Assembly: GCA_022402565.1 (NCBI GenBank)
Contig: JAKRSC010000011.1
Coordinates: forward strand, 1 to 64,000
Reading direction: 5' to 3'
Source: Hydrotalea sp.
GTDB taxonomy: Bacteria; Bacteroidota; Bacteroidia; Chitinophagales; Chitinophagaceae
DNA: 64,000 nt
The notes under the pieces are model-generated. The model saw only the letters and a list, made by a program, of their open reading frames with translations, did not search any database and had not been told where the DNA came from. Below, in pieces: positions 1-64,000 of the stretch. Made by a program: the position numbers and the translations under genes. Position 1 is the first letter of the stretch, and every line of letters starts with the position of its first letter.

Positions 1-152
1 TGGGAAAGTTTTATGACGTTTTTATGCTTGAATCTGAAAGCTGCTTTAAGGCACTACATAAAGACATAAGGTGGGATAAATTGATAAATGAAGCAAGGAA
101 TAACTTATCAAACATTCAGAATAAGATGAATGGCGATTTTTTGGAAAATTAA
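1..152 (+). CDS. C-terminal end of an unidentified protein (partial)
   Basis: An open frame enters from the left edge (first full codon at base 3) and ends at a TAA at 150-152, giving the last 49 residues of a protein. The tail is polar and helical and contains ALHKDIRWDKLINEARNNL. In Bacteroidota proteins with TPR or alpha/beta hydrolase folds I often recall a closing helix of the form 'L..D.RW..L...', but this is too little to name a family. It is the only frame open across this stretch. The gene convergent with it (DUF4290) ends 85 bases further on, and I see no clear terminator between them. Confidence 0.55.
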   Translation, partial: GKFYDVFMLESESCFKALHKDIRWDKLINEARNNLSNIQNKMNGDFLEN

Positions 153-237
153 AACTCGATTTATATGTTGAGGCGCACCCCAACTACAAAGCAATACTGT
201 CCTTATAAGTCTCTAAATCAGTTCTTCGATTGATCCA

Positions 238-969
238 TTAAAACCTTTTCTTGAAATTCCTATTTCTATTATCTCTACCCGGGCCGTTTCCATTTCGGTT
301 ATCGCGGTTGTTTCGATTGTTGCCTCCACCACGATTGTTATTATTTCTGTTATTTCCTCCACCACGATTGCCAAAGCCTTGATGCCTTCTTGGCGCGCGA
401 CCATATTCGTCTTGTTCAAATGCAGCCGTTGCACGATGCTTGATATAAGGCGTATTGCTGAACTCAAGTGCACCACCCGTAATGTTATCCAACTCAGCGC
501 GAATAGAATCGTCGTGTACCAAATCTTTGTGCCAAGTGCTGTACGACAACTTCATATAATATGCTATAGCATGCGCAAATCCAGCTTTCTTCTCAGGATC
601 AGCTTCTTCCATAGCGCGGTTGATGACTAATTCCAAATTCTTACCCAAGTGCGAATACTTAGGGTGTCTTTTTGGATAAGGCAATGGCTCCGGTTTTGCT
701 TGATATACTTCACGCTCGGGTATTGGATATGGGCTGTCTACATCCAGTTCAAAATTGCTAATCACAAATAAGTGATCCCAAAGCTTGTGTTTATAGTCTT
801 CAATAGTTTTGAGCTGTGGGTTAAAAAATCCCATCAGTTCAACCACCATTTCGGCTTGTTGCTGTCTTTTGGCTCTGTCTTCTATTGTGAGTAGGTATTC
901 TACCATTCGTTGTATATAGCGGCCATACTCACGAATTACCAGTTGATTCCTGGCAGTATTGTATTCCAT
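238..969 (-). CDS. DUF4290 family protein with Gly/Asn/Arg-rich tail
   Basis: About 243 residues. The first ~190 match the DUF4290 family, a Bacteroidota protein of unknown function: a start of the form MEYNTARNQLVIREYGR, then a helical body with conserved prolines (PYPIPEREVY) and a KLSYSTWHKDLVHDDSI segment. The last ~50 residues are low-complexity and basic, built from RGGGNNRNN-like units and ending NFKKRF, which resembles RGG/RG boxes of RNA-binding proteins. Two Met codons lie in tandem at the start; the second (967-969) fits the family N-terminus. There is no signal peptide, so it is probably cytoplasmic. It is divergent from the exported protein at 1077. Family assignment is firm; an RNA-binding role is only an inference from the tail. 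Confidence 0.85.
   Translation of the reverse strand: MEYNTARNQLVIREYGRYIQRMVEYLLTIEDRAKRQQQAEMVVELMGFFNPQLKTIEDYKHKLWDHLFVISNFELDVDSPYPIPEREVYQAKPEPLPYPKRHPKYSHLGKNLELVINRAMEEADPEKKAGFAHAIAYYMKLSYSTWHKDLVHDDSIRAELDNITGGALEFSNTPYIKHRATAAFEQDEYGRAPRRHQGFGNRGGGNNRNNNNRGGGNNRNNRDNRNGNGPGRDNRNRNFKKRF
323..370. repeat. 15-bp direct repeat inside the DUF4290 tail
   Basis: The sequence cctccaccacgattg occurs at 323-337 and again at 356-370, with related units around it. Both copies lie in frame in the minus-strand gene and encode the repeating Asn-Arg-Gly-Gly-Gly unit of its tail. It is an intragenic coding repeat, not a mobile or regulatory repeat, and could expand or contract by slippage. Confidence 0.8.
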
Positions 970-1076
970 CATTGTATTGCAGAAAGAACAAATGTAGGGA
1001 AAAGGCTCGTGTTTTCGTTTTTTCTGTGAAAACCTTAACTTGGTGCTATTCTCTTATAATACCAACTTCAAACCGC

Positions 1077-1925
1077 ATGAAACCCCTCATTTTATTAGTC
1101 GGCCTCGTTTTCTTTTCCTGTAACACCCTATTTTCTCAGGAAATACTTGGAAAGCTGAAACTACAAGATGCCGAAATGAGTATGAAAGCTTCTAAATGGG
1201 AAGAAGCATTAGAGCATATCAAGGAGGCTGAAAAATTCTTTACAAAGCCGCAATCTGCCGCTGTTTGGATGAAAATTCAAATATTTGACAAGCAATTAGA
1301 TCTACAGCAAACTTGGAAAACTTGGCAGTTGTTAAAGGCGCAGTTCAGTGTATTTGAAACGCAGTTGAAAGATGATGAACGCTGGACACAGGTTCAAAAA
1401 TTACAAGAAAAATACAAAGGGTATCCAGCAGCTGAGTCTGAATGGGCTTCGTTCATGAACAAGGGCGCTGCTACTGCTTCAACAACTAATACCACAGGAA
1501 ATACGGCTTCAGAAAACCGATCTGGCAGCACAACTACCAACAATTCGGGCAGTGGTAGCACTTCCACAACAAGTAATTCATCTGGCGCAAAAGCAACTGT
1601 TTATTTTATGCGTTCAACAGGATTCGGGGGTTCTGCTAATCCGTTTACCTTGTTCGTGAATAATCAGTTTGTGTCAATGCTTTCTAATAAAAGATATGTG
1701 CAGCAAGACTTACCGGCTGGTGAACATTTTTTTGCCAGTCAGGTAGATGGTAAAACCTTGAAGGAGAGAACAGTATCGCACAGCTATGTGTTAGAGGCAG
1801 GAAAAACGTATTATTTAAAAGTATATTTCATTCCTGATAAGGGCCTGCGGGTGCAGGTGGTTTTCTTGAAAGTAAACGATGCAGAAGGACAAAAAATGCT
1901 TGCTGAATTAAAGGAACAGAAATAG
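1077..1925 (+). CDS. Exported DUF2846-like protein
   Basis: About 282 residues. The start at 1077 gives an N-terminal hydrophobic signal sequence (MKPLILLVGLVFFSC...) cleavable near LFSQ, or possibly a lipoprotein signal. An open frame continues upstream to 972 but encodes a poor leader. Residues ~20-130 are helical and TPR-like (KLQDAEMSMKASKWEEALEH). A Ser/Thr/Gly/Asn-rich linker follows (~131-171). The C-terminal ~110 residues (ATVYFMRSTGFGG ... AGKTYYLKVYF) resemble DUF2846, a beta-sandwich found in exported proteins. The function is unknown. A second protein of similar C-terminal type is encoded at 27160-27618. It is followed by pheS after 44 bases. Confidence 0.7.
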   Translation: MKPLILLVGLVFFSCNTLFSQEILGKLKLQDAEMSMKASKWEEALEHIKEAEKFFTKPQSAAVWMKIQIFDKQLDLQQTWKTWQLLKAQFSVFETQLKDDERWTQVQKLQEKYKGYPAAESEWASFMNKGAATASTTNTTGNTASENRSGSTTTNNSGSGSTSTTSNSSGAKATVYFMRSTGFGGSANPFTLFVNNQFVSMLSNKRYVQQDLPAGEHFFASQVDGKTLKERTVSHSYVLEAGKTYYLKVYFIPDKGLRVQVVFLKVNDAEGQKMLAELKEQK

Positions 1926-1969
1926 GTTCTTGCTGCTGCAAAAGCCAATAGAACAAGTATCTTCGCCGA

Positions 1970-2998
1970 ATGGAAGCAGTTTTAGCACAAATTGAGGCAT
2001 TTAAGGCAGAAATTAGTTCGTTCACGGCCAATGATGCGGCTGGGGTGGAAGCATTTAGAATTCGTTTTTTGGGAACGAAGGGTATTGTGAAGCAAGTGAT
2101 GGGTGAAATGAAGCAGGTGCCGGTTGAACAGAAGAAAGCGTTCGGACAAATATTGAATGAGTTTAAAGCTTTTGCTGAAGCACGCTACGAAGCATTGCAG
2201 TCGGCATCTCAGCAACATGCGACAGATGAATCTTTGTTAGACTATTCTTTACCGGGCGATGCATTTCCAGTAGGTGCACGTCACCCTTTGAGTTTGGTGC
2301 GTAATCAAATTGTCTCCATTTTTCAGCGATTGGGTTTTGCTTTAGCAGAAGGTCCGGAAATTGAAGACGACTGGCACAATTTCGGTGCAATGAATTTGCC
2401 GGAAGATCATCCGGCTCGCGATATGCAAGATACTTTCTATGTGTCTCAAAACCCTTCCTGGTTATTGCGCACGCATACTAGTAGTGTTCAGGCGCGTATC
2501 ATGGAATCGCAACAACCTCCTATTCGTGTTATTTGTCCGGGCAGGGTGTATAGAAATGAAACCATCAGCGCAAGAGCGCATTGTTTCTTTCATCAGGTAG
2601 AGGGATTGTATATTGATGAGCATGTAAGCTTTGCCGACTTAAAGCAAACTTTGTACTACTTCGTACAGGAGATGTTTGGAAAAGATACCAAAGTTCGATT
2701 CAGGCCTTCTTATTTTCCTTTTACAGAGCCCAGTGCCGAAATGGATATCAGTTGTTTGATTTGTGGTGGCGATGGTTGCACCGTTTGTAAGCACAGTGGT
2801 TGGGTGGAAATTTTAGGAAGCGGTATGGTGCATCCAAAAGTGTTGGAGAATTTTGGTATTGATTCTAATAAGTACACCGGATTTGCTTTTGGCATGGGCG
2901 TTGAGCGAATTTGTCAATTAAAGTATCGCGTAAATGACCTTCGTTTATATTCACAAAATGATGTGCGCTTCCTGAGCCAGTTTAAGGGAGCCCTATAA
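1970..2998 (+). CDS. pheS: Phenylalanine-tRNA ligase alpha subunit
   Basis: PheS charges tRNA-Phe with phenylalanine as part of an alpha2-beta2 complex in the cytoplasm. The 342-residue length is normal. Residues ~1-85 form the N-terminal helical arm. The class II catalytic core follows, with GPEIEDDWHNFGAMN, LLRTHTSSVQ, RVYRNE, FHQVEGLYID, FRPSYFPFTEPSAEMDI and the motif 3 segment GFAFGMGVERICQLKY. The beta subunit gene is not in the window. A candidate -7 element TATCTTCG (1958-1965) lies just before the ATG. recO follows after 10 bases and is probably co-transcribed. Confidence 0.97.
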   Translation: MEAVLAQIEAFKAEISSFTANDAAGVEAFRIRFLGTKGIVKQVMGEMKQVPVEQKKAFGQILNEFKAFAEARYEALQSASQQHATDESLLDYSLPGDAFPVGARHPLSLVRNQIVSIFQRLGFALAEGPEIEDDWHNFGAMNLPEDHPARDMQDTFYVSQNPSWLLRTHTSSVQARIMESQQPPIRVICPGRVYRNETISARAHCFFHQVEGLYIDEHVSFADLKQTLYYFVQEMFGKDTKVRFRPSYFPFTEPSAEMDISCLICGGDGCTVCKHSGWVEILGSGMVHPKVLENFGIDSNKYTGFAFGMGVERICQLKYRVNDLRLYSQNDVRFLSQFKGAL

Positions 2999-3008
2999 TT
3001 GCGGCTCT

Positions 3009-3746
3009 ATGGTAACTCAGCCTACACGTGCCATTGTCTTACGAACAGTTAAGTATGGAGAAACCAGTGTGGTTGTTACTGCATATACTTCCTCTTTTGG
3101 TTTACAATCGTATTTAATCAAAGGAGCTTTGAAGGGCTCTACTGTTAAGCCTGTTGTGAATCAATATTTTCAGCCTGGCGCCATACTGGAAATGGTGGTG
3201 TACCAAAATCCTTCTCGGTCTTTGCAAATGGTGAAGGAATATGGTTGGCATACGATGCATCAACAATTATTTTTTGATGTAGTTAGAAATGCTGTTGCGG
3301 TGTTTATGATTGATGTTTTGTTGCACAGTGTTCGCCAGCCCGAAGCCAACCCCGAATTGTATGATTTGATAGAGATGTCGCTGAAGCAAGCAGATAGAGG
3401 TGCAATGGGTGTGGTTGCTAATCTTCCTATTTATTTTATTCTTCACTTGAGTAGTGAACTCGGTTTTCAAATTCAAGGTGCTTATTGCAGAGAAACACCT
3501 GTTTTAGACTTAAAAGAGGGTAGTTTTTCACATGCAATACCAGCGCATCCGTTTTATTTAGATGGAGAGCCAGCTAAACATCTTTGTGCAATTCGTGATG
3601 TTGCTTTTTACGAAAGCTTAGATCAAGTTGCATTGCATAGAAACACACGACAAATATTGCTGCATCATTTGCAACAATACATGGCTCTGCACATACAAGA
3701 TTTTGGAACGCTCAAAACCTTACATGTACTGAGTCAAGTTTTATAA
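3009..3746 (+). CDS. recO: DNA repair protein RecO
   Basis: RecO helps load RecA onto single-stranded DNA in the RecFOR gap-repair pathway. The 245-residue protein starts with the OB-fold typical of the family (TRAIVLRTVKYGETSVVVTAYTSSFG, then LIKGAL), followed by the helical C-terminal domain. The zinc-binding cysteine cluster of some RecO proteins is not evident; only one Cys (AYCRETPVLDL) lies in the matching region. It starts 10 bases after pheS. It converges on the minus-strand metallo-hydrolase gene, with only 7 bases between the stop codons and no hairpin terminator. recA lies 27 kb away at 30329. Confidence 0.93.
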   Translation: MVTQPTRAIVLRTVKYGETSVVVTAYTSSFGLQSYLIKGALKGSTVKPVVNQYFQPGAILEMVVYQNPSRSLQMVKEYGWHTMHQQLFFDVVRNAVAVFMIDVLLHSVRQPEANPELYDLIEMSLKQADRGAMGVVANLPIYFILHLSSELGFQIQGAYCRETPVLDLKEGSFSHAIPAHPFYLDGEPAKHLCAIRDVAFYESLDQVALHRNTRQILLHHLQQYMALHIQDFGTLKTLHVLSQVL

Positions 3747-3753
3747 AATTGTT

Positions 3754-5163
3754 TTAGGAAGCTTTTACTTCTTCTACTTCAAAAGTGAATTTATCTTCAA
3801 ATGATTTGATAGCATTCCATCCACCCAATACATTGCGTAAATTATGGAATCCCTGTTTTTTCAAGATGGAAGCAGCAATCACACTTCTATAACCACCTGC
3901 ACAATGGATGTATACATTGTTGTGTTCTTCAATCATTCCAATTTTGCCAACATCAGTCATATCTGCTAATGGTAAATGTTCGGCGCTTTGAATATGTCCT
4001 GCTTGAAATTCATTTGGCTTTCTCACATCCAGAATCAACAATTTAGGATCGTGCGGAATATCCATTGCCAATTCATCAGCCTCCACATCAATAATCATGT
4101 CAATAGGTAAACCCGCTTCCTGCCAAGCAGCGAAACCGCCTTGCAAGAAACCTGTAAACTTGCTAAAGCCAACCCTCGCCAATCGTACAAAAGATTCTTT
4201 TTCTTTTCCTGGTTCAGCAATTACTACAATTGGTTCATCAAAAGAAAGCAAGGTGCCTGCCCATTCTGCAAATCTTCCTTCTAATCCAATTGAAATACTT
4301 CCCGGTACAAATCCTTGTGTAAATACAGTTGCGTGTCTTGTGTCTAATAAAATAGTGGAATCTTTTAATGCCTGCACTTCTTTTGGTGTAAGTGGCTGGA
4401 GTCCTTGCTGAAGTAAGGTTTCTAAAGACTCATACCCGCCTTTATTGATTTGCGCATTGATTGGAAAATAGGGAGGAGGCGCAGCTAATCCTTCAGTTAC
4501 AGCTTCAATAAATGCTTCTTTTGAAGCAGCTTGTAAAGCATAATTGTTTTTTTTCTGGTCACCTAAAGTACTGAATGTTTCAGGTCCTAGATTTTTTCCG
4601 CAACTGCTTCCTGCGCCATGTGCTGGATAGATGAGCACATCATCTGACAAAGGCATAATTTTTTGTTGAAGACTTTCATACATCATACCTGCTAAATCTT
4701 GCATGGTAATTTCTGCTCCTTTTTGAGCTAAGTCAGGTCTGCCTACATCGCCAATGAATAGTGTATCGCCAGTAAATAAAGCATGTTCTTTTCCATCTTT
4801 ATCTTTCAATAAATAGCAAGTGCTTTCTAAGGTATGTCCAGGTGTGTGCAATACCGTAATAGTTAGTTCGCCGAGCTGAAACACTTCACCATCTTTTGCT
4901 AAGTGAATGGGAAATGAAGTAACAGTGTTTGGTCCATACACAATAGGTGCACCTGTTGCAGCTGCTAAGTCGAGGTGGCCGCTTACAAAGTCGGCATGAA
5001 AATGTGTTTCAAAAATGTATTTGATGGTTGCATTTCTTTCTGATGCAAGTGCCAGATAAGTATCAATATCGCGTAGTGGATCTATAATGGCAACCTCGCC
5101 ATTGCTTTCAATATAATAAGCAGCTTCACTTAAACAGCTGGTATATAATTGTTGTATATGCAT
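3754..5163 (-). CDS. MBL-fold hydrolase/rhodanese fusion (persulfide dioxygenase-like)
   Basis: About 469 residues with three domains. Residues 1-~245 are a metallo-beta-lactamase fold of the ETHE1/persulfide dioxygenase type with metal ligands in THFHADFVSGH (53-63), the GHTLESTCY loop and FTGDTLFIGDVGRPDL. Two rhodanese domains follow. The first (~TILLDTRHATVF onward) has no active-site cysteine. The second carries it in HCAGGYRS (Cys ~421). Such proteins oxidise glutathione- or protein-bound persulfide and transfer sulfur in sulfide detoxification. A Met six codons upstream (5181) is possible, but the family N-terminus begins MHIQQLYTS. The ArsR gene directly upstream on the same strand suggests local control. 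Confidence 0.9.
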   Translation of the reverse strand: MHIQQLYTSCLSEAAYYIESNGEVAIIDPLRDIDTYLALASERNATIKYIFETHFHADFVSGHLDLAAATGAPIVYGPNTVTSFPIHLAKDGEVFQLGELTITVLHTPGHTLESTCYLLKDKDGKEHALFTGDTLFIGDVGRPDLAQKGAEITMQDLAGMMYESLQQKIMPLSDDVLIYPAHGAGSSCGKNLGPETFSTLGDQKKNNYALQAASKEAFIEAVTEGLAAPPPYFPINAQINKGGYESLETLLQQGLQPLTPKEVQALKDSTILLDTRHATVFTQGFVPGSISIGLEGRFAEWAGTLLSFDEPIVVIAEPGKEKESFVRLARVGFSKFTGFLQGGFAAWQEAGLPIDMIIDVEADELAMDIPHDPKLLILDVRKPNEFQAGHIQSAEHLPLADMTDVGKIGMIEEHNNVYIHCAGGYRSVIAASILKKQGFHNLRNVLGGWNAIKSFEDKFTFEVEEVKAS

Positions 5164-5230
5164 GCAAGAAAATTTGTGCAAATATACAACGCTCCTAGTG
5201 GGTGATGGTTATGGAACTGGTAAAAAAGAC

Positions 5231-5578
5231 TTAGGCAACCAGTTGCTCAATGAATGCAATGATTTCGCGTAGTCGTGGATAGCTCAATCCGTAGAAAATA
5301 AATTTGCCATCCCTTGAAGTTTGTACAATGCCTGCTCTGCGAAGAATTGCTAAATGTTGTGATGCAACTGATTGCTCCAATCTTAGTTTGATGTAGATTT
5401 CAGTAACAGTCATTTTACTGTGTTCATCCAATAGCTTTATCATCTGCTGTCGCAGTGGGTGGTTGATAGCGCGTAGTATCAGTGAGGCTTTTTTCGTGTG
5501 CAAAAAGTCGACCTTTATACTTTCACCTTGTCCGGCCAGAAGGATGGAATGGCTCAAAGCTTGTGTCATGTTGTTCAT
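5231..5578 (-). CDS. ArsR-family transcriptional regulator
   Basis: This 115-residue winged-helix protein matches the ArsR/SmtB group: LRAINHPLRQQMIKLL, then the recognition helix region (LEQSVASQHLAILRRAGIV) and the wing (SRDGKFIFYGLS). It lies 67 bases upstream of, and on the same strand as, the MBL/rhodanese gene, so it probably regulates that gene and itself. BigR/SqrR-type sulfide sensors use a cysteine pair, and classic ArsR proteins use cysteine or histidine metal sites. This protein has no cysteine at all, so its signal must be sensed another way, or it may be constitutive or nutrient-linked. Recognition of the family is firm; the target is inferred from position. Confidence 0.88.
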   Translation of the reverse strand: MNNMTQALSHSILLAGQGESIKVDFLHTKKASLILRAINHPLRQQMIKLLDEHSKMTVTEIYIKLRLEQSVASQHLAILRRAGIVQTSRDGKFIFYGLSYPRLREIIAFIEQLVA

Positions 5579-5637
5579 TTTGGGGGGCGAAAATGAAATA
5601 GTTGTTAAAGTTACGCAAAATAACTAGTAACTATAGA

Positions 5638-6321
5638 TTATTTCAGTTTTTGCACAGTAGTATAAAATTCTTTTCCATAAAAAGGCACAGCAGATTCAAG
5701 TTCACTGAATGCTTTTCTTTCCCATTTATTCAGAGCAATTGTAAGCATGTCTCCTGCGTGGTAAGAAACATCGATAAACACTGCGTTTTTGTGCTGACAA
5801 ATCGATTTCCATTTAGAACTACCTGATCCAAAAAAACAGCAAACTCCCATTTCCAGCCAGTCATTGTAACTTGAATCATTTAAAATCAATGCATTAGAAG
5901 CAAGCACTTCATTTCCTTGAATATCAAAAACGGCTGTAAAAACTTCCATTCTTCTCGCGTCAATCATAGGTATCCAGTATTTGAAAGATGGATTTTGTTG
6001 AATTGCTGCGTTTGTCATTAGTGCCAATGTAGAAACTGTTATCAAGGGTTTGCGCCATGCAAACGCCAATCCTTTGGCCGAAGCCATTGCCACACGCAAG
6101 CCAGTATAGCTACCCGGACCTTCTGCAACAACAATTGCATCTAGTTGATTTCCAGTGAAATTGCATGTCTGCATGAGCTTTTCAATAGCCGGTTGAAGAA
6201 AACTTCCATGATCTTTTGGCTGAGGATTGGTGATACAGCCAATGATTGCATTGCCCTTGCTAAAAGCAACAGAGCCCAGGTCGGTGGATGTATCTATATG
6301 CAACAATTGAAGTTCGCTCAT
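5638..6321 (-). CDS. tsaB: tRNA threonylcarbamoyladenosine biosynthesis protein TsaB
   Basis: TsaB is the dimerisation partner and scaffold for TsaD in adding threonylcarbamoyl to A37 of ANN-decoding tRNAs. The 227-residue protein shows the ASKHA-fold start (LLHIDTSTDLGSVAF) and the family hallmark AEGPGSYTGLRVAMASAKGL near residues 70-90. Its ATG overlaps the stop of the upstream dehydrogenase-like gene (ATGA at 6318-6321), which implies translational coupling. No TsaD, TsaC or TsaE gene is in the window. Confidence 0.93.
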   Translation of the reverse strand: MSELQLLHIDTSTDLGSVAFSKGNAIIGCITNPQPKDHGSFLQPAIEKLMQTCNFTGNQLDAIVVAEGPGSYTGLRVAMASAKGLAFAWRKPLITVSTLALMTNAAIQQNPSFKYWIPMIDARRMEVFTAVFDIQGNEVLASNALILNDSSYNDWLEMGVCCFFGSGSSKWKSICQHKNAVFIDVSYHAGDMLTIALNKWERKAFSELESAVPFYGKEFYTTVQKLK

Positions 6322-6938
6322 GCAGCAAGGCTTTTAACTTCATCGACCAACATTTGGGCAGGCGCATACCTTTCTCCTTCAGCTTTCCATAAGTGTTGTA
6401 AAAGTTGATAAATCTGCAAAAGCCCAATTTCGGCAGCCCATGCGAAGGGGCCTTTAGGGTAATTAGTTCCCAATTGCATGGCTGTATCAATTTCTTCTTT
6501 GCTACTCACTTCTTCTCCTAAAGCATAGTAGGCTTCATTGATAATCATGCTAATAACACGCGGACTAACAAATCCTATTTGATCGGGTACCAGTTGAAAA
6601 TCCCAGGAGAGGGCTTCTAAAATGAGTTTACCTTCATTGTAAATGGCATCATTTTTTACAGCAATTTCTAAGAGCGATCTTTCAAAAAATCCAGGCCATG
6701 CACAAAATCTTATGAAGTTAGCTGGCATGGTTGCTGTCGTTTCAAGTACAGCATGCACAAAAACAGGTGCTTGATTTGGAGGCTGAAAGTAAGCGCCATC
6801 AGCTTCCCATAAAAAATCAAAGTATACATCAGCAGAAATGGTTGGATCAGGATTCCAAATAACTTCAACAGTTACAGGAACTGTTTTTTTCTGCCAAGCA
6901 ATTTTATGTGTTTCGTTTCCTCTAGCTGCAATTAACAT
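6318..6938 (-). CDS. 3-hydroxyacyl-CoA dehydrogenase-like protein with degenerate NAD domain
   Basis: About 206 residues from the ATG at 6936-6938. The frame runs on to a TTG at 7037, but that would overlap the divergent ridA start. The C-terminal ~90 residues match the helical 3HCDH domain (GFVSPRVISMIINEAYYA, then DTAMQLGTNYPKGPFAWA). The middle segment FIRFCAWPGFFER occupies the place of the usual HFFNP...LVE strand. The N-terminal part lacks the GxGxxG dinucleotide loop and is much shorter than a true Rossmann domain, so NAD-dependent activity is doubtful. It heads an operon with tsaB (4-base overlap). The role is unknown; it may be a pseudo-dehydrogenase. Confidence 0.75.
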   Translation of the reverse strand: MLIAARGNETHKIAWQKKTVPVTVEVIWNPDPTISADVYFDFLWEADGAYFQPPNQAPVFVHAVLETTATMPANFIRFCAWPGFFERSLLEIAVKNDAIYNEGKLILEALSWDFQLVPDQIGFVSPRVISMIINEAYYALGEEVSSKEEIDTAMQLGTNYPKGPFAWAAEIGLLQIYQLLQHLWKAEGERYAPAQMLVDEVKSLAA

Positions 6939-7016
6939 GAGAACAAATGATTGAAATGCAAATTTAGGTTGGTTGAATGGATGAAATGCAGCAAATTGCT
7001 CACTCAATTCATGAAT

Positions 7017-7403
7017 ATGCCAAAACAAATCATTCAAACTTCAAAAGCGCCAGCCCCAATTGGTCCGTATAACCAAGCAGTAAAGGCTAATGGCTTTTTA
7101 TTTATTAGTGGACAAGTAGCTTTTGTTCCATCAACTGGAGAGTTGGTTCAATCGGGTGTACAAGATGAAGCTAGACAAGTGATGTTGAATTTAGAAGCCA
7201 TTTTAAAAGAAGCGCATCTTACTTTCGAACATGTGGTGAAGACCAGTATTTTTTTAAGTGATATGTCGCTTTTTGCAGAAGTGAATGAAGTGTATGGTAG
7301 TTTTTTCTCAGGCGATTTTCCTGCAAGAGAAACAGTAGCTGTTAAAGGACTACCACGAGGTGTGAATGTAGAAATTAGCATGATTGCAGTAGAACAATTA
7401 TAA
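7017..7403 (+). CDS. ridA: RidA-family enamine/imine deaminase
   Basis: RidA hydrolyses reactive 2-aminoacrylate and related imines released by PLP enzymes. The 128-residue length and the motifs fit: QTSKAPAPIGPYNQAVKANG at the N-terminus, FISGQVAF, and the active-site Arg in PARETVAV followed by LPRGVNVEISMIA with the conserved Glu. The ATG at 7017 begins MPKQIIQT; another ATG two codons earlier (7011) is possible. It is divergent from the dehydrogenase-like gene across 78 bases that must hold both promoters. The next gene starts 3 bases after its stop. Confidence 0.94.
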   Translation: MPKQIIQTSKAPAPIGPYNQAVKANGFLFISGQVAFVPSTGELVQSGVQDEARQVMLNLEAILKEAHLTFEHVVKTSIFLSDMSLFAEVNEVYGSFFSGDFPARETVAVKGLPRGVNVEISMIAVEQL

Positions 7404-7406
7404 GTT

Positions 7407-8300
7407 ATGTTGATAGATCTCGCTTCTTTAAATACAATGCAAAAACAAGCTTGGTTGCAACACGCAGTTGCACCTCGTCCTATTGCATTTGTAAGTACAC
7501 AAGATGCTGAAGGGAATGTGAATCTTAGTCCATTTAGTTTCTTTAATCTATTCTCGTCTAACCCGCCCATACTTGTGTTTTCTCCTAGTCGAAGAGCGAG
7601 AGATGGATCGACTAAGCATACTTTAGAAAATATTCGCGAAGTGCCCGAGTGTGTGGTGCATATTTGTGATTATGCTATGGTGCAACAAATGAGCTTGTCA
7701 AGTTGCGAATATGGTAAAGGGGTGAATGAATTTATAAAAGCTGGATTTGATGCAGAGCCTGCTACTAAAGTTCGTGTACCTATGGTAAAGCAAGCTCGCG
7801 TTAAAATGGAATGCACGGTGCGCGACATCATTAGTTTGGGTGAAGAAGGCGGAGCTGGTCAGTTGGTTTTGGCAGAAGTATTGTGTATGCATGTTGATGA
7901 ATCTATTTTGAATGCAGAAGGAAATATGATTGATCAAACAAAAACCGATTGGGTAGCAAGGATGGGCGGCGATTGGTATAGCAGAGCAACCAGAGAGTCT
8001 ATGTTTCAGGTGCCTAAACCAAATACTCAATTAGGAATTGGAATAGATCAATTGCCTCAGAGTATTAAAAACAGCAGAATTCTTACTGGGAATCATTTAG
8101 GTATGTTAGCCAATGTGCATCAATTTCCAGAAGTTGATCCAGCTTTTGAGCACGACCATGTGAAACAGATTGTGCAATATTATTCATTGAATCCAGAAGA
8201 AATGGAAGCCGAATTACATAAGTTAGCTGCGCAACTGTTAGATAATGGTGCTATAACTGAAGCATGGCAGGTTTTATTATCTGGAGAGCCTTTGGTTTGA
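7407..8300 (+). CDS. Flavin reductase-like FMN-binding protein
   Basis: This 297-residue protein has the split-barrel FMN-binding domain of the flavin reductase/flavoredoxin family over residues ~18-180 (APRPIAFVSTQDAEGNVNLS, SFFNLFSSNPPILVFSPS). A C-terminal extension of ~110 residues is helical and typical of the larger Bacteroidota members. It probably reduces flavin or acts as an electron carrier, but no substrate can be read from the sequence. It starts 3 bases after ridA and is likely co-transcribed. Its 3' end overlaps the convergent PH-domain gene by 24 bases (8277-8300). Confidence 0.88.
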   Translation: MLIDLASLNTMQKQAWLQHAVAPRPIAFVSTQDAEGNVNLSPFSFFNLFSSNPPILVFSPSRRARDGSTKHTLENIREVPECVVHICDYAMVQQMSLSSCEYGKGVNEFIKAGFDAEPATKVRVPMVKQARVKMECTVRDIISLGEEGGAGQLVLAEVLCMHVDESILNAEGNMIDQTKTDWVARMGGDWYSRATRESMFQVPKPNTQLGIGIDQLPQSIKNSRILTGNHLGMLANVHQFPEVDPAFEHDHVKQIVQYYSLNPEEMEAELHKLAAQLLDNGAITEAWQVLLSGEPLV

Positions 8301-9833
8301 TTGGTATATTTCGTCTTCTAAAGAATTTAGCTGGCTCATGAATGACTGTTTTGCGAGTGCATAATTCATTATAAACCTGCCTTCATTTGCAGAAATAAAG
8401 GGAATTACCACATCCTCTGTACCAGTGTGCAGTTGTAAAGTGCATAGTTGTCTTTTTCGCTGAAAGGGCGAACTGTTTATCGAAACAAATTGGATGTGTT
8501 TCCAGTGAAGCAATTGGTGACGAATGCCCCATATCCCTTTTGAAATTTCTATTCCCTCCCTAGTATATGCAAAACATGTTTTCTTGAAAAACACCCGCAT
8601 TGTAATAGAAAAGTATACCATGAAAACAGTTCCAATAATTAATCCATTCCATGAAAGCCAAATTGCTGCAGTACCTGAAAGAATGAGCGCAATAGGAAGG
8701 CCAATAAAAATACTTTGAAACAAAATATAAGATGGATGTATGCTTTTTTTTGCTGCAATTACAAGTGGACTCCCTGTAAAAAATTCATAGATGAGTGGTT
8801 CAATTTGTTCTTTTTGTGTAAGCGGAATTTGAACTTGAGTATCTTCTTCACCTCCATTTTCAGTTAAAGTTCTCAAATGAATTAAACTCATATTAAGATG
8901 CTTTCGGAAAAAATTGGCATGCCATTCAATTAAAGCTACTTTTTCAAAGCGTATGAATTTTTGTTTTACTTCTGTTAAGCCCCATCTTATCTGAAATCCA
9001 GCAGTTTCTATCTTTACTTCAAACTGATAATAACGAATGAGTACGCGAATAGCAGATATCAAAAATGTAATGAAAGCTGTCCAAAATAAAACCCAAATAA
9101 GTGTAGTAATTGAGTTGGCCACTTCTGTTCCTGCTTTTTCTGCATAACCATAGCTATCTATTTTGAGATAATCTTTGGCATCCTGCATTTTTCCGATTAA
9201 AAAAAGAATAATAAGCGCTGCGGTTTTAAAATGGTTTTCAGATATGGCAAGCTTTAGCAAGTCGAACGGATACAAGACAATGCTCTTGGTTTGTTTTGTT
9301 GTTGTAAGAGTTGTATCTTCTAGAATTATATTATTTACCGAGGCATTCGTAAGAACATCTCTTAACAATTCTGCTTTACTAATCTGAACAGCGTCTAGTG
9401 TCATTTCCGATGACTCAGATCCTGCGGTATCTACTTTTATTGAACAAGTATTTGTGACTTTATGTAAAAAATTCTGCGATAGATGAATGCTTTGAATTTT
9501 ATCTATGGGTATTACAATAATATTTTTTGAAAGAATACCAGACCGAACAATCAATTCGTGGTTATTCATCCAATAACGATGAAAAAAGAATCCAACAATC
9601 TTAGGGATATGCACTACAATCATTCCGCCAAAAGCACCTACAGTTTGATATAATAATAATTTTTCTCGGCTAATTACAGCGTCTTCTTTTTCTGGTAAAA
9701 AGAAATAAGCAATAATAAAAAATAATAACAATGAAGAACTATGCCGTACTATCTTCCATAGTAAATGCAAAAACAGTGCTGGGGACTGCCTTTGTGGTGT
9801 TTCAAGAAAATTATAGCTGTTCTGTAACTGCAT
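8277..9833 (-). CDS. Membrane protein with bacterial PH domains (YdbT-like)
   Basis: This 518-residue membrane protein resembles Bacillus YdbT: pairs of transmembrane helices alternate with bacterial pleckstrin-homology-like domains (bPH_2, DUF304). Hydrophobic segments occur near the N-terminus (SSSLLLFFIIAYFFLP), mid-protein (TALIWVLFW region) and around residue 380. PH-like blocks begin at NNHELIVRSGILSKNIIVIP, QIRWGLTEVKQKFIRFEKVA and GIEISKGIWGIRHQLLHWKH. In Bacillus the ydbST pair has been linked to resistance to other strains' antimicrobial products; no function is proven here. Its start overlaps the end of the YdbS-like gene by 23 bases, so the two form an operon. Confidence 0.85.
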   Translation of the reverse strand: MQLQNSYNFLETPQRQSPALFLHLLWKIVRHSSSLLLFFIIAYFFLPEKEDAVISREKLLLYQTVGAFGGMIVVHIPKIVGFFFHRYWMNNHELIVRSGILSKNIIVIPIDKIQSIHLSQNFLHKVTNTCSIKVDTAGSESSEMTLDAVQISKAELLRDVLTNASVNNIILEDTTLTTTKQTKSIVLYPFDLLKLAISENHFKTAALIILFLIGKMQDAKDYLKIDSYGYAEKAGTEVANSITTLIWVLFWTAFITFLISAIRVLIRYYQFEVKIETAGFQIRWGLTEVKQKFIRFEKVALIEWHANFFRKHLNMSLIHLRTLTENGGEEDTQVQIPLTQKEQIEPLIYEFFTGSPLVIAAKKSIHPSYILFQSIFIGLPIALILSGTAAIWLSWNGLIIGTVFMVYFSITMRVFFKKTCFAYTREGIEISKGIWGIRHQLLHWKHIQFVSINSSPFQRKRQLCTLQLHTGTEDVVIPFISANEGRFIMNYALAKQSFMSQLNSLEDEIYQSNQRLSR

Positions 9834-10335
9834 GTTGCTGAAGAATAAAAGTTTTGATTTGTTCTGCTACATCTTCTTGTAAGCCTGTAATTTTTATATC
9901 TGACAGGGAATTTCCTGCGGTATAAATCTTGATGGTTGCAAGTCGGAACATTCTTTCATAGGGTCCTTTGTTAAGCGATACGTGCTGTATTTTATTATAA
10001 GTAACCGCTTGAATAGTTTGTTTCCACCAGCCTTTTCTAAACAATACATCACGCTCTCTAATAGCGTAAGCTCTATTTCGAATGTCTTTTTTTGTTAAAA
10101 TAAATCCAATAACTACTAAAATGAAATAAGCAATTCCAGATGTTAGATACCAGTTTGTTGTTTGCCATTTTTCTGATACAAAAAATGTAAATACAATTGC
10201 GCATAGTATAGCTATCGAATAAGTTATCCAAACTAGATTTGCAACTGTTAGGTATTTCTTATCAATTGCCTTCCACTCAATATGCTCAATGCTTGGGAGT
10301 TGTTCTGGTTGTATTTGCAGATGTACAATAGACAT
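9811..10335 (-). CDS. PH domain-containing membrane protein (YdbS-like)
   Basis: This 174-residue protein has two transmembrane helices (LVWITYSIAILCAIVFTFF and WYLTSGIAYFILVVIGFIL) followed by one bacterial PH domain (AYAIRERDVLFRKGWWKQ, then TYNKIQHVSLNKGPYERMF and LATIKIYTAG). That is the YdbS architecture, and it partners the downstream YdbT-like gene. An exact TAnnTTTG -7 element lies just upstream (10340-10347 on the plus strand). It is divergent from the GpgS-like fusion gene across 229 bases. Confidence 0.86.
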   Translation of the reverse strand: MSIVHLQIQPEQLPSIEHIEWKAIDKKYLTVANLVWITYSIAILCAIVFTFFVSEKWQTTNWYLTSGIAYFILVVIGFILTKKDIRNRAYAIRERDVLFRKGWWKQTIQAVTYNKIQHVSLNKGPYERMFRLATIKIYTAGNSLSDIKITGLQEDVAEQIKTFILQQHAVTEQL

Positions 10336-10339
10336 GCTA

Positions 10340-10347
10340 CAAATGTA
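10340..10347 (-). promoter_or_regulatory. Candidate -7 element of the ydbS/ydbT-like operon
   Basis: On the minus strand this reads TACATTTG, an exact match to the Bacteroidota -7 consensus TAnnTTTG, only 4 bases before the ATG. No TTTG or TTG lies at the expected 17-21 base spacing, so only half of the promoter is supported. If it is real, the mRNA leader is almost absent. Confidence 0.35.
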
Positions 10348-10425
10348 GTATGATGCAATGCTATATTTTTCATTTTATAGCTAGAAGTGATAAGTTTTGA
10401 AATCCTTTTTCTCATTTTACATGCA

Positions 10426-10545
10426 CCTCCTAAATGTTAATATTTATAAGTGGGTTTGGAGGCAAGAATATTGATAGTAACTTTCAACGGTTGGGTTGTA
10501 CAAACTTTATCCGATCTGGATTTGATTAGAGGTATTTTCCTCCAA
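10426..10545 (+). promoter_or_regulatory. Leader with mutually exclusive pairing segments before the GpgS-like gene
   Basis: The 229-base gap before the fusion gene contains CCTCC (10426-10430), TTGGAGG (10456-10462), GAGG (10529-10532) and CCTCCAA (10539-10545). TTGGAGG can pair with either CCTCC block, and the last block can also form a small local hairpin with GAGG. This is the arrangement of an alternative-structure leader, but the segments are short and could be chance. It matches no riboswitch class that I recognise. Confidence 0.25.
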
Positions 10546-10564
10546 GACCTTAAAACAAATTTTT

Positions 10565-11941
10565 ATGATTAGTGTCATCATTCCTACTTTGAATGAACAG
10601 GAACAAATTGCTAATGTTGTTGCTTTTGCAAAATCTCAGCCAAATGTTTCTGAAGTGTTGGTTGTAGATGATCAGTCGCTTGATCAAACAGTTGCTTTGG
10701 CAGAAAAAGCAGGAGCTAAAGTAGTTTCAAGCACTAAGCTAGGCAAAGGTGCTTCTATGAAAGAAGGCATTATGTTTGCCCAAAATGAGTTGGTTGTATT
10801 TTTAGATGGCGACATTCATCCATATCCACACTATACCATTAAATTGTTATCTGATCCATTATTGCAAGATGAAGCAGATTTTGTAAAAGCATCTTTTAGT
10901 AGAAATGCTGGTAGAGTAACAGAGTTGGTGGCAAAGCCTTTGTTAAGTATTTTTTTTCCAGAGCTTACAAGTTTCTCTCAGCCATTAAGTGGAATGATTG
11001 CAGGAAAAAAATCATTACTTCAAACACTAGACTTTAGAGATGATTATGGTGTTGATATTGGAATTCTGATAGATATGCATTTGAATAAGTATCGTGTTAA
11101 AGAAGTTGAAATTGGATATATTGAAAACAACAGCAAGCCTTGGCACGCTCTTGGAAAGATGAGTAAAGAAGTTGCTCAAACTATCATTGCAAAAGCAGCT
11201 TTATCTAATAATCAGCATTATAATTTTGAAGAGTTTGGTGTGTTACAAGTTATTAGGTCACAGATGGAATTGGCTTTAGAAACCCACCAAAAGCAATTTG
11301 AAAAAATGGTGGTTTTTGATATGGATAATACCTTGCTTCGAGGCCGATTTATAGATACATGTGCAGCTGAGTTTGGATTTAAGGCTGAATTAATGGAATT
11401 GAGGTCATCGGAGCAAGATACAGTCGTACTAACCAAAAAAATTGCCACTTTATTAAAAGGCAGAACTATAGAAGAAGTTATAAACATTGCAGAAAATATT
11501 CCAATTGTTCAAGATGCTAAGATGGTTATTGCTGAATTGAAGTTGAGGGGATATTTAGTTGGAATTATATCAGATAGTTATGATTGTGTAACAAGACATA
11601 TAAAAAATAAATTAGGAATGGATTTCTCTTTGTCGAACGAGTTAGAATTTTCAAAAGGTATCTGTACAGGAGAAGTTAAAATTCCATCCTTCTTTTTCAA
11701 TCAATCGAATAGTATTTGCAGGCACCCTTTGTGTAAGACAAACGCAGTATTAAGCTTATGTGAGAAGCACAAAATTCAAATAAAAAATTCTATTGCTATA
11801 GGTGATAGTGCAAATGATTTGTGTATGGTAAAAGAAGCCGGAATGGGAATTGCATTTTGTTCAACCAATGAATTATTAAATCATCATGCAGATGAAATCA
11901 TTAGCGAACCTTCTTTCCAAAATTTATTAGAATGGGTTTAA
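10565..11941 (+). CDS. Glucosyl-3-phosphoglycerate synthase-like GT fused to HAD phosphatase
   Basis: 458 residues, two catalytic domains. Residues 1-~215 form a family 2/81-type glycosyltransferase: IIPTLNEQEQI, VLVVDDQSLDQT, GKGASMKEG, the metal/nucleotide motif DGD (81-83) and then FVKASFSRNAGRVTELVAKP. The last block, with PEL..F.QPLSG and GVDIGILID, closely follows glucosyl-3-phosphoglycerate synthase (GpgS), whose GRVTEL segment binds 3-phosphoglycerate. Residues ~248-458 are a HAD-IB phosphatase (DMDNT at 252-256, GIISDS, GDSANDLCMV). Together they could make and dephosphorylate glucosyl- or mannosyl-3-phosphoglycerate to give the free osmolyte in one protein. The position of the GpgS metal-binding His appears to be Asn here (around 188), so sugar donor and metal use are uncertain. 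Confidence 0.82.
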   Translation: MISVIIPTLNEQEQIANVVAFAKSQPNVSEVLVVDDQSLDQTVALAEKAGAKVVSSTKLGKGASMKEGIMFAQNELVVFLDGDIHPYPHYTIKLLSDPLLQDEADFVKASFSRNAGRVTELVAKPLLSIFFPELTSFSQPLSGMIAGKKSLLQTLDFRDDYGVDIGILIDMHLNKYRVKEVEIGYIENNSKPWHALGKMSKEVAQTIIAKAALSNNQHYNFEEFGVLQVIRSQMELALETHQKQFEKMVVFDMDNTLLRGRFIDTCAAEFGFKAELMELRSSEQDTVVLTKKIATLLKGRTIEEVINIAENIPIVQDAKMVIAELKLRGYLVGIISDSYDCVTRHIKNKLGMDFSLSNELEFSKGICTGEVKIPSFFFNQSNSICRHPLCKTNAVLSLCEKHKIQIKNSIAIGDSANDLCMVKEAGMGIAFCSTNELLNHHADEIISEPSFQNLLEWV

Positions 11942-11945
11942 AGTC

Positions 11946-14900
11946 CTATATATAGTCATGCAGTATGACTCTTAAATTAAAGCCATCACCAGGAGAAGTA
12001 CTAATATGTACTTCTCCTGAAAATAAACTGGCTCTAGATCTAATATTAGTAATTCCAACACCTTTCACAGACTTTTCAATCTTTGCGCCTAGACCATTAT
12101 CACTAATTTCAAGCTCAATGGTTTCTTTATTATTTGCGAGTCTAACATACACTCTGGTTGCTTTGGCATGTTTTAGAATATTGTTGAACTGCTCTTGAAT
12201 TATTCTATAAATATTGAGTTTAATATGATCTGATAAATTATTTTGATTAAAACCGCTGAAGTCTTTCGCAACTTCTAAAACGCCACTTTTTATAGCTGTT
12301 TGAAATATATTATCAAGTGCTTTTACTAAGTTACTATCAGAAAGAGTAGCAGGAAGAAGTGTATGTGAAAGTTGTCGCAATTCTTTGATGGCATCTTTTA
12401 TCATGCCATCAGTCATTTTAAGATAGTTTAACTGCTCTGTATCTGAAATTTTAATAAGGCTTAAGTACAATCTGCAGCTTACAAGTATTTGGTTAATATT
12501 GTCATGTAATTCTCTTCCTAATTCTTGGCGCTCATTTTCTTGTGCTGTTAATGCTGCATTTGTAACTTCATTGATTTTTGTACTTCTTTCCTTGTCTAAA
12601 ATTTCTGAAAGTTTAATTTTTTCAGTAATGTCTTTAGCTACTGCATATCTCAACTCAGTTTCAACATCAAATATTGCTGTCCATGCTAACCACTTTAGTT
12701 CACCATTGCTGGCAATCATTCTATTTTCTAGGTAACTTGTCTCTTGTTTTTTTGAAGGAGTAATCAGTGCCTGTTGGGTTTTATTTAGATCTTCAAAATG
12801 TATCCACTCTGTAAACGAATTATTTAGTAAATCCTCATCAGAGTAACCCAATAAATCTCTAAAAGCCGGGTTAACTTTTTTGAAATAGCCGTCTGGACCA
12901 ATAATACATAATAAGTCTGGTGAGATATTAAAAAAGTGGTTTAACTCTTCTTCAATTTTTTTGCTTTGAAGACTCTCACCAATTTGTAAAGCAATTTCTT
13001 TTAGAAATGAATTAGACTCATTTAAACTGAAAACAGGCTCTTTTTCAAAATGAAATAGGATGACAGCAATTACCTTATTTGAATGAAAAATCGGAATCGC
13101 TAAATTATTACTAAACTTGTTTTTCTCTGTATTAGGTTCGTAGATGATTTGCTTACTCTTCCAGCATTGATGAATAATGGTAGGATGTTTATCTTCAATT
13201 GAAATAGTTCGGTTTTTTATTTCAAGTGAAATTAATTCACTGCACCATTGGGATTTAAGTATTAGAGCTGTTTCATCTATGTTTATAAGCCACGCTAATG
13301 CTTCTTGCGCCTCTAAGTATTTTCCTACCTCTTCTATCGTTTGTAAAAGACCATTTTCTACACTTTCCTGTTGTGCTATGAGTGCGGAAATTTGAAGGAT
13401 TAATTCTTTTTCAATTGATTGTTTTTTCTGTACAGTAACATCTTGCATAGCACCAACCATTTTCACGGCGGTTTGAGTTTCGTCAAAAATCAATAAGCCT
13501 CTATCAATAACATACGAATACGTATTGTCTGCTTTTTTATACCTATACTCTGAAAACCAGTATTGTTGATTTTTTTGCTCTATAAACTCAAGTAAACTAT
13601 TGTAAGTTTCATCTCTCTCTGTAGGGTGAATGTTGTTATACCAGTCTTTTAAGTCAATAGGTTTATTAGTAATTGTATGGCCGAATAGTTTCTCGTATCC
13701 TCCACTCCAATGAAGATTATTTTTTTCAACAAGGTCTATTTCCCATATTGCGTCAGAAGTTGCTTTACTAACTTGAATATATCTTTGATTGCTTGTTTCA
13801 AGTTCTATTTTGTATTGTTTGTTTTCAAATGAACTGCCTATTGTTTTTGCCAATAATTGAAGCACTGAAATTTCATCTGTTGTCCATTCTCTTTTTTCGA
13901 AACATGCATCTAAGCCAATTAAACCATGAAACTCTTTATTAACAAATATGGGTAGTAGTATAATTGATTTAATTTCCTGTTGAAGCAATAATTCTTTTCC
14001 AGGTCCATCTTCCATTTCTGACGTATGTCCAATAAATGGTTCATTATTCAGCAATGGTTTAAAGAATGGAGAAAACATGCTTATTGGCAGGTATTGTAAA
14101 TTTTCGTTATCAATTTGTTTTAATTCTTCTCTTGAAGTCCACTCTAATACTTGGAAACTAAATTTTTCTCCAGTTTGCGCATCGGTAGTATTTTCAAATA
14201 AATAAACACGATCGGCTTTAATAGCTAAGCCAATTTCGCCCATAGCAGATTGAAGAACTTCCAGCCAATGCTTGTCCGACGCTAGTTGAATTGAAACTTT
14301 TGCTGTTGCCTCAAGTAGCTTACTTTTATTCTGCAATTCTTGTTCAACCAGTTTTCTTTCTGTGATATTTCTTGCAACTATAATAATTCCTTCGATAGAT
14401 GGGTTTCTCCATTGATTATTTCCTTGTGCTTCTACATATATATAGTGTCCATCTTTGTGCAATAACCTGGTTTCAAAAAACTGACTAGTACCAGATAAGT
14501 TTAAGCTATTCCAAAATAGGTCGATGGATTTGGTAAAGTCATCAGGATGAATAAACTCTTGAATATATTTACCAATGCTATAATCTGGTGAGTAGCCGAG
14601 AATTTTCTCTACTGAGTCTGATTGATAAAGAAGTATTCCATCTTTATTGATCAGCAAGATCAAGTCTGATATATTTGAGACCAATGATCTAAATCGCTCT
14701 TCACTATTTTTTAAAGCTTCTTCTGCTTGTTTGATATGTGAAATATCTTGAATTGAAATTACAATTCCATTCGATTTATTGTTTTCGAATGCTATTGGAA
14801 AAAGTTTCGACAAATAATTTTTTACGGTTCCGTCTTTTTGTAGATAATCAACTTCGTAAGATATTGATTTACCTTCCAGCACTTTTTTTAATTCTTTTTC

Positions 14901-16193
14901 AACAATAGGCTTTCTTTCATTAGGGAGTGTATTTAAATAGTAATTCTTTGGCTTTAATAAGTTAGGCAACATACCCTGATTAGTTTCTGCAAATTGTATT
15001 AAAGTTTTGTTGATATGGATGATATAGAAATTATTATCTAATAAAACATATCCTGTATCTGTACTATCCAAAATGCCTCTCAAATTTTGTTCAGACGCTA
15101 ATAAACTTGCTTCTAAGTTTTTTCTTTCGGTGATGTTTCTGGCGATTCCAAAAATTTTGACAGGAGTATTGTTTTCCCATAATGTTTCTCCTTTTAAACG
15201 AACCCATTTATTGTTGCTACATTGAAGTTCTAGATCAAATGGAGTGTGCTTTTGTATGCACAATATCAATGCCTCTCTTAAGACACCTCTATCATTTTCT
15301 TCTATAAGACTTAAAAGAAAATCAAGATCAATTATCGTTTTCTCAGAACACTCAAATATTTCTCTAGTTAGTGTAGAAAAATAAAGCTGTTGGTCATCTA
15401 AACTCATCTGCCAAGAGCCAACTTCTGCAACTTCATTGGTTAAACGCTGTTCCTCTTGAAGTAATATTCTTTCGGTAAAATCTGTTAGTGATCCAGCGGT
15501 TCTAAATGCTCTATTTGAATTGTTCCATAACGAGTTGCCTCTAACTAAAAAATATTTATATGTGCCCTGCTTGTTTTTTACTCTAACTATAAGTTCAATG
15601 GGAACCTTTGACTTAATATGATTTATAAATGTTTGCTTCGATATTTCAACATCGTCTGGATGAATCCAATTAAAGAGTTGTTCAATTAAAGGAGTTTTAT
15701 CTTCTGGTGTTTGGCCAATGAGTACCAATAAATGATCTGATAAGAATAGTTTTTGTTCTACAATATCATAATCCCAAATGCCATCACTTGAGCCTTCGAT
15801 GGCCAATTTAAATCGTTCTTCATTTTTTTGTAATTCTTTCTCAAGTTGAATTATTTTTTCTAGCTTATGTTCTAGGAATGAAAGAATTGTTTCTAGATCG
15901 CTGCTTATTTCATCTTTTTGAAATGGAAACTGTGAATCAACTTTTTTTATTAAATGTGTTACTCTATCAATTGCCTTTTTCTTTTCTGCATATTCAATTG
16001 TGAGATTTTCTAGAATGGTTCGATATTCTTTTTCGCTTATGTCGAATGCGTTATCAGATAGCGATTTATCACGTTCAAAAATTTTATACGAATCTGATAC
16101 TGCCTCCAAGAAGTTTTTGAAAGCTTCATCCTCAGCTATGTGTGGAGGAAGAAATTTTTGAATTTGTTTTTGCAACAACCTATGTTGCTCCAT
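11946..16193 (-). CDS. Large multi-PAS/GAF sensor histidine kinase
   Basis: This 1415-residue protein has no obvious transmembrane segment, so it is a cytoplasmic sensor. After a helical N-terminus I count about six PAS domains, starting near 127, 245, 365, 500, 805 and 1085 (for example AIEGSSDGIWDYD, VSNISDLILLIN, FNISPDLLCIIGPDG). Two GAF domains lie near 630-800 and 935-1075. The kinase core is of the NarL-partner HisKA_3 type, with the phospho-His in RELHDNINQ, then a HATPase with EISDNGLGA and GVGITNIRSRA. It should phosphorylate a LuxR/NarL-type response regulator, but none is encoded nearby, so it is an orphan. The sensed signals are unknown. Confidence 0.92.
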   Translation of the reverse strand: MEQHRLLQKQIQKFLPPHIAEDEAFKNFLEAVSDSYKIFERDKSLSDNAFDISEKEYRTILENLTIEYAEKKKAIDRVTHLIKKVDSQFPFQKDEISSDLETILSFLEHKLEKIIQLEKELQKNEERFKLAIEGSSDGIWDYDIVEQKLFLSDHLLVLIGQTPEDKTPLIEQLFNWIHPDDVEISKQTFINHIKSKVPIELIVRVKNKQGTYKYFLVRGNSLWNNSNRAFRTAGSLTDFTERILLQEEQRLTNEVAEVGSWQMSLDDQQLYFSTLTREIFECSEKTIIDLDFLLSLIEENDRGVLREALILCIQKHTPFDLELQCSNNKWVRLKGETLWENNTPVKIFGIARNITERKNLEASLLASEQNLRGILDSTDTGYVLLDNNFYIIHINKTLIQFAETNQGMLPNLLKPKNYYLNTLPNERKPIVEKELKKVLEGKSISYEVDYLQKDGTVKNYLSKLFPIAFENNKSNGIVISIQDISHIKQAEEALKNSEERFRSLVSNISDLILLINKDGILLYQSDSVEKILGYSPDYSIGKYIQEFIHPDDFTKSIDLFWNSLNLSGTSQFFETRLLHKDGHYIYVEAQGNNQWRNPSIEGIIIVARNITERKLVEQELQNKSKLLEATAKVSIQLASDKHWLEVLQSAMGEIGLAIKADRVYLFENTTDAQTGEKFSFQVLEWTSREELKQIDNENLQYLPISMFSPFFKPLLNNEPFIGHTSEMEDGPGKELLLQQEIKSIILLPIFVNKEFHGLIGLDACFEKREWTTDEISVLQLLAKTIGSSFENKQYKIELETSNQRYIQVSKATSDAIWEIDLVEKNNLHWSGGYEKLFGHTITNKPIDLKDWYNNIHPTERDETYNSLLEFIEQKNQQYWFSEYRYKKADNTYSYVIDRGLLIFDETQTAVKMVGAMQDVTVQKKQSIEKELILQISALIAQQESVENGLLQTIEEVGKYLEAQEALAWLINIDETALILKSQWCSELISLEIKNRTISIEDKHPTIIHQCWKSKQIIYEPNTEKNKFSNNLAIPIFHSNKVIAVILFHFEKEPVFSLNESNSFLKEIALQIGESLQSKKIEEELNHFFNISPDLLCIIGPDGYFKKVNPAFRDLLGYSDEDLLNNSFTEWIHFEDLNKTQQALITPSKKQETSYLENRMIASNGELKWLAWTAIFDVETELRYAVAKDITEKIKLSEILDKERSTKINEVTNAALTAQENERQELGRELHDNINQILVSCRLYLSLIKISDTEQLNYLKMTDGMIKDAIKELRQLSHTLLPATLSDSNLVKALDNIFQTAIKSGVLEVAKDFSGFNQNNLSDHIKLNIYRIIQEQFNNILKHAKATRVYVRLANNKETIELEISDNGLGAKIEKSVKGVGITNIRSRASLFSGEVHISTSPGDGFNLRVILHDYI

Positions 16194-16254
16194 TTTATTC
16201 CATTTTATATCAGTGTTAGCTACTAATATTAGATAACAAGATAGTAAAATAGAA

Positions 16255-17490
16255 CTATCGGCGTGGTATAAAAATGTTTTTTATGGTTGTATCTGCACAT
16301 CCATTTCCGCGCACGATGAGTCGAACTGAATAAGACTTATCAGTAGACTCTTTTTGATAAGTTGTTTCAATAAAACTATTGTAATCGTCATTTACGATAC
16401 CATTTCCAAAATCCCACCTAAAGCCATCAATGCCACCATAAGGAATCGTAGATTGGCTATTAAATGACCAGCGCATAGTAGTGGCTGTTTCGCTTACTAA
16501 GGTTTCTTGAAAGCGAGCTCTCGGTCTTGGATTGGGACCTTTTGCACTTACCATTTGATTTTTTCGATATATCAAGCGTCCATCTAAATAAATAGACATA
16601 ATAACGTCGTAATCATTCATGAATCTATACCGATGCTTTACGGGATTTCCTGTTTTAGTACCCTCTCCATCAGAAAAGTCCCATACATAAATAGCTCCAG
16701 TTGGAACACTAGTTGCTTGTGCAGTAAATGTAAACTCTTCATCGGTACATGGATTTTGAGCTACAGCACTAAATCCACCAGTAATAGGGTAGTCGGCTAA
16801 AATAGTTACAGGCATTACTGTATCGTGTGTACATCCAGAATTGGCCGTAATTCTGAGCCTTACATTATACACTTTATCAACTGGCGCTCTTGGGAATTCG
16901 TGCCTTACTAGTCCTACTGCTGTACTTCTTGTAGTACCATCGCCCCAATCCCAAAAGTAGTTTACAATGGAACCTCTATTGATTGAAGAAGCACTATTAA
17001 AAGTGACATAATTTACATTGCTAGCGAAGTCAAATTTGTGCGAAAAAATTGCAATTGGTCTTATTTGGTCTCCCCATGCTCTAATAGGAACACCTACCGA
17101 CACCTGCGTGGTTCCATTAATAATAACATCTAATCGAACTACAAATTGAGACGATAAATTATATGTATGTGTCACTAATGCGCCTGTCTTTTCATTTCCA
17201 TCACCCATTCTCCATTTGTAAGTTGCAGAGGAGGGAATAGTGGTACTAGACACTCGGAATGTAAACTGCTCTGTGCTAGGAAAGCAATGATTTGTTTTAA
17301 AGTAACTAATTGTTAGGTTACTAAATCTAACCACTGTTGTATCTCCGCGAACGGTAGTAGTACTGCTTGAATCGGCACTGAAGTCGGGTATTTCAATAGA
17401 TGTCTCAGGCAATTCCGCACCTTTTTGGCAGGACTGCGAAAAGAGTAATCCAGCACCCAAAATCAATAAATATAATTTAACTCGATTCAT
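16255..17490 (-). CDS. PKD-domain surface lipoprotein (copy 2)
   Basis: This 411-residue protein begins with a lipoprotein signal (LLILGAGLLFSQSC, Cys ~21) and carries four PKD-like beta-sandwich repeats, marked by YKWRMGDGNEKTG, YFWDWGDGTTRST, YVWDFSDGEGTKTG and FRWDFGNGIVND. PKD repeats mediate protein or carbohydrate contacts on the cell surface; there is no catalytic domain. It is clearly a paralogue of the protein encoded 13 bases upstream, with the same order of repeats and the same conserved CF, HDT/RDT and RPRA/RPKA landmarks, so the pair arose by tandem duplication and is co-transcribed. Confidence 0.85.
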   Translation of the reverse strand: MNRVKLYLLILGAGLLFSQSCQKGAELPETSIEIPDFSADSSSTTTVRGDTTVVRFSNLTISYFKTNHCFPSTEQFTFRVSSTTIPSSATYKWRMGDGNEKTGALVTHTYNLSSQFVVRLDVIINGTTQVSVGVPIRAWGDQIRPIAIFSHKFDFASNVNYVTFNSASSINRGSIVNYFWDWGDGTTRSTAVGLVRHEFPRAPVDKVYNVRLRITANSGCTHDTVMPVTILADYPITGGFSAVAQNPCTDEEFTFTAQATSVPTGAIYVWDFSDGEGTKTGNPVKHRYRFMNDYDVIMSIYLDGRLIYRKNQMVSAKGPNPRPRARFQETLVSETATTMRWSFNSQSTIPYGGIDGFRWDFGNGIVNDDYNSFIETTYQKESTDKSYSVRLIVRGNGCADTTIKNIFIPRR

Positions 17491-17503
17491 GGCTTAGTAA
17501 CTG

Positions 17504-18727
17504 TTAGCGAGGGGGTATGGTTACGAAAACAGTAGCAGTATCTCTACAGCCAGTGTTGCTCGTTACAATTAGGCTAACTGGATAAGTTCGGGGTGTAGCT
17601 TCTTTCACAAATTCTCTTTCAACATAGGTATTAAAATCATCATTAATAATACCATTTCCTAGATCCCATCTGTAGCCTATAATAAAGCCATGCGGAATAT
17701 TTGATTGGCTATAAAAAGCCCATCTTTCGGTAGTTGCTGTACTTGTAATAATATTTCTTAAAATGAGTGCTTTTGGACGAATGTTTTGACCAAATGCTCT
17801 CACCCATCTATGGGTTCTGTAAATTTCTTTACCCCTCAATGTAATCCACATCTTTACATCATAATCGTTTTGATAAGTAAAGGATTTTCTAATTGGGTTA
17901 CCTGTAACAAATCCTGTAGCATCACCAAAGTCCCAATGATACACCGCACCAGCGGGAACTCCAACTGCAGTAGGAGTGAAGATGAAATATTCATTGGTGC
18001 AACCATCAAACCGAGTTGCTTCAAAGTCGCCAGAAATATTATAAACTGCTTCAACAGAAACGGGAACAATGGCCGTATCTCTACAACCAGAATTAGCAGT
18101 AACAATATGTCGAACTTGATAAACTCTATCTTCTGGAACGGGAGGATAGTTTTTTTGTGCAAAAGGAACAGCAGTGCTTGACGTAGTTCCATCGCCCCAT
18201 TCCCAAAAATAATTGGTTATTGTCCCCGTTGGAACAGAACTTCTACTTGTAAATGACTTGTTTGCTGGAAAGTTTACATCAAAAACTTGCACAGAAAAGG
18301 CTGAGTGCGGACTTACTTGTTGTCCCCATGCTTGGATATTAGTAGCTAATTTTTGTAATAGCTGATTGTTGGAAGTTCTTACTTCTAGAATGACAGTGTA
18401 GTTACCCGGTTCACGATACATAATTCTTACATCAGTGCCCGTTTGTGTAGTTCCATCCCCAAAAGACCAAACATACCTTGCATTTGATGGAACACCTGTT
18501 GCAGTTGCAGAAAAAGCAAATATCTCATTGCTTGGAAAACAGTGAGATGTTCTACTGTGGGTAATTGTTACAGTTCCTTGTTGAATTGTAGTTGTATCTC
18601 TGAAATCGCTTGAGTTGCCAACTATAATTGGGGGTTCAGGATCTGGTTCTGGCGGTTGTACTTCTTTATTATTGCATGAAAAGATGATTCCTGCAAAAAA
18701 AGCTAGTAATAAGAGTTTTCTTTTCAT
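17504..18727 (-). CDS. PKD-domain surface lipoprotein (copy 1)
   Basis: About 407 residues from the ATG at 18725-18727; a Met seven codons earlier gives a worse signal peptide. The lipoprotein signal is MKRKLLLLAFFAGIIFSC, followed by an acidic, Pro-rich stretch (PPEPDPEPP) that fits a surface-exposure linker. Four PKD-like repeats follow, with YVWSFGDGTTQTG, YFWEWGDGTTSST, YHWDFGDATGFVTG and YRWDLGNGIIND. It is probably anchored in the outer membrane. It is first in a two-gene unit with its paralogue. An exact TAATTTTG -7 element lies upstream at 18761-18768. The function is not known. Confidence 0.85.
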   Translation of the reverse strand: MKRKLLLLAFFAGIIFSCNNKEVQPPEPDPEPPIIVGNSSDFRDTTTIQQGTVTITHSRTSHCFPSNEIFAFSATATGVPSNARYVWSFGDGTTQTGTDVRIMYREPGNYTVILEVRTSNNQLLQKLATNIQAWGQQVSPHSAFSVQVFDVNFPANKSFTSRSSVPTGTITNYFWEWGDGTTSSTAVPFAQKNYPPVPEDRVYQVRHIVTANSGCRDTAIVPVSVEAVYNISGDFEATRFDGCTNEYFIFTPTAVGVPAGAVYHWDFGDATGFVTGNPIRKSFTYQNDYDVKMWITLRGKEIYRTHRWVRAFGQNIRPKALILRNIITSTATTERWAFYSQSNIPHGFIIGYRWDLGNGIINDDFNTYVEREFVKEATPRTYPVSLIVTSNTGCRDTATVFVTIPPR

Positions 18728-18760
18728 GATGTGAACGGTTTTATCCAATAAGATATACTA

Positions 18761-18768
18761 CAAAATTA
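18761..18768 (-). promoter_or_regulatory. Candidate -7 element for the PKD lipoprotein pair
   Basis: The minus strand reads TAATTTTG, exact to TAnnTTTG, 33 bases before the chosen ATG. No matching TTTG is found at normal spacing upstream, so the assignment rests on this element and its position alone. Confidence 0.35.
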
Positions 18769-18955
18769 ACTAAAAATCAAGGGTTTCTGGGGTTTTCGTT
18801 TAGCCTTAAAGCTATTTTAATCACTTTTTTATGTAGTAATGTCGTATAAGTTGCAGAATATCAATATGGTATATAAAATTGGTGCCTCCTTCTTCTGCAT
18901 TTGTAAGGCTGATTTAACAATTTATTGAAACATACTTATCTCATCTAAAAGGTAT

Positions 18956-18963
18956 TAACTTTG
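18956..18963 (+). promoter_or_regulatory. Candidate -7 element of the metal efflux operon
   Basis: TAACTTTG matches TAnnTTTG exactly and ends 6 bases before the ATG at 18970, implying a nearly leaderless transcript. The nearest upstream TTG (18925-18927) is 28 bases away, too far for a standard -33 element. The operon may therefore need an activator or use a different upstream contact. Confidence 0.35.
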
Positions 18964-18969
18964 ATTACA

Positions 18970-19353
18970 ATGAAGCGCTTTCTATCAACAGTGTGCCTTT
19001 GTTTGATGTTGTTTTCACAAACAGAGTTGTATCAGCTCCTGAAGCTGCCTGTTTTTGTTGCGCATTACTTTGAACACAAACAAGAAGATCCTTCTATCTC
19101 TTTAAAGAGTTTTTTTGTATTGCACTATTTAAGTGGTAATGAAGTTGATGAAGATTACCAACGAGATATGCAATTGCCTTTTAAAACACAAGTTTTTTCA
19201 TTTGTTGGCTCCATCTCAGTTGAGCCTACCATTCAGTTATTTTCTTTAGAAATTCCTGTAGCTTTTATAGGTACTAAGAAGCAGGTTTTTTCCCAGCAGT
19301 CATTCCCTTCATTTTATTCCACAGATATTTGGCAGCCACCGCGGTTGGTTTAG
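18970..19353 (+). CDS. Small exported protein heading the metal efflux operon
   Basis: 127 residues from the ATG at 18970, with an N-terminal hydrophobic signal (MKRFLSTVCLCLMLFSQ). It contains LYQLLKLPVFVAHYFEHKQED and then SLKSFFVLHYLSG. Short proteins of this kind, with an HYxEH-like motif, commonly precede CusA/CzcA pumps in Bacteroidota, from my recollection of such operons; none has a described function. The His/Glu cluster could touch metal, but this is speculation. The pump gene starts 79 bases downstream. Confidence 0.65.
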   Translation: MKRFLSTVCLCLMLFSQTELYQLLKLPVFVAHYFEHKQEDPSISLKSFFVLHYLSGNEVDEDYQRDMQLPFKTQVFSFVGSISVEPTIQLFSLEIPVAFIGTKKQVFSQQSFPSFYSTDIWQPPRLV

Positions 19354-19432
19354 TTTCTTTTTTATTGACCTCATTCGAATTTCGCTTGCTTATTGTGAGA
19401 AATAAGCAATAAAACTATTTATACCAAACAAG

Positions 19433-22400
19433 ATGATACTTTCAAAAGTAATTGGCTTCTTCCTTGAGAGGAAATGGCTGGTTTTGTTCTTTATACTTGC
19501 ATGGATTGGAATGGGTGTTTTTTCTTTTAGAAATTTACCTATAGATGCAGTTCCAGATATTACCAATAATCAAGTCCTAATAATTACTTCTTCGCCAAGT
19601 CTAGGAGCATTAGATATTGAGCGACAAATCACTTTTCCAATTGAACAAGCCACAAGAAATGTTCCTGGAATCATTGAACAGAGATCCTTTTCAAGGTTTG
19701 GACTTTCATTGGTTACGCTTGTATTCAATGAAGAAACAGATGTGTATTGGGCTCGACAGCAAGTTGGAGAAAGATTGGCACTTATTAGAAGTGTGATTCC
19801 TCCCGCTCTGGGAATTCCAGAATTAGGTCCGGTTACAACTGGACTAGGTGAAATTTATCAGTATGTCATTCGTCCTAAACCAGGTTATGAATCAGCGTAC
19901 GATGCAATGGAACTTAGAACTATTCAGGATTGGATTGTTCGAAGGCAGTTGTTAGGTACTCAGGGTGTTGCAGATGTAAGTTCTTTCGGCGGAAAGTTAA
20001 AGCAGTATGAGGTGGCAGTAAATGATCAGCAGTTAAAGGCCTACGGCTGTACCATTCAAGATATTTTTCAAGCCCTTGAAATGAATAACCAAAATACTGG
20101 AGGTGCATATATTGAAAAAGGTCCAAATGTCTTGTACATAAGAAGTGAAGGCTTGGTTAAAAATGCAGAAGACATTGGGGAAATATTGGTTCGAGAATTA
20201 AATGATGGAACGCCGGTTCGAATTAAAAATTTAGCTGAAGTGCAATTAGGAACAGCTATTCGTTATGGTGCAGTTAATTATAATAACCAAGGAGAAGTTG
20301 CTGGAGGTGTAGTCATGATGCTAAAAGGTGAAAACTCTTCTAAGGTTATTAAGTTGGTAAAGGAAAGAATGAAGCAGATAGAAAAAACATTACCTGAAGG
20401 TGTTGTTGTGGAAGCTTTTCTTGATAGAACGAAAATGGTCAATAATGCTATTGAAACAGTTCGAAATAATCTTACTGAAGGAGCTATTATTGTTCTCATT
20501 ATTCTCGTCATTTTTCTTGGCAATTTTCGAGCGGGTTTAATTGTTGCCTCTGTTATTCCTTTATCTATGTTGTTTGCAGTTTACATGATGAATGTGTTTG
20601 GTGTAAGTGGAAACCTAATGAGTTTAGGTGCTCTAGATTTTGGACTAATTGTTGATGGGGCTGTTATCATTGTTGAGGCAGTTTTACATGCTTTATATAT
20701 TCGGCAACGTGAAAAGTCTGATTCCCTAAAATCAATTGATCAAGTTGTAAATCAGTCTGCTTCAAAAATGATGGGTGCAGCTGTATTTGGACAGCTTATT
20801 ATATTAGTTGTTTATCTCCCAATTCTTAGTTTAGAAGGTATTGAGGGCAAAATGTTTAGACCAATGGCGCAAACAGTGATGTTTGCTCTTATTGGAGCAT
20901 TTATATTATCTATTACTTATGTGCCTGTAATGAGTGCTTGGCTTCTTAAGAAAACAAAACGGAGCAAGGAAAATTGGTCAGATCGCTTACTTGTTTATTT
21001 GCAAAATTGGTATAGACCTATTCTTATAAAAGCACTTCATTTTCGAATGCCTATTGTTGTTGCTGTCTTTGTTTTTTTGGGATCTGCTATTTATATTCTA
21101 ATTAATCTAGGAGGAGAGTTTATTCCTAAGCTTGAAGAAGGCGATTTTGCAGTAGATACAAGGGTGTTAACTGGTAGTTCTTTAACAACCACTATTCAAG
21201 CTACACAACAAACTGCAGCAATTCTAATTGAAAAGTTTCCTGAAGTTGAAAAGGTGGTCACTAAAATTGGAAGTGGTGAAATTCCAACCGATCCTATGCC
21301 ATTAGAAGCTTCTGATATGATGGTTATTTTGAAACCTAAAAAGGAGTGGACAAGTGCAAATTCTTTTGATGAACTGGCAGAGAAAATGAGTGAAGCTTTA
21401 GTAGATGTGCCAGGCGTAACAGCCGGATTTCAATTCCCTGTACAAATGCGATTTAATGAATTAATGAGTGGAGGTAGACAAGACATCATTTGTAAAATAT
21501 TTGGTGAGAATATTGATTCACTCGCATCTTTTGCGGCAAAGGTTGGCTCTGTTGCTTCATCGGTAGAGGGAGCAAAGGATATATATGTTGAAACAGTTAC
21601 TGGATTACCTCAAATTGTTATTCAATACAATAGAGCAGCTTTGAGTCAGTTTGGACTTTCAATAGAAACTGTAAACAAAACAATACAGGCAGCTTTTGCT
21701 GGAGCTATTAGTGGACAGGTTTTTGAAGAAGAACGTCGATTTGATTTGGTGGTTCGCTTAAACCAAATACAAAGAACCAACTTGAACGATGTGAAAAATC
21801 TTTTAATATCTACACCAAGAGGCCAACAAATTCCTCTAGAACAAGTTGCTGAAGTAGATATTCAGATTGGTCCTAATCAAATTCAACGAGAAGATGCACA
21901 AAGAAGAATAACAGTAGGATTTAATGTTCGTGGAAGAGATATAGCTTCAGTTGTTAAAGAGCTTCAAGAAAAGATTCAAAAAAAGATGAAGCTGCCGCCT
22001 GGGTATTATGTGACTTATGGTGGACAATTTGAAAACCTAGAAGCGGCAAAGGACAGACTTATGATTGCTGTACCATTGGCTCTTGCTTTTATTTTTATGT
22101 TACTTTTTTTTGCATTTGGATCAGTTGCTCAAGGCCTGCTGGTTTATTCTGCAATTCCTCTTTCTGCAATTGGTGGTGTGTGGGCTTTATGGTTGAGAGA
22201 TATGCCATTTAGTATTTCGGCAGGTGTTGGATTCATTGCTTTGTTTGGTGTGGCAGTTTTAAATGGAATTGTATTGATTTCAGAATTTAACTATTTAAAA
22301 AAATCAGGAATGCAATCTGTTCAAGAAATAATATTGCATGGCTGTATAAGTAGGCTGAGGCCTGTGTTAATGACAGCAATGGTGGCTTCATTCGGGTTCT

Positions 22401-23785
22401 TACCTATGGCAATTAGTAATGGATCTGGGGCAGAAGTACAAAGACCTTTAGCTACAGTTGTAATTGGCGGACTTCTTACTGCAACCATCCTTACTTTATT
22501 TGTTTTGCCCATTTTGTATCAGTGGCTTGAAAAAAAATCAACTCACATCAAGCCTTTAGCTATTTTATTTATTCCACTTCTTTCAATTTTATCAACAACC
22601 GATATTCAAGCACAGAAGAAGATTTCTCTACAGGCTGCTCTAGATTCAGCTATGTTGAATAACACGCTTATTGCTCAGTCTAGGATGCAGACTAAATCGT
22701 TGAGGGCATTGGAAGGAACAGCATGGGAGCTACCTTGGATGAATACTTCTGTAGAGTATGGTAGCTATAATTTGTTCTACAGAGATTCAAGAATAGGTAT
22801 TGAGCAAAGCTTCGATTTCCCTGTTGTATACAAAAGAAATGAACAACTTTTAAAGTCGCTTACCACTTTACAAGAGTATAAAACTAAACTAGATGAAGCT
22901 CAATTAAAACAGGCGGTTAAGCATTTGTTTTATTCTTTAATGCTTATGACCGAGAGAAAAAAATTGCTAATCGTTTCTGATAGCTTGTACAACGATTGGT
23001 TAAAGCGACAACAAACGCGGATGAAAGTAGGTGAAGCTAATTTGGTAGAATTAACTACAGCTGAACTACAACAAATTCAAGTAAAAAATCAAATACAAGA
23101 ACTTGATGCCGATTACGAAACCTTAAAATTTGAATGGCTGCGTTTACTGCAAGTTAAACATGTTTATGACCCCGCCGTTGTGCCTGCTAGAAGATCGTTG
23201 GAATTGCTTCCAGATACTACGTCTGCTAAATTTCATCCATTACTGGCGATGATTCAACAGCAAATTGAAGTTGCAGAAAATGAACTTTCTGCAAATAAAG
23301 TTAGGTCTTCACCAAAAATTAGTATTGGATATTTTAATCAATCTATCATTGGGCCTCAAACAGTGCAGGGGGTTGATAAGTTTTTTGGTCCAACGGTGCG
23401 ATTTTCATCGGCAGCGCTGGGAGTTCAATTTCCTCTTTTTAATAAAGCTAATAAAGCAAGGATTGAAAGTAGCAAGTTGGATATTGAGTCAAACAAATTA
23501 GCCTATGAAACTTCTTACTTAGAGCAGCAAAAACAAATGAATCAAATAGTTGTACAAATTGGAAAGCTTCAGCGAACACTCGGCTATTTTGAAAATGAAG
23601 CAATTCCTAAATCCAACGTCTTGATTACTGCAATGCGTGAACAAGTTGCTAAAGGAAGTGTAAGCTATGTTGAATGGTTGCTCATTATGCAACAAGCAAT
23701 AGGAATTCAGCGCGATTATCTTCAGGCAGTTCAACAGTGGAACGAAATTCTTGCAGCACTCGATATTTTTTATTCAACCAAATAA
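19433..23785 (+). CDS. CusA/CzcA heavy-metal RND pump fused to a TolC-like domain
   Basis: 1450 residues. Residues 1-~1035 are an inner-membrane RND proton/metal antiporter of the heavy-metal (HME) class: ERKWLVLFFIL opens TM1, LPIDAVPDITNNQV follows, and TM4 carries the HME signature DFGLIVDGAVIIVE. The C-terminal ~390 residues (from ~1060, KKISLQAALDSAMLNN onward) are a TolC/CusC-type outer-membrane efflux domain with its coiled-coil hairpins. Between them, residues ~1037-1060 (KPLAILFIPLLSILS..., IQAQ) look like a second signal peptide with a possible cleavage site. The adaptor gene follows after 7 bases. The substrate is probably a divalent or monovalent heavy metal ion; which one cannot be read. 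Confidence 0.93.
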   Translation: MILSKVIGFFLERKWLVLFFILAWIGMGVFSFRNLPIDAVPDITNNQVLIITSSPSLGALDIERQITFPIEQATRNVPGIIEQRSFSRFGLSLVTLVFNEETDVYWARQQVGERLALIRSVIPPALGIPELGPVTTGLGEIYQYVIRPKPGYESAYDAMELRTIQDWIVRRQLLGTQGVADVSSFGGKLKQYEVAVNDQQLKAYGCTIQDIFQALEMNNQNTGGAYIEKGPNVLYIRSEGLVKNAEDIGEILVRELNDGTPVRIKNLAEVQLGTAIRYGAVNYNNQGEVAGGVVMMLKGENSSKVIKLVKERMKQIEKTLPEGVVVEAFLDRTKMVNNAIETVRNNLTEGAIIVLIILVIFLGNFRAGLIVASVIPLSMLFAVYMMNVFGVSGNLMSLGALDFGLIVDGAVIIVEAVLHALYIRQREKSDSLKSIDQVVNQSASKMMGAAVFGQLIILVVYLPILSLEGIEGKMFRPMAQTVMFALIGAFILSITYVPVMSAWLLKKTKRSKENWSDRLLVYLQNWYRPILIKALHFRMPIVVAVFVFLGSAIYILINLGGEFIPKLEEGDFAVDTRVLTGSSLTTTIQATQQTAAILIEKFPEVEKVVTKIGSGEIPTDPMPLEASDMMVILKPKKEWTSANSFDELAEKMSEALVDVPGVTAGFQFPVQMRFNELMSGGRQDIICKIFGENIDSLASFAAKVGSVASSVEGAKDIYVETVTGLPQIVIQYNRAALSQFGLSIETVNKTIQAAFAGAISGQVFEEERRFDLVVRLNQIQRTNLNDVKNLLISTPRGQQIPLEQVAEVDIQIGPNQIQREDAQRRITVGFNVRGRDIASVVKELQEKIQKKMKLPPGYYVTYGGQFENLEAAKDRLMIAVPLALAFIFMLLFFAFGSVAQGLLVYSAIPLSAIGGVWALWLRDMPFSISAGVGFIALFGVAVLNGIVLISEFNYLKKSGMQSVQEIILHGCISRLRPVLMTAMVASFGFLPMAISNGSGAEVQRPLATVVIGGLLTATILTLFVLPILYQWLEKKSTHIKPLAILFIPLLSILSTTDIQAQKKISLQAALDSAMLNNTLIAQSRMQTKSLRALEGTAWELPWMNTSVEYGSYNLFYRDSRIGIEQSFDFPVVYKRNEQLLKSLTTLQEYKTKLDEAQLKQAVKHLFYSLMLMTERKKLLIVSDSLYNDWLKRQQTRMKVGEANLVELTTAELQQIQVKNQIQELDADYETLKFEWLRLLQVKHVYDPAVVPARRSLELLPDTTSAKFHPLLAMIQQQIEVAENELSANKVRSSPKISIGYFNQSIIGPQTVQGVDKFFGPTVRFSSAALGVQFPLFNKANKARIESSKLDIESNKLAYETSYLEQQKQMNQIVVQIGKLQRTLGYFENEAIPKSNVLITAMREQVAKGSVSYVEWLLIMQQAIGIQRDYLQAVQQWNEILAALDIFYSTK

Positions 23786-23792
23786 TTGAATT

Positions 23793-24923
23793 ATGAAACA
23801 ATTACTTTTATATACGCTTATTGTATTCTTTTTTGCATGTAAGCAAAATGACCCTCAGGCTCCTTCAGAAGAACCAATTCAAGAAAGTTCACTTGTAACA
23901 TTTACTGATGCTCAGTGGAAGAACGCAGCTTTAGAATCAAAACAAATTTCAGAAGGTACATTACCCTCTTTTTTAGAAGTCAATGGTGTAATTGATGTGC
24001 CGCCACAAAACATGATTTCAGTGAGTTTTCCTTTGGGTGGTTATTTAAAGTCAACCCACTTGCTTCCAGGCATGCATGTAAAAAAGGGAGAAGTGATTGC
24101 CATAATAGAAGATCCTTCACTGGTGCAATTACAACAAGATTATTTGGATGTACATAGTCGTGTTCAATACGCAGAAAAAGAATTTCTTAGACAGAAAGAG
24201 TTAAATGCTAATAAAACAAGCAGTGATAAGCTTTTAGAACAAGCGCAGTCACAATTTGAGTCATTAAAGATTCAAGAGCAAGGACTGCAATCTAAGCTTA
24301 GCTTAATTAGAATTCAACCTAAAGTTCTTTTAACTAAGGGAATTCAAAATGAAATTCCTATTTATTCCCCAATTAATGGCTATGTATCTGATGTGAAAGT
24401 GAATATTGGAAAGTATGTTAATCCCTCAGATGTATTATTTGAGCTGGTTAATCCAACTGACCTGCATTTATCTCTGAAAGTATTTGAGAAGGACTTACAA
24501 TATATAGCTATAGGACAACGTGTTGAAGCAAAACTTGTGAGTCAGCCAAATAAAAAAATTGGTGCGTCAATAATATTAATTAGTAAAAAAATGGATGAGA
24601 ACAGAAGTAATCTTGTTCATTGCCATTTAGATAAGGATGATCGTTCTTTAATTCCTGGAATGTTTATTCAAGCAAAAATTGCAACCGCTAAAAAGGAAGG
24701 ATGGCTTGTTCCTGAGTCTGCGATTGTTCAGTGGGGAAATCAGCAATTTTTGTTTGTACAAACAACTGCCAAATCATTTGAGATGAAGCCTGTAAAGGTC
24801 ATTGCAGAACAAGGTTCGGCTGTACTTTTGGAAATGACACCTGGTCTAAAAAACAAGAACATCATTACCAAGAATGCTTATTCAGCATTAATGTTGCTCC
24901 AAAATAAGGCTGAAGAAGAATAG
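23793..24923 (+). CDS. Periplasmic adaptor of the metal efflux pump (CzcB/CusB-like lipoprotein)
   Basis: This 376-residue membrane fusion protein bridges pump and outer-membrane channel. It has a lipoprotein signal ending LIVFFFACKQ, a barrel-sandwich (lipoyl-like) half at SFPLGGYLKSTHLLPGMHVKKGE, a helical hairpin (LVQLQQDYLDVHSRVQYAEK ...), the second barrel half IYSPINGYVSDVKVNIGKYV, and a beta-barrel plus membrane-proximal domain. It lies directly after the fused pump, completing a tripartite system from only two large genes. Its stop codon abuts the stop of the convergent acetyltransferase gene (24923/24924). Confidence 0.92.
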   Translation: MKQLLLYTLIVFFFACKQNDPQAPSEEPIQESSLVTFTDAQWKNAALESKQISEGTLPSFLEVNGVIDVPPQNMISVSFPLGGYLKSTHLLPGMHVKKGEVIAIIEDPSLVQLQQDYLDVHSRVQYAEKEFLRQKELNANKTSSDKLLEQAQSQFESLKIQEQGLQSKLSLIRIQPKVLLTKGIQNEIPIYSPINGYVSDVKVNIGKYVNPSDVLFELVNPTDLHLSLKVFEKDLQYIAIGQRVEAKLVSQPNKKIGASIILISKKMDENRSNLVHCHLDKDDRSLIPGMFIQAKIATAKKEGWLVPESAIVQWGNQQFLFVQTTAKSFEMKPVKVIAEQGSAVLLEMTPGLKNKNIITKNAYSALMLLQNKAEEE

Positions 24924-25385
24924 TTATTCAGCAATTTTAATAGCTGGATTACCTGCGTATTTCCCTGGCTGTTTAATTGACTTGGTTACTACTGAGCCAG
25001 CACCTATTACTACATTGTCACAAATTTCAATCGGTAATATGGTTGCATTACTCCCAATTGATACATGATTCCCTATGTTGGTTTTTTCCAAAAGAGAGTC
25101 ATTGCCTTGGGCAGGACCTCCTGTAGAAAATTTGTCATTAATAAACATAACACCATGACCAATAAAACAGTCATGTCCAATTGTTACACCTTCACAAATA
25201 AAGCTATGCGATTGTATTCTAGTCCTGGCTCCAATATGAACACCTTTTTGAATTTCACAAAATGGGCCAACAAATACATTATCATCTAATTGACATTCGT
25301 AGAGATTCACTGGTTGTATGACCTCTACTTGTTTGCCAGATGTTACTTTGTGTATACCACTATACATTTCAATTAACTGATTCAT
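24924..25385 (-). CDS. Left-handed beta-helix sugar N-acetyltransferase (WlbB/WbpD-like)
   Basis: 153 residues made almost wholly of hexapeptide repeats (VNLYECQLDDNVFVGPFCEI, IGARTRIQSHSF, IGHDCFIGHGVMFIND, IGNHVSIGSNATILP, IGAGSVVTKSI), ending AGNPAIKI. This matches WlbB/WbpD-type acetyltransferases, which acetylate the 3-amino group of UDP-2-acetamido-3-amino uronic acids for O-antigen or capsule. It overlaps the end of the Gfo/Idh/MocA gene by 4 bases, so it is translationally coupled. The protein is cytoplasmic and works as a trimer in its family. Confidence 0.88.
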   Translation of the reverse strand: MNQLIEMYSGIHKVTSGKQVEVIQPVNLYECQLDDNVFVGPFCEIQKGVHIGARTRIQSHSFICEGVTIGHDCFIGHGVMFINDKFSTGGPAQGNDSLLEKTNIGNHVSIGSNATILPIEICDNVVIGAGSVVTKSIKQPGKYAGNPAIKIAE

Positions 25386-26380
25386 ATGCTTCTATTTGAA
25401 TAAATTGATTGAATAAGTTTTACTGTCAGCGATGAAGAAATTGCATTTGTTTCCTGGGTTGAGCGACTTGAAAAATTATTAAATACAAACTTATACCATT
25501 CAGCATGTAAGTTGGCAGTGCCTTCGTAGCCAGTGTATTGGTGGTTCATGAGTTGCAGTTTTTTCGGCAAATGTTCAAGCAATCCATTGCTATCAAACTT
25601 CACCTCATTAAAATATGTTCCAGATAATTGAATTGTTGCTTGTTCAGTTACTAGCGTAAACCCACCTTCAACATTTCTCTTTTGCGCGTCTATTCCATAG
25701 TGAAAGCTACTAAAGCTTTTATCTTCAAATGTAAAAATGATTGCACCAGCTTGTTCTCCTTGTATATGTTCCGAATAATTAGATAAATGATTTGTATGAT
25801 TTATTTGTACCGGATACCCCATTATCCAAATCATCAAATCAATAAAGTGACTAAACTGTGTATATAATATTCCACCATCAAGCTCTTTTGAGCCGTGCCA
25901 AGAGTTTTCAAAATAGGAAGTTGGACGGTGCCAACATCCATGCATATGGAAGTGGATTGGATTACCTATTTTGTGCGATTTGAGTTGAGTTATGATCTCA
26001 TTAATTAAAGGGTTACACCTATTTTGTTTTACAACCCATAATTGAACATTCATTTTAGTTGCTAGGGCAATCATCTCCTTGCAATCGCTGTAACTAATTG
26101 CCATTGGTTTTTCAACAATTACATGAATGCCTTTTGATAAAGCTTGTTTTGCATGCTCTGCATGCAGTCCATTAGGTGTGCAAATAACTGCAACATCTGG
26201 TTTGGTAATATTTAAAATAGTTTCCCAATTAGTATCAAAAATGCAGTTATTCTCATGAGCAATTTTTGCAGCCTCATCAATAGCTATGTCACATATTGCT
26301 ACAAGCGTTCCCAATTGTTGTATAATTGGAATATGTCGCTTTCCAATATTTCCACATCCAATTAAAGCAAACTGCAGCAT
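25382..26380 (-). CDS. Gfo/Idh/MocA oxidoreductase (WlbA/WbpB-like)
   Basis: 332 residues. The N-terminal Rossmann fold (FALIGCGNIGKRHIPII) binds NAD(P), and the catalytic EKP motif is in HVIVEKPMAIS near residue 95. The C-terminal alpha/beta domain has GILYTQFSHFIDLMIWIMG, which carries the family's conserved His. WlbA/WbpB enzymes oxidise C3 of UDP-GlcNAc-uronic acid. The acetyltransferase next door supports that reading. The 3-aminotransferase (WlbC/WbpE) that should act between them is absent from this operon. Other Gfo/Idh substrates remain possible. Confidence 0.87.
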   Translation of the reverse strand: MLQFALIGCGNIGKRHIPIIQQLGTLVAICDIAIDEAAKIAHENNCIFDTNWETILNITKPDVAVICTPNGLHAEHAKQALSKGIHVIVEKPMAISYSDCKEMIALATKMNVQLWVVKQNRCNPLINEIITQLKSHKIGNPIHFHMHGCWHRPTSYFENSWHGSKELDGGILYTQFSHFIDLMIWIMGYPVQINHTNHLSNYSEHIQGEQAGAIIFTFEDKSFSSFHYGIDAQKRNVEGGFTLVTEQATIQLSGTYFNEVKFDSNGLLEHLPKKLQLMNHQYTGYEGTANLHAEWYKFVFNNFSSRSTQETNAISSSLTVKLIQSIYSNRSI

Positions 26381-26394
26381 AAATTGATAGGATC

Positions 26395-27129
26395 TTATTT
26401 AAAAATTTCGGAGGCTTTTTCAATAGATTCAGGTTTGCCAACATCAATCCATTTTTCAGGTTGACAAGGCCAGCCAAGAATCTTATATTCACTAGCAAGA
26501 GAAAGGTAGCTTTCTGTAAGTGAAAACTTTCCTTTTTCTTTCACAGCTTTAAAAAAATCAGGGGAGAAAGCAACTACACAGCTATAGGCCCATTCTTCCA
26601 ATTCATTGCGGTTGATGGAAGCGTTATAAAGCACGGGTCCTTTTTCTTCTTGTGTAAGTCTATTCTTCCAACCGCAGAGCTGCATGTCTTTATTAAACAA
26701 AAATTGGCGACTCGATTCCCTTTTAGAAACAGCAAAACTGATTAGGGCTTGATTTTTTTTGTGAAATGCAATTAGTTCATTTATAGAAAGATCAGTAAGA
26801 ATATCAGCATTCAATGTAATAAATGGTTCATCACCGTCCAATAAATGCCGAGCAAACAATAGTCCTCCTCCGGTTTCTAACACTTCTCTTCTTTCATCAC
26901 TAATGAGAATATTACTTCCCCAACCATTATTTTCACGAATAGCATTTTCAATTTGATCAGCAAAATGATGCACATTTACTACAACATCTTTTATTCCGTT
27001 TGCTTGTAGGTACTCTATATTTCTTTGTAGCAGACTTTTACCATTTACTATGGCCAATGCCTTTGGATGATGATCTGTCCATGGTTTTAATCGTGTTCCT
27101 AATCCAGCCGCAAAAATCATTGCTTCCAT
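26395..27129 (-). CDS. NDP-sugar nucleotidyltransferase (MurU-like)
   Basis: 244 residues. The signature AAGLGTRLKPWTDHHPKAL at the N-terminus and NADILTD and EKWIDVGKPES further on place it among the short sugar-1-phosphate nucleotidyltransferases, close to MurNAc-1-phosphate uridylyltransferase MurU and to HddC-type enzymes. It would activate a sugar phosphate with UTP or another NTP. It is first in a three-gene unit, with 14 bases to the oxidoreductase gene, so it may supply that pathway. It could equally serve cell-wall recycling; the anomeric kinase (AmgK-like) that usually partners MurU is not present. Confidence 0.85.
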   Translation of the reverse strand: MEAMIFAAGLGTRLKPWTDHHPKALAIVNGKSLLQRNIEYLQANGIKDVVVNVHHFADQIENAIRENNGWGSNILISDERREVLETGGGLLFARHLLDGDEPFITLNADILTDLSINELIAFHKKNQALISFAVSKRESSRQFLFNKDMQLCGWKNRLTQEEKGPVLYNASINRNELEEWAYSCVVAFSPDFFKAVKEKGKFSLTESYLSLASEYKILGWPCQPEKWIDVGKPESIEKASEIFK

Positions 27130-27159
27130 ATATGCTTACAATTAGATCTACTATACAAT

Positions 27160-27618
27160 TTACTCGCGTTCAGGCATTTCAACTTTTAGCATGCACTGAT
27201 CTGGTTTCGACTTGCTAAGAATTGGAATAGCAGATTGCTTGGAGATTAATTTCATGCTCATTTGCGGTTGGTTGTCTTTTGTAATTACCTCACACAAAAT
27301 GTAGTTGATTGCTCCTTTATTAATTTGAAACTGAAAAGCATTGCTTTGTCCACTATTGCCTCTTTGAGCACTAATTTGTAAATCAGTGTTAGAAATTGCC
27401 ACATAAAAAAACCTGTTATTGCTAATTCTACACCATTCATTTTCGCCACTCCGAATAATATAATTATCCAGTACAGCAGTCATGGAAGCAGGACGAATAA
27501 AAACAACTATAGATTCTTCCGGAGATGGTTCGGGTATATGAACACCTTGAGCATAAGTGGAACTCGCACCTGTGATTACTATTAAAAAGATTATTGAGAT
27601 GATTTTCCAACAACGCAT
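27160..27618 (-). CDS. Exported DUF2846-like protein
   Basis: About 152 residues from the ATG at 27616-27618, with a Sec signal (MRCWKIISIIFLIVITGASS, cleavage near YAQG). The rest is beta-rich: SIVVFIRPASMTAVLDNYII, a W-C pair, then GAINYILCEVI. This resembles DUF2846 and the C-terminal domain of the protein at 1077-1925, though similarity is modest by eye. It lies upstream of the nucleotidyltransferase gene on the same strand (30 bases) but has no obvious link to sugar metabolism. The function is unknown. Confidence 0.6.
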   Translation of the reverse strand: MRCWKIISIIFLIVITGASSTYAQGVHIPEPSPEESIVVFIRPASMTAVLDNYIIRSGENEWCRISNNRFFYVAISNTDLQISAQRGNSGQSNAFQFQINKGAINYILCEVITKDNQPQMSMKLISKQSAIPILSKSKPDQCMLKVEMPERE

Positions 27619-27828
27619 ATTTAACTGTTTGAAGTTCAACAATACAAAATACAAGAAAAAGAACCAGTTCCTTGAAAAATTACTGCAAAATACAGCCTAT
27701 TTATTTACATATTGAGTAGAAGCTTTCTTTGTTCTAAGAGTAATACATACTGCAGGAGTTTTAAACTATTCTATTTCGAATTGAAAATTTCTATCATTCG
27801 TATTATTCATTTTTCGGTTACTTTGCAC

Positions 27829-28410
27829 ATGGACTTTAAGCCTATCATACTCATTACAGCACCATCTGGAGCTGGAAAAACTTCCATTACTAAGTATTTA
27901 CTTGAGGCGTTTCCTAATTTATCCTTTTCTATTTCAGCCACAACCCGACAACCAAGGGGAAGTGAACAACATGGGGTTGATTATTATTTTTTGTCTGCAC
28001 ACGATTTCCAAGAAAAGATTGCCGAGAATGCTTTTTTAGAATGGGAGATGGTGTATGAAGGTAAATATTATGGCACTCTATTGTCTGAACTAGACCGTAT
28101 GTGGAATAAAGGGCTAGTACCACTGTTGGATATTGACGTGAAGGGTGCTATTCATGTTCAGCAAAAATTTCCAGCATCTACACTTTCATTTTTTATAGAA
28201 GCCCCTTCTTTAGAAGCACTTGAATCTAGACTAAGAGGAAGAGGTACAGATTCGGAAGAAAATATACAGACAAGGCTCAACAAAGCACAGTATGAAATGT
28301 CATTTAAGCAACACTTCAATCATATTATCATTAATGATAATTTAGAAGAAGCTTGTAAAAAAACTGCAAGTTTGATTGATGCTTTCATAAATAAAAAACT
28401 CCGGAAGTAA
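27829..28410 (+). CDS. gmk: Guanylate kinase
   Basis: Gmk phosphorylates GMP to GDP with ATP. The start at 27829 gives 193 residues, the normal size; the frame extends upstream but without family character. It has the P-loop APSGAGKTS (11-19), the GMP-binding segment SFSISATTRQPRGSE and GVDYYFLS, LLDIDVKGA, and the lid (ESRLRGRGTDSEENIQTRL). A TACTTTG sequence a few bases before the ATG (27820-27826) is one base short of the -7 consensus. The stop codon lies inside the loop of the terminator hairpin that serves the convergent gene. Confidence 0.96.
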   Translation: MDFKPIILITAPSGAGKTSITKYLLEAFPNLSFSISATTRQPRGSEQHGVDYYFLSAHDFQEKIAENAFLEWEMVYEGKYYGTLLSELDRMWNKGLVPLLDIDVKGAIHVQQKFPASTLSFFIEAPSLEALESRLRGRGTDSEENIQTRLNKAQYEMSFKQHFNHIIINDNLEEACKKTASLIDAFINKKLRK

Positions 28411-28421
28411 ATCCCGGAGTT
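28393..28421 (-). terminator. Terminator for the DUF4397 gene
   Basis: An 8-bp stem (aactccgg 28397-28404, ccggagtt 28414-28421) with a 9-base loop is followed, on the minus strand, by a T-run (A-run 28393-28398 on the plus strand). It stands about 50 bases past the stop of the minus-strand DUF4397 gene. The gmk stop codon is in the loop, so gmk and the terminator overlap. Confidence 0.8.
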
Positions 28422-28471
28422 CGAGCTTCTATTTGCACCTAATCGAAGCTCATTACCAAAACCAAACTATT

Positions 28472-29155
28472 TTAGTTATTTACAATTACGCTTGCAGCAA
28501 GGGCGTTCGTGTTTCCAGTTGGGGGTGCTAAAAATCCTCTTGCAAACACTGTATAAATTTTCCCTGCTTCCAATGTAGCGGGAACAGTTAATGCTACTGC
28601 ACCATTCGATGCTACACGCACTTCGAGGTTATACGAACCTGCAGCCACTGGAGTAAAAGCAGTAGATCCTTTGAATACGATGTTTGAAAATAAATTTGCC
28701 GACGATCCTTGTACACCAATATTTACTGCGGGCGCATCCGGACTTAAATGTACTACACGTACATGTGCTTGTCCAGTAGCAGGTGTTGTTAAGTCATCTT
28801 GTAATACTACAGCTTCTAAGTTAGCCAACCTGTTCACCGCAAACACAGAATAATTTTTACCTGCCTCCAAATTCAAATTCGCATTAATAACTGTGGTTGA
28901 TGTTCCTGCTGCATTTACTTTAATATTTCTAGTGCCCGCATTTACTGGTAAGTATCCGGTATTATTTGGAAAGGTAAGAGGAGCAGTGTTCACTCTTGTA
29001 TCATCTACCAGCAAATCAACTCCCGGTGCATCAGGAGAAGCATGCGTTACTAAAACCCTAGCTTGAGCAGGCGTTTCATCATCTTTCTTGCATCCAATCA
29101 TTCCAACAGCTACAAAACCTGCGGCTAACACGCCAAGCAAAAATTTCTTTTTCAT
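28472..29155 (-). CDS. DUF4397 domain lipoprotein
   Basis: 227 residues with a lipoprotein signal (LGVLAAGFVAVGMIGC, Cys ~22). Two homologous halves follow, one starting RVLVTHASPDAPGVDLLVD and the other RVVHLSPDAPAVNIGVQ, each ending with an EAGKxYxVFA strand. That is the DUF4397 double beta-domain, found in surface lipoproteins of Bacteroidota. The function is unknown; the fold suggests an adhesion or structural role. It is probably at the outer membrane and monocistronic, with its own terminator. Confidence 0.88.
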   Translation of the reverse strand: MKKKFLLGVLAAGFVAVGMIGCKKDDETPAQARVLVTHASPDAPGVDLLVDDTRVNTAPLTFPNNTGYLPVNAGTRNIKVNAAGTSTTVINANLNLEAGKNYSVFAVNRLANLEAVVLQDDLTTPATGQAHVRVVHLSPDAPAVNIGVQGSSANLFSNIVFKGSTAFTPVAAGSYNLEVRVASNGAVALTVPATLEAGKIYTVFARGFLAPPTGNTNALAASVIVNN

Positions 29156-29377
29156 AAGTTTTTGATTTAGGCATGTTCAACATGAGCAGTTGTATAAATG
29201 TTTTCTTAAAACCCTTATGTGTTCAACATCTAAGTTTTATCAATTCCCAATGTTTCCACAAATTGATTCGTTTAACAAATGTTTGGCAGAATCATTCATG
29301 TATAGGCTTTTGGGGTATGCTACAAAATTTACTTCTTTCAAGTGCATCCACTTATATTTACACAACAAATAGCGATT

Positions 29378-30193
29378 ATGGAATTTGCCAACAAAACAAT
29401 TTTTATTACCGGTGCTAGCAGAGGTATTGGAAAAGCTATGGCACTTCGACTTGCGAAAGAAGGTGCTAACATAGTAATAGCTGCAAAAAGTGTGGAAGAA
29501 GATCCGCGTTTAGGAGGAACTATTTATAGTGCTGCAGAAGAAGTTGAAGCAGCAGGCGGAAAAGCACTTGCAGTTCAAGTAGATATTCGCGATGAAGAGC
29601 AAATTCAAAAAGCTGTTCAACTTGCTGTAGATAAGTTTGGCGGGTTAGATGGATTAATCAATAATGCTTCAGCCATTCAGTTGAGTCCTACAACCCAAAC
29701 AGAAACCAAGCGCTTCGATTTAATGCACAGTATTAATGTGCGAGGCACATTCTTAGTAGCTAAACATTGTATCCCTCATTTGCAAAAGGGTAAGAATCCA
29801 CATATCATAACATTATCTCCCCCCATTAATTTAAATCCTAAATGGTTAGGTGGCCATATTGCTTATACTACCACTAAGTACAGTATGAGTTTGTTGGCGT
29901 TGGGCTGGGCGGCTGAGTTTAAAGACCAAATTGCAAGTAATGCATTATGGCCTAAAACTACCATTGATACAGCAGCAGTTCGAAACTTATTGGGAGGTGA
30001 AGCGTTAGCTAAAATGAGTAGAACGCCCGAAATTCTTGCAGACGCAGTTTATTATATTATGCGCAAACCAGTATCGCAATGCAGTGGCAATACTTTTATA
30101 GATGAGGAAGTATTTGCCGCTGAAGGAATTTCTAATTTAGACCAATATGCAGTTGTTCCTGGAGGTCCTTTGTACCCCGACCTTTTTGTCTAG
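29378..30193 (+). CDS. HSDL2-like short-chain dehydrogenase/reductase
   Basis: 271 residues from the ATG at 29378. The NAD(P)-binding loop is TGASRGIGKAMALRLAKEGA, NNAS follows near residue 90, and the active site is YTTTK with the upstream Ser in TLSPPINLNPKW. The text ISPPxNLNPxW, AYTxxKYxMS and NALWPKT is characteristic of the hydroxysteroid dehydrogenase-like 2 (HSDL2) family, implicated in lipid metabolism in animals. The bacterial substrate is unknown. No SCP2 domain is attached, unlike the human protein. It appears monocistronic. Confidence 0.9.
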   Translation: MEFANKTIFITGASRGIGKAMALRLAKEGANIVIAAKSVEEDPRLGGTIYSAAEEVEAAGGKALAVQVDIRDEEQIQKAVQLAVDKFGGLDGLINNASAIQLSPTTQTETKRFDLMHSINVRGTFLVAKHCIPHLQKGKNPHIITLSPPINLNPKWLGGHIAYTTTKYSMSLLALGWAAEFKDQIASNALWPKTTIDTAAVRNLLGGEALAKMSRTPEILADAVYYIMRKPVSQCSGNTFIDEEVFAAEGISNLDQYAVVPGGPLYPDLFV

Positions 30194-30328
30194 TTAATTG
30201 AAAATCAGTGCTTAAACAACTTTTTTAGTATGTTTTGCTAAAAAATGCTAAATAATTTAGTTTGGTATTAAATTTTCTTTTAGTTTTACGGCATAAATCA
30301 TATTGTTGTACCTAAAGAATTAAGTTTT

Positions 30329-31357
30329 ATGAGTAATGCAGAAAAGTTAAAGGCCCTCAAATTGACGATGGACAAAATCGACAAAGATTTTGGGAAAGGA
30401 AGTGTAATGATGATGAGTGATAAGGGCGAACAACACATGGAAGTAGTTTCAAGTGGTTCAATTGGTTTGGATACTGCCCTTGGTATAGGTGGTTTTCCTA
30501 AAGGAAGAATCATAGAAATTTATGGTCCTGAAAGTTCTGGTAAAACAACCATTGCAATACATGCTATTGCTGAAGCTCAAAAAAAAGGCGGTATGTGTGC
30601 TATTATAGATGCAGAACATGCTTTCGATAGTTCGTACGCAAAAAAGTTAGGTGTTGATGTAGATAATCTTTTGATTTCTCAGCCTGATTATGGTGAACAG
30701 GCTCTTGAAATTGCAGATCGTTTAATTCTTTCAGGCGCGTTAGATGTGGTTGTGATTGACTCAGTTGCTGCCCTAGTACCAAAAGGAGAATTAGAAGGTG
30801 AAATGGGTGATAGTAAAATGGGTTTACAAGCAAGGTTAATGAGCCAGGCTTTGAGAAAACTCACGGCAACTATCAATAAAACTAATACGATTTGTATTTT
30901 CATTAACCAGTTACGCGAAAAAATTGGGGTTATGTTTGGTAATCCAGAAACCACTACTGGTGGTAATGCGCTTAAGTTTTACGCATCTATACGTTTAGAT
31001 ATTCGCAGAATGAGTCAAATTAAAGATGGTGATGCTGCAATTGGTAATCGAGTAAAGGTTAAAGTTGTTAAAAACAAAGTGGCGCCTCCATTTAGAGCAG
31101 CAGAATTTGACATTGTTTTTGGTGAAGGCATTAGCAAAGTTGGAGAAATTATTGATATGGGCGTTGAACTAGGCATTATTCAAAAAAGCGGTAGCTGGTT
31201 CAGTTACAATGGAAATAAACTTGGGCAAGGTAGGGAAGCAGTCAAACAACTCATTCTTGATAATGCTGAATTGTCTGATGAGCTGGAACTTAAGATTAGA
31301 GCTAAAATTGCTGAAGCTCAGGGTGTTGAAGCCCCCGCTATTCCTGCAGAAGCATAA
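30329..31357 (+). CDS. recA: Recombinase RecA
   Basis: RecA forms ATP-dependent filaments on single-stranded DNA for strand exchange and SOS induction. The 342-residue length is standard. Visible are Walker [10 protein letters not shown] (66-74), Walker B ([12 protein letters not shown]), the L1/L2 DNA loops ([18 protein letters not shown] and [18 protein letters not shown]) and the C-terminal domain. The acidic tail is short and ends in AEA. A strong terminator follows at 31419-31456. No clear SOS operator is visible upstream; Bacteroidota often lack the E. coli LexA box. Confidence 0.98.
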
Positions 31358-31684
31358 AAAATAGTTTGTCGAGGGCATTGCAGCGGATGCCTTGTGTACA
31401 GATGGATGGTAAGTGAATGAGGCTGTTCCTATTAAAATGGAGCAGCCTCTTTTTTGGCTTTCAATCATTTGCTTAAAGCTTTATAGTCTCATCAATAACT
31501 AGTCTTTTAATCTCAAGAGCAGTTGTTACTCTTGGTCCCATATAGAATCTTGTGAATATGTTGGCTATCTATTAAATTTTGTAAACATATATGGGTAAAC
31601 GGATGAATTTTAATTACTTTACCCCCAAATATGCCGTTTCAAACCGTACCTACACAGAAAAGGCTGGGCAAACAATTCGAAATT
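31358..31684. other. Intergenic stretch after recA
   Basis: This 327-base gap holds the recA terminator (31419-31456) and little else that I can name. No tRNA, small ORF with coding character or repeat was seen. The last ~70 bases are AT-rich and contain TACTTTAC (31615-31622), a loose -7-like match that may serve the downstream lipoprotein gene. Confidence 0.6.
31419..31456 (+). terminator. recA terminator
   Basis: An 11-bp stem with one G-U pair (gaggctgttcc 31419-31429 with ggagcagcctc 31439-31449), a 9-base loop, and then a run of T residues. It lies 62 bases past the recA stop codon and is a textbook intrinsic terminator. Confidence 0.9.
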
Positions 31685-33040
31685 ATGCTGCATGTAAGGA
31701 AAACAACTGTTGTTTTGCTTTTCTTATTCTTTTGCTCATCAACTATGTTTTTTAGTTGTGAAGTTCCTCAAGCTATTGTAACAACAAGCAAAAACAACAA
31801 AAACATTGAATACCAAATTATACCCAATAAAAAGAATGGCATTTTTGTAAATAACGATCGGGTTGGGTACGACTTAATGCTTAAAAATAAATCGAATTTC
31901 AAAGTTCGAGGGGTTTTAAATGCCGATGTAACCAATTATCAAGGACGCAATATTTTTAGTCAGCAAATTGGATACAGTATTGATGGGAAAAAAGCTTTTA
32001 GTTATGATTTAAAACTCGATAATGCTCCTATGGGACCGGGTTTTTATCAAATGCGTCTCATAAACGTAGCTGAAGGATATAATATTAACGATACCATCTA
32101 TTCAGTTTATGGAGTTGATCCGGAAAGAAAATATCCTACAATTAATTTGCCTACAGACTTTCTAAAGTTCTGGGATAACGCAAAATCGGAGTTGCAAGGC
32201 TATGATCCTAAATTTCGAATTACACGAAGAGGAGATAAAGCAACTCGAACCTTAGATATTTATTTAGTTGAGTTTGAGTCGGTAGACAATTATACCATTA
32301 GAGGTTGGTTGTCGATTCCAAAAATGTCTGGTAAGTTTTCGGTTTTGTATCAATTGCCTTCTTATGTAACAGGATTCGAGCCGGAAACTGAAAGAACAGA
32401 TATGGCTGTATTTCGTTTGAATGTAAGAGGACATGGTAATAGTCAAGACCCTATGGTTGGTGAGTTTGGTAGTTTTGCAACAACAGATATGAATGATGCT
32501 TCTAAGTTCATTTATAAGAAAGTGTATTTGGATGCATTACGTGGATTAGACTTTTTGTATAAGAGTGCGCACCTCCGATTAGATACTTCTAAGATTATGG
32601 TATACGGTGAAGGTCAAGGTGCTACTATAGCTACAGCAGTCTGTGCTTTAGATCCAAGACCTGCAGGTTGCATTATAGAGCGACCAGTTTTTGCAGATAT
32701 AAGAACGTTGATGGAAATGTCTGCAACCAGACCACCCCAATGGCCAACGGATATTTTTACCAATTATATTAGTAGCAGTGGGATGAGTACCTCCGACTTC
32801 TATAAGCTTTGGGACTACCATGATCCTGTGAATTTTGCAGCATTTATTCGATGTCCTGTTTTATTTGGCCATTCTTTACTCAATCAGTTTAGCCCACCCC
32901 AGTGTGCTATATCGGTATATAATCAATTAGCTTCCGAGCGAAGAGAAATGTATATCAGTCCAAATACCAACTTAGAAATGGATTATATTTTCTATGCCTA
33001 TAAAGATCGCTGGGTGAAAAAAATATTGCGATTACCTTAA
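31685..33040 (+). CDS. Acetyl xylan esterase-like lipoprotein lacking the catalytic triad
   Basis: About 451 residues from the ATG at 31685, which gives a lipoprotein signal ending STMFFSC. An N-terminal Ig-like domain (~45-160) precedes an alpha/beta-hydrolase domain of the AXE1/cephalosporin-C deacetylase family (FLKFWDNAKSELQ, RGWLSIPKMSGKF, FRLNVRGHGNSQDP, CPVLFGHSLLNQFSPPQ). The nucleophile elbow, normally GGSQGG, reads GEGQGA, so the Ser is replaced by Gly. The Asp of the LxDxxCPP loop appears as Asn, and no His follows at the C-terminus. It is therefore probably a non-enzymatic, binding or structural protein. A barrel gene follows after 20 bases. Confidence 0.8.
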   Translation: MLHVRKTTVVLLFLFFCSSTMFFSCEVPQAIVTTSKNNKNIEYQIIPNKKNGIFVNNDRVGYDLMLKNKSNFKVRGVLNADVTNYQGRNIFSQQIGYSIDGKKAFSYDLKLDNAPMGPGFYQMRLINVAEGYNINDTIYSVYGVDPERKYPTINLPTDFLKFWDNAKSELQGYDPKFRITRRGDKATRTLDIYLVEFESVDNYTIRGWLSIPKMSGKFSVLYQLPSYVTGFEPETERTDMAVFRLNVRGHGNSQDPMVGEFGSFATTDMNDASKFIYKKVYLDALRGLDFLYKSAHLRLDTSKIMVYGEGQGATIATAVCALDPRPAGCIIERPVFADIRTLMEMSATRPPQWPTDIFTNYISSSGMSTSDFYKLWDYHDPVNFAAFIRCPVLFGHSLLNQFSPPQCAISVYNQLASERREMYISPNTNLEMDYIFYAYKDRWVKKILRLP

Positions 33041-33060
33041 TAACAACATAACTATAAAAC

Positions 33061-33906
33061 ATGAAAGTATTCATTCGTATTTTTTCACTATTAATGCTGG
33101 GCTTTATTTACTCTAGCACACTATATGCTGGATTTCCAGTTGGCAAAAAGCGCATGATGCTTTCCCCAACATATAATTTTTATCAGTCAAAAGCTTACTG
33201 GGATAGAAATAGTCAATTGATTCCTAACCCCAATAATGGAAGATTTGCATCGCACTATGTTGGAATTTTTGGCGCTGTGGGTGTAGGTGAAAGAACAGAT
33301 TTGGTTTTCAATTTACCATTTGTTTATCAAGTGTTCAGGGAAACTGGTTTAACTAATACCAACTCAACTATTGGTGATGCAACTATAGGAATGTCTTTTT
33401 TGATCAATGATTTTGATCAATATAAATTTCTTACATTCACTCCATCTGTTATTATTCCTCTATATGCAAGACCAACAACTCCGCAGCCTATTCCAGGTTT
33501 GGGTCTGTTTGGTTTAGAAGGCAAACTTGGGTTTTCTGGATCTACAAGAACTAGGTTAAATAATCAATATTGGGACATGAATGTTGGTCTTCGCCGTTTT
33601 ATTGATACAGCAGGCCCAAGTCAAATTTTTGCAGATGCATTGTGGGGAATTCCGATAGATGAAAGTTGGACCACCACGTTAAGTTTATCTGGATTACGTT
33701 CTTTCAGCTCAGTAAAAGGTTTCTTACCAAGCAACCCATTTGTAAACCGTGATTTCGCTTTTATTAGAGCGCAACTAGGATTAGGTAGAAAAATTCAAGA
33801 AGGTATAGAGGTCTTTGGTACCATTTACAGCGATTTGTGGGGGATGAACGTGGGTAAAGGTTCTGGTGGTGCTATAACCCTTGTCTTTAAATTTGGTTTA
33901 CGTTAA
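33061..33906 (+). CDS. Predicted outer-membrane beta-barrel protein
   Basis: 281 residues with a signal peptide (MKVFIRIFSLLMLGFIYSSTLYA) and alternating amphipathic strands separated by Gly/Asn turns (YVGIFGAVGVGERTDLVFNL, FLTFTPSVIIPLYA, QYWDMNVGLRRFID). It ends in an aromatic-containing strand (ITLVFKFGLR), as expected for a barrel of perhaps 10-14 strands. I do not recognise a named family; it is loosely like MetA/phenol-degradation transporter-type barrels. It follows the inactive esterase-like lipoprotein by 20 bases, so the two probably work together at the outer membrane. Confidence 0.7.
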   Translation: MKVFIRIFSLLMLGFIYSSTLYAGFPVGKKRMMLSPTYNFYQSKAYWDRNSQLIPNPNNGRFASHYVGIFGAVGVGERTDLVFNLPFVYQVFRETGLTNTNSTIGDATIGMSFLINDFDQYKFLTFTPSVIIPLYARPTTPQPIPGLGLFGLEGKLGFSGSTRTRLNNQYWDMNVGLRRFIDTAGPSQIFADALWGIPIDESWTTTLSLSGLRSFSSVKGFLPSNPFVNRDFAFIRAQLGLGRKIQEGIEVFGTIYSDLWGMNVGKGSGGAITLVFKFGLR

Positions 33907-33912
33907 ATACAT

Positions 33913-34422
33913 ATGTCTCCTCATATTATTCTGAGACCTTGGCAAAGACAAGATGCGCAAGCCTTAACTGCTATTGCCAATAACAAAAAAATCTGGAACC
34001 AAGTAAGAGATCGATTTCCTTCACCCTATACTATGGTTGATGCTTTGCAATGGATCGCATTTTGTGAAAAGCAGCAACCGTTGCAACAATTTTGTATTGC
34101 TCTCGGATCGCAAGTGGTAGGAAGTATTGGGTGGATTTCACAAGAAGATGTGGCTCGTAAGTCTGCAGAGATTGGCTATTTTATTGGCGAACAATACTGG
34201 GGAAAGGGATACGCAACTACCGCAATCAATGCACTTACGCAACATTTAGCCAGCGAAGGACAATTAGTCAGACTTTTTGCTCATACGTTTGCCCATAATA
34301 AAGCAAGTATGCGAGTGTTGCAGAAAGCTGGATTTTATCTAGAAAGTATAAGAAGAAAAGCAGCTTTTAAAAATGGTGAAATAATTGATGACTATGTTTG
34401 GGTAAAACTCATTCATCATTGA
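33913..34422 (+). CDS. GNAT-family N-acetyltransferase (RimJ/RimL-like)
   Basis: 169 residues of the GNAT fold: IILRPWQRQDAQALTAIANN at the N-terminus, IGWISQEDVARKSAEIGYFI, the acetyl-CoA pyrophosphate loop EQYWGKGYATTAI, and NKASMRVLQKAGF. It resembles RimJ/RimL-type acetyltransferases acting on protein N-termini or small molecules; no substrate can be assigned. It starts 6 bases after the barrel gene, so it is probably co-transcribed, although a functional link is not evident. Confidence 0.9.
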   Translation: MSPHIILRPWQRQDAQALTAIANNKKIWNQVRDRFPSPYTMVDALQWIAFCEKQQPLQQFCIALGSQVVGSIGWISQEDVARKSAEIGYFIGEQYWGKGYATTAINALTQHLASEGQLVRLFAHTFAHNKASMRVLQKAGFYLESIRRKAAFKNGEIIDDYVWVKLIHH

Positions 34423-34473
34423 TTTTCTAGCAAACTCTCGGATAATTTGTACTTTAAAGCAAATTTCCAAAAT

Positions 34474-36132
34474 ATGCTCAAGAGAATTTTATCTATTACT
34501 CTAATTGGCTGCTTCTCAACATTATTTGGACAAGACTCTATTAAAAAATCTGATATTCACGCAGCACTCAGATTAATTGATTTGCAGTATACAGAGGCTG
34601 AAGTGGACTCGATGTTTCAAAGTGTTCGTACCAACTTGAATTATATTAAACAACAACATCAAACAAAACTAACGAATGATGTGCCGTTGGCTTTTATTCA
34701 TAGCCCTTTATTGCCTAACATGCAACCACTTAGTCCTAACAAGCGTGCAATTCAATGGAAAGCACCAATTACTAAGTTGCCAGTAAATAGAGAGGAACTC
34801 GCTTTTTATTCTGTTGCAGAATTAAGCTACTTGATAAAAAATAAAATCATTTCTTCAGAAGAGCTAACAAGATTTTTTATTGCCAGAATAAAAAAATGGG
34901 GAGATACATTGCAGTGTGTAGTAAGTATAACAGAAGAATTTGCAATTCAACAAGCAAAAGCTGCCGATGCAGAAATTAGAGCAGGAAAATATCGAGGCCC
35001 ATTACATGGCATACCATACGGACTAAAAGATTTGTTTGCAGTAAAAGGAACGAAAACTACTTGGGGTGCTGCTCCATACAAAGATCAAGTTATTGAGCAA
35101 GATGCTTTTGTATATCAGCAATTAAAAAATGCAGGTGCGGTGTTGGTTGCAAAATTTACTCTAGGCGCATTAGCAATGGGTGATGTATGGTTTGGTGGAA
35201 GAACAAATAACCCTTGGAATATGACGTATGGTTCTTCTGGTTCATCGGCCGGTTCAGCTTCTGCTACTGTTGCAGGTTTGGTTCCATTTGCAATTGGTAC
35301 TGAAACATGGGGCTCTATCATTTCACCTTCTAGTACTTGTGGCGCCACAGGTTTACGTCCAACTTTTGGTACTGTTAGTAGATCAGGCGGTATGACACTC
35401 TGTTGGAGTTTAGATAAGGTGGGCCCAATCACTAGAAATGCAATGGATGCTGCTATTGTTTATGAAGCCATTATTGGAAAAGATCCAAATGATCGCTCTA
35501 CAGTAGCTGCTGGTTTTGATTTCAACCCTCAGTATGATATCAAAAAATTAAAAATTGCTTATGCTAAAAATTATTTCGATCGTATAAGAGATACAACGAG
35601 GTCTGAATGGAAAGTACTAGCTGAATTTAAAAAAATGGGAGTAGAACTGATTCCTGTTGTATTTCCAGATAGCGGTGTGTACAAACCGGGTATGATGGAC
35701 TTAGTCCTAACAGCTGAATGTGCAGCTACTTTTGATGAATTCACAAGAATGAATGTAGATGATATGATGACTGCTCAAAAAAGAGGTGATTGGCCGAATA
35801 TTTTCAGAACAGCACGATTACTTCCTGCTACAAGTTATATCAATGCTAATCGACAGCGCTATCAGTTAATGGAAAAAGTTAATCAGCTTACGGAACAGTA
35901 TGATGTTATTATTTGTCCAACAAGAGGAAGTGGTAACCAAAGTGCAATCACTAATTTAACAGGTCATCCAGCTATATGTGTACCAACAGGATTTGATTCA
36001 AGAACTAATTTACCTTCAAGTATTACATTTATTGGAAAGCTTTATGGCGAAGGAGCCATTGTAGCTGCTGCAGATGCTTATCAGAAAAAAACGCACTGGC
36101 ATCAGCAGCATCCAGAAAAGTTTAAAAACTAA
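34474..36132 (+). CDS. Exported amidase (amidase signature family)
   Basis: About 552 residues from the ATG at 34474, giving a signal peptide (MLKRILSITLIGCFSTLFGQ). After a ~90-residue N-terminal extension comes the amidase signature domain with the Ser-cisSer-Lys triad: Lys in GLKDLFAVKGT, the Gly/Ser loop GSSGSSAGSAS, and the nucleophile region GTETWGSIISPSS. Such enzymes hydrolyse amide bonds; with a signal peptide this one should act in the periplasm or outside, unlike GatA. The substrate is unknown. Its stop codon abuts the stop of the convergent YdeI-like gene (36132/36133). Confidence 0.9.
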   Translation: MLKRILSITLIGCFSTLFGQDSIKKSDIHAALRLIDLQYTEAEVDSMFQSVRTNLNYIKQQHQTKLTNDVPLAFIHSPLLPNMQPLSPNKRAIQWKAPITKLPVNREELAFYSVAELSYLIKNKIISSEELTRFFIARIKKWGDTLQCVVSITEEFAIQQAKAADAEIRAGKYRGPLHGIPYGLKDLFAVKGTKTTWGAAPYKDQVIEQDAFVYQQLKNAGAVLVAKFTLGALAMGDVWFGGRTNNPWNMTYGSSGSSAGSASATVAGLVPFAIGTETWGSIISPSSTCGATGLRPTFGTVSRSGGMTLCWSLDKVGPITRNAMDAAIVYEAIIGKDPNDRSTVAAGFDFNPQYDIKKLKIAYAKNYFDRIRDTTRSEWKVLAEFKKMGVELIPVVFPDSGVYKPGMMDLVLTAECAATFDEFTRMNVDDMMTAQKRGDWPNIFRTARLLPATSYINANRQRYQLMEKVNQLTEQYDVIICPTRGSGNQSAITNLTGHPAICVPTGFDSRTNLPSSITFIGKLYGEGAIVAAADAYQKKTHWHQQHPEKFKN

Positions 36133-36597
36133 CTAAGCCATTTTGCGGGCATTAGTGATGCCTGATTTTAATAGTTCGGCAATGCGCAGAGATTTTTCAA
36201 TTCTTTTCTCTGTGCTTTTTAATTTATTGATAAGAAATAAAATACTTCTTTGGTTACCAGGTCGAAGCGATTGAAATACTTTTTCGGCATCCACATCTTG
36301 CTCTAAGACAGCCGTCCATTCTTCTGGAACATGAAATTGTACAGGATGAATATCCTGAGATAATGTCACATTAATTTCATGACCCACTTGTATGTTCAGC
36401 TCTTTTAATTTTGCTTGGCTAATTTGTATTCTGAATCCACTTGGCTTAAGTGATTGTATTGCGGCGTGGTAAGCTTCAGAATTATTTATACTAACAAGTA
36501 CTCTTTTCTGCCCTTTGTTGAGCCATTTCAGTGCCTCTTTTTCTGGCAAATCAAATCCATGTGTACCAGTACTGTTTTTGTAAATCGTAGCTTTCAT
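36133..36597 (-). CDS. YdeI/OmpD-associated (DUF1905-like) protein
   Basis: 154 residues. The first ~90 form a DUF1905-like beta-barrel (KRVLVSINNSEAYHAAI, GFRIQISQAKLKELNIQVG) and the C-terminal helices match the YdeI family (VPEEWTAVLEQDVDAEKVFQSLRPGNQR, then INKLKSTEKRIEKSLRIAELL). The function is unknown in all organisms I know of; it is cytoplasmic. It lies 30 bases downstream of the antiporter gene on the same strand. Confidence 0.83.
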   Translation of the reverse strand: MKATIYKNSTGTHGFDLPEKEALKWLNKGQKRVLVSINNSEAYHAAIQSLKPSGFRIQISQAKLKELNIQVGHEINVTLSQDIHPVQFHVPEEWTAVLEQDVDAEKVFQSLRPGNQRSILFLINKLKSTEKRIEKSLRIAELLKSGITNARKMA

Positions 36598-36627
36598 TCT
36601 TGATAAAACAGTTTAAATCAAATTTTG

Positions 36628-37563
36628 TTACCATCCCATAACTTTAATCAAGAATAGGATATACAAACACAGAAATAGCCAGCCCTCCCAAGTTGATATT
36701 TTCTTATCCTGCGTGAGTAAGTAAAATAGTAGTCCCGCAGCTCCCATCATAGGTAGCGAAAATTGTAGTAGTGTATTGGGCACTTCTATCTTTCCAAAAA
36801 AACTAGCAATAGGTGGAATCATTAAGGTATTGAAAACAGATGAGCCCAGCACATTACCTATAGCCATTTCTGTTTTTCCTTGTCGAACCGCAGCAATATT
36901 CACAGCTAATTCTGGCAGTGTTGTTCCTAATGATAGAAGTGTAAGAGCAATAATGGATGATGGCACAGAAAGAGCAATTGCTAATTCACTAAGCGTTTGA
37001 ATGGTATAGTCGGCTCCAAAATAAATACCAACCGATGCTACTAGTAAAACAAGAATTGGCTTTGCTGATAAGGATGAATGATCATTTGAGTTAGACTTTT
37101 TTAAATTTTCTTCATTACTTCCTTTAATCAGGTAAATGGCATATGCTAAGTAAATGAATAAGCCAATAATGGCTTCTTGCCATTGTATTATTCCGTCGTA
37201 TGCAATAATGATAAAATATAAAAAACTGCCAACTAAAAAATGAAGATCAATGTACATGTAACTGCTTTGGAGCAAAATTGTTTTTCTATATAAAATCACT
37301 ACCAAGCCTGTGATCAGGAAAATATTGGAAATATTTGCTCCCATAATATTTCCTGGAAGAATTTCCGAATTGCCTTGTTGAACAGACATAATACCCGCTA
37401 TAAGTTCTGGTAAAGAGGTGCCTATGCCAACAATAAACACTCCAATCACAAAAACAGGTAGCCCAAGCCATGCACCAATTTGTTCAGCAGAATCAGTAAA
37501 GTACTTAGCAGAGAGGAGTAATACGAGCAGTGCTCCAGCAAAAGTCAATAATGTAATTAGCAT
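36628..37563 (-). CDS. Calcium/sodium antiporter family protein (CaCA)
   Basis: 311 residues from the ATG at 37561-37563. A longer frame reaches 37707 but runs through a terminator hairpin, so the short form is right. About ten hydrophobic helices carry the two inverted alpha-repeats: GTSLPELIAGIMSVQQGNSE with GNIMGANISN, and LGTTLPELAVNIAAVRQG with GNVLGSSVFN. The Glu residues in the two LPE motifs are the expected cation ligands. It should exchange Ca2+, or another cation, for Na+ or H+ across the inner membrane. Confidence 0.93.
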   Translation of the reverse strand: MLITLLTFAGALLVLLLSAKYFTDSAEQIGAWLGLPVFVIGVFIVGIGTSLPELIAGIMSVQQGNSEILPGNIMGANISNIFLITGLVVILYRKTILLQSSYMYIDLHFLVGSFLYFIIIAYDGIIQWQEAIIGLFIYLAYAIYLIKGSNEENLKKSNSNDHSSLSAKPILVLLVASVGIYFGADYTIQTLSELAIALSVPSSIIALTLLSLGTTLPELAVNIAAVRQGKTEMAIGNVLGSSVFNTLMIPPIASFFGKIEVPNTLLQFSLPMMGAAGLLFYLLTQDKKISTWEGWLFLCLYILFLIKVMGW

Positions 37564-37611
37564 AGCTAAAGATAAAAAGAACAGAACTCTCTTGTGTGAA
37601 GAATAAGCCAA

Positions 37612-37643
37612 TAAAAAAACCGCAATCTGAATTGGATTGCGGT
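37612..37643 (-). terminator. Terminator of the enoyl-CoA hydratase/paaZ unit
   Basis: A 9-bp stem (accgcaatc 37619-37627, gattgcggt 37635-37643) with a 7-base loop is followed on the minus strand by a T-run (A-run 37613-37619). It lies 15 bases after the hydratase stop and before the antiporter start, separating the two transcription units and supporting the shorter antiporter start. Confidence 0.88.
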
Positions 37644-37657
37644 CTATTTTAAAAGCT

Positions 37658-38434
37658 TTAAGCGTTCTTTTGTTTGAAGGAGGCAATGAACGCCTTACTA
37701 AAATCACTGAGTATTAATCGTCCACTCATAGCAGCTCTTTGTAACAGTAATTCATCCCAATGATTGGTGCCTTCCCAGAATACCTGTTTTAGTTGAAGTA
37801 AAGCATCTTGGCTAGATTTAGCTAACTGATTTGCAAGAGCAACTACAGCTTGATCGAGTGCAGCTGTGTCATCATATACTTCAGCAAATAAATTGTTTCT
37901 AAGAGCCCAATTTGCATCTCGCCACCTGTGTGCATCTAAGGCTAATTGCGTAAATGCGCCTGTACCCATTTTTCTTTCGATAGCAGGACCAACTACAAAC
38001 GGACCAATGCCTACAGCCAACTCACTTAATTTAATAGCAGATTGTTGAACTGCAATACTATAGTCGGCTGCCGCAGCAATGCCTACACCACCGCCCACAC
38101 ATTTTCCCTGAATTCTTGCTATTACAATTTTACCACAAGTGCGCATGGCATTAATCACTTTCGCAAAGCCACTGAAAAATTCCAGTCCGCTGGCTTCATC
38201 AGTAATAGCGGCCAGCTCATCGAACGAAGCACCAGCACAAAATACCTTTTCACCTTTAGATTGTAAGACAATTACATGTACTTCTTTGTTTTTTCCTGCG
38301 GAATGAATATGGCTTGCTAGAGTGCGCAAAACTTCGCCAGGCAAAGAATTACTTTGTGGATGAAAAAAAGTAACAGTTGCTATATGATTGTCGACTAAAG
38401 TTTCTACAAAAGCTTCACCAAAATTTTGTCTCAT
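37658..38434 (-). CDS. Enoyl-CoA hydratase/isomerase family protein
   Basis: 258 residues with the crotonase fold: oxyanion-hole segments VFCAGASFDEL and GKCVGGGVGIAAAADYSIA, then KLSELAVGIGPFVVGPAIERKMG. In rat crotonase two Glu residues are catalytic. Here the first is replaced by Gly (GGVGI) and the second is kept (SEL), as in isomerase-like members. This form is typical of the Bacteroidota gene next to paaZ, and it may act on unsaturated or ring-opened CoA esters in phenylacetate or amino acid breakdown. It begins 2 bases after the paaZ stop and shares its promoter. Confidence 0.9.
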   Translation of the reverse strand: MRQNFGEAFVETLVDNHIATVTFFHPQSNSLPGEVLRTLASHIHSAGKNKEVHVIVLQSKGEKVFCAGASFDELAAITDEASGLEFFSGFAKVINAMRTCGKIVIARIQGKCVGGGVGIAAAADYSIAVQQSAIKLSELAVGIGPFVVGPAIERKMGTGAFTQLALDAHRWRDANWALRNNLFAEVYDDTAALDQAVVALANQLAKSSQDALLQLKQVFWEGTNHWDELLLQRAAMSGRLILSDFSKAFIASFKQKNA

Positions 38435-38436
38435 AC

Positions 38437-40491
38437 TTATTCTGATTGGTTTAATTTTTTCACCATAGTTAAAATGGTAGCAATGGCAACCATTTCATTG
38501 GCATTATCCCAAATTTCTACATGCCATTTTACAATTCCCTTCGCTACATCATTTTCGTCGCGTTTAAGTTGATTAATTTTTTCCTTACAAGTAAAGCGAA
38601 CGTGGATGGTAGCACCAGGATAAACTGGCTTTGTAAATCTGAGTTCATCTAATCCATAGTTTAATAATACAGGTCCTTTTTTACTTCCATCAACAAACAA
38701 TCCTGCTGCAGCACTCATTACAAAATAGCCATGTGCTACTCGCTGTTCAAATAAAGTGCCTTCTAAACTAGTTGCATCTGTATGTGCGTAAAAGTGATCC
38801 CAGCTCAAATTCGCAAATTGATTGATATCGCTTTCAGTAATAGTACGTTTGCCTGTGATAAGCGTATCGCCTACTTGAATTTCTTCAAAGTGTTTGCGGA
38901 AAGGATGAACAACATCTTCTTTGCCAGTTGCGCCTTGTTGATACACACCACTGATTGCAGTAATCATATCTGGTGATCCTTGTACTGCCACTCTTTGCAT
39001 ATAATGCTTTACACCGCGTATACCACCCATTTCTTCACCGCCACCTGCTCTTCCTGGCCCTCCGTGTACCAATAACGGCAGCGGAGAACCATGCCCTGTA
39101 CTTTCTTTCGCACAAGCAGCATTAAGCACCAATATGCGACCGTTGTATGTGCCCGCACCCAGTACAAACTCAGTTGCAATTTTTGTATCATTGGTTATGA
39201 TACTACTACACAAAGATCCTTTTCCCATTTTGGTGAGTGCAACTGCAGATTCAGTCCCTTTGTACGGCATTAATGTTGCAACAGGTCCAAAGGCTTCTAC
39301 TTCATGCACTTCTGAACTACCAAAAGGATTGTCATTTAATAACAAGAGCGGACTTAAAAATGCGCCCTTCATAGCATCTGCATCAATGACTTCAACGCTA
39401 TCTAATGAGCCATAAATCAATTGAGAAGAAGCGAGTAGTTTTTGCACCTGTGTTTTTACTTCAGTTCTTTGGGTTTCACCAGCAAGACTTCCCATTCGAA
39501 CTTGTTCATTCAGAGGATTACCAATGGTAGTTTGCGCAAGTGCTTTTCCAATTGCCTGTTGAACTGCTTCTATCTTATTCTCAGGCACAAATATTCTTCT
39601 TACAGCCGTACACTTCTGACCACATTTGATGGTCATTTCCTTCCTCACTTCTTTAATGAATATATCCCATTCAGCCGAGCCTGGTTCTACATCTTCACCC
39701 AATACCATTGCGTTCAATGAATCGGCTTCCATGTTAAAAGGAACATTTTCAGCAAGTATCGTTGGATGGCTCTTCAACATTAATCCAGTATGCGCAGAAC
39801 CAGTGAAGGTTACTACATCTTGAGATGTTACATGATTCAGCATATCGCCAGCTGATCCGCATAGTAATTGCAAGGCTCCAACAGGAAGGATGCCAGATTG
39901 AATGATTTCTTTAGTTACTGCTTCTGTTAAAAATGAAGTTGCAGTTGCTGGTTTCACAATAGCTGGAACTCCTGCAAGGATATTCACTGCAATCTTTTCT
40001 AACATTCCCCATACAGGGAAGTTAAATGCATTGATATGGATAGCCACACCCTCTTTGGGAATAAGCAAGTGATGGCCCATAAAAGTTTGTTGTTTTCCCA
40101 GTAAGTGCGATTCGCCATCAAGGCAGAAAGGCGTGTCAGGAAATTTTCTTCGAAGCGATGCATAAGAAAACAAATTTCCTATGCCACCTTCAATATCTAT
40201 CCAGCTATCTGCCTTAGTAGCCCCTGTTTGGTAGCTAATTGCATAAAACTTCGGCAAATGGTTCCTTAAATGAAGCGCTAATGCTTTCAACATTTGTCCC
40301 CTTTCATGAAACGTCATTTTTCGAAGAGCGGGATTACCAACGGTTCTTGCAAAGTGAAGTGCACCAGCAAAATCTATTCCTTTTGTGCTTGCTTCGGCAA
40401 TGGGTTCGCCTGTTATAGCATGGAAAAGGGTTTGGCCGTTTCCAGCACCTTTCACCCATTCTCCCATTACATAATTCTCTAATTGATACAT
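38437..40491 (-). CDS. paaZ: Phenylacetate degradation bifunctional protein PaaZ
   Basis: About 684 residues from the ATG at 40489-40491. The N-terminal ~510 form an aldehyde dehydrogenase domain with the nucleophile Cys in IKCGQKCTAVRRIF and the general base in NMEADSLN. The C-terminal ~140 are an R-specific MaoC-type hydratase (NLSWDHFYAHTDATS, RVAHGYFVMS). PaaZ hydrolytically opens the oxepin-CoA ring and oxidises the resulting semialdehyde in aerobic phenylacetyl-CoA catabolism. Both halves look intact. The rest of the paa genes are not in the window. A TAGCTTTG -7 element overlapped by a palindrome lies directly upstream. Confidence 0.95.
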   Translation of the reverse strand: MYQLENYVMGEWVKGAGNGQTLFHAITGEPIAEASTKGIDFAGALHFARTVGNPALRKMTFHERGQMLKALALHLRNHLPKFYAISYQTGATKADSWIDIEGGIGNLFSYASLRRKFPDTPFCLDGESHLLGKQQTFMGHHLLIPKEGVAIHINAFNFPVWGMLEKIAVNILAGVPAIVKPATATSFLTEAVTKEIIQSGILPVGALQLLCGSAGDMLNHVTSQDVVTFTGSAHTGLMLKSHPTILAENVPFNMEADSLNAMVLGEDVEPGSAEWDIFIKEVRKEMTIKCGQKCTAVRRIFVPENKIEAVQQAIGKALAQTTIGNPLNEQVRMGSLAGETQRTEVKTQVQKLLASSQLIYGSLDSVEVIDADAMKGAFLSPLLLLNDNPFGSSEVHEVEAFGPVATLMPYKGTESAVALTKMGKGSLCSSIITNDTKIATEFVLGAGTYNGRILVLNAACAKESTGHGSPLPLLVHGGPGRAGGGEEMGGIRGVKHYMQRVAVQGSPDMITAISGVYQQGATGKEDVVHPFRKHFEEIQVGDTLITGKRTITESDINQFANLSWDHFYAHTDATSLEGTLFEQRVAHGYFVMSAAAGLFVDGSKKGPVLLNYGLDELRFTKPVYPGATIHVRFTCKEKINQLKRDENDVAKGIVKWHVEIWDNANEMVAIATILTMVKKLNQSE

Positions 40492-40510
40492 GAGATACAA
40501 TTTAGGTGGA

Positions 40511-40533
40511 CAAAGCTAACGTATGTTAGCTTT
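40511..40533 (-). promoter_or_regulatory. Palindromic operator over the paaZ -7 element
   Basis: A perfect inverted repeat with 9-bp arms (40512-40520 and 40525-40533) around a 4-base centre overlaps TAGCTTTG, an exact TAnnTTTG element on the minus strand (40511-40518). The core CTAACGTATGTTAG differs at one specified position from CNAACGNNCGTTNG, the site I recall for the TetR-family phenylacetate repressor PaaR of Thermus. A repressor bound here would block the paaZ promoter, and phenylacetyl-CoA would be the expected inducer. No TetR gene is in the window. Confidence 0.65.
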
Positions 40534-40552
40534 TAATTCTGTGAAAATTCAG

Positions 40553-41014
40553 TTATTCTAAGCCAAACTGTCTGGCATGGTGGCGACAATGTTTATACAG
40601 TAGTTGGATCGATTCTTCAAAATTCAATTCCCCAAAAACCGGATTTAAGATGGTCAAATTAGGGGTTGATTCATAAATCTGTTCCCACTTATTGATTTCG
40701 GAAATGAGTTTCTCAATGGCTTGTTCCACCGATGCAAATCTGTGTGGAAAGGGTTCATCTGGTAAAGCAGGACTTTTTGTGTTTTCGCGAAACTCTTTAT
40801 CGCTCATAAGGAAAGCCCTTAATTTTTCAAGGTTTTCTGCAGGACTTATGATTTTTGAAGCAGGCAGAGAACCGTTTGCATTTTTGAATGATAAAATCAG
40901 GTGCTCAACCATTTGTTGAAAATCCATTCTGCCCCAATTTGGACTTTTATCCTTGTTAGCAGCTTGAAGAAGTTGGGGAAATGTGGTTTTGATATACTCT
41001 AATTGTGCTTTCAC
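40553..41014 (-). CDS. DUF1569/DinB-like protein
   Basis: About 153 residues using a GTG start at 41012-41014. The frame runs upstream to 41083, but that part encodes the adk terminator hairpin, so it cannot be the natural start. It has GRMDFQQMVEHLILSFKNANG, and the C-terminal NPVFGELNFEESIQLLYKHCRHHARQFGL is the hallmark of DUF1569, a four-helix-bundle family related to DinB with a likely His-based metal site (H near the start, HxxxxHHxRQ at the end). The function is unknown. It lies between adk and paaZ on the same strand. Confidence 0.82.
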   Translation of the reverse strand: MKAQLEYIKTTFPQLLQAANKDKSPNWGRMDFQQMVEHLILSFKNANGSLPASKIISPAENLEKLRAFLMSDKEFRENTKSPALPDEPFPHRFASVEQAIEKLISEINKWEQIYESTPNLTILNPVFGELNFEESIQLLYKHCRHHARQFGLE

Positions 41015-41052
41015 GATGCAGTATTTGGCACAAGATAGGGTGGTATGGGCAT

Positions 41053-41080
41053 AAAAATACCCCTCCTGTTTGGGAGGGGT
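41053..41080 (-). terminator. adk terminator
   Basis: An 8-bp GC-rich stem (acccctcc 41059-41066, ggaggggt 41073-41080) with a 6-base loop is followed on the minus strand by a T-rich tail (41053-41058). It lies about 30 bases past the adk stop codon and separates adk from the DUF1569 gene. Confidence 0.9.
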
Positions 41081-41110
41081 CAATTAAGCAGTTAGTGTTA
41101 GTTCTATATA

Positions 41111-41689
41111 CTAAGACAGCCTAGCGTCAATTTCGCTGCATAGATTTGAAAAAATTTCTTCAATTGTTCCTTCTCCCTTGATTTTCACCACTTTATCAAA
41201 ATCTTCATAATAGGATGCAACTGCCGCTGTTTTGGTTTCGTACTCCTGGATGCGTGCACGAATGACAGTTTCATTAGTATCATCGCTTCTACCGCTGGTT
41301 TTACCCCTATTAAGAAGACGTTGTACCAATTCGGTTTCGCTCACTTCTAAGGCTAACATAACAGAAATAGATGTTCCTTTTAATTTCAAAAGTTTATCCA
41401 ATGCTTCCGCTTGTGCTGTTGTCCTTGGAAAACCATCAAACAAAAAGCCAGCAACACCAGAATTAGCATCTAATGAAGAACTAATCATACCAATAACTAC
41501 CTCATCTGGTACCAACTGACCTTTATCCATAAAGTTCTTTGCCTCTAAGCCAAGTGGGGTTTGGGCAGCTATTTCACTACGAAGTAAATCGCCTGTTGAG
41601 AGGTGTTTCAGTTTGTATTTTTCAATAATTTTTTCACTTTGGGTCCCTTTTCCACTACCTGGGGGGCCAAATAAAATGAGATTGAACAT
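41111..41689 (-). CDS. adk: Adenylate kinase
   Basis: Adk interconverts ATP plus AMP and two ADP. The 192-residue protein is the short-lid form usual in Bacteroidota. It has the P-loop GPPGSGKGT (8-16), the AMP site HLSTGDLLRSE and FDGFPRTTAQAEAL, and a short LID around RGKTSGRSDDTNETV with no zinc cysteines. A promoter element TATATTTG lies upstream (41714-41721), and an intrinsic terminator follows. Confidence 0.97.
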   Translation of the reverse strand: MFNLILFGPPGSGKGTQSEKIIEKYKLKHLSTGDLLRSEIAAQTPLGLEAKNFMDKGQLVPDEVVIGMISSSLDANSGVAGFLFDGFPRTTAQAEALDKLLKLKGTSISVMLALEVSETELVQRLLNRGKTSGRSDDTNETVIRARIQEYETKTAAVASYYEDFDKVVKIKGEGTIEEIFSNLCSEIDARLS

Positions 41690-41713
41690 GTGTTTGCTGC
41701 CTTAAGTGAAGAG

Positions 41714-41721
41714 CAAATATA
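41714..41721 (-). promoter_or_regulatory. Candidate adk -7 element
   Basis: The minus strand reads TATATTTG, an exact TAnnTTTG match, 24 bases before the adk ATG. No TTTG was found at the standard distance upstream, so only the -7 half is supported. Confidence 0.45.
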
Positions 41722-41845
41722 CTAAAGCCAGTTGATTTCTATGTGTTTGGCATTTGAGTTGCTTTGTTAGAATAAAATGTAAAAAATGATGGGTGATAGA
41801 ACTAAAGGCCTGAATTTTGCGTATATCTCTAGTAAAATAAAGATT

Positions 41846-42421
41846 ATGAATATGAAATGGGCATATGGTTTGGTCCTCCTCATTTGGGGCAGTTGCATGG
41901 CCCAAAGTAACCAAGCACCTAAACAAGCAACTATGAAAGAGAAATCAAATAACCCAGTCTTTTCAAAAAATGATACCACGCCAGTTGTACTGAGTGACCA
42001 AGAGTGGAAGAAAATTTTGAGTCCAGAGGAATACTATATAGCCCGACAAAAAGGTACTGAGCGTCCGTGGACCAGCAAATTTGAGAAGTTTAATGAGAAG
42101 GGAACTTATTATTGTAAGGCCTGTGGAAACGCATTATTTAAAAGCGATACAAAATTTGATAGTGGATGTGGATGGCCAAGTTTTTATGAGCCTATTAAAA
42201 AGGGATCTATTATTTATTTGCCAGACCACTCACATGGCATGGTAAGAACAGAAGTTCAATGTGGTAGGTGTAAAGCTCATTTGGGTCACGTGTTTGAAGA
42301 TGGACCACCGCCAACAGGTTTAAGATATTGTATTAATGGCGTGATTTTAGATTTTGAAGAGGCGAAGAAAACAGAGGAAAAGTATGAATCAAATAAAGAG
42401 ATTCGGAACAAAAAAAGTTAG
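41846..42421 (+). CDS. msrB: Exported peptide-methionine (R)-S-oxide reductase
   Basis: About 191 residues from the ATG at 41846; a second ATG lies two codons on. An N-terminal hydrophobic leader ([13 protein letters not shown]) suggests export, possibly as a lipoprotein. The MsrB domain is complete: [17 protein letters not shown], zinc-binding pairs CKAC and CGRC, GCGWPSF, and the catalytic Cys in RYCINGVIL. It repairs oxidised methionine in envelope proteins. The C-terminus carries a charged extra tail ([21 protein letters not shown] region). It is divergent from adk and followed after 76 bases by the SusC-like gene. Confidence 0.94.
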
Positions 42422-42497
42422 TCTGCTTTTCATTAAATCTTAGAAATAATTTAATATAAATTGTATTTTCATAGCAAACATCCACAAACTAAATGCT

Positions 42498-45400
42498 ATG
42501 AAAAGAACAGTCTATTTAACTTTACTGAGTGTAGTACTGTTGTTGTGTAATTCACTAAATGCACAAACACGTTCCGTCTCAGGAAAAATTACAGATTCAA
42601 ATGGCGAACCAGTCCCATTTGCAAGTATCTTAATCAAAGGATCCAAAAAAGGCACTAATGCAAGCGATCTAGGTTTATTTACTCTAACTGTTCCCTCTTC
42701 GGGGAAAGTGGTGTTAATAATTTCTGCAGTTGGCTTTGAAGATCAGCAAATTGAGTTAGGAGCTGAAACTCAGCTAAATGTTGTTTTAAAAGGGGGAACT
42801 GCAATTAGTGAAGTTGTAGTAACAGCCTTTGGAGTAAAGCAACAGAAAAAAGCACTCGGATTTGCGGCAACTGAAATTGGTAATAAAGAGCTCATGGAAA
42901 GTCGTCAACCCAATTTAGTAAACGCTTTGCAAGGTAGAGTTGCAGGAGTTCAAGTAAATTCTACGGGGGGCGGTCCAGGTCAAGGAGCAAGGATTGTTAT
43001 TAGAGGTCCAAAAAGTGCCTTAGGTAGCAATCAACCTTTGTTTGTCATTGACGGTGTTATTGTTGATAATAGTACTGTTGTTGAAGGTGGAAATGCAGCC
43101 TTAAGAGGTATGAGTAATAGAATGGCTGATATCAATCCAGATGATGTTGAAAGCATGACGATTTTAAGAGGTGGTGCTGCAACTGCATTATATGGATTTA
43201 GAGGAAGTAATGGAGTTATTGTTATAACGACTAAAAGTGCAAAAGCAGGAAAGTTACAAGTTAGTTACAATGCATCTGTTGGTATGGAAGAAGTGAATAA
43301 ATTTCCAGAGGTTCAAAACACATACACACAGGGATATAATAATAATTATAACAGAAATGATTTCTTTCCATCATTTGGGCCAACCGTAGCTGCTGCCAAA
43401 CTACTTGATCCTACCCATCCAGATCAACTCTTTCATCACTATGCGAGAGCTTATGAAACAGGAACTCAGTTTAGGAACACAATAAATATTAGTGGAGGAA
43501 ATGAGAAAGCATTAGTAAATTCTTCGTTTAGTTATTTTACACATAAAGGGGTATTGCCAAATACAGACTATAGTAATTTCAATGCACGAGTAAATGTAAC
43601 CTTAAAATTATCTGATAAGTTAAAAATCAATCCCTCAGTAAACTATATAAACAGTGGTGGCTTAAGGTATAATGCAGACAGATTTAATGAAAGCCTAACA
43701 TATTGGAGCCCTAGATGGGATGTGAGAGATTATAAAAATCCAGATGGAACTCACAAAACTTATGGAAATAACAATCCCATATTTGGAGCTTATTACAATT
43801 TGTTTCGCGATAAGGTTGATAGGATGATTTCAAATGTTGCGTTTCAATATAATCCAATAAGTTGGTTAGATATTAGTTATAGAGTGGGTCTCGACTTTAC
43901 ATCTGATAACAGAAGAGCAACTGCACCAGCACAGGTTCCAAGGGCAGGTGTTATAAACTTTGCTGATAACGCTTTAGGTTTTGTAGGAGAATATAGAGTA
44001 TTAAACAAGATTTTGAACAGCAACTTATTAATTACAGGTAAGTTTAACTTAAATGATAAGTTCAATTTAACTACAAGAATTGGTCATGATTTAGTAGATC
44101 AAACTTATAATTTTCAACAAACAGAGGGACGGGAGTTAGATGTTCCTACTTTGTTATCTCTAAACAATGCTAGACAAATAACACAAAATAGCAGACAAAC
44201 AGCTTTAAGAACTATGGGTGTTTTTGCCGATGCAACTTTAGGGTTTAATAATTATCTTTTTCTTTCTGTAACTGGTCGAAATGATTGGGCAAGTTCAGTA
44301 GCTAGTGGTAATCAAAGCTTTTTTTATCCTAGTGTAAGTTTAGGTTATGTGTTTTCACAACATCTAAAACTGCCTGATTGGATTAGCTATGGAAAATTTA
44401 GAGGATCTTTTGCTAGAATAGGAATTGCACCTGTAACACCTTACCTAACAAATACATATTATAATAATGCTTTTGGGCAGCCAGTAAATAATGTTATTGG
44501 ATGGACACGTGATGATACAAGAGGAGCAACCAGCTTAAGGCCTGAATTCACAGATAATAGAGAAATAGGATTAGAAATGCAATTTTTAAACAATAGAATT
44601 GGGTTTGATTTTAGTTATTATCAAATAAATAGTAAGGATGTAGTAAATCCAGTTCTTGTAGCTAATACAACAGGCTTTAATTCATTTATTCTTAACTCTG
44701 GTGAAATTGAAAATAAAGGTGTAGAATTAGTAATAAATGGTACTCCAGTTAAATCGAAAAATTTTACTTGGGATGCAAGTGTAAACTTCACAAGTAATAG
44801 AAACCGAGTTGTTAGTTTGGCACCAGGTTTAAATGATATAGTAATTGGTAGTCAATTTGGATATTTAAATAGCGGTGCTACACAACGTTGGGTAGTTGGT
44901 CAGCCTGTTGGGGGGTTGTATGGTATTACATACCAAAGGTTTTATGGAAATCAGGTTGATGATAGAATAACGCTACGAAGAGACTTACCCATGCTTATTG
45001 CAACTACTGGTACTGGAGCAGGATTTCCAATTCGTGATGTAACGAATCAAAGACTCATTGGTAACTCACAGCCAAGAGCAATATGGGGAGTTAATAACAG
45101 TTTTACTTACAGAAACTTCAATCTGTCTGTATTGTTTGATATGCGAAGTGGCTTCCAAAGATTTAATCAACTTGGTAATTTTATGAGTGCATTTGGAATT
45201 GCTCGATATACTGAAGATAGAAATTCAACTAGAACATTTCCTGGGGTTACAGCTAATGGAAGTCCAAACACTCAAGTTGTATGGCTAGGTCAGCAAATAG
45301 GGCCTGATGGACGTAATTATGGCGATGGTTTTTATCGAAACATTCATAGAGGAGTTACAGAAAATTTTATAGAAGATGCTGGATGGGTTAGACTAAGAAC

Positions 45401-45626
45401 ATTAAGCCTTTCTTATAATTTGCCAGCCAATGTCTTAAAAAGAACTAAACTAGTAAAAGGTGCCGCAGTTACTCTTACTGGTAATAACTTGTTCCTATGG
45501 ACAGATTTTACTGGATTTGATCCTGAAAACAGCTCTACCAGTGCAGATAGCAATGCCGATGGTTTTGCTGGTTTTACTTATCCTGGTGTTCGTAGTTATT
45601 TTTTAACCTTACAAGTAAACTTCTAA
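42498..45626 (+). CDS. SusC/RagA-type TonB-dependent outer-membrane transporter
   Basis: 1042 residues. A signal peptide (MKRTVYLTLLSVVLLLCNSLNA) is followed by a carboxypeptidase-regulatory-like domain (VSGKITDSNGEPVPFASILIKG), then the TonB plug (ISEVVVTAFGVKQQKKALG, LVNALQGRVAGVQV, QPLFVIDGVIVDN) and a ~22-strand barrel ending FLTLQVNF. With the SusD-like lipoprotein encoded 3 bases downstream it forms a nutrient uptake complex. No glycoside hydrolase, peptidase, sensor or sigma/anti-sigma gene flanks it, so its substrate (glycan, peptide or other) is open. Confidence 0.95.
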   Translation: MKRTVYLTLLSVVLLLCNSLNAQTRSVSGKITDSNGEPVPFASILIKGSKKGTNASDLGLFTLTVPSSGKVVLIISAVGFEDQQIELGAETQLNVVLKGGTAISEVVVTAFGVKQQKKALGFAATEIGNKELMESRQPNLVNALQGRVAGVQVNSTGGGPGQGARIVIRGPKSALGSNQPLFVIDGVIVDNSTVVEGGNAALRGMSNRMADINPDDVESMTILRGGAATALYGFRGSNGVIVITTKSAKAGKLQVSYNASVGMEEVNKFPEVQNTYTQGYNNNYNRNDFFPSFGPTVAAAKLLDPTHPDQLFHHYARAYETGTQFRNTINISGGNEKALVNSSFSYFTHKGVLPNTDYSNFNARVNVTLKLSDKLKINPSVNYINSGGLRYNADRFNESLTYWSPRWDVRDYKNPDGTHKTYGNNNPIFGAYYNLFRDKVDRMISNVAFQYNPISWLDISYRVGLDFTSDNRRATAPAQVPRAGVINFADNALGFVGEYRVLNKILNSNLLITGKFNLNDKFNLTTRIGHDLVDQTYNFQQTEGRELDVPTLLSLNNARQITQNSRQTALRTMGVFADATLGFNNYLFLSVTGRNDWASSVASGNQSFFYPSVSLGYVFSQHLKLPDWISYGKFRGSFARIGIAPVTPYLTNTYYNNAFGQPVNNVIGWTRDDTRGATSLRPEFTDNREIGLEMQFLNNRIGFDFSYYQINSKDVVNPVLVANTTGFNSFILNSGEIENKGVELVINGTPVKSKNFTWDASVNFTSNRNRVVSLAPGLNDIVIGSQFGYLNSGATQRWVVGQPVGGLYGITYQRFYGNQVDDRITLRRDLPMLIATTGTGAGFPIRDVTNQRLIGNSQPRAIWGVNNSFTYRNFNLSVLFDMRSGFQRFNQLGNFMSAFGIARYTEDRNSTRTFPGVTANGSPNTQVVWLGQQIGPDGRNYGDGFYRNIHRGVTENFIEDAGWVRLRTLSLSYNLPANVLKRTKLVKGAAVTLTGNNLFLWTDFTGFDPENSSTSADSNADGFAGFTYPGVRSYFLTLQVNF

Positions 45627-45629
45627 CCT

Positions 45630-47093
45630 ATGACTAGCTCAAAAAGAAATCAAAACAATTGGAAGTTAATCGGAGCCCTTTGTTTATTAACCGTTCTTTT
45701 CACATTAAGTGGTTGTAAAAAGTATTTAGATATAAATGTTGATCCAAACCGACCAACAGAAGCCCCAATCAATGGGCTACTAGCAGCTACCACACAAAAT
45801 ACTGGCTTAAATGTTTTTAGAGTAGCAAATGCTGGGCCTAATTATTATGTACAATATTTTGCCTCTCCTAATGCTTCTAGTCCTACAGATATTTATGATC
45901 GTGTTGACTTTAGTGGACTTTGGAGAAGTTTATACGATAACATGACTGATATCTATGATTTAGAACAGTTGTCAATTCGTTTAAATAGTTCCGCACACTT
46001 AGGTATGGCTAAAGTAATGATGGCTTTAAATCTTAGTATGGCAACTAATCTTTGGGGTAGCGTTCCTTATTCTGAGGCTTTTAAAGGCGATAACTTGAAT
46101 CCTAAGTTTGATGATGCACAACAGTTACACACAACATGTATTAATTTGCTAGATGAAGGAATTGCCGAACTAAGAAAAATACCCACAGTAGCAGTTACTC
46201 CAGCAGCAGATTTTTTACATGGGCCAACTGCTGCTAATGCAAATGCTTGGAATAATACCAATAGAATTTGGTGGATTAGAACTGCCTTCGCATTAAAGGC
46301 GAGACTATTAAACCAATTGTCAAAATCTAGTAACTATAATGCTGGTTCTGTTCTTTCGGCAGTTGATAGCGCATATACAAATAATAATATGGAAGCGCGG
46401 GTTACTATTTTTACACTTCGCAATCCGTGGGCAACTGTAGCAAGAAATCAGCAATCACTAGTCTTAGATGGATGGTTGAGTACTCAATTTGTAAATAATG
46501 CAATGGCTGCAAATTCTGTAAATCAAGATCCAAGATTACCAAGAATAACAAACCTTACTAGATTCAATGATTATAGAGGAACTAGGAATGGGGCTGGTAG
46601 AATTGGAACTGGCACTACAAATGATGAGTGTTATTTAGTTTTAGCTGGATTTTATAGTGGAGATGCATCTCCTTTGTTTGTTGCTACATTTGAAGAAACT
46701 AAATTTATTGAAGCAGAAGCAGCTCTTAGAGCTGGAAATAGAACTCGCGCATATAATGCTTATCTAGCAGCTATTACGGCGAATATGAATAAACTAGGAG
46801 TTCCTGCAACTCAAAGAGACGCTTATTTAGCAAGACCTAATATTGCAATGGGAAGTCTATCTTTACAGTTAGCTGATATCTTTAGAGAGAAGTATATTGC
46901 ATTATTTTTATCACCCGTAACTTTTGATGATGCAAGGAGAATAGATTTCTCGTATACAGGTTTCCAACTTCCTGTTAATGCGGTACTTCCTAGTCCAATT
47001 AGGAGACTTGATTATCCTTCTAGCGAACAAACTAGAAATAGAAATACACCAACAGTAGGTAACTTGAATGAGAGACTTTGGTGGGATAGGTAA
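45630..47093 (+). CDS. SusD/RagB-like surface lipoprotein
   Basis: 487 residues. The lipoprotein signal ends LFTLSGC, followed by KKYLDINVDPNRPTEAP, the typical opening of the SusD_2-type family (compare 'DINxDPNxP'). The rest is an alpha-helical TPR-like scaffold with ATFEETKFIEAEAALRAGN and REKYIALFLSPVTFDDARR near the end. It caps the SusC-like channel and binds its ligand on the cell surface. It is coupled to the SusC-like gene (3-base gap) and followed by an intrinsic terminator. Confidence 0.94.
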   Translation: MTSSKRNQNNWKLIGALCLLTVLFTLSGCKKYLDINVDPNRPTEAPINGLLAATTQNTGLNVFRVANAGPNYYVQYFASPNASSPTDIYDRVDFSGLWRSLYDNMTDIYDLEQLSIRLNSSAHLGMAKVMMALNLSMATNLWGSVPYSEAFKGDNLNPKFDDAQQLHTTCINLLDEGIAELRKIPTVAVTPAADFLHGPTAANANAWNNTNRIWWIRTAFALKARLLNQLSKSSNYNAGSVLSAVDSAYTNNNMEARVTIFTLRNPWATVARNQQSLVLDGWLSTQFVNNAMAANSVNQDPRLPRITNLTRFNDYRGTRNGAGRIGTGTTNDECYLVLAGFYSGDASPLFVATFEETKFIEAEAALRAGNRTRAYNAYLAAITANMNKLGVPATQRDAYLARPNIAMGSLSLQLADIFREKYIALFLSPVTFDDARRIDFSYTGFQLPVNAVLPSPIRRLDYPSSEQTRNRNTPTVGNLNERLWWDR

Positions 47094-47095
47094 TA

Positions 47096-48379
47096 TTAAT
47101 TAGTATTTTTTTCTAAGCCTGCATTTATTTGCAGGCTTTTTTTGTAAAAATAGATGGCTGTAAATAGCGTTAATCCCACACCAATGATTGATAAAACAAT
47201 TACACTGGTCGAAAAAAACTGAACCCAGTTTACGTTCACTTTAAATACTTCTTTAGCTAATAACACACCAACACTTCCAATATATCCAAACGTATCAGCT
47301 AAATAAATCAAGAAGCCTACATTGCCTGTTATTCCAAATGCAGCAATCAATCTTTCAAAATATACAGCATTGAATGGAATGTAAACCATATACAATCCTA
47401 GTCCCGTGCAAATCATCCATACAAGTGGAGCAACATTTCCATTTAAAAACAACCAAGCGCTTCCTCCAGCTATAATAAAGCCAAGTAGCATAAAGAAATG
47501 TGTAAGCTGAAAAGCAATTTTATTATTTTTTATCAGAACCATACTTCCAATCATGATTAAGATAATTATGGTAATGGGTGTTTCTGTTTGAGAGAAAATT
47601 GCTGGTTTGTCAATAAAGCCTAATTCTTTCCACATATCGGCTGCAAAATTGTCTCGAATATCTCTGAATATAGTTGCAAAGCAATAAATCAAAATAGCAG
47701 CCACTAATCCAGGAAAGAACTTCTTCACCAAACTTGTCCGATCGGCTTGCGACATAGGTATCCGCTGTTTTCTAAGTTCAATATCATGTTCATTGGGAGC
47801 GGGAATATGTTCCATTAAAAAAACCATCAATAGAAGAGGTATTGAAAATATTGCACCAGTAGCAAATGGTATCCACCATTCAGAAATTTGAAATTGCAAC
47901 ATGAGCCATCCCCCAACAGTTTTAATAAATCCAGATGAAAAAATAAAACTTACTGCAAGTGCTGCACCAATGAAGTCTGTGCTACGTCTACCTTCTACAT
48001 AGCTAAAAATAATGCCCCATAACATACCTAATGGGAAGCCATTGGTGAATAGGAAAATTAAATTCCAAGGTGATGGCACAGTAGCAAACAAAAACCAACT
48101 CAGCCAAGCAATTCCAACTAATAAAAATATGGAGCGATCTCTTCCTTTTCTTTTTAACTCGGAAATATATCGTATGCCATACATTTTTGCAGCTAAATAT
48201 CCCAATACCTGACTTATAACCATGGCTGTTTTAAAACTCAGCCCCGCAAATTGTTCTTCATCAAATGTGCAAACTGTAAATGATTTTCTGTAACCAAAAA
48301 TGAGCATATAGGTAAGAAATGCTACAACAGCAGCATACATGCCAGTCCAGCGGTCGGGAACAAGAAACTTAGGTTTCAA
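47096..48379 (-). CDS. DUF5690 family membrane protein (MFS-like)
   Basis: 427 residues with about 12 hydrophobic helices in an MFS-like layout; it matches the DUF5690 family of Bacteroidota (FLTYMLIFGYRKSFTVCTF near the N-terminus, NVGFLIYLADTFGYIGSVGV near the C-terminus). The start is a TTG at 48377-48379; an ATG 13 codons later (48340) would begin only at the first helix. The substrate is unknown. It converges on the SusD-like gene, and its last 15 or so codons overlap that gene's terminator on the other strand. Confidence 0.83.
   Translation of the reverse strand: MKPKFLVPDRWTGMYAAVVAFLTYMLIFGYRKSFTVCTFDEEQFAGLSFKTAMVISQVLGYLAAKMYGIRYISELKRKGRDRSIFLLVGIAWLSWFLFATVPSPWNLIFLFTNGFPLGMLWGIIFSYVEGRRSTDFIGAALAVSFIFSSGFIKTVGGWLMLQFQISEWWIPFATGAIFSIPLLLMVFLMEHIPAPNEHDIELRKQRIPMSQADRTSLVKKFFPGLVAAILIYCFATIFRDIRDNFAADMWKELGFIDKPAIFSQTETPITIIILIMIGSMVLIKNNKIAFQLTHFFMLLGFIIAGGSAWLFLNGNVAPLVWMICTGLGLYMVYIPFNAVYFERLIAAFGITGNVGFLIYLADTFGYIGSVGVLLAKEVFKVNVNWVQFFSTSVIVLSIIGVGLTLFTAIYFYKKSLQINAGLEKNTN
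47115..47143 (+). terminator. Terminator of the SusC/SusD operon, inside the DUF5690 gene
   Basis: A 9-bp stem (aagcctgca 47115-47123, tgcaggctt 47130-47138), 6-base loop and T-run to 47143 form an intrinsic terminator for the plus-strand SusD gene, 21 bases past its stop. The same DNA encodes the C-terminal residues of the minus-strand DUF5690 protein. Confidence 0.9.
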
Positions 48380-48429
48380 TACGGTTACTTTTCCGAAAAA
48401 TACTGTATTTTGAACAAAAGTTATTTATT

Positions 48430-48705
48430 ATGAAATGTCCTTCTTGCTCTGAGAGCTTGCAGCCAACTATTCGCAATCAAGTTGAAGTTGATTATTGTCC
48501 TTCATGCAGAGGCATATGGTTAGATCGAGGAGAGCTGAATAAACTATTAGATTTTGCAGCTAAGTTTCAGCAATTTGAAAGAGAGGATATACCAAAGCCC
48601 CAAGCGCACAGATTGTTTGAGAAAGAATTTCCTAAACATAGTGAACCAACTCCAAGAAGAGAACGACCTAAATCTTTTCTGTCAGATTTTTTTGACTTTG
48701 ATTAA
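48430..48705 (+). CDS. Zinc-ribbon (zf-TFIIB) protein
   Basis: This small 91-residue protein opens with two CxxC knuckles (MKCPSCSESL and DYCPSCRGIWLDRGELNKLL), the zf-TFIIB pattern in which a TFIIB-like zinc ribbon ends in a WLDxGE motif. The rest is charged and ends FLSDFFDFD. The family is common but uncharacterised; nucleic-acid or protein binding is likely. It is divergent from the DUF5690 gene, and its stop overlaps the stop of the purF-like gene by 4 bases. Confidence 0.88.
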   Translation: MKCPSCSESLQPTIRNQVEVDYCPSCRGIWLDRGELNKLLDFAAKFQQFEREDIPKPQAHRLFEKEFPKHSEPTPRRERPKSFLSDFFDFD

Positions 48706-50549
48706 TACCCGCGTACATTTTTTCCATCCATGTAATTCAGGAAGGCTTTATTTACTACCCTATTTCCACCTGGGGTTGGGTAGTTGCCAGTAAAGTACCA
48801 GTCGCCGGTATTGGTTGGACAGCTATCATGCAAATCTTCAATAGTTTGATAAATAACTTCAACTGGAATTTTTACATCTTCTGGTGTAATGAGTTGTGCA
48901 ATTTTATTGCTGATCTCATCAGTTGAAAAAGGCTTATAAATTTGACGAACTAAGTTTTCGGTATGAAGTTGCCCTGTTCTGTGTAACTCTTTGATTTGTG
49001 CATGAAGATCATTTAGCAACGATTCCATGTTTCTTTCTTTCAACAAAGCAATTGCCGCTCTAAATGCAATAAAGTCGCCTAATTTGCTCATGTCAATTCC
49101 GTAGCAGTCGGGATATCTAATTTGAGGTGCAGACGAAACAATGATAATTTTTTTAGGATGAAGTCTGGCAAGCATTCTTACAATACTTTCCTTCAAGGTA
49201 GTTCCACGAACTATACTATCATCAATAACAACCAAAGTGTCTTGATCTCTGCGAACGGTACCATACGTAATATCGTACACGTGTTGCACCATTTCATTTC
49301 TGCTGGAGTCCTCTGTAATAAAAGTACGCAGCTTAACATCCTTAATAGCAATCTTTTCTTGTCTGATTTTTCTATTAATCATTTCCTCCAACTTTTCAGG
49401 AGTAAAATCATTCCCCCAGCTAAGGATTCTTTCAACTTTAATTGCATTCAGGTATTCCTCCATTCCTTTTACTAATCCGTAAAACGCCACTTCGGCAGTG
49501 TTAGGGATGTAAGAGAAGATGGTATTTCTTAAATCGTATTCAATTCTATCAAGAACCGTTTTGCTTAAATGGTGGCCAAGTGCAATTCTTTCTCTATAAA
49601 TTTTTTCATCGCTACCGCGACTAAAATAAATTCTTTCAAAGCTGCAGGCTCTGCGCTCTTTGGGTTCTATAATCTGATCTAGTTTCCAGTCTCCATGCGG
49701 ATCAACTAATAGTGCCATTCCTGGCATTAACTCTAATACTTCATTTTCACCCACATTAAAAGTGGTTCTGATGGCTGCGCGTTCACTTGCAGCTACAATA
49801 ACTTCATCGTTGATATAGTAATAAGCCGGACGAATACCATGCGCATCGCGCATTACAAAGCTGTGACCATTACCTACCAAGCCACCTATGTGGTAGCCAC
49901 CATCAAATAATGGGGCTGCTTTTTGCAAAACCTTTTTAATGTTTGGCTGATTAGGCGTTTCGTCATCTGCTTGTACCAAAAAATGATGCACCACTTCCAT
50001 CATCGCAGCCAAATCGCTTTGCTTTTGAAAATCACCTGGATCAATATTGAGTAAACTGTATAATTCCTCTGTATTTACTAGGTTGAAGTTTCCTGCTAAA
50101 GCAAGATTCTTTCCCGGTTGAGTATTTCTGCGAAGGAAGGGGTGACAAAACTCAAGTTGATTTTTACCTTGAGTGCCATACCGCAAGTGGCCAAGCATTA
50201 GTTCTCCTAAAAAAGGCAAGTGACCTTTCATGAGACCCGGATGCTTTTTAATATCTGGCTGATATTTTTCCAGTTCATCTACTTCCTTTCCAATTTGAAA
50301 GAAAATATCCGCAATAGGTTGATTGGCATTGCTACGCAAGCGAGCAAGAAAGGGATAGCCTGGTTCAACATCTAATTTTACAGCTGCTATGCCAGCGCCA
50401 TCTTGTCCGCGGTTATGCTGCTTTTCCATGAGCAGGTACAGCTTATTAAGGCCATACATAACCGATCCGTATTTCTGGAGATAAAATGAAAAGGGTTTAC
50501 GTAAACGAATGAAGGCTAGGCCACATTCGTGTTTGATTTCATCACTCAT
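48702..50549 (-). CDS. purF: Long-form amidophosphoribosyltransferase
   Basis: About 615 residues from the ATG at 50547-50549; a well-matched promoter lies just upstream, excluding the earlier Met at 50621. The N-terminal glutamine amidotransferase domain has the nucleophile in HECGLAFI (Cys 9, after a short propeptide) and QHNRGQDGAG. The phosphoribosyltransferase domain has the PRPP loop VVIDDSIVRGTTLKES. It catalyses the first committed step of purine synthesis. It is ~100 residues longer than E. coli PurF, with an additional C-terminal part ending DKAFLNYMDGKNVRGY-like. Bacteroidota often encode this long form beside a standard purF, so a distinct role is possible. Confidence 0.85.
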   Translation of the reverse strand: MSDEIKHECGLAFIRLRKPFSFYLQKYGSVMYGLNKLYLLMEKQHNRGQDGAGIAAVKLDVEPGYPFLARLRSNANQPIADIFFQIGKEVDELEKYQPDIKKHPGLMKGHLPFLGELMLGHLRYGTQGKNQLEFCHPFLRRNTQPGKNLALAGNFNLVNTEELYSLLNIDPGDFQKQSDLAAMMEVVHHFLVQADDETPNQPNIKKVLQKAAPLFDGGYHIGGLVGNGHSFVMRDAHGIRPAYYYINDEVIVAASERAAIRTTFNVGENEVLELMPGMALLVDPHGDWKLDQIIEPKERRACSFERIYFSRGSDEKIYRERIALGHHLSKTVLDRIEYDLRNTIFSYIPNTAEVAFYGLVKGMEEYLNAIKVERILSWGNDFTPEKLEEMINRKIRQEKIAIKDVKLRTFITEDSSRNEMVQHVYDITYGTVRRDQDTLVVIDDSIVRGTTLKESIVRMLARLHPKKIIIVSSAPQIRYPDCYGIDMSKLGDFIAFRAAIALLKERNMESLLNDLHAQIKELHRTGQLHTENLVRQIYKPFSTDEISNKIAQLITPEDVKIPVEVIYQTIEDLHDSCPTNTGDWYFTGNYPTPGGNRVVNKAFLNYMDGKNVRGY

Positions 50550-50556
50550 GGGAATG

Positions 50557-50587
50557 CAAAGGTACAAGAAGGCAATAAAGTCACCAA
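50557..50587 (-). promoter_or_regulatory. purF promoter
   Basis: On the minus strand TTG (50585-50587) is followed after 20 bases by TACCTTTG (50557-50564), matching the Bacteroidota -33/-7 pattern. The -7 element ends 7 bases before the ATG at 50549. It lies between the aminotransferase stop and purF, so purF has its own promoter. Confidence 0.65.
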
Positions 50588-50613
50588 TCTTTTTGGGATA
50601 GGTGGAATAGTTC

Positions 50614-51873
50614 CTACGCAAGTTGCTCTAATGCAGCTTCTAATTGTTGCAGCATGGTAGCTATTTCTTCTTTTTTGCAAGTACCAATAGACATGCGGTA
50701 CCATGGACTGTTACTATCCATTCCAAAAGCACTGAAAGGAACAACCGCAAGTTTTGCCTGATCTAATATATAGTGCGTTACATCAGATTGTACTTCAAGT
50801 TGTTTGCCATTTGGAAGAGTTTTTCCAACTAAATCTAGTTTTAGGGTTAGATAAATGGCAGCTTGCGGTTCTATGCAGTCAACTGAATACCCCTTATTTC
50901 GAAGGGCTTGAATGCCATCATAAATAGTTCTGAGTCTGTATTCTATTTCAGCTTTAAAATGGCTGAAATAAGTAATCATATCTTCCTTCCTTTGTAAAAA
51001 CCTAGCAGTTGCTTTTTGTTCAGCCATAGGAGCCCATGCTCCTACATGACTTAAAATTGCTTTCATTTTTGCAATAACGCCTTCAGGACCTAAAGCCCAA
51101 CCAACTCGAACGCCGGTTGCTGCAAAAGCTTTTGAAATACCACCTATATAAATGGTATATGGTTTCATAGAAGGTCTAACTTGAATGGGATGAAAGTGTT
51201 GGGTGTTGCTGTAAGTCAAGGTCCAATACATTTGATCGAACATAACATACAGCTTCTTGTCGTAATCACCACGATGTTTGTTTTCTTCCAAAACCAAATC
51301 GCAAATAGCCTCTAAAGACTCTCTATTGAGGGTGGTTCCAGTTGGATTTTGAGGTGTACAAATGCACAATAAAGTGGCGCCTTTTACATGCGGACGAATT
51401 TCTTCAACGGTAGGCATGAAATCATTTTCTGGCTTACACTCAATAACACAATGTTCGCCCGAAGTCATATGAACATAGTGGTTATTGTTCCATGATGGAA
51501 CACCATAAATGATTTTATCGCCTTTATCTACTAAGGTTTGAAATAGGGAAAAAATTAGAGGTCTACCACCAGATGCAATTTGAATTTCATTTGGTTGAAA
51601 TTCGACCCCTTCCCAGTCGCGTATAAAAGTTTGTACAGACTGCCTAAGTTCCAAAATACCATCTGCAGAAGGATAGTTGGTGTATTTTTCTTTGTATGCC
51701 CGAATAATTTCTTCTTCAAGCGCTTCTGGAATTGGAAAGATAGAAGGATCAAAATCACCAATCGTGAAATTGTATATTTTTTCACCTGCTCTTATTCTTT
51801 CGCTGATTGCATTTCCAAGTTTTACTATTTCACTACCAATGAGTGTTTCAGCAAGTTGGCTGTATTTAGGCAT
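50614..51873 (-). CDS. PLP-dependent class I/II aminotransferase
   Basis: About 419 residues from the ATG at 51871-51873. The frame extends to a TTG at 51894, but that codon is inside the promoter. It has the fold-type I aminotransferase features: NYPSADGILELRQSV, ASGGRPLIFSLFQTL, CTPQNPTGTTLNRE, MFDQMYWTLTY with the Asp that contacts the PLP ring, and the Schiff-base Lys in YIGGISKAFAATGVRVGWA, with the phosphate-binding Arg following. It resembles aspartate/aromatic aminotransferases; the amino donor cannot be fixed from sequence. It lies upstream of purF on the same strand with a 64-base gap that holds the purF promoter. Confidence 0.92.
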   Translation of the reverse strand: MPKYSQLAETLIGSEIVKLGNAISERIRAGEKIYNFTIGDFDPSIFPIPEALEEEIIRAYKEKYTNYPSADGILELRQSVQTFIRDWEGVEFQPNEIQIASGGRPLIFSLFQTLVDKGDKIIYGVPSWNNNHYVHMTSGEHCVIECKPENDFMPTVEEIRPHVKGATLLCICTPQNPTGTTLNRESLEAICDLVLEENKHRGDYDKKLYVMFDQMYWTLTYSNTQHFHPIQVRPSMKPYTIYIGGISKAFAATGVRVGWALGPEGVIAKMKAILSHVGAWAPMAEQKATARFLQRKEDMITYFSHFKAEIEYRLRTIYDGIQALRNKGYSVDCIEPQAAIYLTLKLDLVGKTLPNGKQLEVQSDVTHYILDQAKLAVVPFSAFGMDSNSPWYRMSIGTCKKEEIATMLQQLEAALEQLA

Positions 51874-51891
51874 ACGGAAGGTTTTGCGTGG

Positions 51892-51920
51892 CAAAAGTAG
51901 GGGAAGCAGATGAAATCAAA
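51892..51920 (-). promoter_or_regulatory. Aminotransferase gene promoter
   Basis: The minus strand has TTTG (51917-51920), 17 bases, then TACTTTTG (51892-51899), both elements exact for the Bacteroidota consensus. The -7 element is 18 bases before the ATG at 51873, which fixes that start over the upstream TTG. Confidence 0.65.
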
Positions 51921-52157
51921 TGTTAACCTGCAATAAACTGCAAATCAAAGCTATAAGTTTATTAAACAGGCATTTAAGAAGTCTTGGGTAATCCTTTCAT
52001 AATGCCTTGTTGCATATACTTCCAGCAATAATTGTATGTGAGTAGAGAAATTCGTAACTTAATTGTCCAAAAATGGAAGATTTGGGCTGAAAATTGCAGG
52101 TTTTTGCAAATAAATTTCTTTTTTCATCGTTAAAGAGAGAAGTATACGCAGCAGCTT

Positions 52158-53408
52158 ATGCAACCTAAAAAGAAACCCCTTCCTCAAATCAGTATGTTTA
52201 TGGTGCCGCCAGTAATACCATCGGATGATAAACAACGATTAAAAGAACTCCATAGTTATGGTGTACTAGACACTATGTACGAGGAGGAGTTCAACGATGT
52301 GGTTCGATTGGCTGCACGTTTGTGTCAGATGCCAATTGCTATGATTTCGTTGGTTGATAAGAAGCGCTTATGGTTCAAGGCTAAAATTGGGATTAATGAT
52401 GTAGAGTTGCCAAGGGAAATTTCATTTTGTGCGCATGTAGTTGCTAGCGATCAAAACTTTTTTGAAGTACAAGATGCTTTGCATGATCAAAGATTTGAGG
52501 ACAATCCGTGGGTAAAAGAAGAGCCTAATGTTCGTTACTATGCAGCTGTTCCTTTAATCAATAAAAATGGGTACAAAATGGGTACACTTTGTGTGTACGA
52601 CCATCAGCCCAATTCTTTGGATGAAGATCAACAATATACTTTGAAGATACTTGCTAAGCAAGTTGTAAAACTGCTAGAGCACAGGTTGGTGAATCGTAAA
52701 ATGGAGCAACAGCAAGAGAAATTGCAAGTGCAAATGGATTTACAGAACAGAATACTTTCCATTATTGCTCATGACGTTCGCAATCCAATTCACGCAGTAA
52801 AAAGTATTATTGAATTAAGCAATCGCAAAGTGCTGGCTCAGCAACAAGCCAACGAACTAATGGGCATGGCTGGTAAGCAAATAGATGGAACTCTAGAGCT
52901 GCTTAACAACCTCATTGATTGGGGTAGTATGCAAATGCGAGGCAAAGGTTTTGAAACTGAAAAGGTTCACTTGCGCACATTGGTGAGTAATATGTACAAG
53001 ACTTTTGAGGTCATAGCATCTCTCAAGTCTAATATTATGGTGAACTTAGTTGATGAAGACTTATTCATTGTAAGTGATATCAACGCACTCCGATTTATTC
53101 TACGAAACTTAATAAGCAACGCAAATAAATTTACCAAAGAAGGTGTTATTACTGTGTTTGCTCAGCGTGACCAGCAAAATCAAATTGCTATCTCAATTAC
53201 TGATACCGGTGTAGGTATGAGTGAAGAGACCAGGCATCAACTATTTGATGCTGAAAAATACCAAAGTGCTTCTGGCACGGGCAACGAAAAAGGAAGTGGA
53301 CTAGGACTAGTACTTACAAAAGATTTTGTTTCTGCTTTTGGAGGTACCATTCGTGTTGAAAGTAAACTGGGCAAAGGCACTTCTGTTTACCTAACCTTCC
53401 CTAATTAA
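52158..53408 (+). CDS. GAF-domain sensor histidine kinase
   Basis: 416 residues, no transmembrane segment. A GAF domain (~35-175; VRLAARLCQMPIAMISLVDK, FCAHVVAS, YAAVPLINKNGYKMGTLCV) is followed by a short coiled coil and a HisKA dimerisation domain with the phospho-His in IIAHDVRNPIHAV. The HATPase_c domain carries the N box NLISNANKFTKE, DTGVGMS and GSGLGLVLTKDFV. It is a soluble orphan kinase; no response regulator is adjacent. The GAF type is common in cytoplasmic redox or ligand sensors, but the signal is unknown. Its stop overlaps that of the convergent TolC-like gene by 4 bases. Confidence 0.93.
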   Translation: MQPKKKPLPQISMFMVPPVIPSDDKQRLKELHSYGVLDTMYEEEFNDVVRLAARLCQMPIAMISLVDKKRLWFKAKIGINDVELPREISFCAHVVASDQNFFEVQDALHDQRFEDNPWVKEEPNVRYYAAVPLINKNGYKMGTLCVYDHQPNSLDEDQQYTLKILAKQVVKLLEHRLVNRKMEQQQEKLQVQMDLQNRILSIIAHDVRNPIHAVKSIIELSNRKVLAQQQANELMGMAGKQIDGTLELLNNLIDWGSMQMRGKGFETEKVHLRTLVSNMYKTFEVIASLKSNIMVNLVDEDLFIVSDINALRFILRNLISNANKFTKEGVITVFAQRDQQNQIAISITDTGVGMSEETRHQLFDAEKYQSASGTGNEKGSGLGLVLTKDFVSAFGGTIRVESKLGKGTSVYLTFPN

Positions 53409-54856
53409 TTTCCTGTCTCATCCCAACCACCACCGAGTGCTCTGTACAAATGCACTTTAGCAAGTAGTTGCTTTCTTCTATTATCAACCAATTGCAACTG
53501 AGTTTGTAATGCGCCTTGCTGTGCATACAAAATTTCAATATAACCAGCTCTAGCGGTTCGAAACAAATCGCGCGAAATATCTACTGCTGCAAGCGATGTT
53601 TCTACTTCACGCTTTTTTAATTCAAATGCTTGATCCAAATTTTTGAGTCGAACCATTTCATTGTACACTTCAGTATATGCTTTAATAACCTGATATTGGT
53701 ACTGATAAAGTACTTCAAGTTGATAAGCATTTGCTTGCTCGAACTGCGCTTTGATAGCAGCTTTATTAACCAATGGTGCTGTTAACCCACCTATCAAGCC
53801 ATAAGCAATGGATTCAGGCATTCTAAAAAGTAAATCAGGTCTAAATGCTTGAAAACCAATCATAGCATTTATTTGAAAGCTAGGTAGAAATGCCTTTCTC
53901 GCAGCTTCTGCATTCATTTTTGCAGCTGCCACCTGAAAACTAGCCTGACGAATATCTGGTCTTTTTTCTAAAAGCAAAGATGGAATACCTACGTTCACGG
54001 TTTTCTCCATTTGCGGAAGAAAGAATTGACTGCCTCTTAGCACTTTTTCTGGAAAACCACCAATTAGCTGACAAATTAAATTTTCAGTTTCAATTTGTTG
54101 TGTAACAATTTCCCAACGCAGTGCTTTTGTATTTAAAAGTTGTGCTTCAAATTGTTTAACGGCCAATTCTGTAGCAGCGGCAGCTTGCTTTTGGATTTTA
54201 ATAACTTCAAAAGCTTGTTCTTGAAGTTGAATGGTATTATCAATGATTTGTATGGTTTCATCCAACGATTGCAAGGTGAAATAAGCACTTGCAATTTCAC
54301 TAATAAGAATTGTTGTAAATAAATTTTTGCCTTCTCTGCTTGCAAAAAACTGTGCAATAGCAGCTTTTTTTCTGTTTTTTAATTTACCCCAAAGATCAGC
54401 CTCCCATGAGCTTTGAAAAGCAACCCAATAATCGGGTAGGTCAATTGGAACAATTTTTCCTGGTACAATATCTGTTACAATATTACCCGCACCATCCATA
54501 GTGTATAATCCAAATCTTCTCAAGCTGGTTGTAAGCATGGGTTGTACTGTAGGACGCATTGCTCCGGAAGCTCTTAGCCATTCAGCTTCTGCAGTTTTCA
54601 TTCTTTGTGTAAACTGCTTAAGATCTAGGTTGTTTTGCAGTCCTTTTTCAATAAGTGCAATAAGCTGAGGATCTTTATAGTAAGACTTCCAAGACATGCT
54701 TGCGGCCGATATTGTATCGGACGAAGATTGAGCAGGAAATGTATTGGGAAGATTTGCAGTATTTTCTCCAGAAGTAATTGCCGGGGTTTTACAGGATGAC
54801 AATAAAAGTCCACTTATGCAAAATGCAGAAAGGTATAGTACAATTGATCTCTTCAT
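53405..54856 (-). CDS. TolC/NodT-family outer-membrane efflux lipoprotein
   Basis: 483 residues. The lipoprotein signal ends SGLLLSSC, typical of NodT-type factors. Two outer-membrane efflux repeats follow, with long coiled coils (ALIEKGLQNNLDLKQFTQRM and, in the second half, LLLEKRPDIRQASFQVAAAK, the conserved RPDIR motif). It is the exit duct for the RND pump whose gene ends 2 bases upstream, and forms a trimer in the outer membrane. Confidence 0.94.
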   Translation of the reverse strand: MKRSIVLYLSAFCISGLLLSSCKTPAITSGENTANLPNTFPAQSSSDTISAASMSWKSYYKDPQLIALIEKGLQNNLDLKQFTQRMKTAEAEWLRASGAMRPTVQPMLTTSLRRFGLYTMDGAGNIVTDIVPGKIVPIDLPDYWVAFQSSWEADLWGKLKNRKKAAIAQFFASREGKNLFTTILISEIASAYFTLQSLDETIQIIDNTIQLQEQAFEVIKIQKQAAAATELAVKQFEAQLLNTKALRWEIVTQQIETENLICQLIGGFPEKVLRGSQFFLPQMEKTVNVGIPSLLLEKRPDIRQASFQVAAAKMNAEAARKAFLPSFQINAMIGFQAFRPDLLFRMPESIAYGLIGGLTAPLVNKAAIKAQFEQANAYQLEVLYQYQYQVIKAYTEVYNEMVRLKNLDQAFELKKREVETSLAAVDISRDLFRTARAGYIEILYAQQGALQTQLQLVDNRRKQLLAKVHLYRALGGGWDETGN

Positions 54857-54858
54857 AG

Positions 54859-57800
54859 TTAAATTGTTTCGGTAAATGGCTTTTTCTCTTTTCTATTCTT
54901 TTTATTCATCCATTCACCTAATTGAGCAAATACAACATATAAGCCAGGGATTAAAATAACCCCAAGAACTGTTCCTAATAGCATTCCTCCCGCTGCGGCA
55001 GAACCAATGGTGTTGTTTCCAATCTTTCCAGCACCAGATGCAAACATCAGCGGAATTAGACCAGCAATAAATGCGAATGAAGTCATAAGAATAGGACGTA
55101 AACGCAAACTAGCACCTTCAATGGCTGCTTGCAATGCATTTGTACCACCTCTATGTTTCATTGCAGCAAATTCAATAATCAAAATTGCGTTCTTACCTAA
55201 AATACCAATCAACATGATCATTGCAATTTGAGCGTAAATGTTATTCTCTAATCCCATCATCCACAAAAACAACAAAGCACCAAATATGCCAAGTGGTAAA
55301 GAGAAAATAACCGCAAGAGGTAAAAGAAAACTTTCGTATTGTGCCGATAGTAATAGATATACGAATAACAAACAAATGATGAAAATATAAATAGCTTGAT
55401 TGCCTGTGTTAGCCTGATCTCTAGAAGATCCTGCCCAGTCATATCCATAGCCTTTTGGCAATTTTTCGGCCGCTACTTCTCTAATGGCCTGAATTGCTTG
55501 ACCACTACTGTATCCTGGAGTTGGCTGTCCGTTTACCATAGCTGAGGTATACATGTTATAGCGAGTAATTTGCTCGGGTCCATACACTTTCTCTACTCTT
55601 ATGAAAGCAGAAAATGGTACCATTTCTCCATCACTGTTTTTGATATACAATTTCAAAAGATCATCGGGTTGGGCTCTATACTGAGGCAGGGCTTGTACCA
55701 TTACGCGATACATTTGACCAAAGCGTATAAAATTGGTTGCATATTCACTACCAATTAATGCCTGTAAAGTACTCATTGCATTGTCTGCTGTTACTTTCTT
55801 TTGTGCAGCTTTATCCGTATCAATATGCAAAAGAAATTGCGGGAAGCTGTTGTTAAAAGTTGTAAATGAATTACTGATTTCAGGCCTTTTATTTAATTCT
55901 TTTACAAATTGATTTGTTACAGCTTGTAGTTTTTGAAGATTACCAGTTCCGGTTTTATCTAAAAGTCGCATTTCAAATCCGCTAGAGTTTCCATAGCCAG
56001 GCACTGGTGGAGGTGTGAAAAACTCAATACTTGCATCTTTAATATGACTGGTTTTGTCAAGAAATGCAGACATAAGTTGTTTGTCATTTCTTTTCCTTTC
56101 ACTCCAGCTATTAAGACTTATTAGGTTCATGCCATATACTGCACCGGTTCCTTCAGAAAGAACGCTGTATCCTGCTAAACTAGAAACGCTGTTCACTTCA
56201 GGAAATGAGGCAGCTATTTGTTGAACTTCATCTACAACCTTCTCGGTTCTTTCCAGTGTTGCACCAGATGGAGTTGTAATGTTTGCATAAATAGCACCTT
56301 GGTCTTCTTCTGGAATAAAACCCGCAGGAACTGAATTTCCAATTAAGCCAGCTGCAAAACTGAAAGCGATGAGTACTCCAAAAGTGACAATTTTTCTATT
56401 TGCAATAAGTTTGATTAGTCCTGTATAAGAACCTTCTAACTGATTATATCTTTTGTTGAACCCGGCAAAAAATTTATTTAAAAAACCTGTTGACGCTTTG
56501 TTCTGTGATGCTCCTTCTTCATGGTGTATCTTTTTTAAGAAGATCATACATAATGCAGGAGTTAAAGTAAGTGCAGTTATTCCCGATAATACAATTGAAA
56601 CAGCCATTGTTAAGGAGAACTGTCTATAAAAAATACCTACAGGACCTTCCATGAAAGAAACTGGAATAAAAACAGCAGACATAACCAAAGTGATTGCAAT
56701 AATGGCACCACTAATTTCTCGCATGGCTTGTTCGGTGGCTTTACGGGGTCCAATATTGCTGTGTTCCATTTTGGCATGTACAGCTTCCACAACTACAATA
56801 GCATTATCCACTACAATACCAATTGCAAGTACCAAAGCAAAAAGAGTAATTAAGTTGAGAGAAAAACCCATTAACTGCATAAAGAAGAAAGTACCTACTA
56901 ATGATACTGGAACTGCTAATACAGGTATTATGGTTGATCTGCTGTCTTGTAAAAAAAGGAATACTACAAGTGCTACAAGGATAAATGCTTCTATCAATGT
57001 TTTCAATACCTCATCAATAGAAGCGTCTAAAAACTTTGATACATCATAGCTTACTGTATAGTCCATGCCTGGTAAGAATGAATTCCCTTTAATCTCATCC
57101 ATTCTTTGCTTAATCCTTTCAATAACTTCTTTTGCATTACTGCCCGGTCTTTGTTTTAACAGGATTGCTGCGGAAGGTTTGCCGTTTTCCTTAGATAATA
57201 CATCATATTCTTGCGAATCAAATTCAACGTCTGCTATGTCTTTTAATCGCACTAGTTCACCAGTGCTGCTGCTTGTAAGAACAATATTCTCATAGCCTTC
57301 TTTTGTATTGTACTTTCCAGTGTATTTTAAAATATATTGAAGACTCTGTGCTTCTTTGCCTGAGCTTTCTCCAATTTTTCCAGGTGCTGCTTCCACATTT
57401 TGCTGTCTGAGCATGCTAATGACTTCTGGAGCTGAAATATTATACATCAACATTTTGTCTGGCTTCAACCAAATACGCATAGCATATTCGCGCATACCCA
57501 TAATATCTGCAAAACCAACTCCCTCAATTCTTTTTAACTCCGGAAGGATATTGATATCTGTGAAATTGTATAAAAATTTCTCATCCAATAATCCATCTGT
57601 ACTTAATATGTTGAGGTACATCAACATACTGTTTTGCACTTTCTCAACTATCACACCCGCTTTAATTACCTCTTCAGGCATTTCATCAAGTGTAGAAGCT
57701 ACCCTGTTTTGCACATTCACTGAAGCAACCTCGGGATCTGTTCCTGATTTGAATACAATTTGAATAACGCTGGTTCCGTCATTACCAGATACGGATGACA

Positions 57801-58032
57801 TATAAGACATACCAGGCACACCATTAATGGCTCTTTCAAGTGGAGTAACAACGGCCTTTACGCATGCATCTGCATTGGCGCCGGTATATTTAGTGGTTAC
57901 AGTTACTTCTGGTGGAGCAATGTCAGGAAACTGTGTTACTGGAAGTTGGGTGAGCGATAAAAGGCCCATTAAAAAAATGAGTACTGATATCACTATTGAT
58001 AATACCGGCCTATGTATAAATTTTTCTGTCAT
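54859..58032 (-). CDS. RND multidrug efflux permease (AcrB/HAE1 type)
   Basis: 1057 residues, full length for the hydrophobe/amphiphile RND class. It has TM1 with FIHRPVLSIVISVLIFLMG, LPVTQFPDIAPPEVTVT, the duplicated 12-helix layout, and TM4 with LAIGIVVDNAIVVVEAVHA, whose acidic residue relays protons. LIGSEYATNFIRFGQMYRV and GSSRDQANTGNQAIY-type segments match AcrB-like proteins. It pumps lipophilic drugs, bile acids or similar compounds from the periplasm; exact substrates cannot be read. It lies between the adaptor (7-base gap) and the TolC-like gene. Confidence 0.96.
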   Translation of the reverse strand: MTEKFIHRPVLSIVISVLIFLMGLLSLTQLPVTQFPDIAPPEVTVTTKYTGANADACVKAVVTPLERAINGVPGMSYMSSVSGNDGTSVIQIVFKSGTDPEVASVNVQNRVASTLDEMPEEVIKAGVIVEKVQNSMLMYLNILSTDGLLDEKFLYNFTDINILPELKRIEGVGFADIMGMREYAMRIWLKPDKMLMYNISAPEVISMLRQQNVEAAPGKIGESSGKEAQSLQYILKYTGKYNTKEGYENIVLTSSSTGELVRLKDIADVEFDSQEYDVLSKENGKPSAAILLKQRPGSNAKEVIERIKQRMDEIKGNSFLPGMDYTVSYDVSKFLDASIDEVLKTLIEAFILVALVVFLFLQDSRSTIIPVLAVPVSLVGTFFFMQLMGFSLNLITLFALVLAIGIVVDNAIVVVEAVHAKMEHSNIGPRKATEQAMREISGAIIAITLVMSAVFIPVSFMEGPVGIFYRQFSLTMAVSIVLSGITALTLTPALCMIFLKKIHHEEGASQNKASTGFLNKFFAGFNKRYNQLEGSYTGLIKLIANRKIVTFGVLIAFSFAAGLIGNSVPAGFIPEEDQGAIYANITTPSGATLERTEKVVDEVQQIAASFPEVNSVSSLAGYSVLSEGTGAVYGMNLISLNSWSERKRNDKQLMSAFLDKTSHIKDASIEFFTPPPVPGYGNSSGFEMRLLDKTGTGNLQKLQAVTNQFVKELNKRPEISNSFTTFNNSFPQFLLHIDTDKAAQKKVTADNAMSTLQALIGSEYATNFIRFGQMYRVMVQALPQYRAQPDDLLKLYIKNSDGEMVPFSAFIRVEKVYGPEQITRYNMYTSAMVNGQPTPGYSSGQAIQAIREVAAEKLPKGYGYDWAGSSRDQANTGNQAIYIFIICLLFVYLLLSAQYESFLLPLAVIFSLPLGIFGALLFLWMMGLENNIYAQIAMIMLIGILGKNAILIIEFAAMKHRGGTNALQAAIEGASLRLRPILMTSFAFIAGLIPLMFASGAGKIGNNTIGSAAAGGMLLGTVLGVILIPGLYVVFAQLGEWMNKKNRKEKKPFTETI

Positions 58033-58039
58033 GATTCAT

Positions 58040-59179
58040 TTAGAATTGGTCCGCTAGTCGCATTAACTCATTCTGCGGTAATGTAATAGGATAAATCTTG
58101 TCACCATTTTTTAAGGTCTCAGCCCCTTCAAAAAGCAGCTTGCTGTTGGCTTGGAGCCCTTTATCAATTACATAAAAATGGGGGATTCTTAGTTTGGGAA
58201 TAATTTGCTGTTGTTTTACAACCTGCGCATCGTCTACTGTAAAAACGTAAATTTTATCTTGTATTTCAAAAGTTGATTTTAATGGAATGAGCATTGCATT
58301 TTTAAGCGGCTTGGTCACTAAAATTTTACCATTAGAGCCATGCTTTAATAACTGCTGGGGGTTTGGAAATCTTGCTCTAAATGCAATATTGCCAGACGAT
58401 TGGTCGAACTCGCTCTCTGTAGCCTCAATTTTACCCTTGAAAGAATAAAGCTGATTATTTGCAAGCATCAAGTCAACTACCTTTGGACCCTGTTCTTTAT
58501 TGCCTATATAATTTAGGTAGTCGCTTTCAGATAAATTAAAATAGGCAAACACTTCTCTATTATCTGAAAGGCTGGTCAATAGAGTTCCTTCCTCAACCAA
58601 GCTTCCTTTTTTATTGGGAATGCGGTTAATGACTCCTGTAAATGGCGCCCGTATTCTTGTGTATGATAAATTCAATTCAGCTAAGGCTAGGCTGGATTTT
58701 TCTTCTTCCATTTTTGCTAGAATTGCCTCTTTTTTCGCCATCAACATTTCCATTTCAGTATTGGAAACAATGTTTTTCTCTAGTAAAAGTTTGGTGTTTT
58801 TAATTTCAACTTCTACAACCTTCAGCTCGGCCTGAATACTTTTTATGGCTGCGTTGGCTTTGATAATATTTTCTTGAAACGCTCTGCTACTAAGGGTGAA
58901 TAAAATATCTCCTTCTCTTACCATTTTACCCTCATCTACATGAATTTGTTCAATGTAGCCGCGTACCTTGGCCCTGATTTCCACATTTTGTAGAGATTGA
59001 ATCTCTGCAACATATTGTTCTTGATAGGAGGTATCAACAATAACGGGACTAATGACTTGAAAACTATCAATAGTGGTTACTTCATTTTTTGTTTCGTTCC
59101 CACAACCAGTTATCAATGATATTTGAGCTATAAATAAGCTGCCTGTAATAATAGGCATCCAGATCCTTTTGGATTGCAT
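58040..59179 (-). CDS. Periplasmic adaptor of the AcrB-type pump (AcrA-like lipoprotein)
   Basis: 379 residues with a lipoprotein signal ending SLITGC. It has the lipoyl halves (VEIRAKVRGYIEQIHVDEGKM and YTRIRAPFTGVINRI), an alpha hairpin between them (IIKANAAIKSIQAELKVVEV ... SLALAELNLS), and a beta-barrel with DSYFNLSESDYLNY-like text. It is the first of three coupled genes (adaptor, pump, duct), a complete tripartite efflux operon. No TetR, MarR or two-component regulator lies next to it. Confidence 0.94.
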   Translation of the reverse strand: MQSKRIWMPIITGSLFIAQISLITGCGNETKNEVTTIDSFQVISPVIVDTSYQEQYVAEIQSLQNVEIRAKVRGYIEQIHVDEGKMVREGDILFTLSSRAFQENIIKANAAIKSIQAELKVVEVEIKNTKLLLEKNIVSNTEMEMLMAKKEAILAKMEEEKSSLALAELNLSYTRIRAPFTGVINRIPNKKGSLVEEGTLLTSLSDNREVFAYFNLSESDYLNYIGNKEQGPKVVDLMLANNQLYSFKGKIEATESEFDQSSGNIAFRARFPNPQQLLKHGSNGKILVTKPLKNAMLIPLKSTFEIQDKIYVFTVDDAQVVKQQQIIPKLRIPHFYVIDKGLQANSKLLFEGAETLKNGDKIYPITLPQNELMRLADQF

Positions 59180-59220
59180 GTAATTATAATTTGAAAGTGA
59201 AAAGAGAGGTTTAAAATCGA

Positions 59221-59568
59221 TTACTTAAAATCAGGAGGCGGACCACAATTGCCAATAACAACAGATAAGTGAAACTGTTTATTTCTATTACCTAATATGG
59301 TAGCGTCTTGATTAATAATAGGAGATATAGCGGTTTTAGTGCTAGGTGTATTGAATTCAAATGGATGTGTGGATTGGAAAGCGTGTCCTTCTAGTTCTCT
59401 GTTTTCTGGTAGTTCCCAGTTTATTTCTTTTTCTTCATCAACTTGATTGATAAGATGATACAGCTTAAAAGTCTTATCAGACTCAAAACCTGAATTATTA
59501 GACATGCCAAACCCTGTATGTACAAATACAAGTGCTACAAGTGTAATAAGTAGTTGTTTTAAGTCCAT
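59221..59568 (-). CDS. Small exported protein of unknown function
   Basis: 115 residues with a signal peptide (LLITLVALVFVHTGFG) and a hydrophilic mature part without repeats or conserved motifs that I recognise; it ends GNCGPPPDFK. It lies 41 bases upstream of the efflux adaptor on the same strand, so it could be part of that operon. A TAATTTCG sequence just before its ATG is one base off the -7 consensus. No function can be assigned. Confidence 0.55.
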   Translation of the reverse strand: MDLKQLLITLVALVFVHTGFGMSNNSGFESDKTFKLYHLINQVDEEKEINWELPENRELEGHAFQSTHPFEFNTPSTKTAISPIINQDATILGNRNKQFHLSVVIGNCGPPPDFK

Positions 59569-59681
59569 TGCGGCGAAATTACAAAAATGAAAAGAAAAGG
59601 CTCATTTTATAGGATGATCGGCTTATAGTGAACTTGTTTCGGTTATTTGAAAAGCATACATTTATTCTTTGATTGAACCAC

Positions 59682-60545
59682 ATGAAAAAAACTTTAATTC
59701 TGTTCTGTTGGGTGCTCCCATTTGTAGTATTTAGTCAAAAAGCAGATCCTGGGTTGTTAAAAAAAGTACAGGAAACTATTCAAGGGTTTAGGGGTGTTGT
59801 AGGCGTTCAAGTCCTTGATATTAAGAAGAATACAATCACTTCCATTCATGCAGACACTGTATTTCCAACCGCCAGCATTGTGAAAATTCCCATCCTGATT
59901 GGGGTGATGGATAAAATTGAGAAAGGCGAATTAGAGTATCATCAAAAACTAGTATACAAAGACTCTCTTTTTTATGCCGGAGAGGATATTTTGGGATCAT
60001 TCAAACACAACGAATCTATTGAGTTGAGTAAAGTGTTGATGCTTATGCTCACAACAAGTGATAATACCGCAAGCTTGTGGTTGCAGGGTCTAGTTGGAAC
60101 TGGTTCAGCTATTAATAAGTTGATGGATAGCCTTGGTTTGCCAAATACCAAGGTAAATAGCAGAACACCTGGAAGGGAAGATGCTAGAAAAGAATTTGGA
60201 TGGGGACAGACCACCCCTCGAGAAATGGCTGAATTGATGCGTATGATTGTAGAGAAGAAAGTTGTTAGTCCCTCTGCAAGTGAAAAAATGTTGCGCTTGC
60301 TTGGAAGAAATTATTGGGATGAAGAGGCTTTAGGTGAAATACCAGCAGGCGTTTTTACGGCAAGTAAAAATGGTGCTGTGAATGCAAGTAGAAGTGAAGT
60401 TGTATATGTAAACCATCCTAAACGACCTTATATCTTCTGTATTATTACAAAAAACAATATTGATCAAAGTTGGAAGAAAGAGAATGAGGCTTGGGAAATG
60501 ACAAGAAGGTTAAGTAGAGTTTTCTGGAATCACTTCAATAAATAA
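59682..60545 (+). CDS. Class A serine hydrolase (beta-lactamase-fold)
   Basis: About 287 residues from the ATG at 59682, with a signal peptide (LILFCWVLPFVVFSQ). The class A beta-lactamase/DD-peptidase fold is evident: SxxK in TASIVKIP, SDN in LTTSDNTAS, and the third motif as KNG (SKNGAVNASRSEV) in place of K[TS]G. In the omega-loop region (RTPGREDARKEFGWGQTTP) I do not see the ExxLN that supplies the deacylating Glu166. It is therefore better called a serine hydrolase than a beta-lactamase; it may act slowly on peptidoglycan-like or amide substrates. It precedes the NagX-like gene by 6 bases. Confidence 0.87.
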   Translation: MKKTLILFCWVLPFVVFSQKADPGLLKKVQETIQGFRGVVGVQVLDIKKNTITSIHADTVFPTASIVKIPILIGVMDKIEKGELEYHQKLVYKDSLFYAGEDILGSFKHNESIELSKVLMLMLTTSDNTASLWLQGLVGTGSAINKLMDSLGLPNTKVNSRTPGREDARKEFGWGQTTPREMAELMRMIVEKKVVSPSASEKMLRLLGRNYWDEEALGEIPAGVFTASKNGAVNASRSEVVYVNHPKRPYIFCIITKNNIDQSWKKENEAWEMTRRLSRVFWNHFNK

Positions 60546-60551
60546 TTAAAC

Positions 60552-61706
60552 ATGCAACAACGCTATTATTCGCTTGATGTGTTTAGAGGTGCCACAGTTG
60601 CCCTTATGATTTTGGTGAACAATCCGGGTAGCTGGAAATATATATACGACCCTCTAGAACATGCTCCCTGGCATGGATGCACACCCACCGACTTAGTGTT
60701 TCCATTTTTCTTATTTGCAGTAGGAAATGCGATGGCTTTTGTTATGCCACGATTTGAAAAAGCTGGTCCAGCCGCATTTTGGCAGAAAGTGATTAAGCGA
60801 ACCTTGCTCATCTTTGGTATTGGCTTGTTTCTTCATTGGAGTCCTTTTATTAAATGGTCGGGTAATGAGTTAGTGGCAAAATCATGGGATCAAATTCGAA
60901 TTTTTGGAGTTCTTCAACGCATAGCTGTCAGTTATTTTTTTGCAAGTATTTTGGTGTATTATGGTAAAACAAGAGGTGCATTTTATGGTGGAATACTTTT
61001 ACTCCTGGTTTATTGGATGCTATGTTTGTTTTTGGGAACACCCGGTGATCCTTACAGCTTGGAAGGATATTTTGGAACACAGATTGATATAGCAGTCCTT
61101 GGAACCAACCATATGTATAAAGGTGAAGGTGTTCCATTCGATCCAGAGGGAATTGCAAGTACCCTACCTGCAATTGTTCAGGTGGTTTTTGGTTTTTTGG
61201 TGGGCGAATACATTCAAAAGAAAGGAAAGAGTTTTGAAATGCTTGCTCAATTATTTGTGGCAGGAATAGTATTAACTGTAGCTGGTTTTATTTGGCATGA
61301 AGTTTTTCCTATCAACAAAAAAATATGGACAAGTAGCTATGTTTTGTATACGACTGGCTTGGCTATTCTCACTTTAGGAACTTTAATTTATTTAATTGAA
61401 TTCAAAGAAAGCAGAGGCGCTTGGAGCAAATTCTTTGACGTGTTTGGAAAAAATCCTTTGTTCATTTTTGTGTTGAGTGGATTCCTTCCAAGATTAACTG
61501 CATTGTTTAGATGGGTAGATCATGTGAATGAAGAAACAGGTAAGCCTGTGTATACATCTGTCTTTCCTTGGTTTTATCAGAATATTTGTAAACCCATTTC
61601 AGACAATCCTAATAACGGTAGTTTGTTCTATGCAATTTGCATTATTGTATTTTATTGGGCAATAGGCTATTGGATGGATAAAAAGAAAATCTACATCAAG
61701 GTATAA
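60552..61706 (+). CDS. NagX-like membrane acyltransferase (DUF5009)
   Basis: 384 residues with about ten transmembrane helices. The opening YYSLDVFRGATVALMILVNN and the following HAPWHGCTPTDLVFPFFLF match the heparan-alpha-glucosaminide N-acetyltransferase/NagX/DUF5009 family, whose conserved His and Asp in that loop are implicated in acetyl transfer across the membrane. Bacteroidota members are thought to act on amino sugars from peptidoglycan or glycans. It is likely co-transcribed with the serine hydrolase, hinting at an envelope role. It is followed by a terminator hairpin. Confidence 0.9.
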   Translation: MQQRYYSLDVFRGATVALMILVNNPGSWKYIYDPLEHAPWHGCTPTDLVFPFFLFAVGNAMAFVMPRFEKAGPAAFWQKVIKRTLLIFGIGLFLHWSPFIKWSGNELVAKSWDQIRIFGVLQRIAVSYFFASILVYYGKTRGAFYGGILLLLVYWMLCLFLGTPGDPYSLEGYFGTQIDIAVLGTNHMYKGEGVPFDPEGIASTLPAIVQVVFGFLVGEYIQKKGKSFEMLAQLFVAGIVLTVAGFIWHEVFPINKKIWTSSYVLYTTGLAILTLGTLIYLIEFKESRGAWSKFFDVFGKNPLFIFVLSGFLPRLTALFRWVDHVNEETGKPVYTSVFPWFYQNICKPISDNPNNGSLFYAICIIVFYWAIGYWMDKKKIYIKV

Positions 61707-61727
61707 AAAAACCGCCCGAAGGCGGTT
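61705..61727 (-). terminator. lysS terminator
   Basis: A 7-bp stem (aaccgcc 61710-61716, ggcggtt 61721-61727) with a CGAA tetraloop (TTCG on the minus strand) is followed on that strand by a T-run (A-run 61705-61711). It lies 9 bases past the lysS stop and abuts the stop of the convergent NagX-like gene, so it may also act weakly on that transcript. Confidence 0.9.
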
Positions 61728-61735
61728 TAGCATTT

Positions 61736-63280
61736 TCATTTAGTTTCTTCAGCAGGATTTTCTGAAAATCCTTTTTCTGGGCGCATTTGCGGAAACAATA
61801 GTACATCTTGAATGCTGGCTTGATTGGTCATAAGCATACATAATCTATCAATACCAATACCAATGCCGCTTGTTGGTGGCATACCATATTCTAATGCACG
61901 TAAGAAATCGTAATCAATAAACATAGCTTCATCATCTCCTCGCTCCATTAAACGTGTTTGCTCCTCAAATCTTTCAAGCTGATCTATTGGATCGTTTAGC
62001 TCTGTATAGGCATTTGCAATTTCTTTTCCATTTACCATTAATTCAAAGCGCTCTACTAGCCCCGCTTTTGATCGATGTTTTTTGGTTAATGGACTCATTT
62101 CAACTGGGTAATCAATAATGAAGGTTGGCTGAATAAAGGTGTGCTCACTAGTTGCTCCAAAAATTTCATCAATTAATTTACCTTTCCCAATATTACCGGG
62201 TACATCAATGTGCAATTGTTTACATACTGCTCTTAAACCCTCTTCATCCATTTGGCTGATATCAATGCCTGTATTCTCTTGAATAGCTTCAAAAATGGAT
62301 ATGCGCTTAAATGGGGCTTTGAAAGAAATGGTTTTATCGCCAACTTGTAAATCGGTGGTGCCGTGTAGTTCTACAGCAATTTTTTCGAAAAGCTGCTCGG
62401 TTGTTTCCATCATCCAATAATAATCTTTGTAGGCAGTATACCATTCAAGAATTGTGAATTCTGGATTGTGGGTTCTATCCATGCCTTCGTTTCTGAAATT
62501 GCGACTGAATTCATATACCCAATCAAACCCGCCAACAATCAATCGCTTTAAGTATAATTCATTCGCAATGCGTAAATACAATGGAATATCTAAGGTATTG
62601 TGATGCGTAATAAAGGGACGAGCTGCTGCGCCACCTGGAATACTTTGCAAAACAGGTGTATCTACCTCTAAAGCACCTTGCTCATTTAAAAACTGACGTA
62701 TGGTATTAATCATACGTGTTCTCTGAAGAAAGGTATGTTTTACATCTGGATTAATAATAAGATCGGCATAGCGTTGGCGATAACGAAATTCTGGATCTGT
62801 AACCGCATCATACACATTCCCCTGATCGTCGCGCTTTACTACAGGAAGTGGTTTTAAAGACTTAGTAAGTAAAGTAAGGGTTTGCGCATGTACGCTGGTT
62901 TCACCGGTTTTTGTAACAAATACAAATCCAGTTACACCTATAATGTCTCCTAAATCAAGTTGCTTCACTACATGATCAAAAAGCGATTTGTCTTCACCAG
63001 GACAGATATCATCTTTTCTTACATATAGTTGAATTAGACCTTCTCTGTCTTGTATTTTAACGAAGAAAACTTTGCCTTTATCGTTGATACTCATGATTCT
63101 ACCTGCAACACATACATTTTTATAATCCTCTTGTGTTGCTTCGGAGAAACCTGCTTTGATAGATGCAGAAAAATGCGAAACTGGATAAAGTGGGGCAGGA
63201 TAAGGATCAATACCGTGGGTACGTAACTGGGTTAATTTTTCCCTGCGAATTATTTCTTGTTCTGACAAATGCTGACTCAT
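61736..63280 (-). CDS. lysS: Lysine-tRNA ligase (class II)
   Basis: 514 residues, standard for bacterial LysRS. The N-terminal OB-fold anticodon-binding domain runs to ~residue 150 (VCVAGRIMSINDKGKVFFVK). The class II core has YRQRYADLIINPDVKHTFLQ (motif 1 region), FRNEGMDRTHNPEFTILEWY (motif 2) and YGMPPTSGIGIGIDRLCML (motif 3). It charges tRNA-Lys. A clear promoter lies at 63298-63329 and an intrinsic terminator at 61705-61727, so lysS is a monocistronic unit. Confidence 0.97.
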   Translation of the reverse strand: MSQHLSEQEIIRREKLTQLRTHGIDPYPAPLYPVSHFSASIKAGFSEATQEDYKNVCVAGRIMSINDKGKVFFVKIQDREGLIQLYVRKDDICPGEDKSLFDHVVKQLDLGDIIGVTGFVFVTKTGETSVHAQTLTLLTKSLKPLPVVKRDDQGNVYDAVTDPEFRYRQRYADLIINPDVKHTFLQRTRMINTIRQFLNEQGALEVDTPVLQSIPGGAAARPFITHHNTLDIPLYLRIANELYLKRLIVGGFDWVYEFSRNFRNEGMDRTHNPEFTILEWYTAYKDYYWMMETTEQLFEKIAVELHGTTDLQVGDKTISFKAPFKRISIFEAIQENTGIDISQMDEEGLRAVCKQLHIDVPGNIGKGKLIDEIFGATSEHTFIQPTFIIDYPVEMSPLTKKHRSKAGLVERFELMVNGKEIANAYTELNDPIDQLERFEEQTRLMERGDDEAMFIDYDFLRALEYGMPPTSGIGIGIDRLCMLMTNQASIQDVLLFPQMRPEKGFSENPAEETK

Positions 63281-63297
63281 ACGCTCGTTTAAGGCGG

Positions 63298-63329
63298 CAA
63301 AATTAACGGTTGCGTATCAGTTTGGCAAA
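63298..63329 (-). promoter_or_regulatory. lysS promoter
   Basis: The minus strand carries TTTG (63326-63329), a 20-base spacer and TAATTTTG (63298-63305), both exact for the Bacteroidota sigma-A consensus. The -7 element stands 17 bases before the lysS ATG. This is the best-formed promoter in the window. Confidence 0.75.
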
Positions 63330-63343
63330 GATGGTCGAAGAAC

Positions 63344-64000
63344 TTAGCGGTATATTTCTGCTAACATACATCTAATTCCGCCACCACCCACGGTTTCAAT
63401 GGTTGGAATGGATGCAGAAAGAATAAGATGATGCGTGCTTAATTGAGCCATTTGAGCCGGTGTGAATGCATTTCTGGCAGTTTCACTCATGATCCAAGCA
63501 AGCTGACCAGCTGGAAGCGAAATTTCTAATATGTTTCCACAAAATTGTTGCATCTGCCATTCGTCAATTACAACTATATCATGTCCTGTTTGAATTAATA
63601 GTTGTTGAATCCCATACCAATCAAATTCTTCTGCAAAAACATCTTTGCAAATAATAGCCAATCTTGATCCAATAGCCATCATAACATTGGTATGGTAAAC
63701 AGGTACGCCTGATGATGTTTTTGTAGGAAACCAAATAGCTCTATATCCTTGTAGTTCAGCAAAATCTTGCAGTGCACGGGTATGTGTTCTTGATGAACTT
63801 GCAGCGTAAATTATTTTATTTGGATGATCTATAACCATACTACCAGTACCCTCTAAAAAGAATCCATCTACTTCCCAGTCACTCATATCTTGAAAGACTT
63901 TGGGTTGCAGTTCACTTTTTAAATATTCAATGATATCGCTGCGCTTTTCTGTTCGTCTTTTTGCACTTTGCATGGGAAACACAGTCAGCGATTGATTGGG
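63344..64000 (-). CDS. Arginine deiminase-related protein (CtlX-like), 5' truncated
   Basis: The frame stays open to the right edge, so the N-terminus is cut off; at least 218 residues remain. The text NQSLTVFPMQSAKRRTEKR matches the segment of CtlX/amidinotransferase-type proteins that follows the NNW(I/F)S motif. Further on are EGTGSMVIDH with an expected catalytic acid, YHTNVMMAIGSRLAIIC with the catalytic His, and near the C-terminus GGGGIRCMLAEIY with the nucleophilic Cys. All catalytic residues of the guanidine-modifying fold in this part are present. CtlX-like enzymes act on citrulline or related ureido/guanidino compounds; the exact substrate is uncertain. Confidence 0.85.
   Translation of the reverse strand, partial: PNQSLTVFPMQSAKRRTEKRSDIIEYLKSELQPKVFQDMSDWEVDGFFLEGTGSMVIDHPNKIIYAASSSRTHTRALQDFAELQGYRAIWFPTKTSSGVPVYHTNVMMAIGSRLAIICKDVFAEEFDWYGIQQLLIQTGHDIVVIDEWQMQQFCGNILEISLPAGQLAWIMSETARNAFTPAQMAQLSTHHLILSASIPTIETVGGGGIRCMLAEIYR

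Follow-up and report, generated by a model that had tools for sequence, protein, structure and literature searches.

A single reading frame in the genome of Hydrotalea sp. raises the question whether one protein can carry out both steps of a glucosylglycerate-type pathway, the transfer of a sugar onto 3-phosphoglycerate and the subsequent removal of the phosphate. The frame lies in a contiguous stretch of 64,000 nt (hereafter the window). For this region the original prediction, made from the letters alone, had proposed a glycosyltransferase similar to glucosyl-3-phosphoglycerate synthase (GpgS), joined to a HAD-IB phosphatase in one chain of 458 residues. This architecture was borne out: Pfam and NCBIfam models split the 458-aa product into a glycosyltransferase and a HAD-IB phosphatase, and every motif that had been named was found in its place, including PEL (residues 132-134), QPLSG (139-143) and GVDIGILID (162-170) beside those listed in Table 1. 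A chance join or an assembly artefact was considered and rejected, because the same two-domain frame occurs in 80 further full-length homologues with 39-74% identity to the window protein. The G+C content of the fusion ORF is 33.8%, compared with 37.1% for the window and 33.0% for the right flank, and base composition is not a strong sign of transfer.

Table 1. Features of the fusion ORF in the window, and the loci of the variant called type B.
Feature	Position or loci	Strand	Basis or remark
Whole fusion ORF	10565..11941	+	Single frame, 458 aa plus stop, ATG to TAA, no internal stops
GpgS-like GT-A glycosyltransferase domain, residues 1-215	10565..11209	+	NF010496 E 3.5e-52; fold Z 29.2 to GpgS
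DGD, residues 81-83, DxD donor/metal motif	10805..10813	+	Aligns with GpgS DSD
GRVTEL, residues 116-121, acceptor-binding segment	10910..10927	+	Conservation; GpgS contacts in PMC2581804
Asn188, place of GpgS metal-site His258	11126..11128	+	Alignments
Helical linker, residues 216-244	11210..11296	+	Predicted model; lowest confidence at 236-242
SerB-type HAD-IB phosphatase domain, residues 245-458	11297..11938	+	TIGR00338 E 1.2e-37; TIGR01488 above cut-off; Z 27.6 to 3M1Y
DMDNT, residues 252-256, HAD motif I, nucleophile D252	11318..11332	+	Translation, alignment
Lys391, HAD motif III	11735..11737	+	55/56 type A
GDSAND, residues 413-418, HAD motif IV	11801..11818	+	D414 53/56, D418 55/56 type A
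Type B fusion loci	L021-L034, L036-L040, L043-L047, L146		HAD nucleophile Asn or Glu

By profile, by comparison with the sequences of solved structures and by fold, the top family for the glycosyltransferase part was GpgS. The NCBIfam GpgS model NF010496 matched residues 2-239 with 177.4 bits, which falls short of its curated cut-off of 262 bits; four fused relatives scored 173-192 bits and a stand-alone GpgS from Bacteroidota (L058) 395 bits. The part is therefore termed GpgS-like and not GpgS, and the originally proposed identity stands as regards profile, fold and acceptor residues but does not extend to the curated family. An AlphaFold2 model built from 40 sequences had a mean pLDDT of 88, weakest at residues 236-242, and a pTM of 0.50, so that the placement of the two domains relative to each other is not fixed by the model. 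With this model, Foldseek returned GpgS entries at ranks 1-30, and VIA-align superposed residues 1-215 on GpgS with Z 29.2 and an rmsd of 1.6 over 214 residues. GpgS, for which such an overlay had been proposed, is thus the top fold match, and its GT-A fold and DxD motif (D81/D83) are both present.

Residue conservation was read from an alignment of 81 full-length members, mostly from Bacteroidota, comprising 56 of type A, the window protein among them, and 25 of type B. Within the DxD motif, D81 is kept in 81/81 and D83 in 80/81 members. In the GRVTEL segment, R117 and V118 are found in all 81 proteins and T119 in 80. In GpgS, the carboxylate of 3-phosphoglycerate is bound by the Val186 main-chain nitrogen together with the Thr187 side chain, and Ile138/Thr139 of MgS hold glycerate in like manner (PMC2581804); the two GpgS contacts are matched by V118 and T119 of the window protein. 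Compared with GpgS, the glycosyltransferase part lacks the N- and C-terminal portions and has a shorter loop ahead of GRVTEL. The deviating loops before GRVTEL and around N188, as well as the missed equivalog cut-off, could speak for another phosphorylated acceptor, such as glycerol-3-phosphate or another phosphorylated hydroxy acid, from which the HAD domain would then remove the phosphate. We regard this as unlikely, since the almost invariant Thr/Val pair of the GpgS glycerate-carboxylate site, matching the Thr of MgS (PMC2581804), favours an acceptor that bears a carboxylate.

The suspected replacement at the metal site was confirmed by the alignments: the position of GpgS His258 is taken by Asn188 in the window protein and by Asn in 78/81 homologues, the exceptions being His in L041 and L112 and Val in L020. 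As the two His-bearing proteins branch together and apart from the rest, the change from His to Asn probably arose once, after their branch had split off. The stand-alone GpgS proteins of Bacteroidota (L058-L078) retain the metal-site His; the gene at L058 is flanked by an M20 peptidase-like gene on one side and a HAD gene on the other, and that at L062 is followed by a glycosyltransferase-like gene. The fusion at L020:6001-7374, which stems from a metagenome-assembled genome (MAG), is changed at key residues of both parts (D83A, T119A, N188V, K391L and D414S).

The altered metal site also bears on the sugar donor. Together with the missed GpgS cut-off and a fold match to the MpgS of Rubrobacter (Z 28.7) close to that of GpgS (29.2), it would suit a protein of the same architecture and acceptor which uses a different donor and makes mannosylglycerate or another hexosylglycerate. 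The sequence of the glycosyltransferase part is closer to GpgS, both in identity within the fold alignments (35-36% versus 30%) and in the comparison with solved-structure sequences (98 bits versus 74), and we place the other-donor reading on the unlikely side while giving it some weight. Because the two fold fits are about equal, donor and product are not readable from the sequence.

For the C-terminal part, the SerB model TIGR00338 matched residues 242-456 with 129.6 bits and missed its cut-off of 144, whereas the HAD-IB subfamily model TIGR01488 passed with 69.4 bits against a cut-off of 45. In VIA-align, the SerB structure 3M1Y was matched with the Z value given in Table 1. All HAD catalytic residues (D252, D254, T256, S336, K391, D414 and D418) are present in the window protein. 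Among the 56 type A members, D252, D254 and T256 are invariant and the remaining motif residues nearly so (Table 1).

With SerB at the top by profile and by fold, the HAD domain might be a phosphoserine or general phosphatase which is merely joined to a GpgS-like enzyme and does not act in sequence with it. No second SerB-like protein of the host genome scored above 23 bits, and a role in the serine pathway was therefore kept open at first. Glu20 and Arg56 of MjPSP, which we take to be the residues that recognize phosphoserine, are replaced by R261 and I293 in the alignment, where the column of Arg56 lies near a gap. Type A members carry R, S, G or K at column 261 and I, V, M, A or L at column 293; Glu at the former and Arg at the latter occur in none of the 81 proteins, so that the domain is expected to act on something other than phosphoserine. 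Furthermore, a survey of 117 genomes of the host family detected one SerB above the cut-off, while 79 genomes were without a SerB-like match at 1e-12 and the remaining matches were nearly all fused HAD domains. Serine synthesis, if present in these 79 genomes, must thus proceed via another phosphatase. By this survey, the fused HAD is not the serine-pathway enzyme of the family, and given also the retention of the fusion across many genera, a mere joining of unrelated activities appears distinctly improbable.

The same domain fusion, for which a search of Bacteroidota genomes had been proposed, was readily found. A pattern scan of GTDB genomes, by which phyla beyond Bacteroidota were sampled, yielded 44 loci, all but two labelled as Bacteroidota lineages; of the two, L041 is labelled Acidobacteria, and L013, labelled Paceibacterota, lies on a 4.1-kb MAG contig that is possibly misplaced. 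A two-domain match was present in 8/395 evenly drawn Bacteroidota genomes, the host counted. In the host family, 72 of 244 genomes had a match at 1e-30, of which 70 span both domains, including one shortened by an internal stop (G582), and two consist of the C-terminal stretch alone. Judged from these matches, the fusion is widespread within Bacteroidota. At 1e-30, neither of the two congeners in the family sample matched the fusion. Of 60 genomes sampled from the genus around G489, the bearer of a Chitinophaga-type fusion protein, 54 had a HAD match within a frame of about 500-560 aa and were counted as fusion carriers from this frame length.

A tree was calculated from 103 glycosyltransferase-domain rows, comprising 55 of type A, 25 of type B and stand-alone GpgS of Bacteroidota and mycobacteria. 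In this unrooted tree, whose bootstrap had not fully settled, a 100/100 branch separates the fused proteins from the stand-alone and mycobacterial GpgS, and the type B rows cluster together (100/100) within type A. The window protein falls into a set of 14 rows (98/99) with Sediminibacterium, Emticicia and MAGs labelled Saprospiraceae and Prolixibacteraceae. This mixture of lineages and the absence from congeners suggest transfer of the fusion between families or patchy loss, bearing in mind that MAG labels can be wrong. The congeners' version of the gene neighbouring the fusion is merely 32% identical, too distant for an empty site to be read cleanly.

In type B, the HAD nucleophile at residue 252 is replaced by Asn in 24 Chitinophaga loci and by Glu in a second copy (L146). 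T256 is often Ala and D414 and D418 are often lost, with the residues of the glycosyltransferase part intact. The same change from Asp to Asn is present in 1L7O, a variant of MjPSP with FNFD at the place of motif I. All 25 type B proteins possess a C-terminal tail of 36-59 aa with a hydrophobic 19-mer (Kyte-Doolittle 1.6-2.1); a membrane-helix tail of this kind is found in no type A member. The median dN/dS of Chitinophaga type B, from 13 non-independent pairs, is 0.045 for the HAD domain versus 0.027 for the glycosyltransferase, which indicates that the HAD is still under purifying selection despite its dead nucleophile. As the glycosyltransferase is kept beside a HAD without nucleophile, dephosphorylation on the same chain would not always be needed. 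The idea of a one-protein pathway thus remains a fair reading for type A, in whose 56 members the catalytic residues are nearly all kept, and fails for the family as a whole because of this mostly-Chitinophaga clade. A separate relative of the fused HAD domain was observed at L144:5992-6738 of G489, where its motifs are intact, and also in G627, G636, G639, G645, G656 and G674, the match in G639 containing two internal stops; these genomes carry a type B fusion at another place.

The membrane helix of type B and the gene of an ABC exporter, located upstream on the same strand in Chitinophaga, could also be taken as marks of a polyprenyl-phosphate or envelope glycosyltransferase akin to AglJ and DPM synthases, with a regulatory HAD domain, and profiles of AglJ and lipid-phosphate glycosyltransferases, which matched less strongly, point the same way. 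The AglJ profile reached 83 bits compared with 177 for GpgS, GRVTEL and QPLSG are retained, and type A has no membrane tail and intact HAD catalytic residues. The AglJ/DPM-like reading was rejected on these grounds, and an envelope role of this kind seems highly improbable. For the family as a whole we offer, tentatively and at less than even confidence, the view that a SerB-type phosphatase was taken up by a GpgS-like enzyme to found a new bifunctional family, which spread in Bacteroidota as a one-gene pathway. Type B would then have become a membrane-anchored glycosyltransferase whose retained pseudophosphatase may regulate it or may serve a different acceptor on the membrane side.

The gene neighbourhood was examined for 58 loci of type A, some on short contigs. 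In 22 of these, belonging to 18 genera, the next gene downstream is a universal stress protein (Usp) gene in the same orientation, at a distance of 4-76 bp except in L140, where the predicted starts overlap. Of the 24 members of the Usp protein cluster, 23 occupy this position, including one after the lone HAD of L145, and Pfam confirmed the Usp assignment in three. As these cases cluster mainly within a single clade of the host family, they represent a conserved linkage and not many independent events. Other fusion loci adjoin a histidine kinase/response regulator, DUF389, a CLC channel or a CitMHS-type transporter; at L041, DUF389 is followed by MscS. The lone HAD of L145 (5965-6669), with Gly at the place of the nucleophile, belongs to a group of Usp, response regulator, histidine kinase, Usp and TPR genes.

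The Usp neighbours in relatives fit a stress role of the fusion protein. The window locus itself has no stress gene or operon partner: upstream lies a divergent pair of membrane-protein-like frames, for which NCBIfam gave no name, and downstream a convergent PAS kinase-like frame. The proposed role as an osmolyte is therefore suggested only by the gene neighbourhood of relatives, with no such context in the window. A brief look at lengths and starts assigned none of the nine alpha-amylase-type matches in the host as a glucosylglycerate-degrading GH13. Elsewhere in the window, inspection by eye revealed a 1450-aa frame (19433-23785) resembling a CusA/CzcA-type RND pump with a TolC-like C-terminal part, and two adjacent related frames of 411 and 414 aa (16255-18748) with the look of PKD-type surface proteins.

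As acceptor and HAD catalytic residues are near-invariant in type A and the phosphoserine-recognizing residues are lost, the window protein is best read as a bifunctional glycosyl-3-phosphoglycerate synthase/phosphatase, an assignment we consider probable, though far from secure, with glucosylglycerate as the probable product. Points against it include the missed GpgS cut-off, the Asn at the metal-site His, the shorter loop and absent GpgS termini, and the near-equal fold fit of MpgS. Further counterpoints are type B with its nucleophile-less HAD, the missing stress operon in the window and, as far as the brief look at the host went, the lack of an assigned product-degrading gene. Acceptor, donor, product and physiological role we infer as follows. 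The GT-A domain would use D81/D83 and a divalent metal to bind its nucleotide sugar, for which UDP-glucose is the likeliest candidate. V118/T119 would hold 3-phosphoglycerate, whose 2-OH would receive the sugar in a retaining transfer. Next, with D252 forming an aspartyl-phosphate, the SerB-type HAD domain would strip off the 3-phosphate. The glucosylglycerate, or other hexosylglycerate, so released would probably serve as a compatible or stress solute, and since one chain would cover both reactions, a separate phosphatase gene would be unnecessary.

In the literature searched, which left most subscription journals outside its scope, no description of a GpgS-like/SerB-like fusion and no report of glycosylglycerate synthesis of such kind in Bacteroidota were found. 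The best-known glucosylglycerate routes employ a separate synthase and phosphatase; the fusion, if the assignment is true, would be a one-gene route, and a SerB-like HAD group without assigned substrate would gain a concrete candidate function. Type B would provide a naturally occurring example of a phosphatase domain still under selection after the loss of its nucleophile.

Among known systems, MgsD of Dehalococcoides mccartyi is a bifunctional mannosylglycerate synthase/phosphatase that uses GDP-mannose (PMC8490865). The fusion resembles it in having two steps on one chain, as far as domain architecture tells, with 3-phosphoglycerate as the proposed acceptor. The MgsD synthase belongs to GT55 and its phosphatase to HAD-IIB, families other than those of the fusion's parts. 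GpgP of M. tuberculosis (Rv2419c) is a histidine phosphatase (PMC3866925). GpgP performs the reaction proposed here for the fusion, whose phosphatase is a SerB-like HAD-IB domain. Other GpgP enzymes are HAD-IIB proteins. SerB itself (HAD-IB, e.g. 1F5S) shares with the fused HAD the fold (Z about 26-27) and the catalytic residues; the fused domain differs in the replaced MjPSP positions E20 and R56 and in missing the SerB cut-off. Only the glycosyltransferase part corresponds in fold to MpgS of Rubrobacter xylanophilus (3F1Y). The GpgS of Mycobacterium (GT81) shares with this part the GT-A fold, DxD, GRVTEL, QPLSG and about 35% identity over 214 residues, and the fusion is set apart from it by the missing termini, one shorter loop, the change of His258 to Asn, a score below the curated cut-off and the fused phosphatase.
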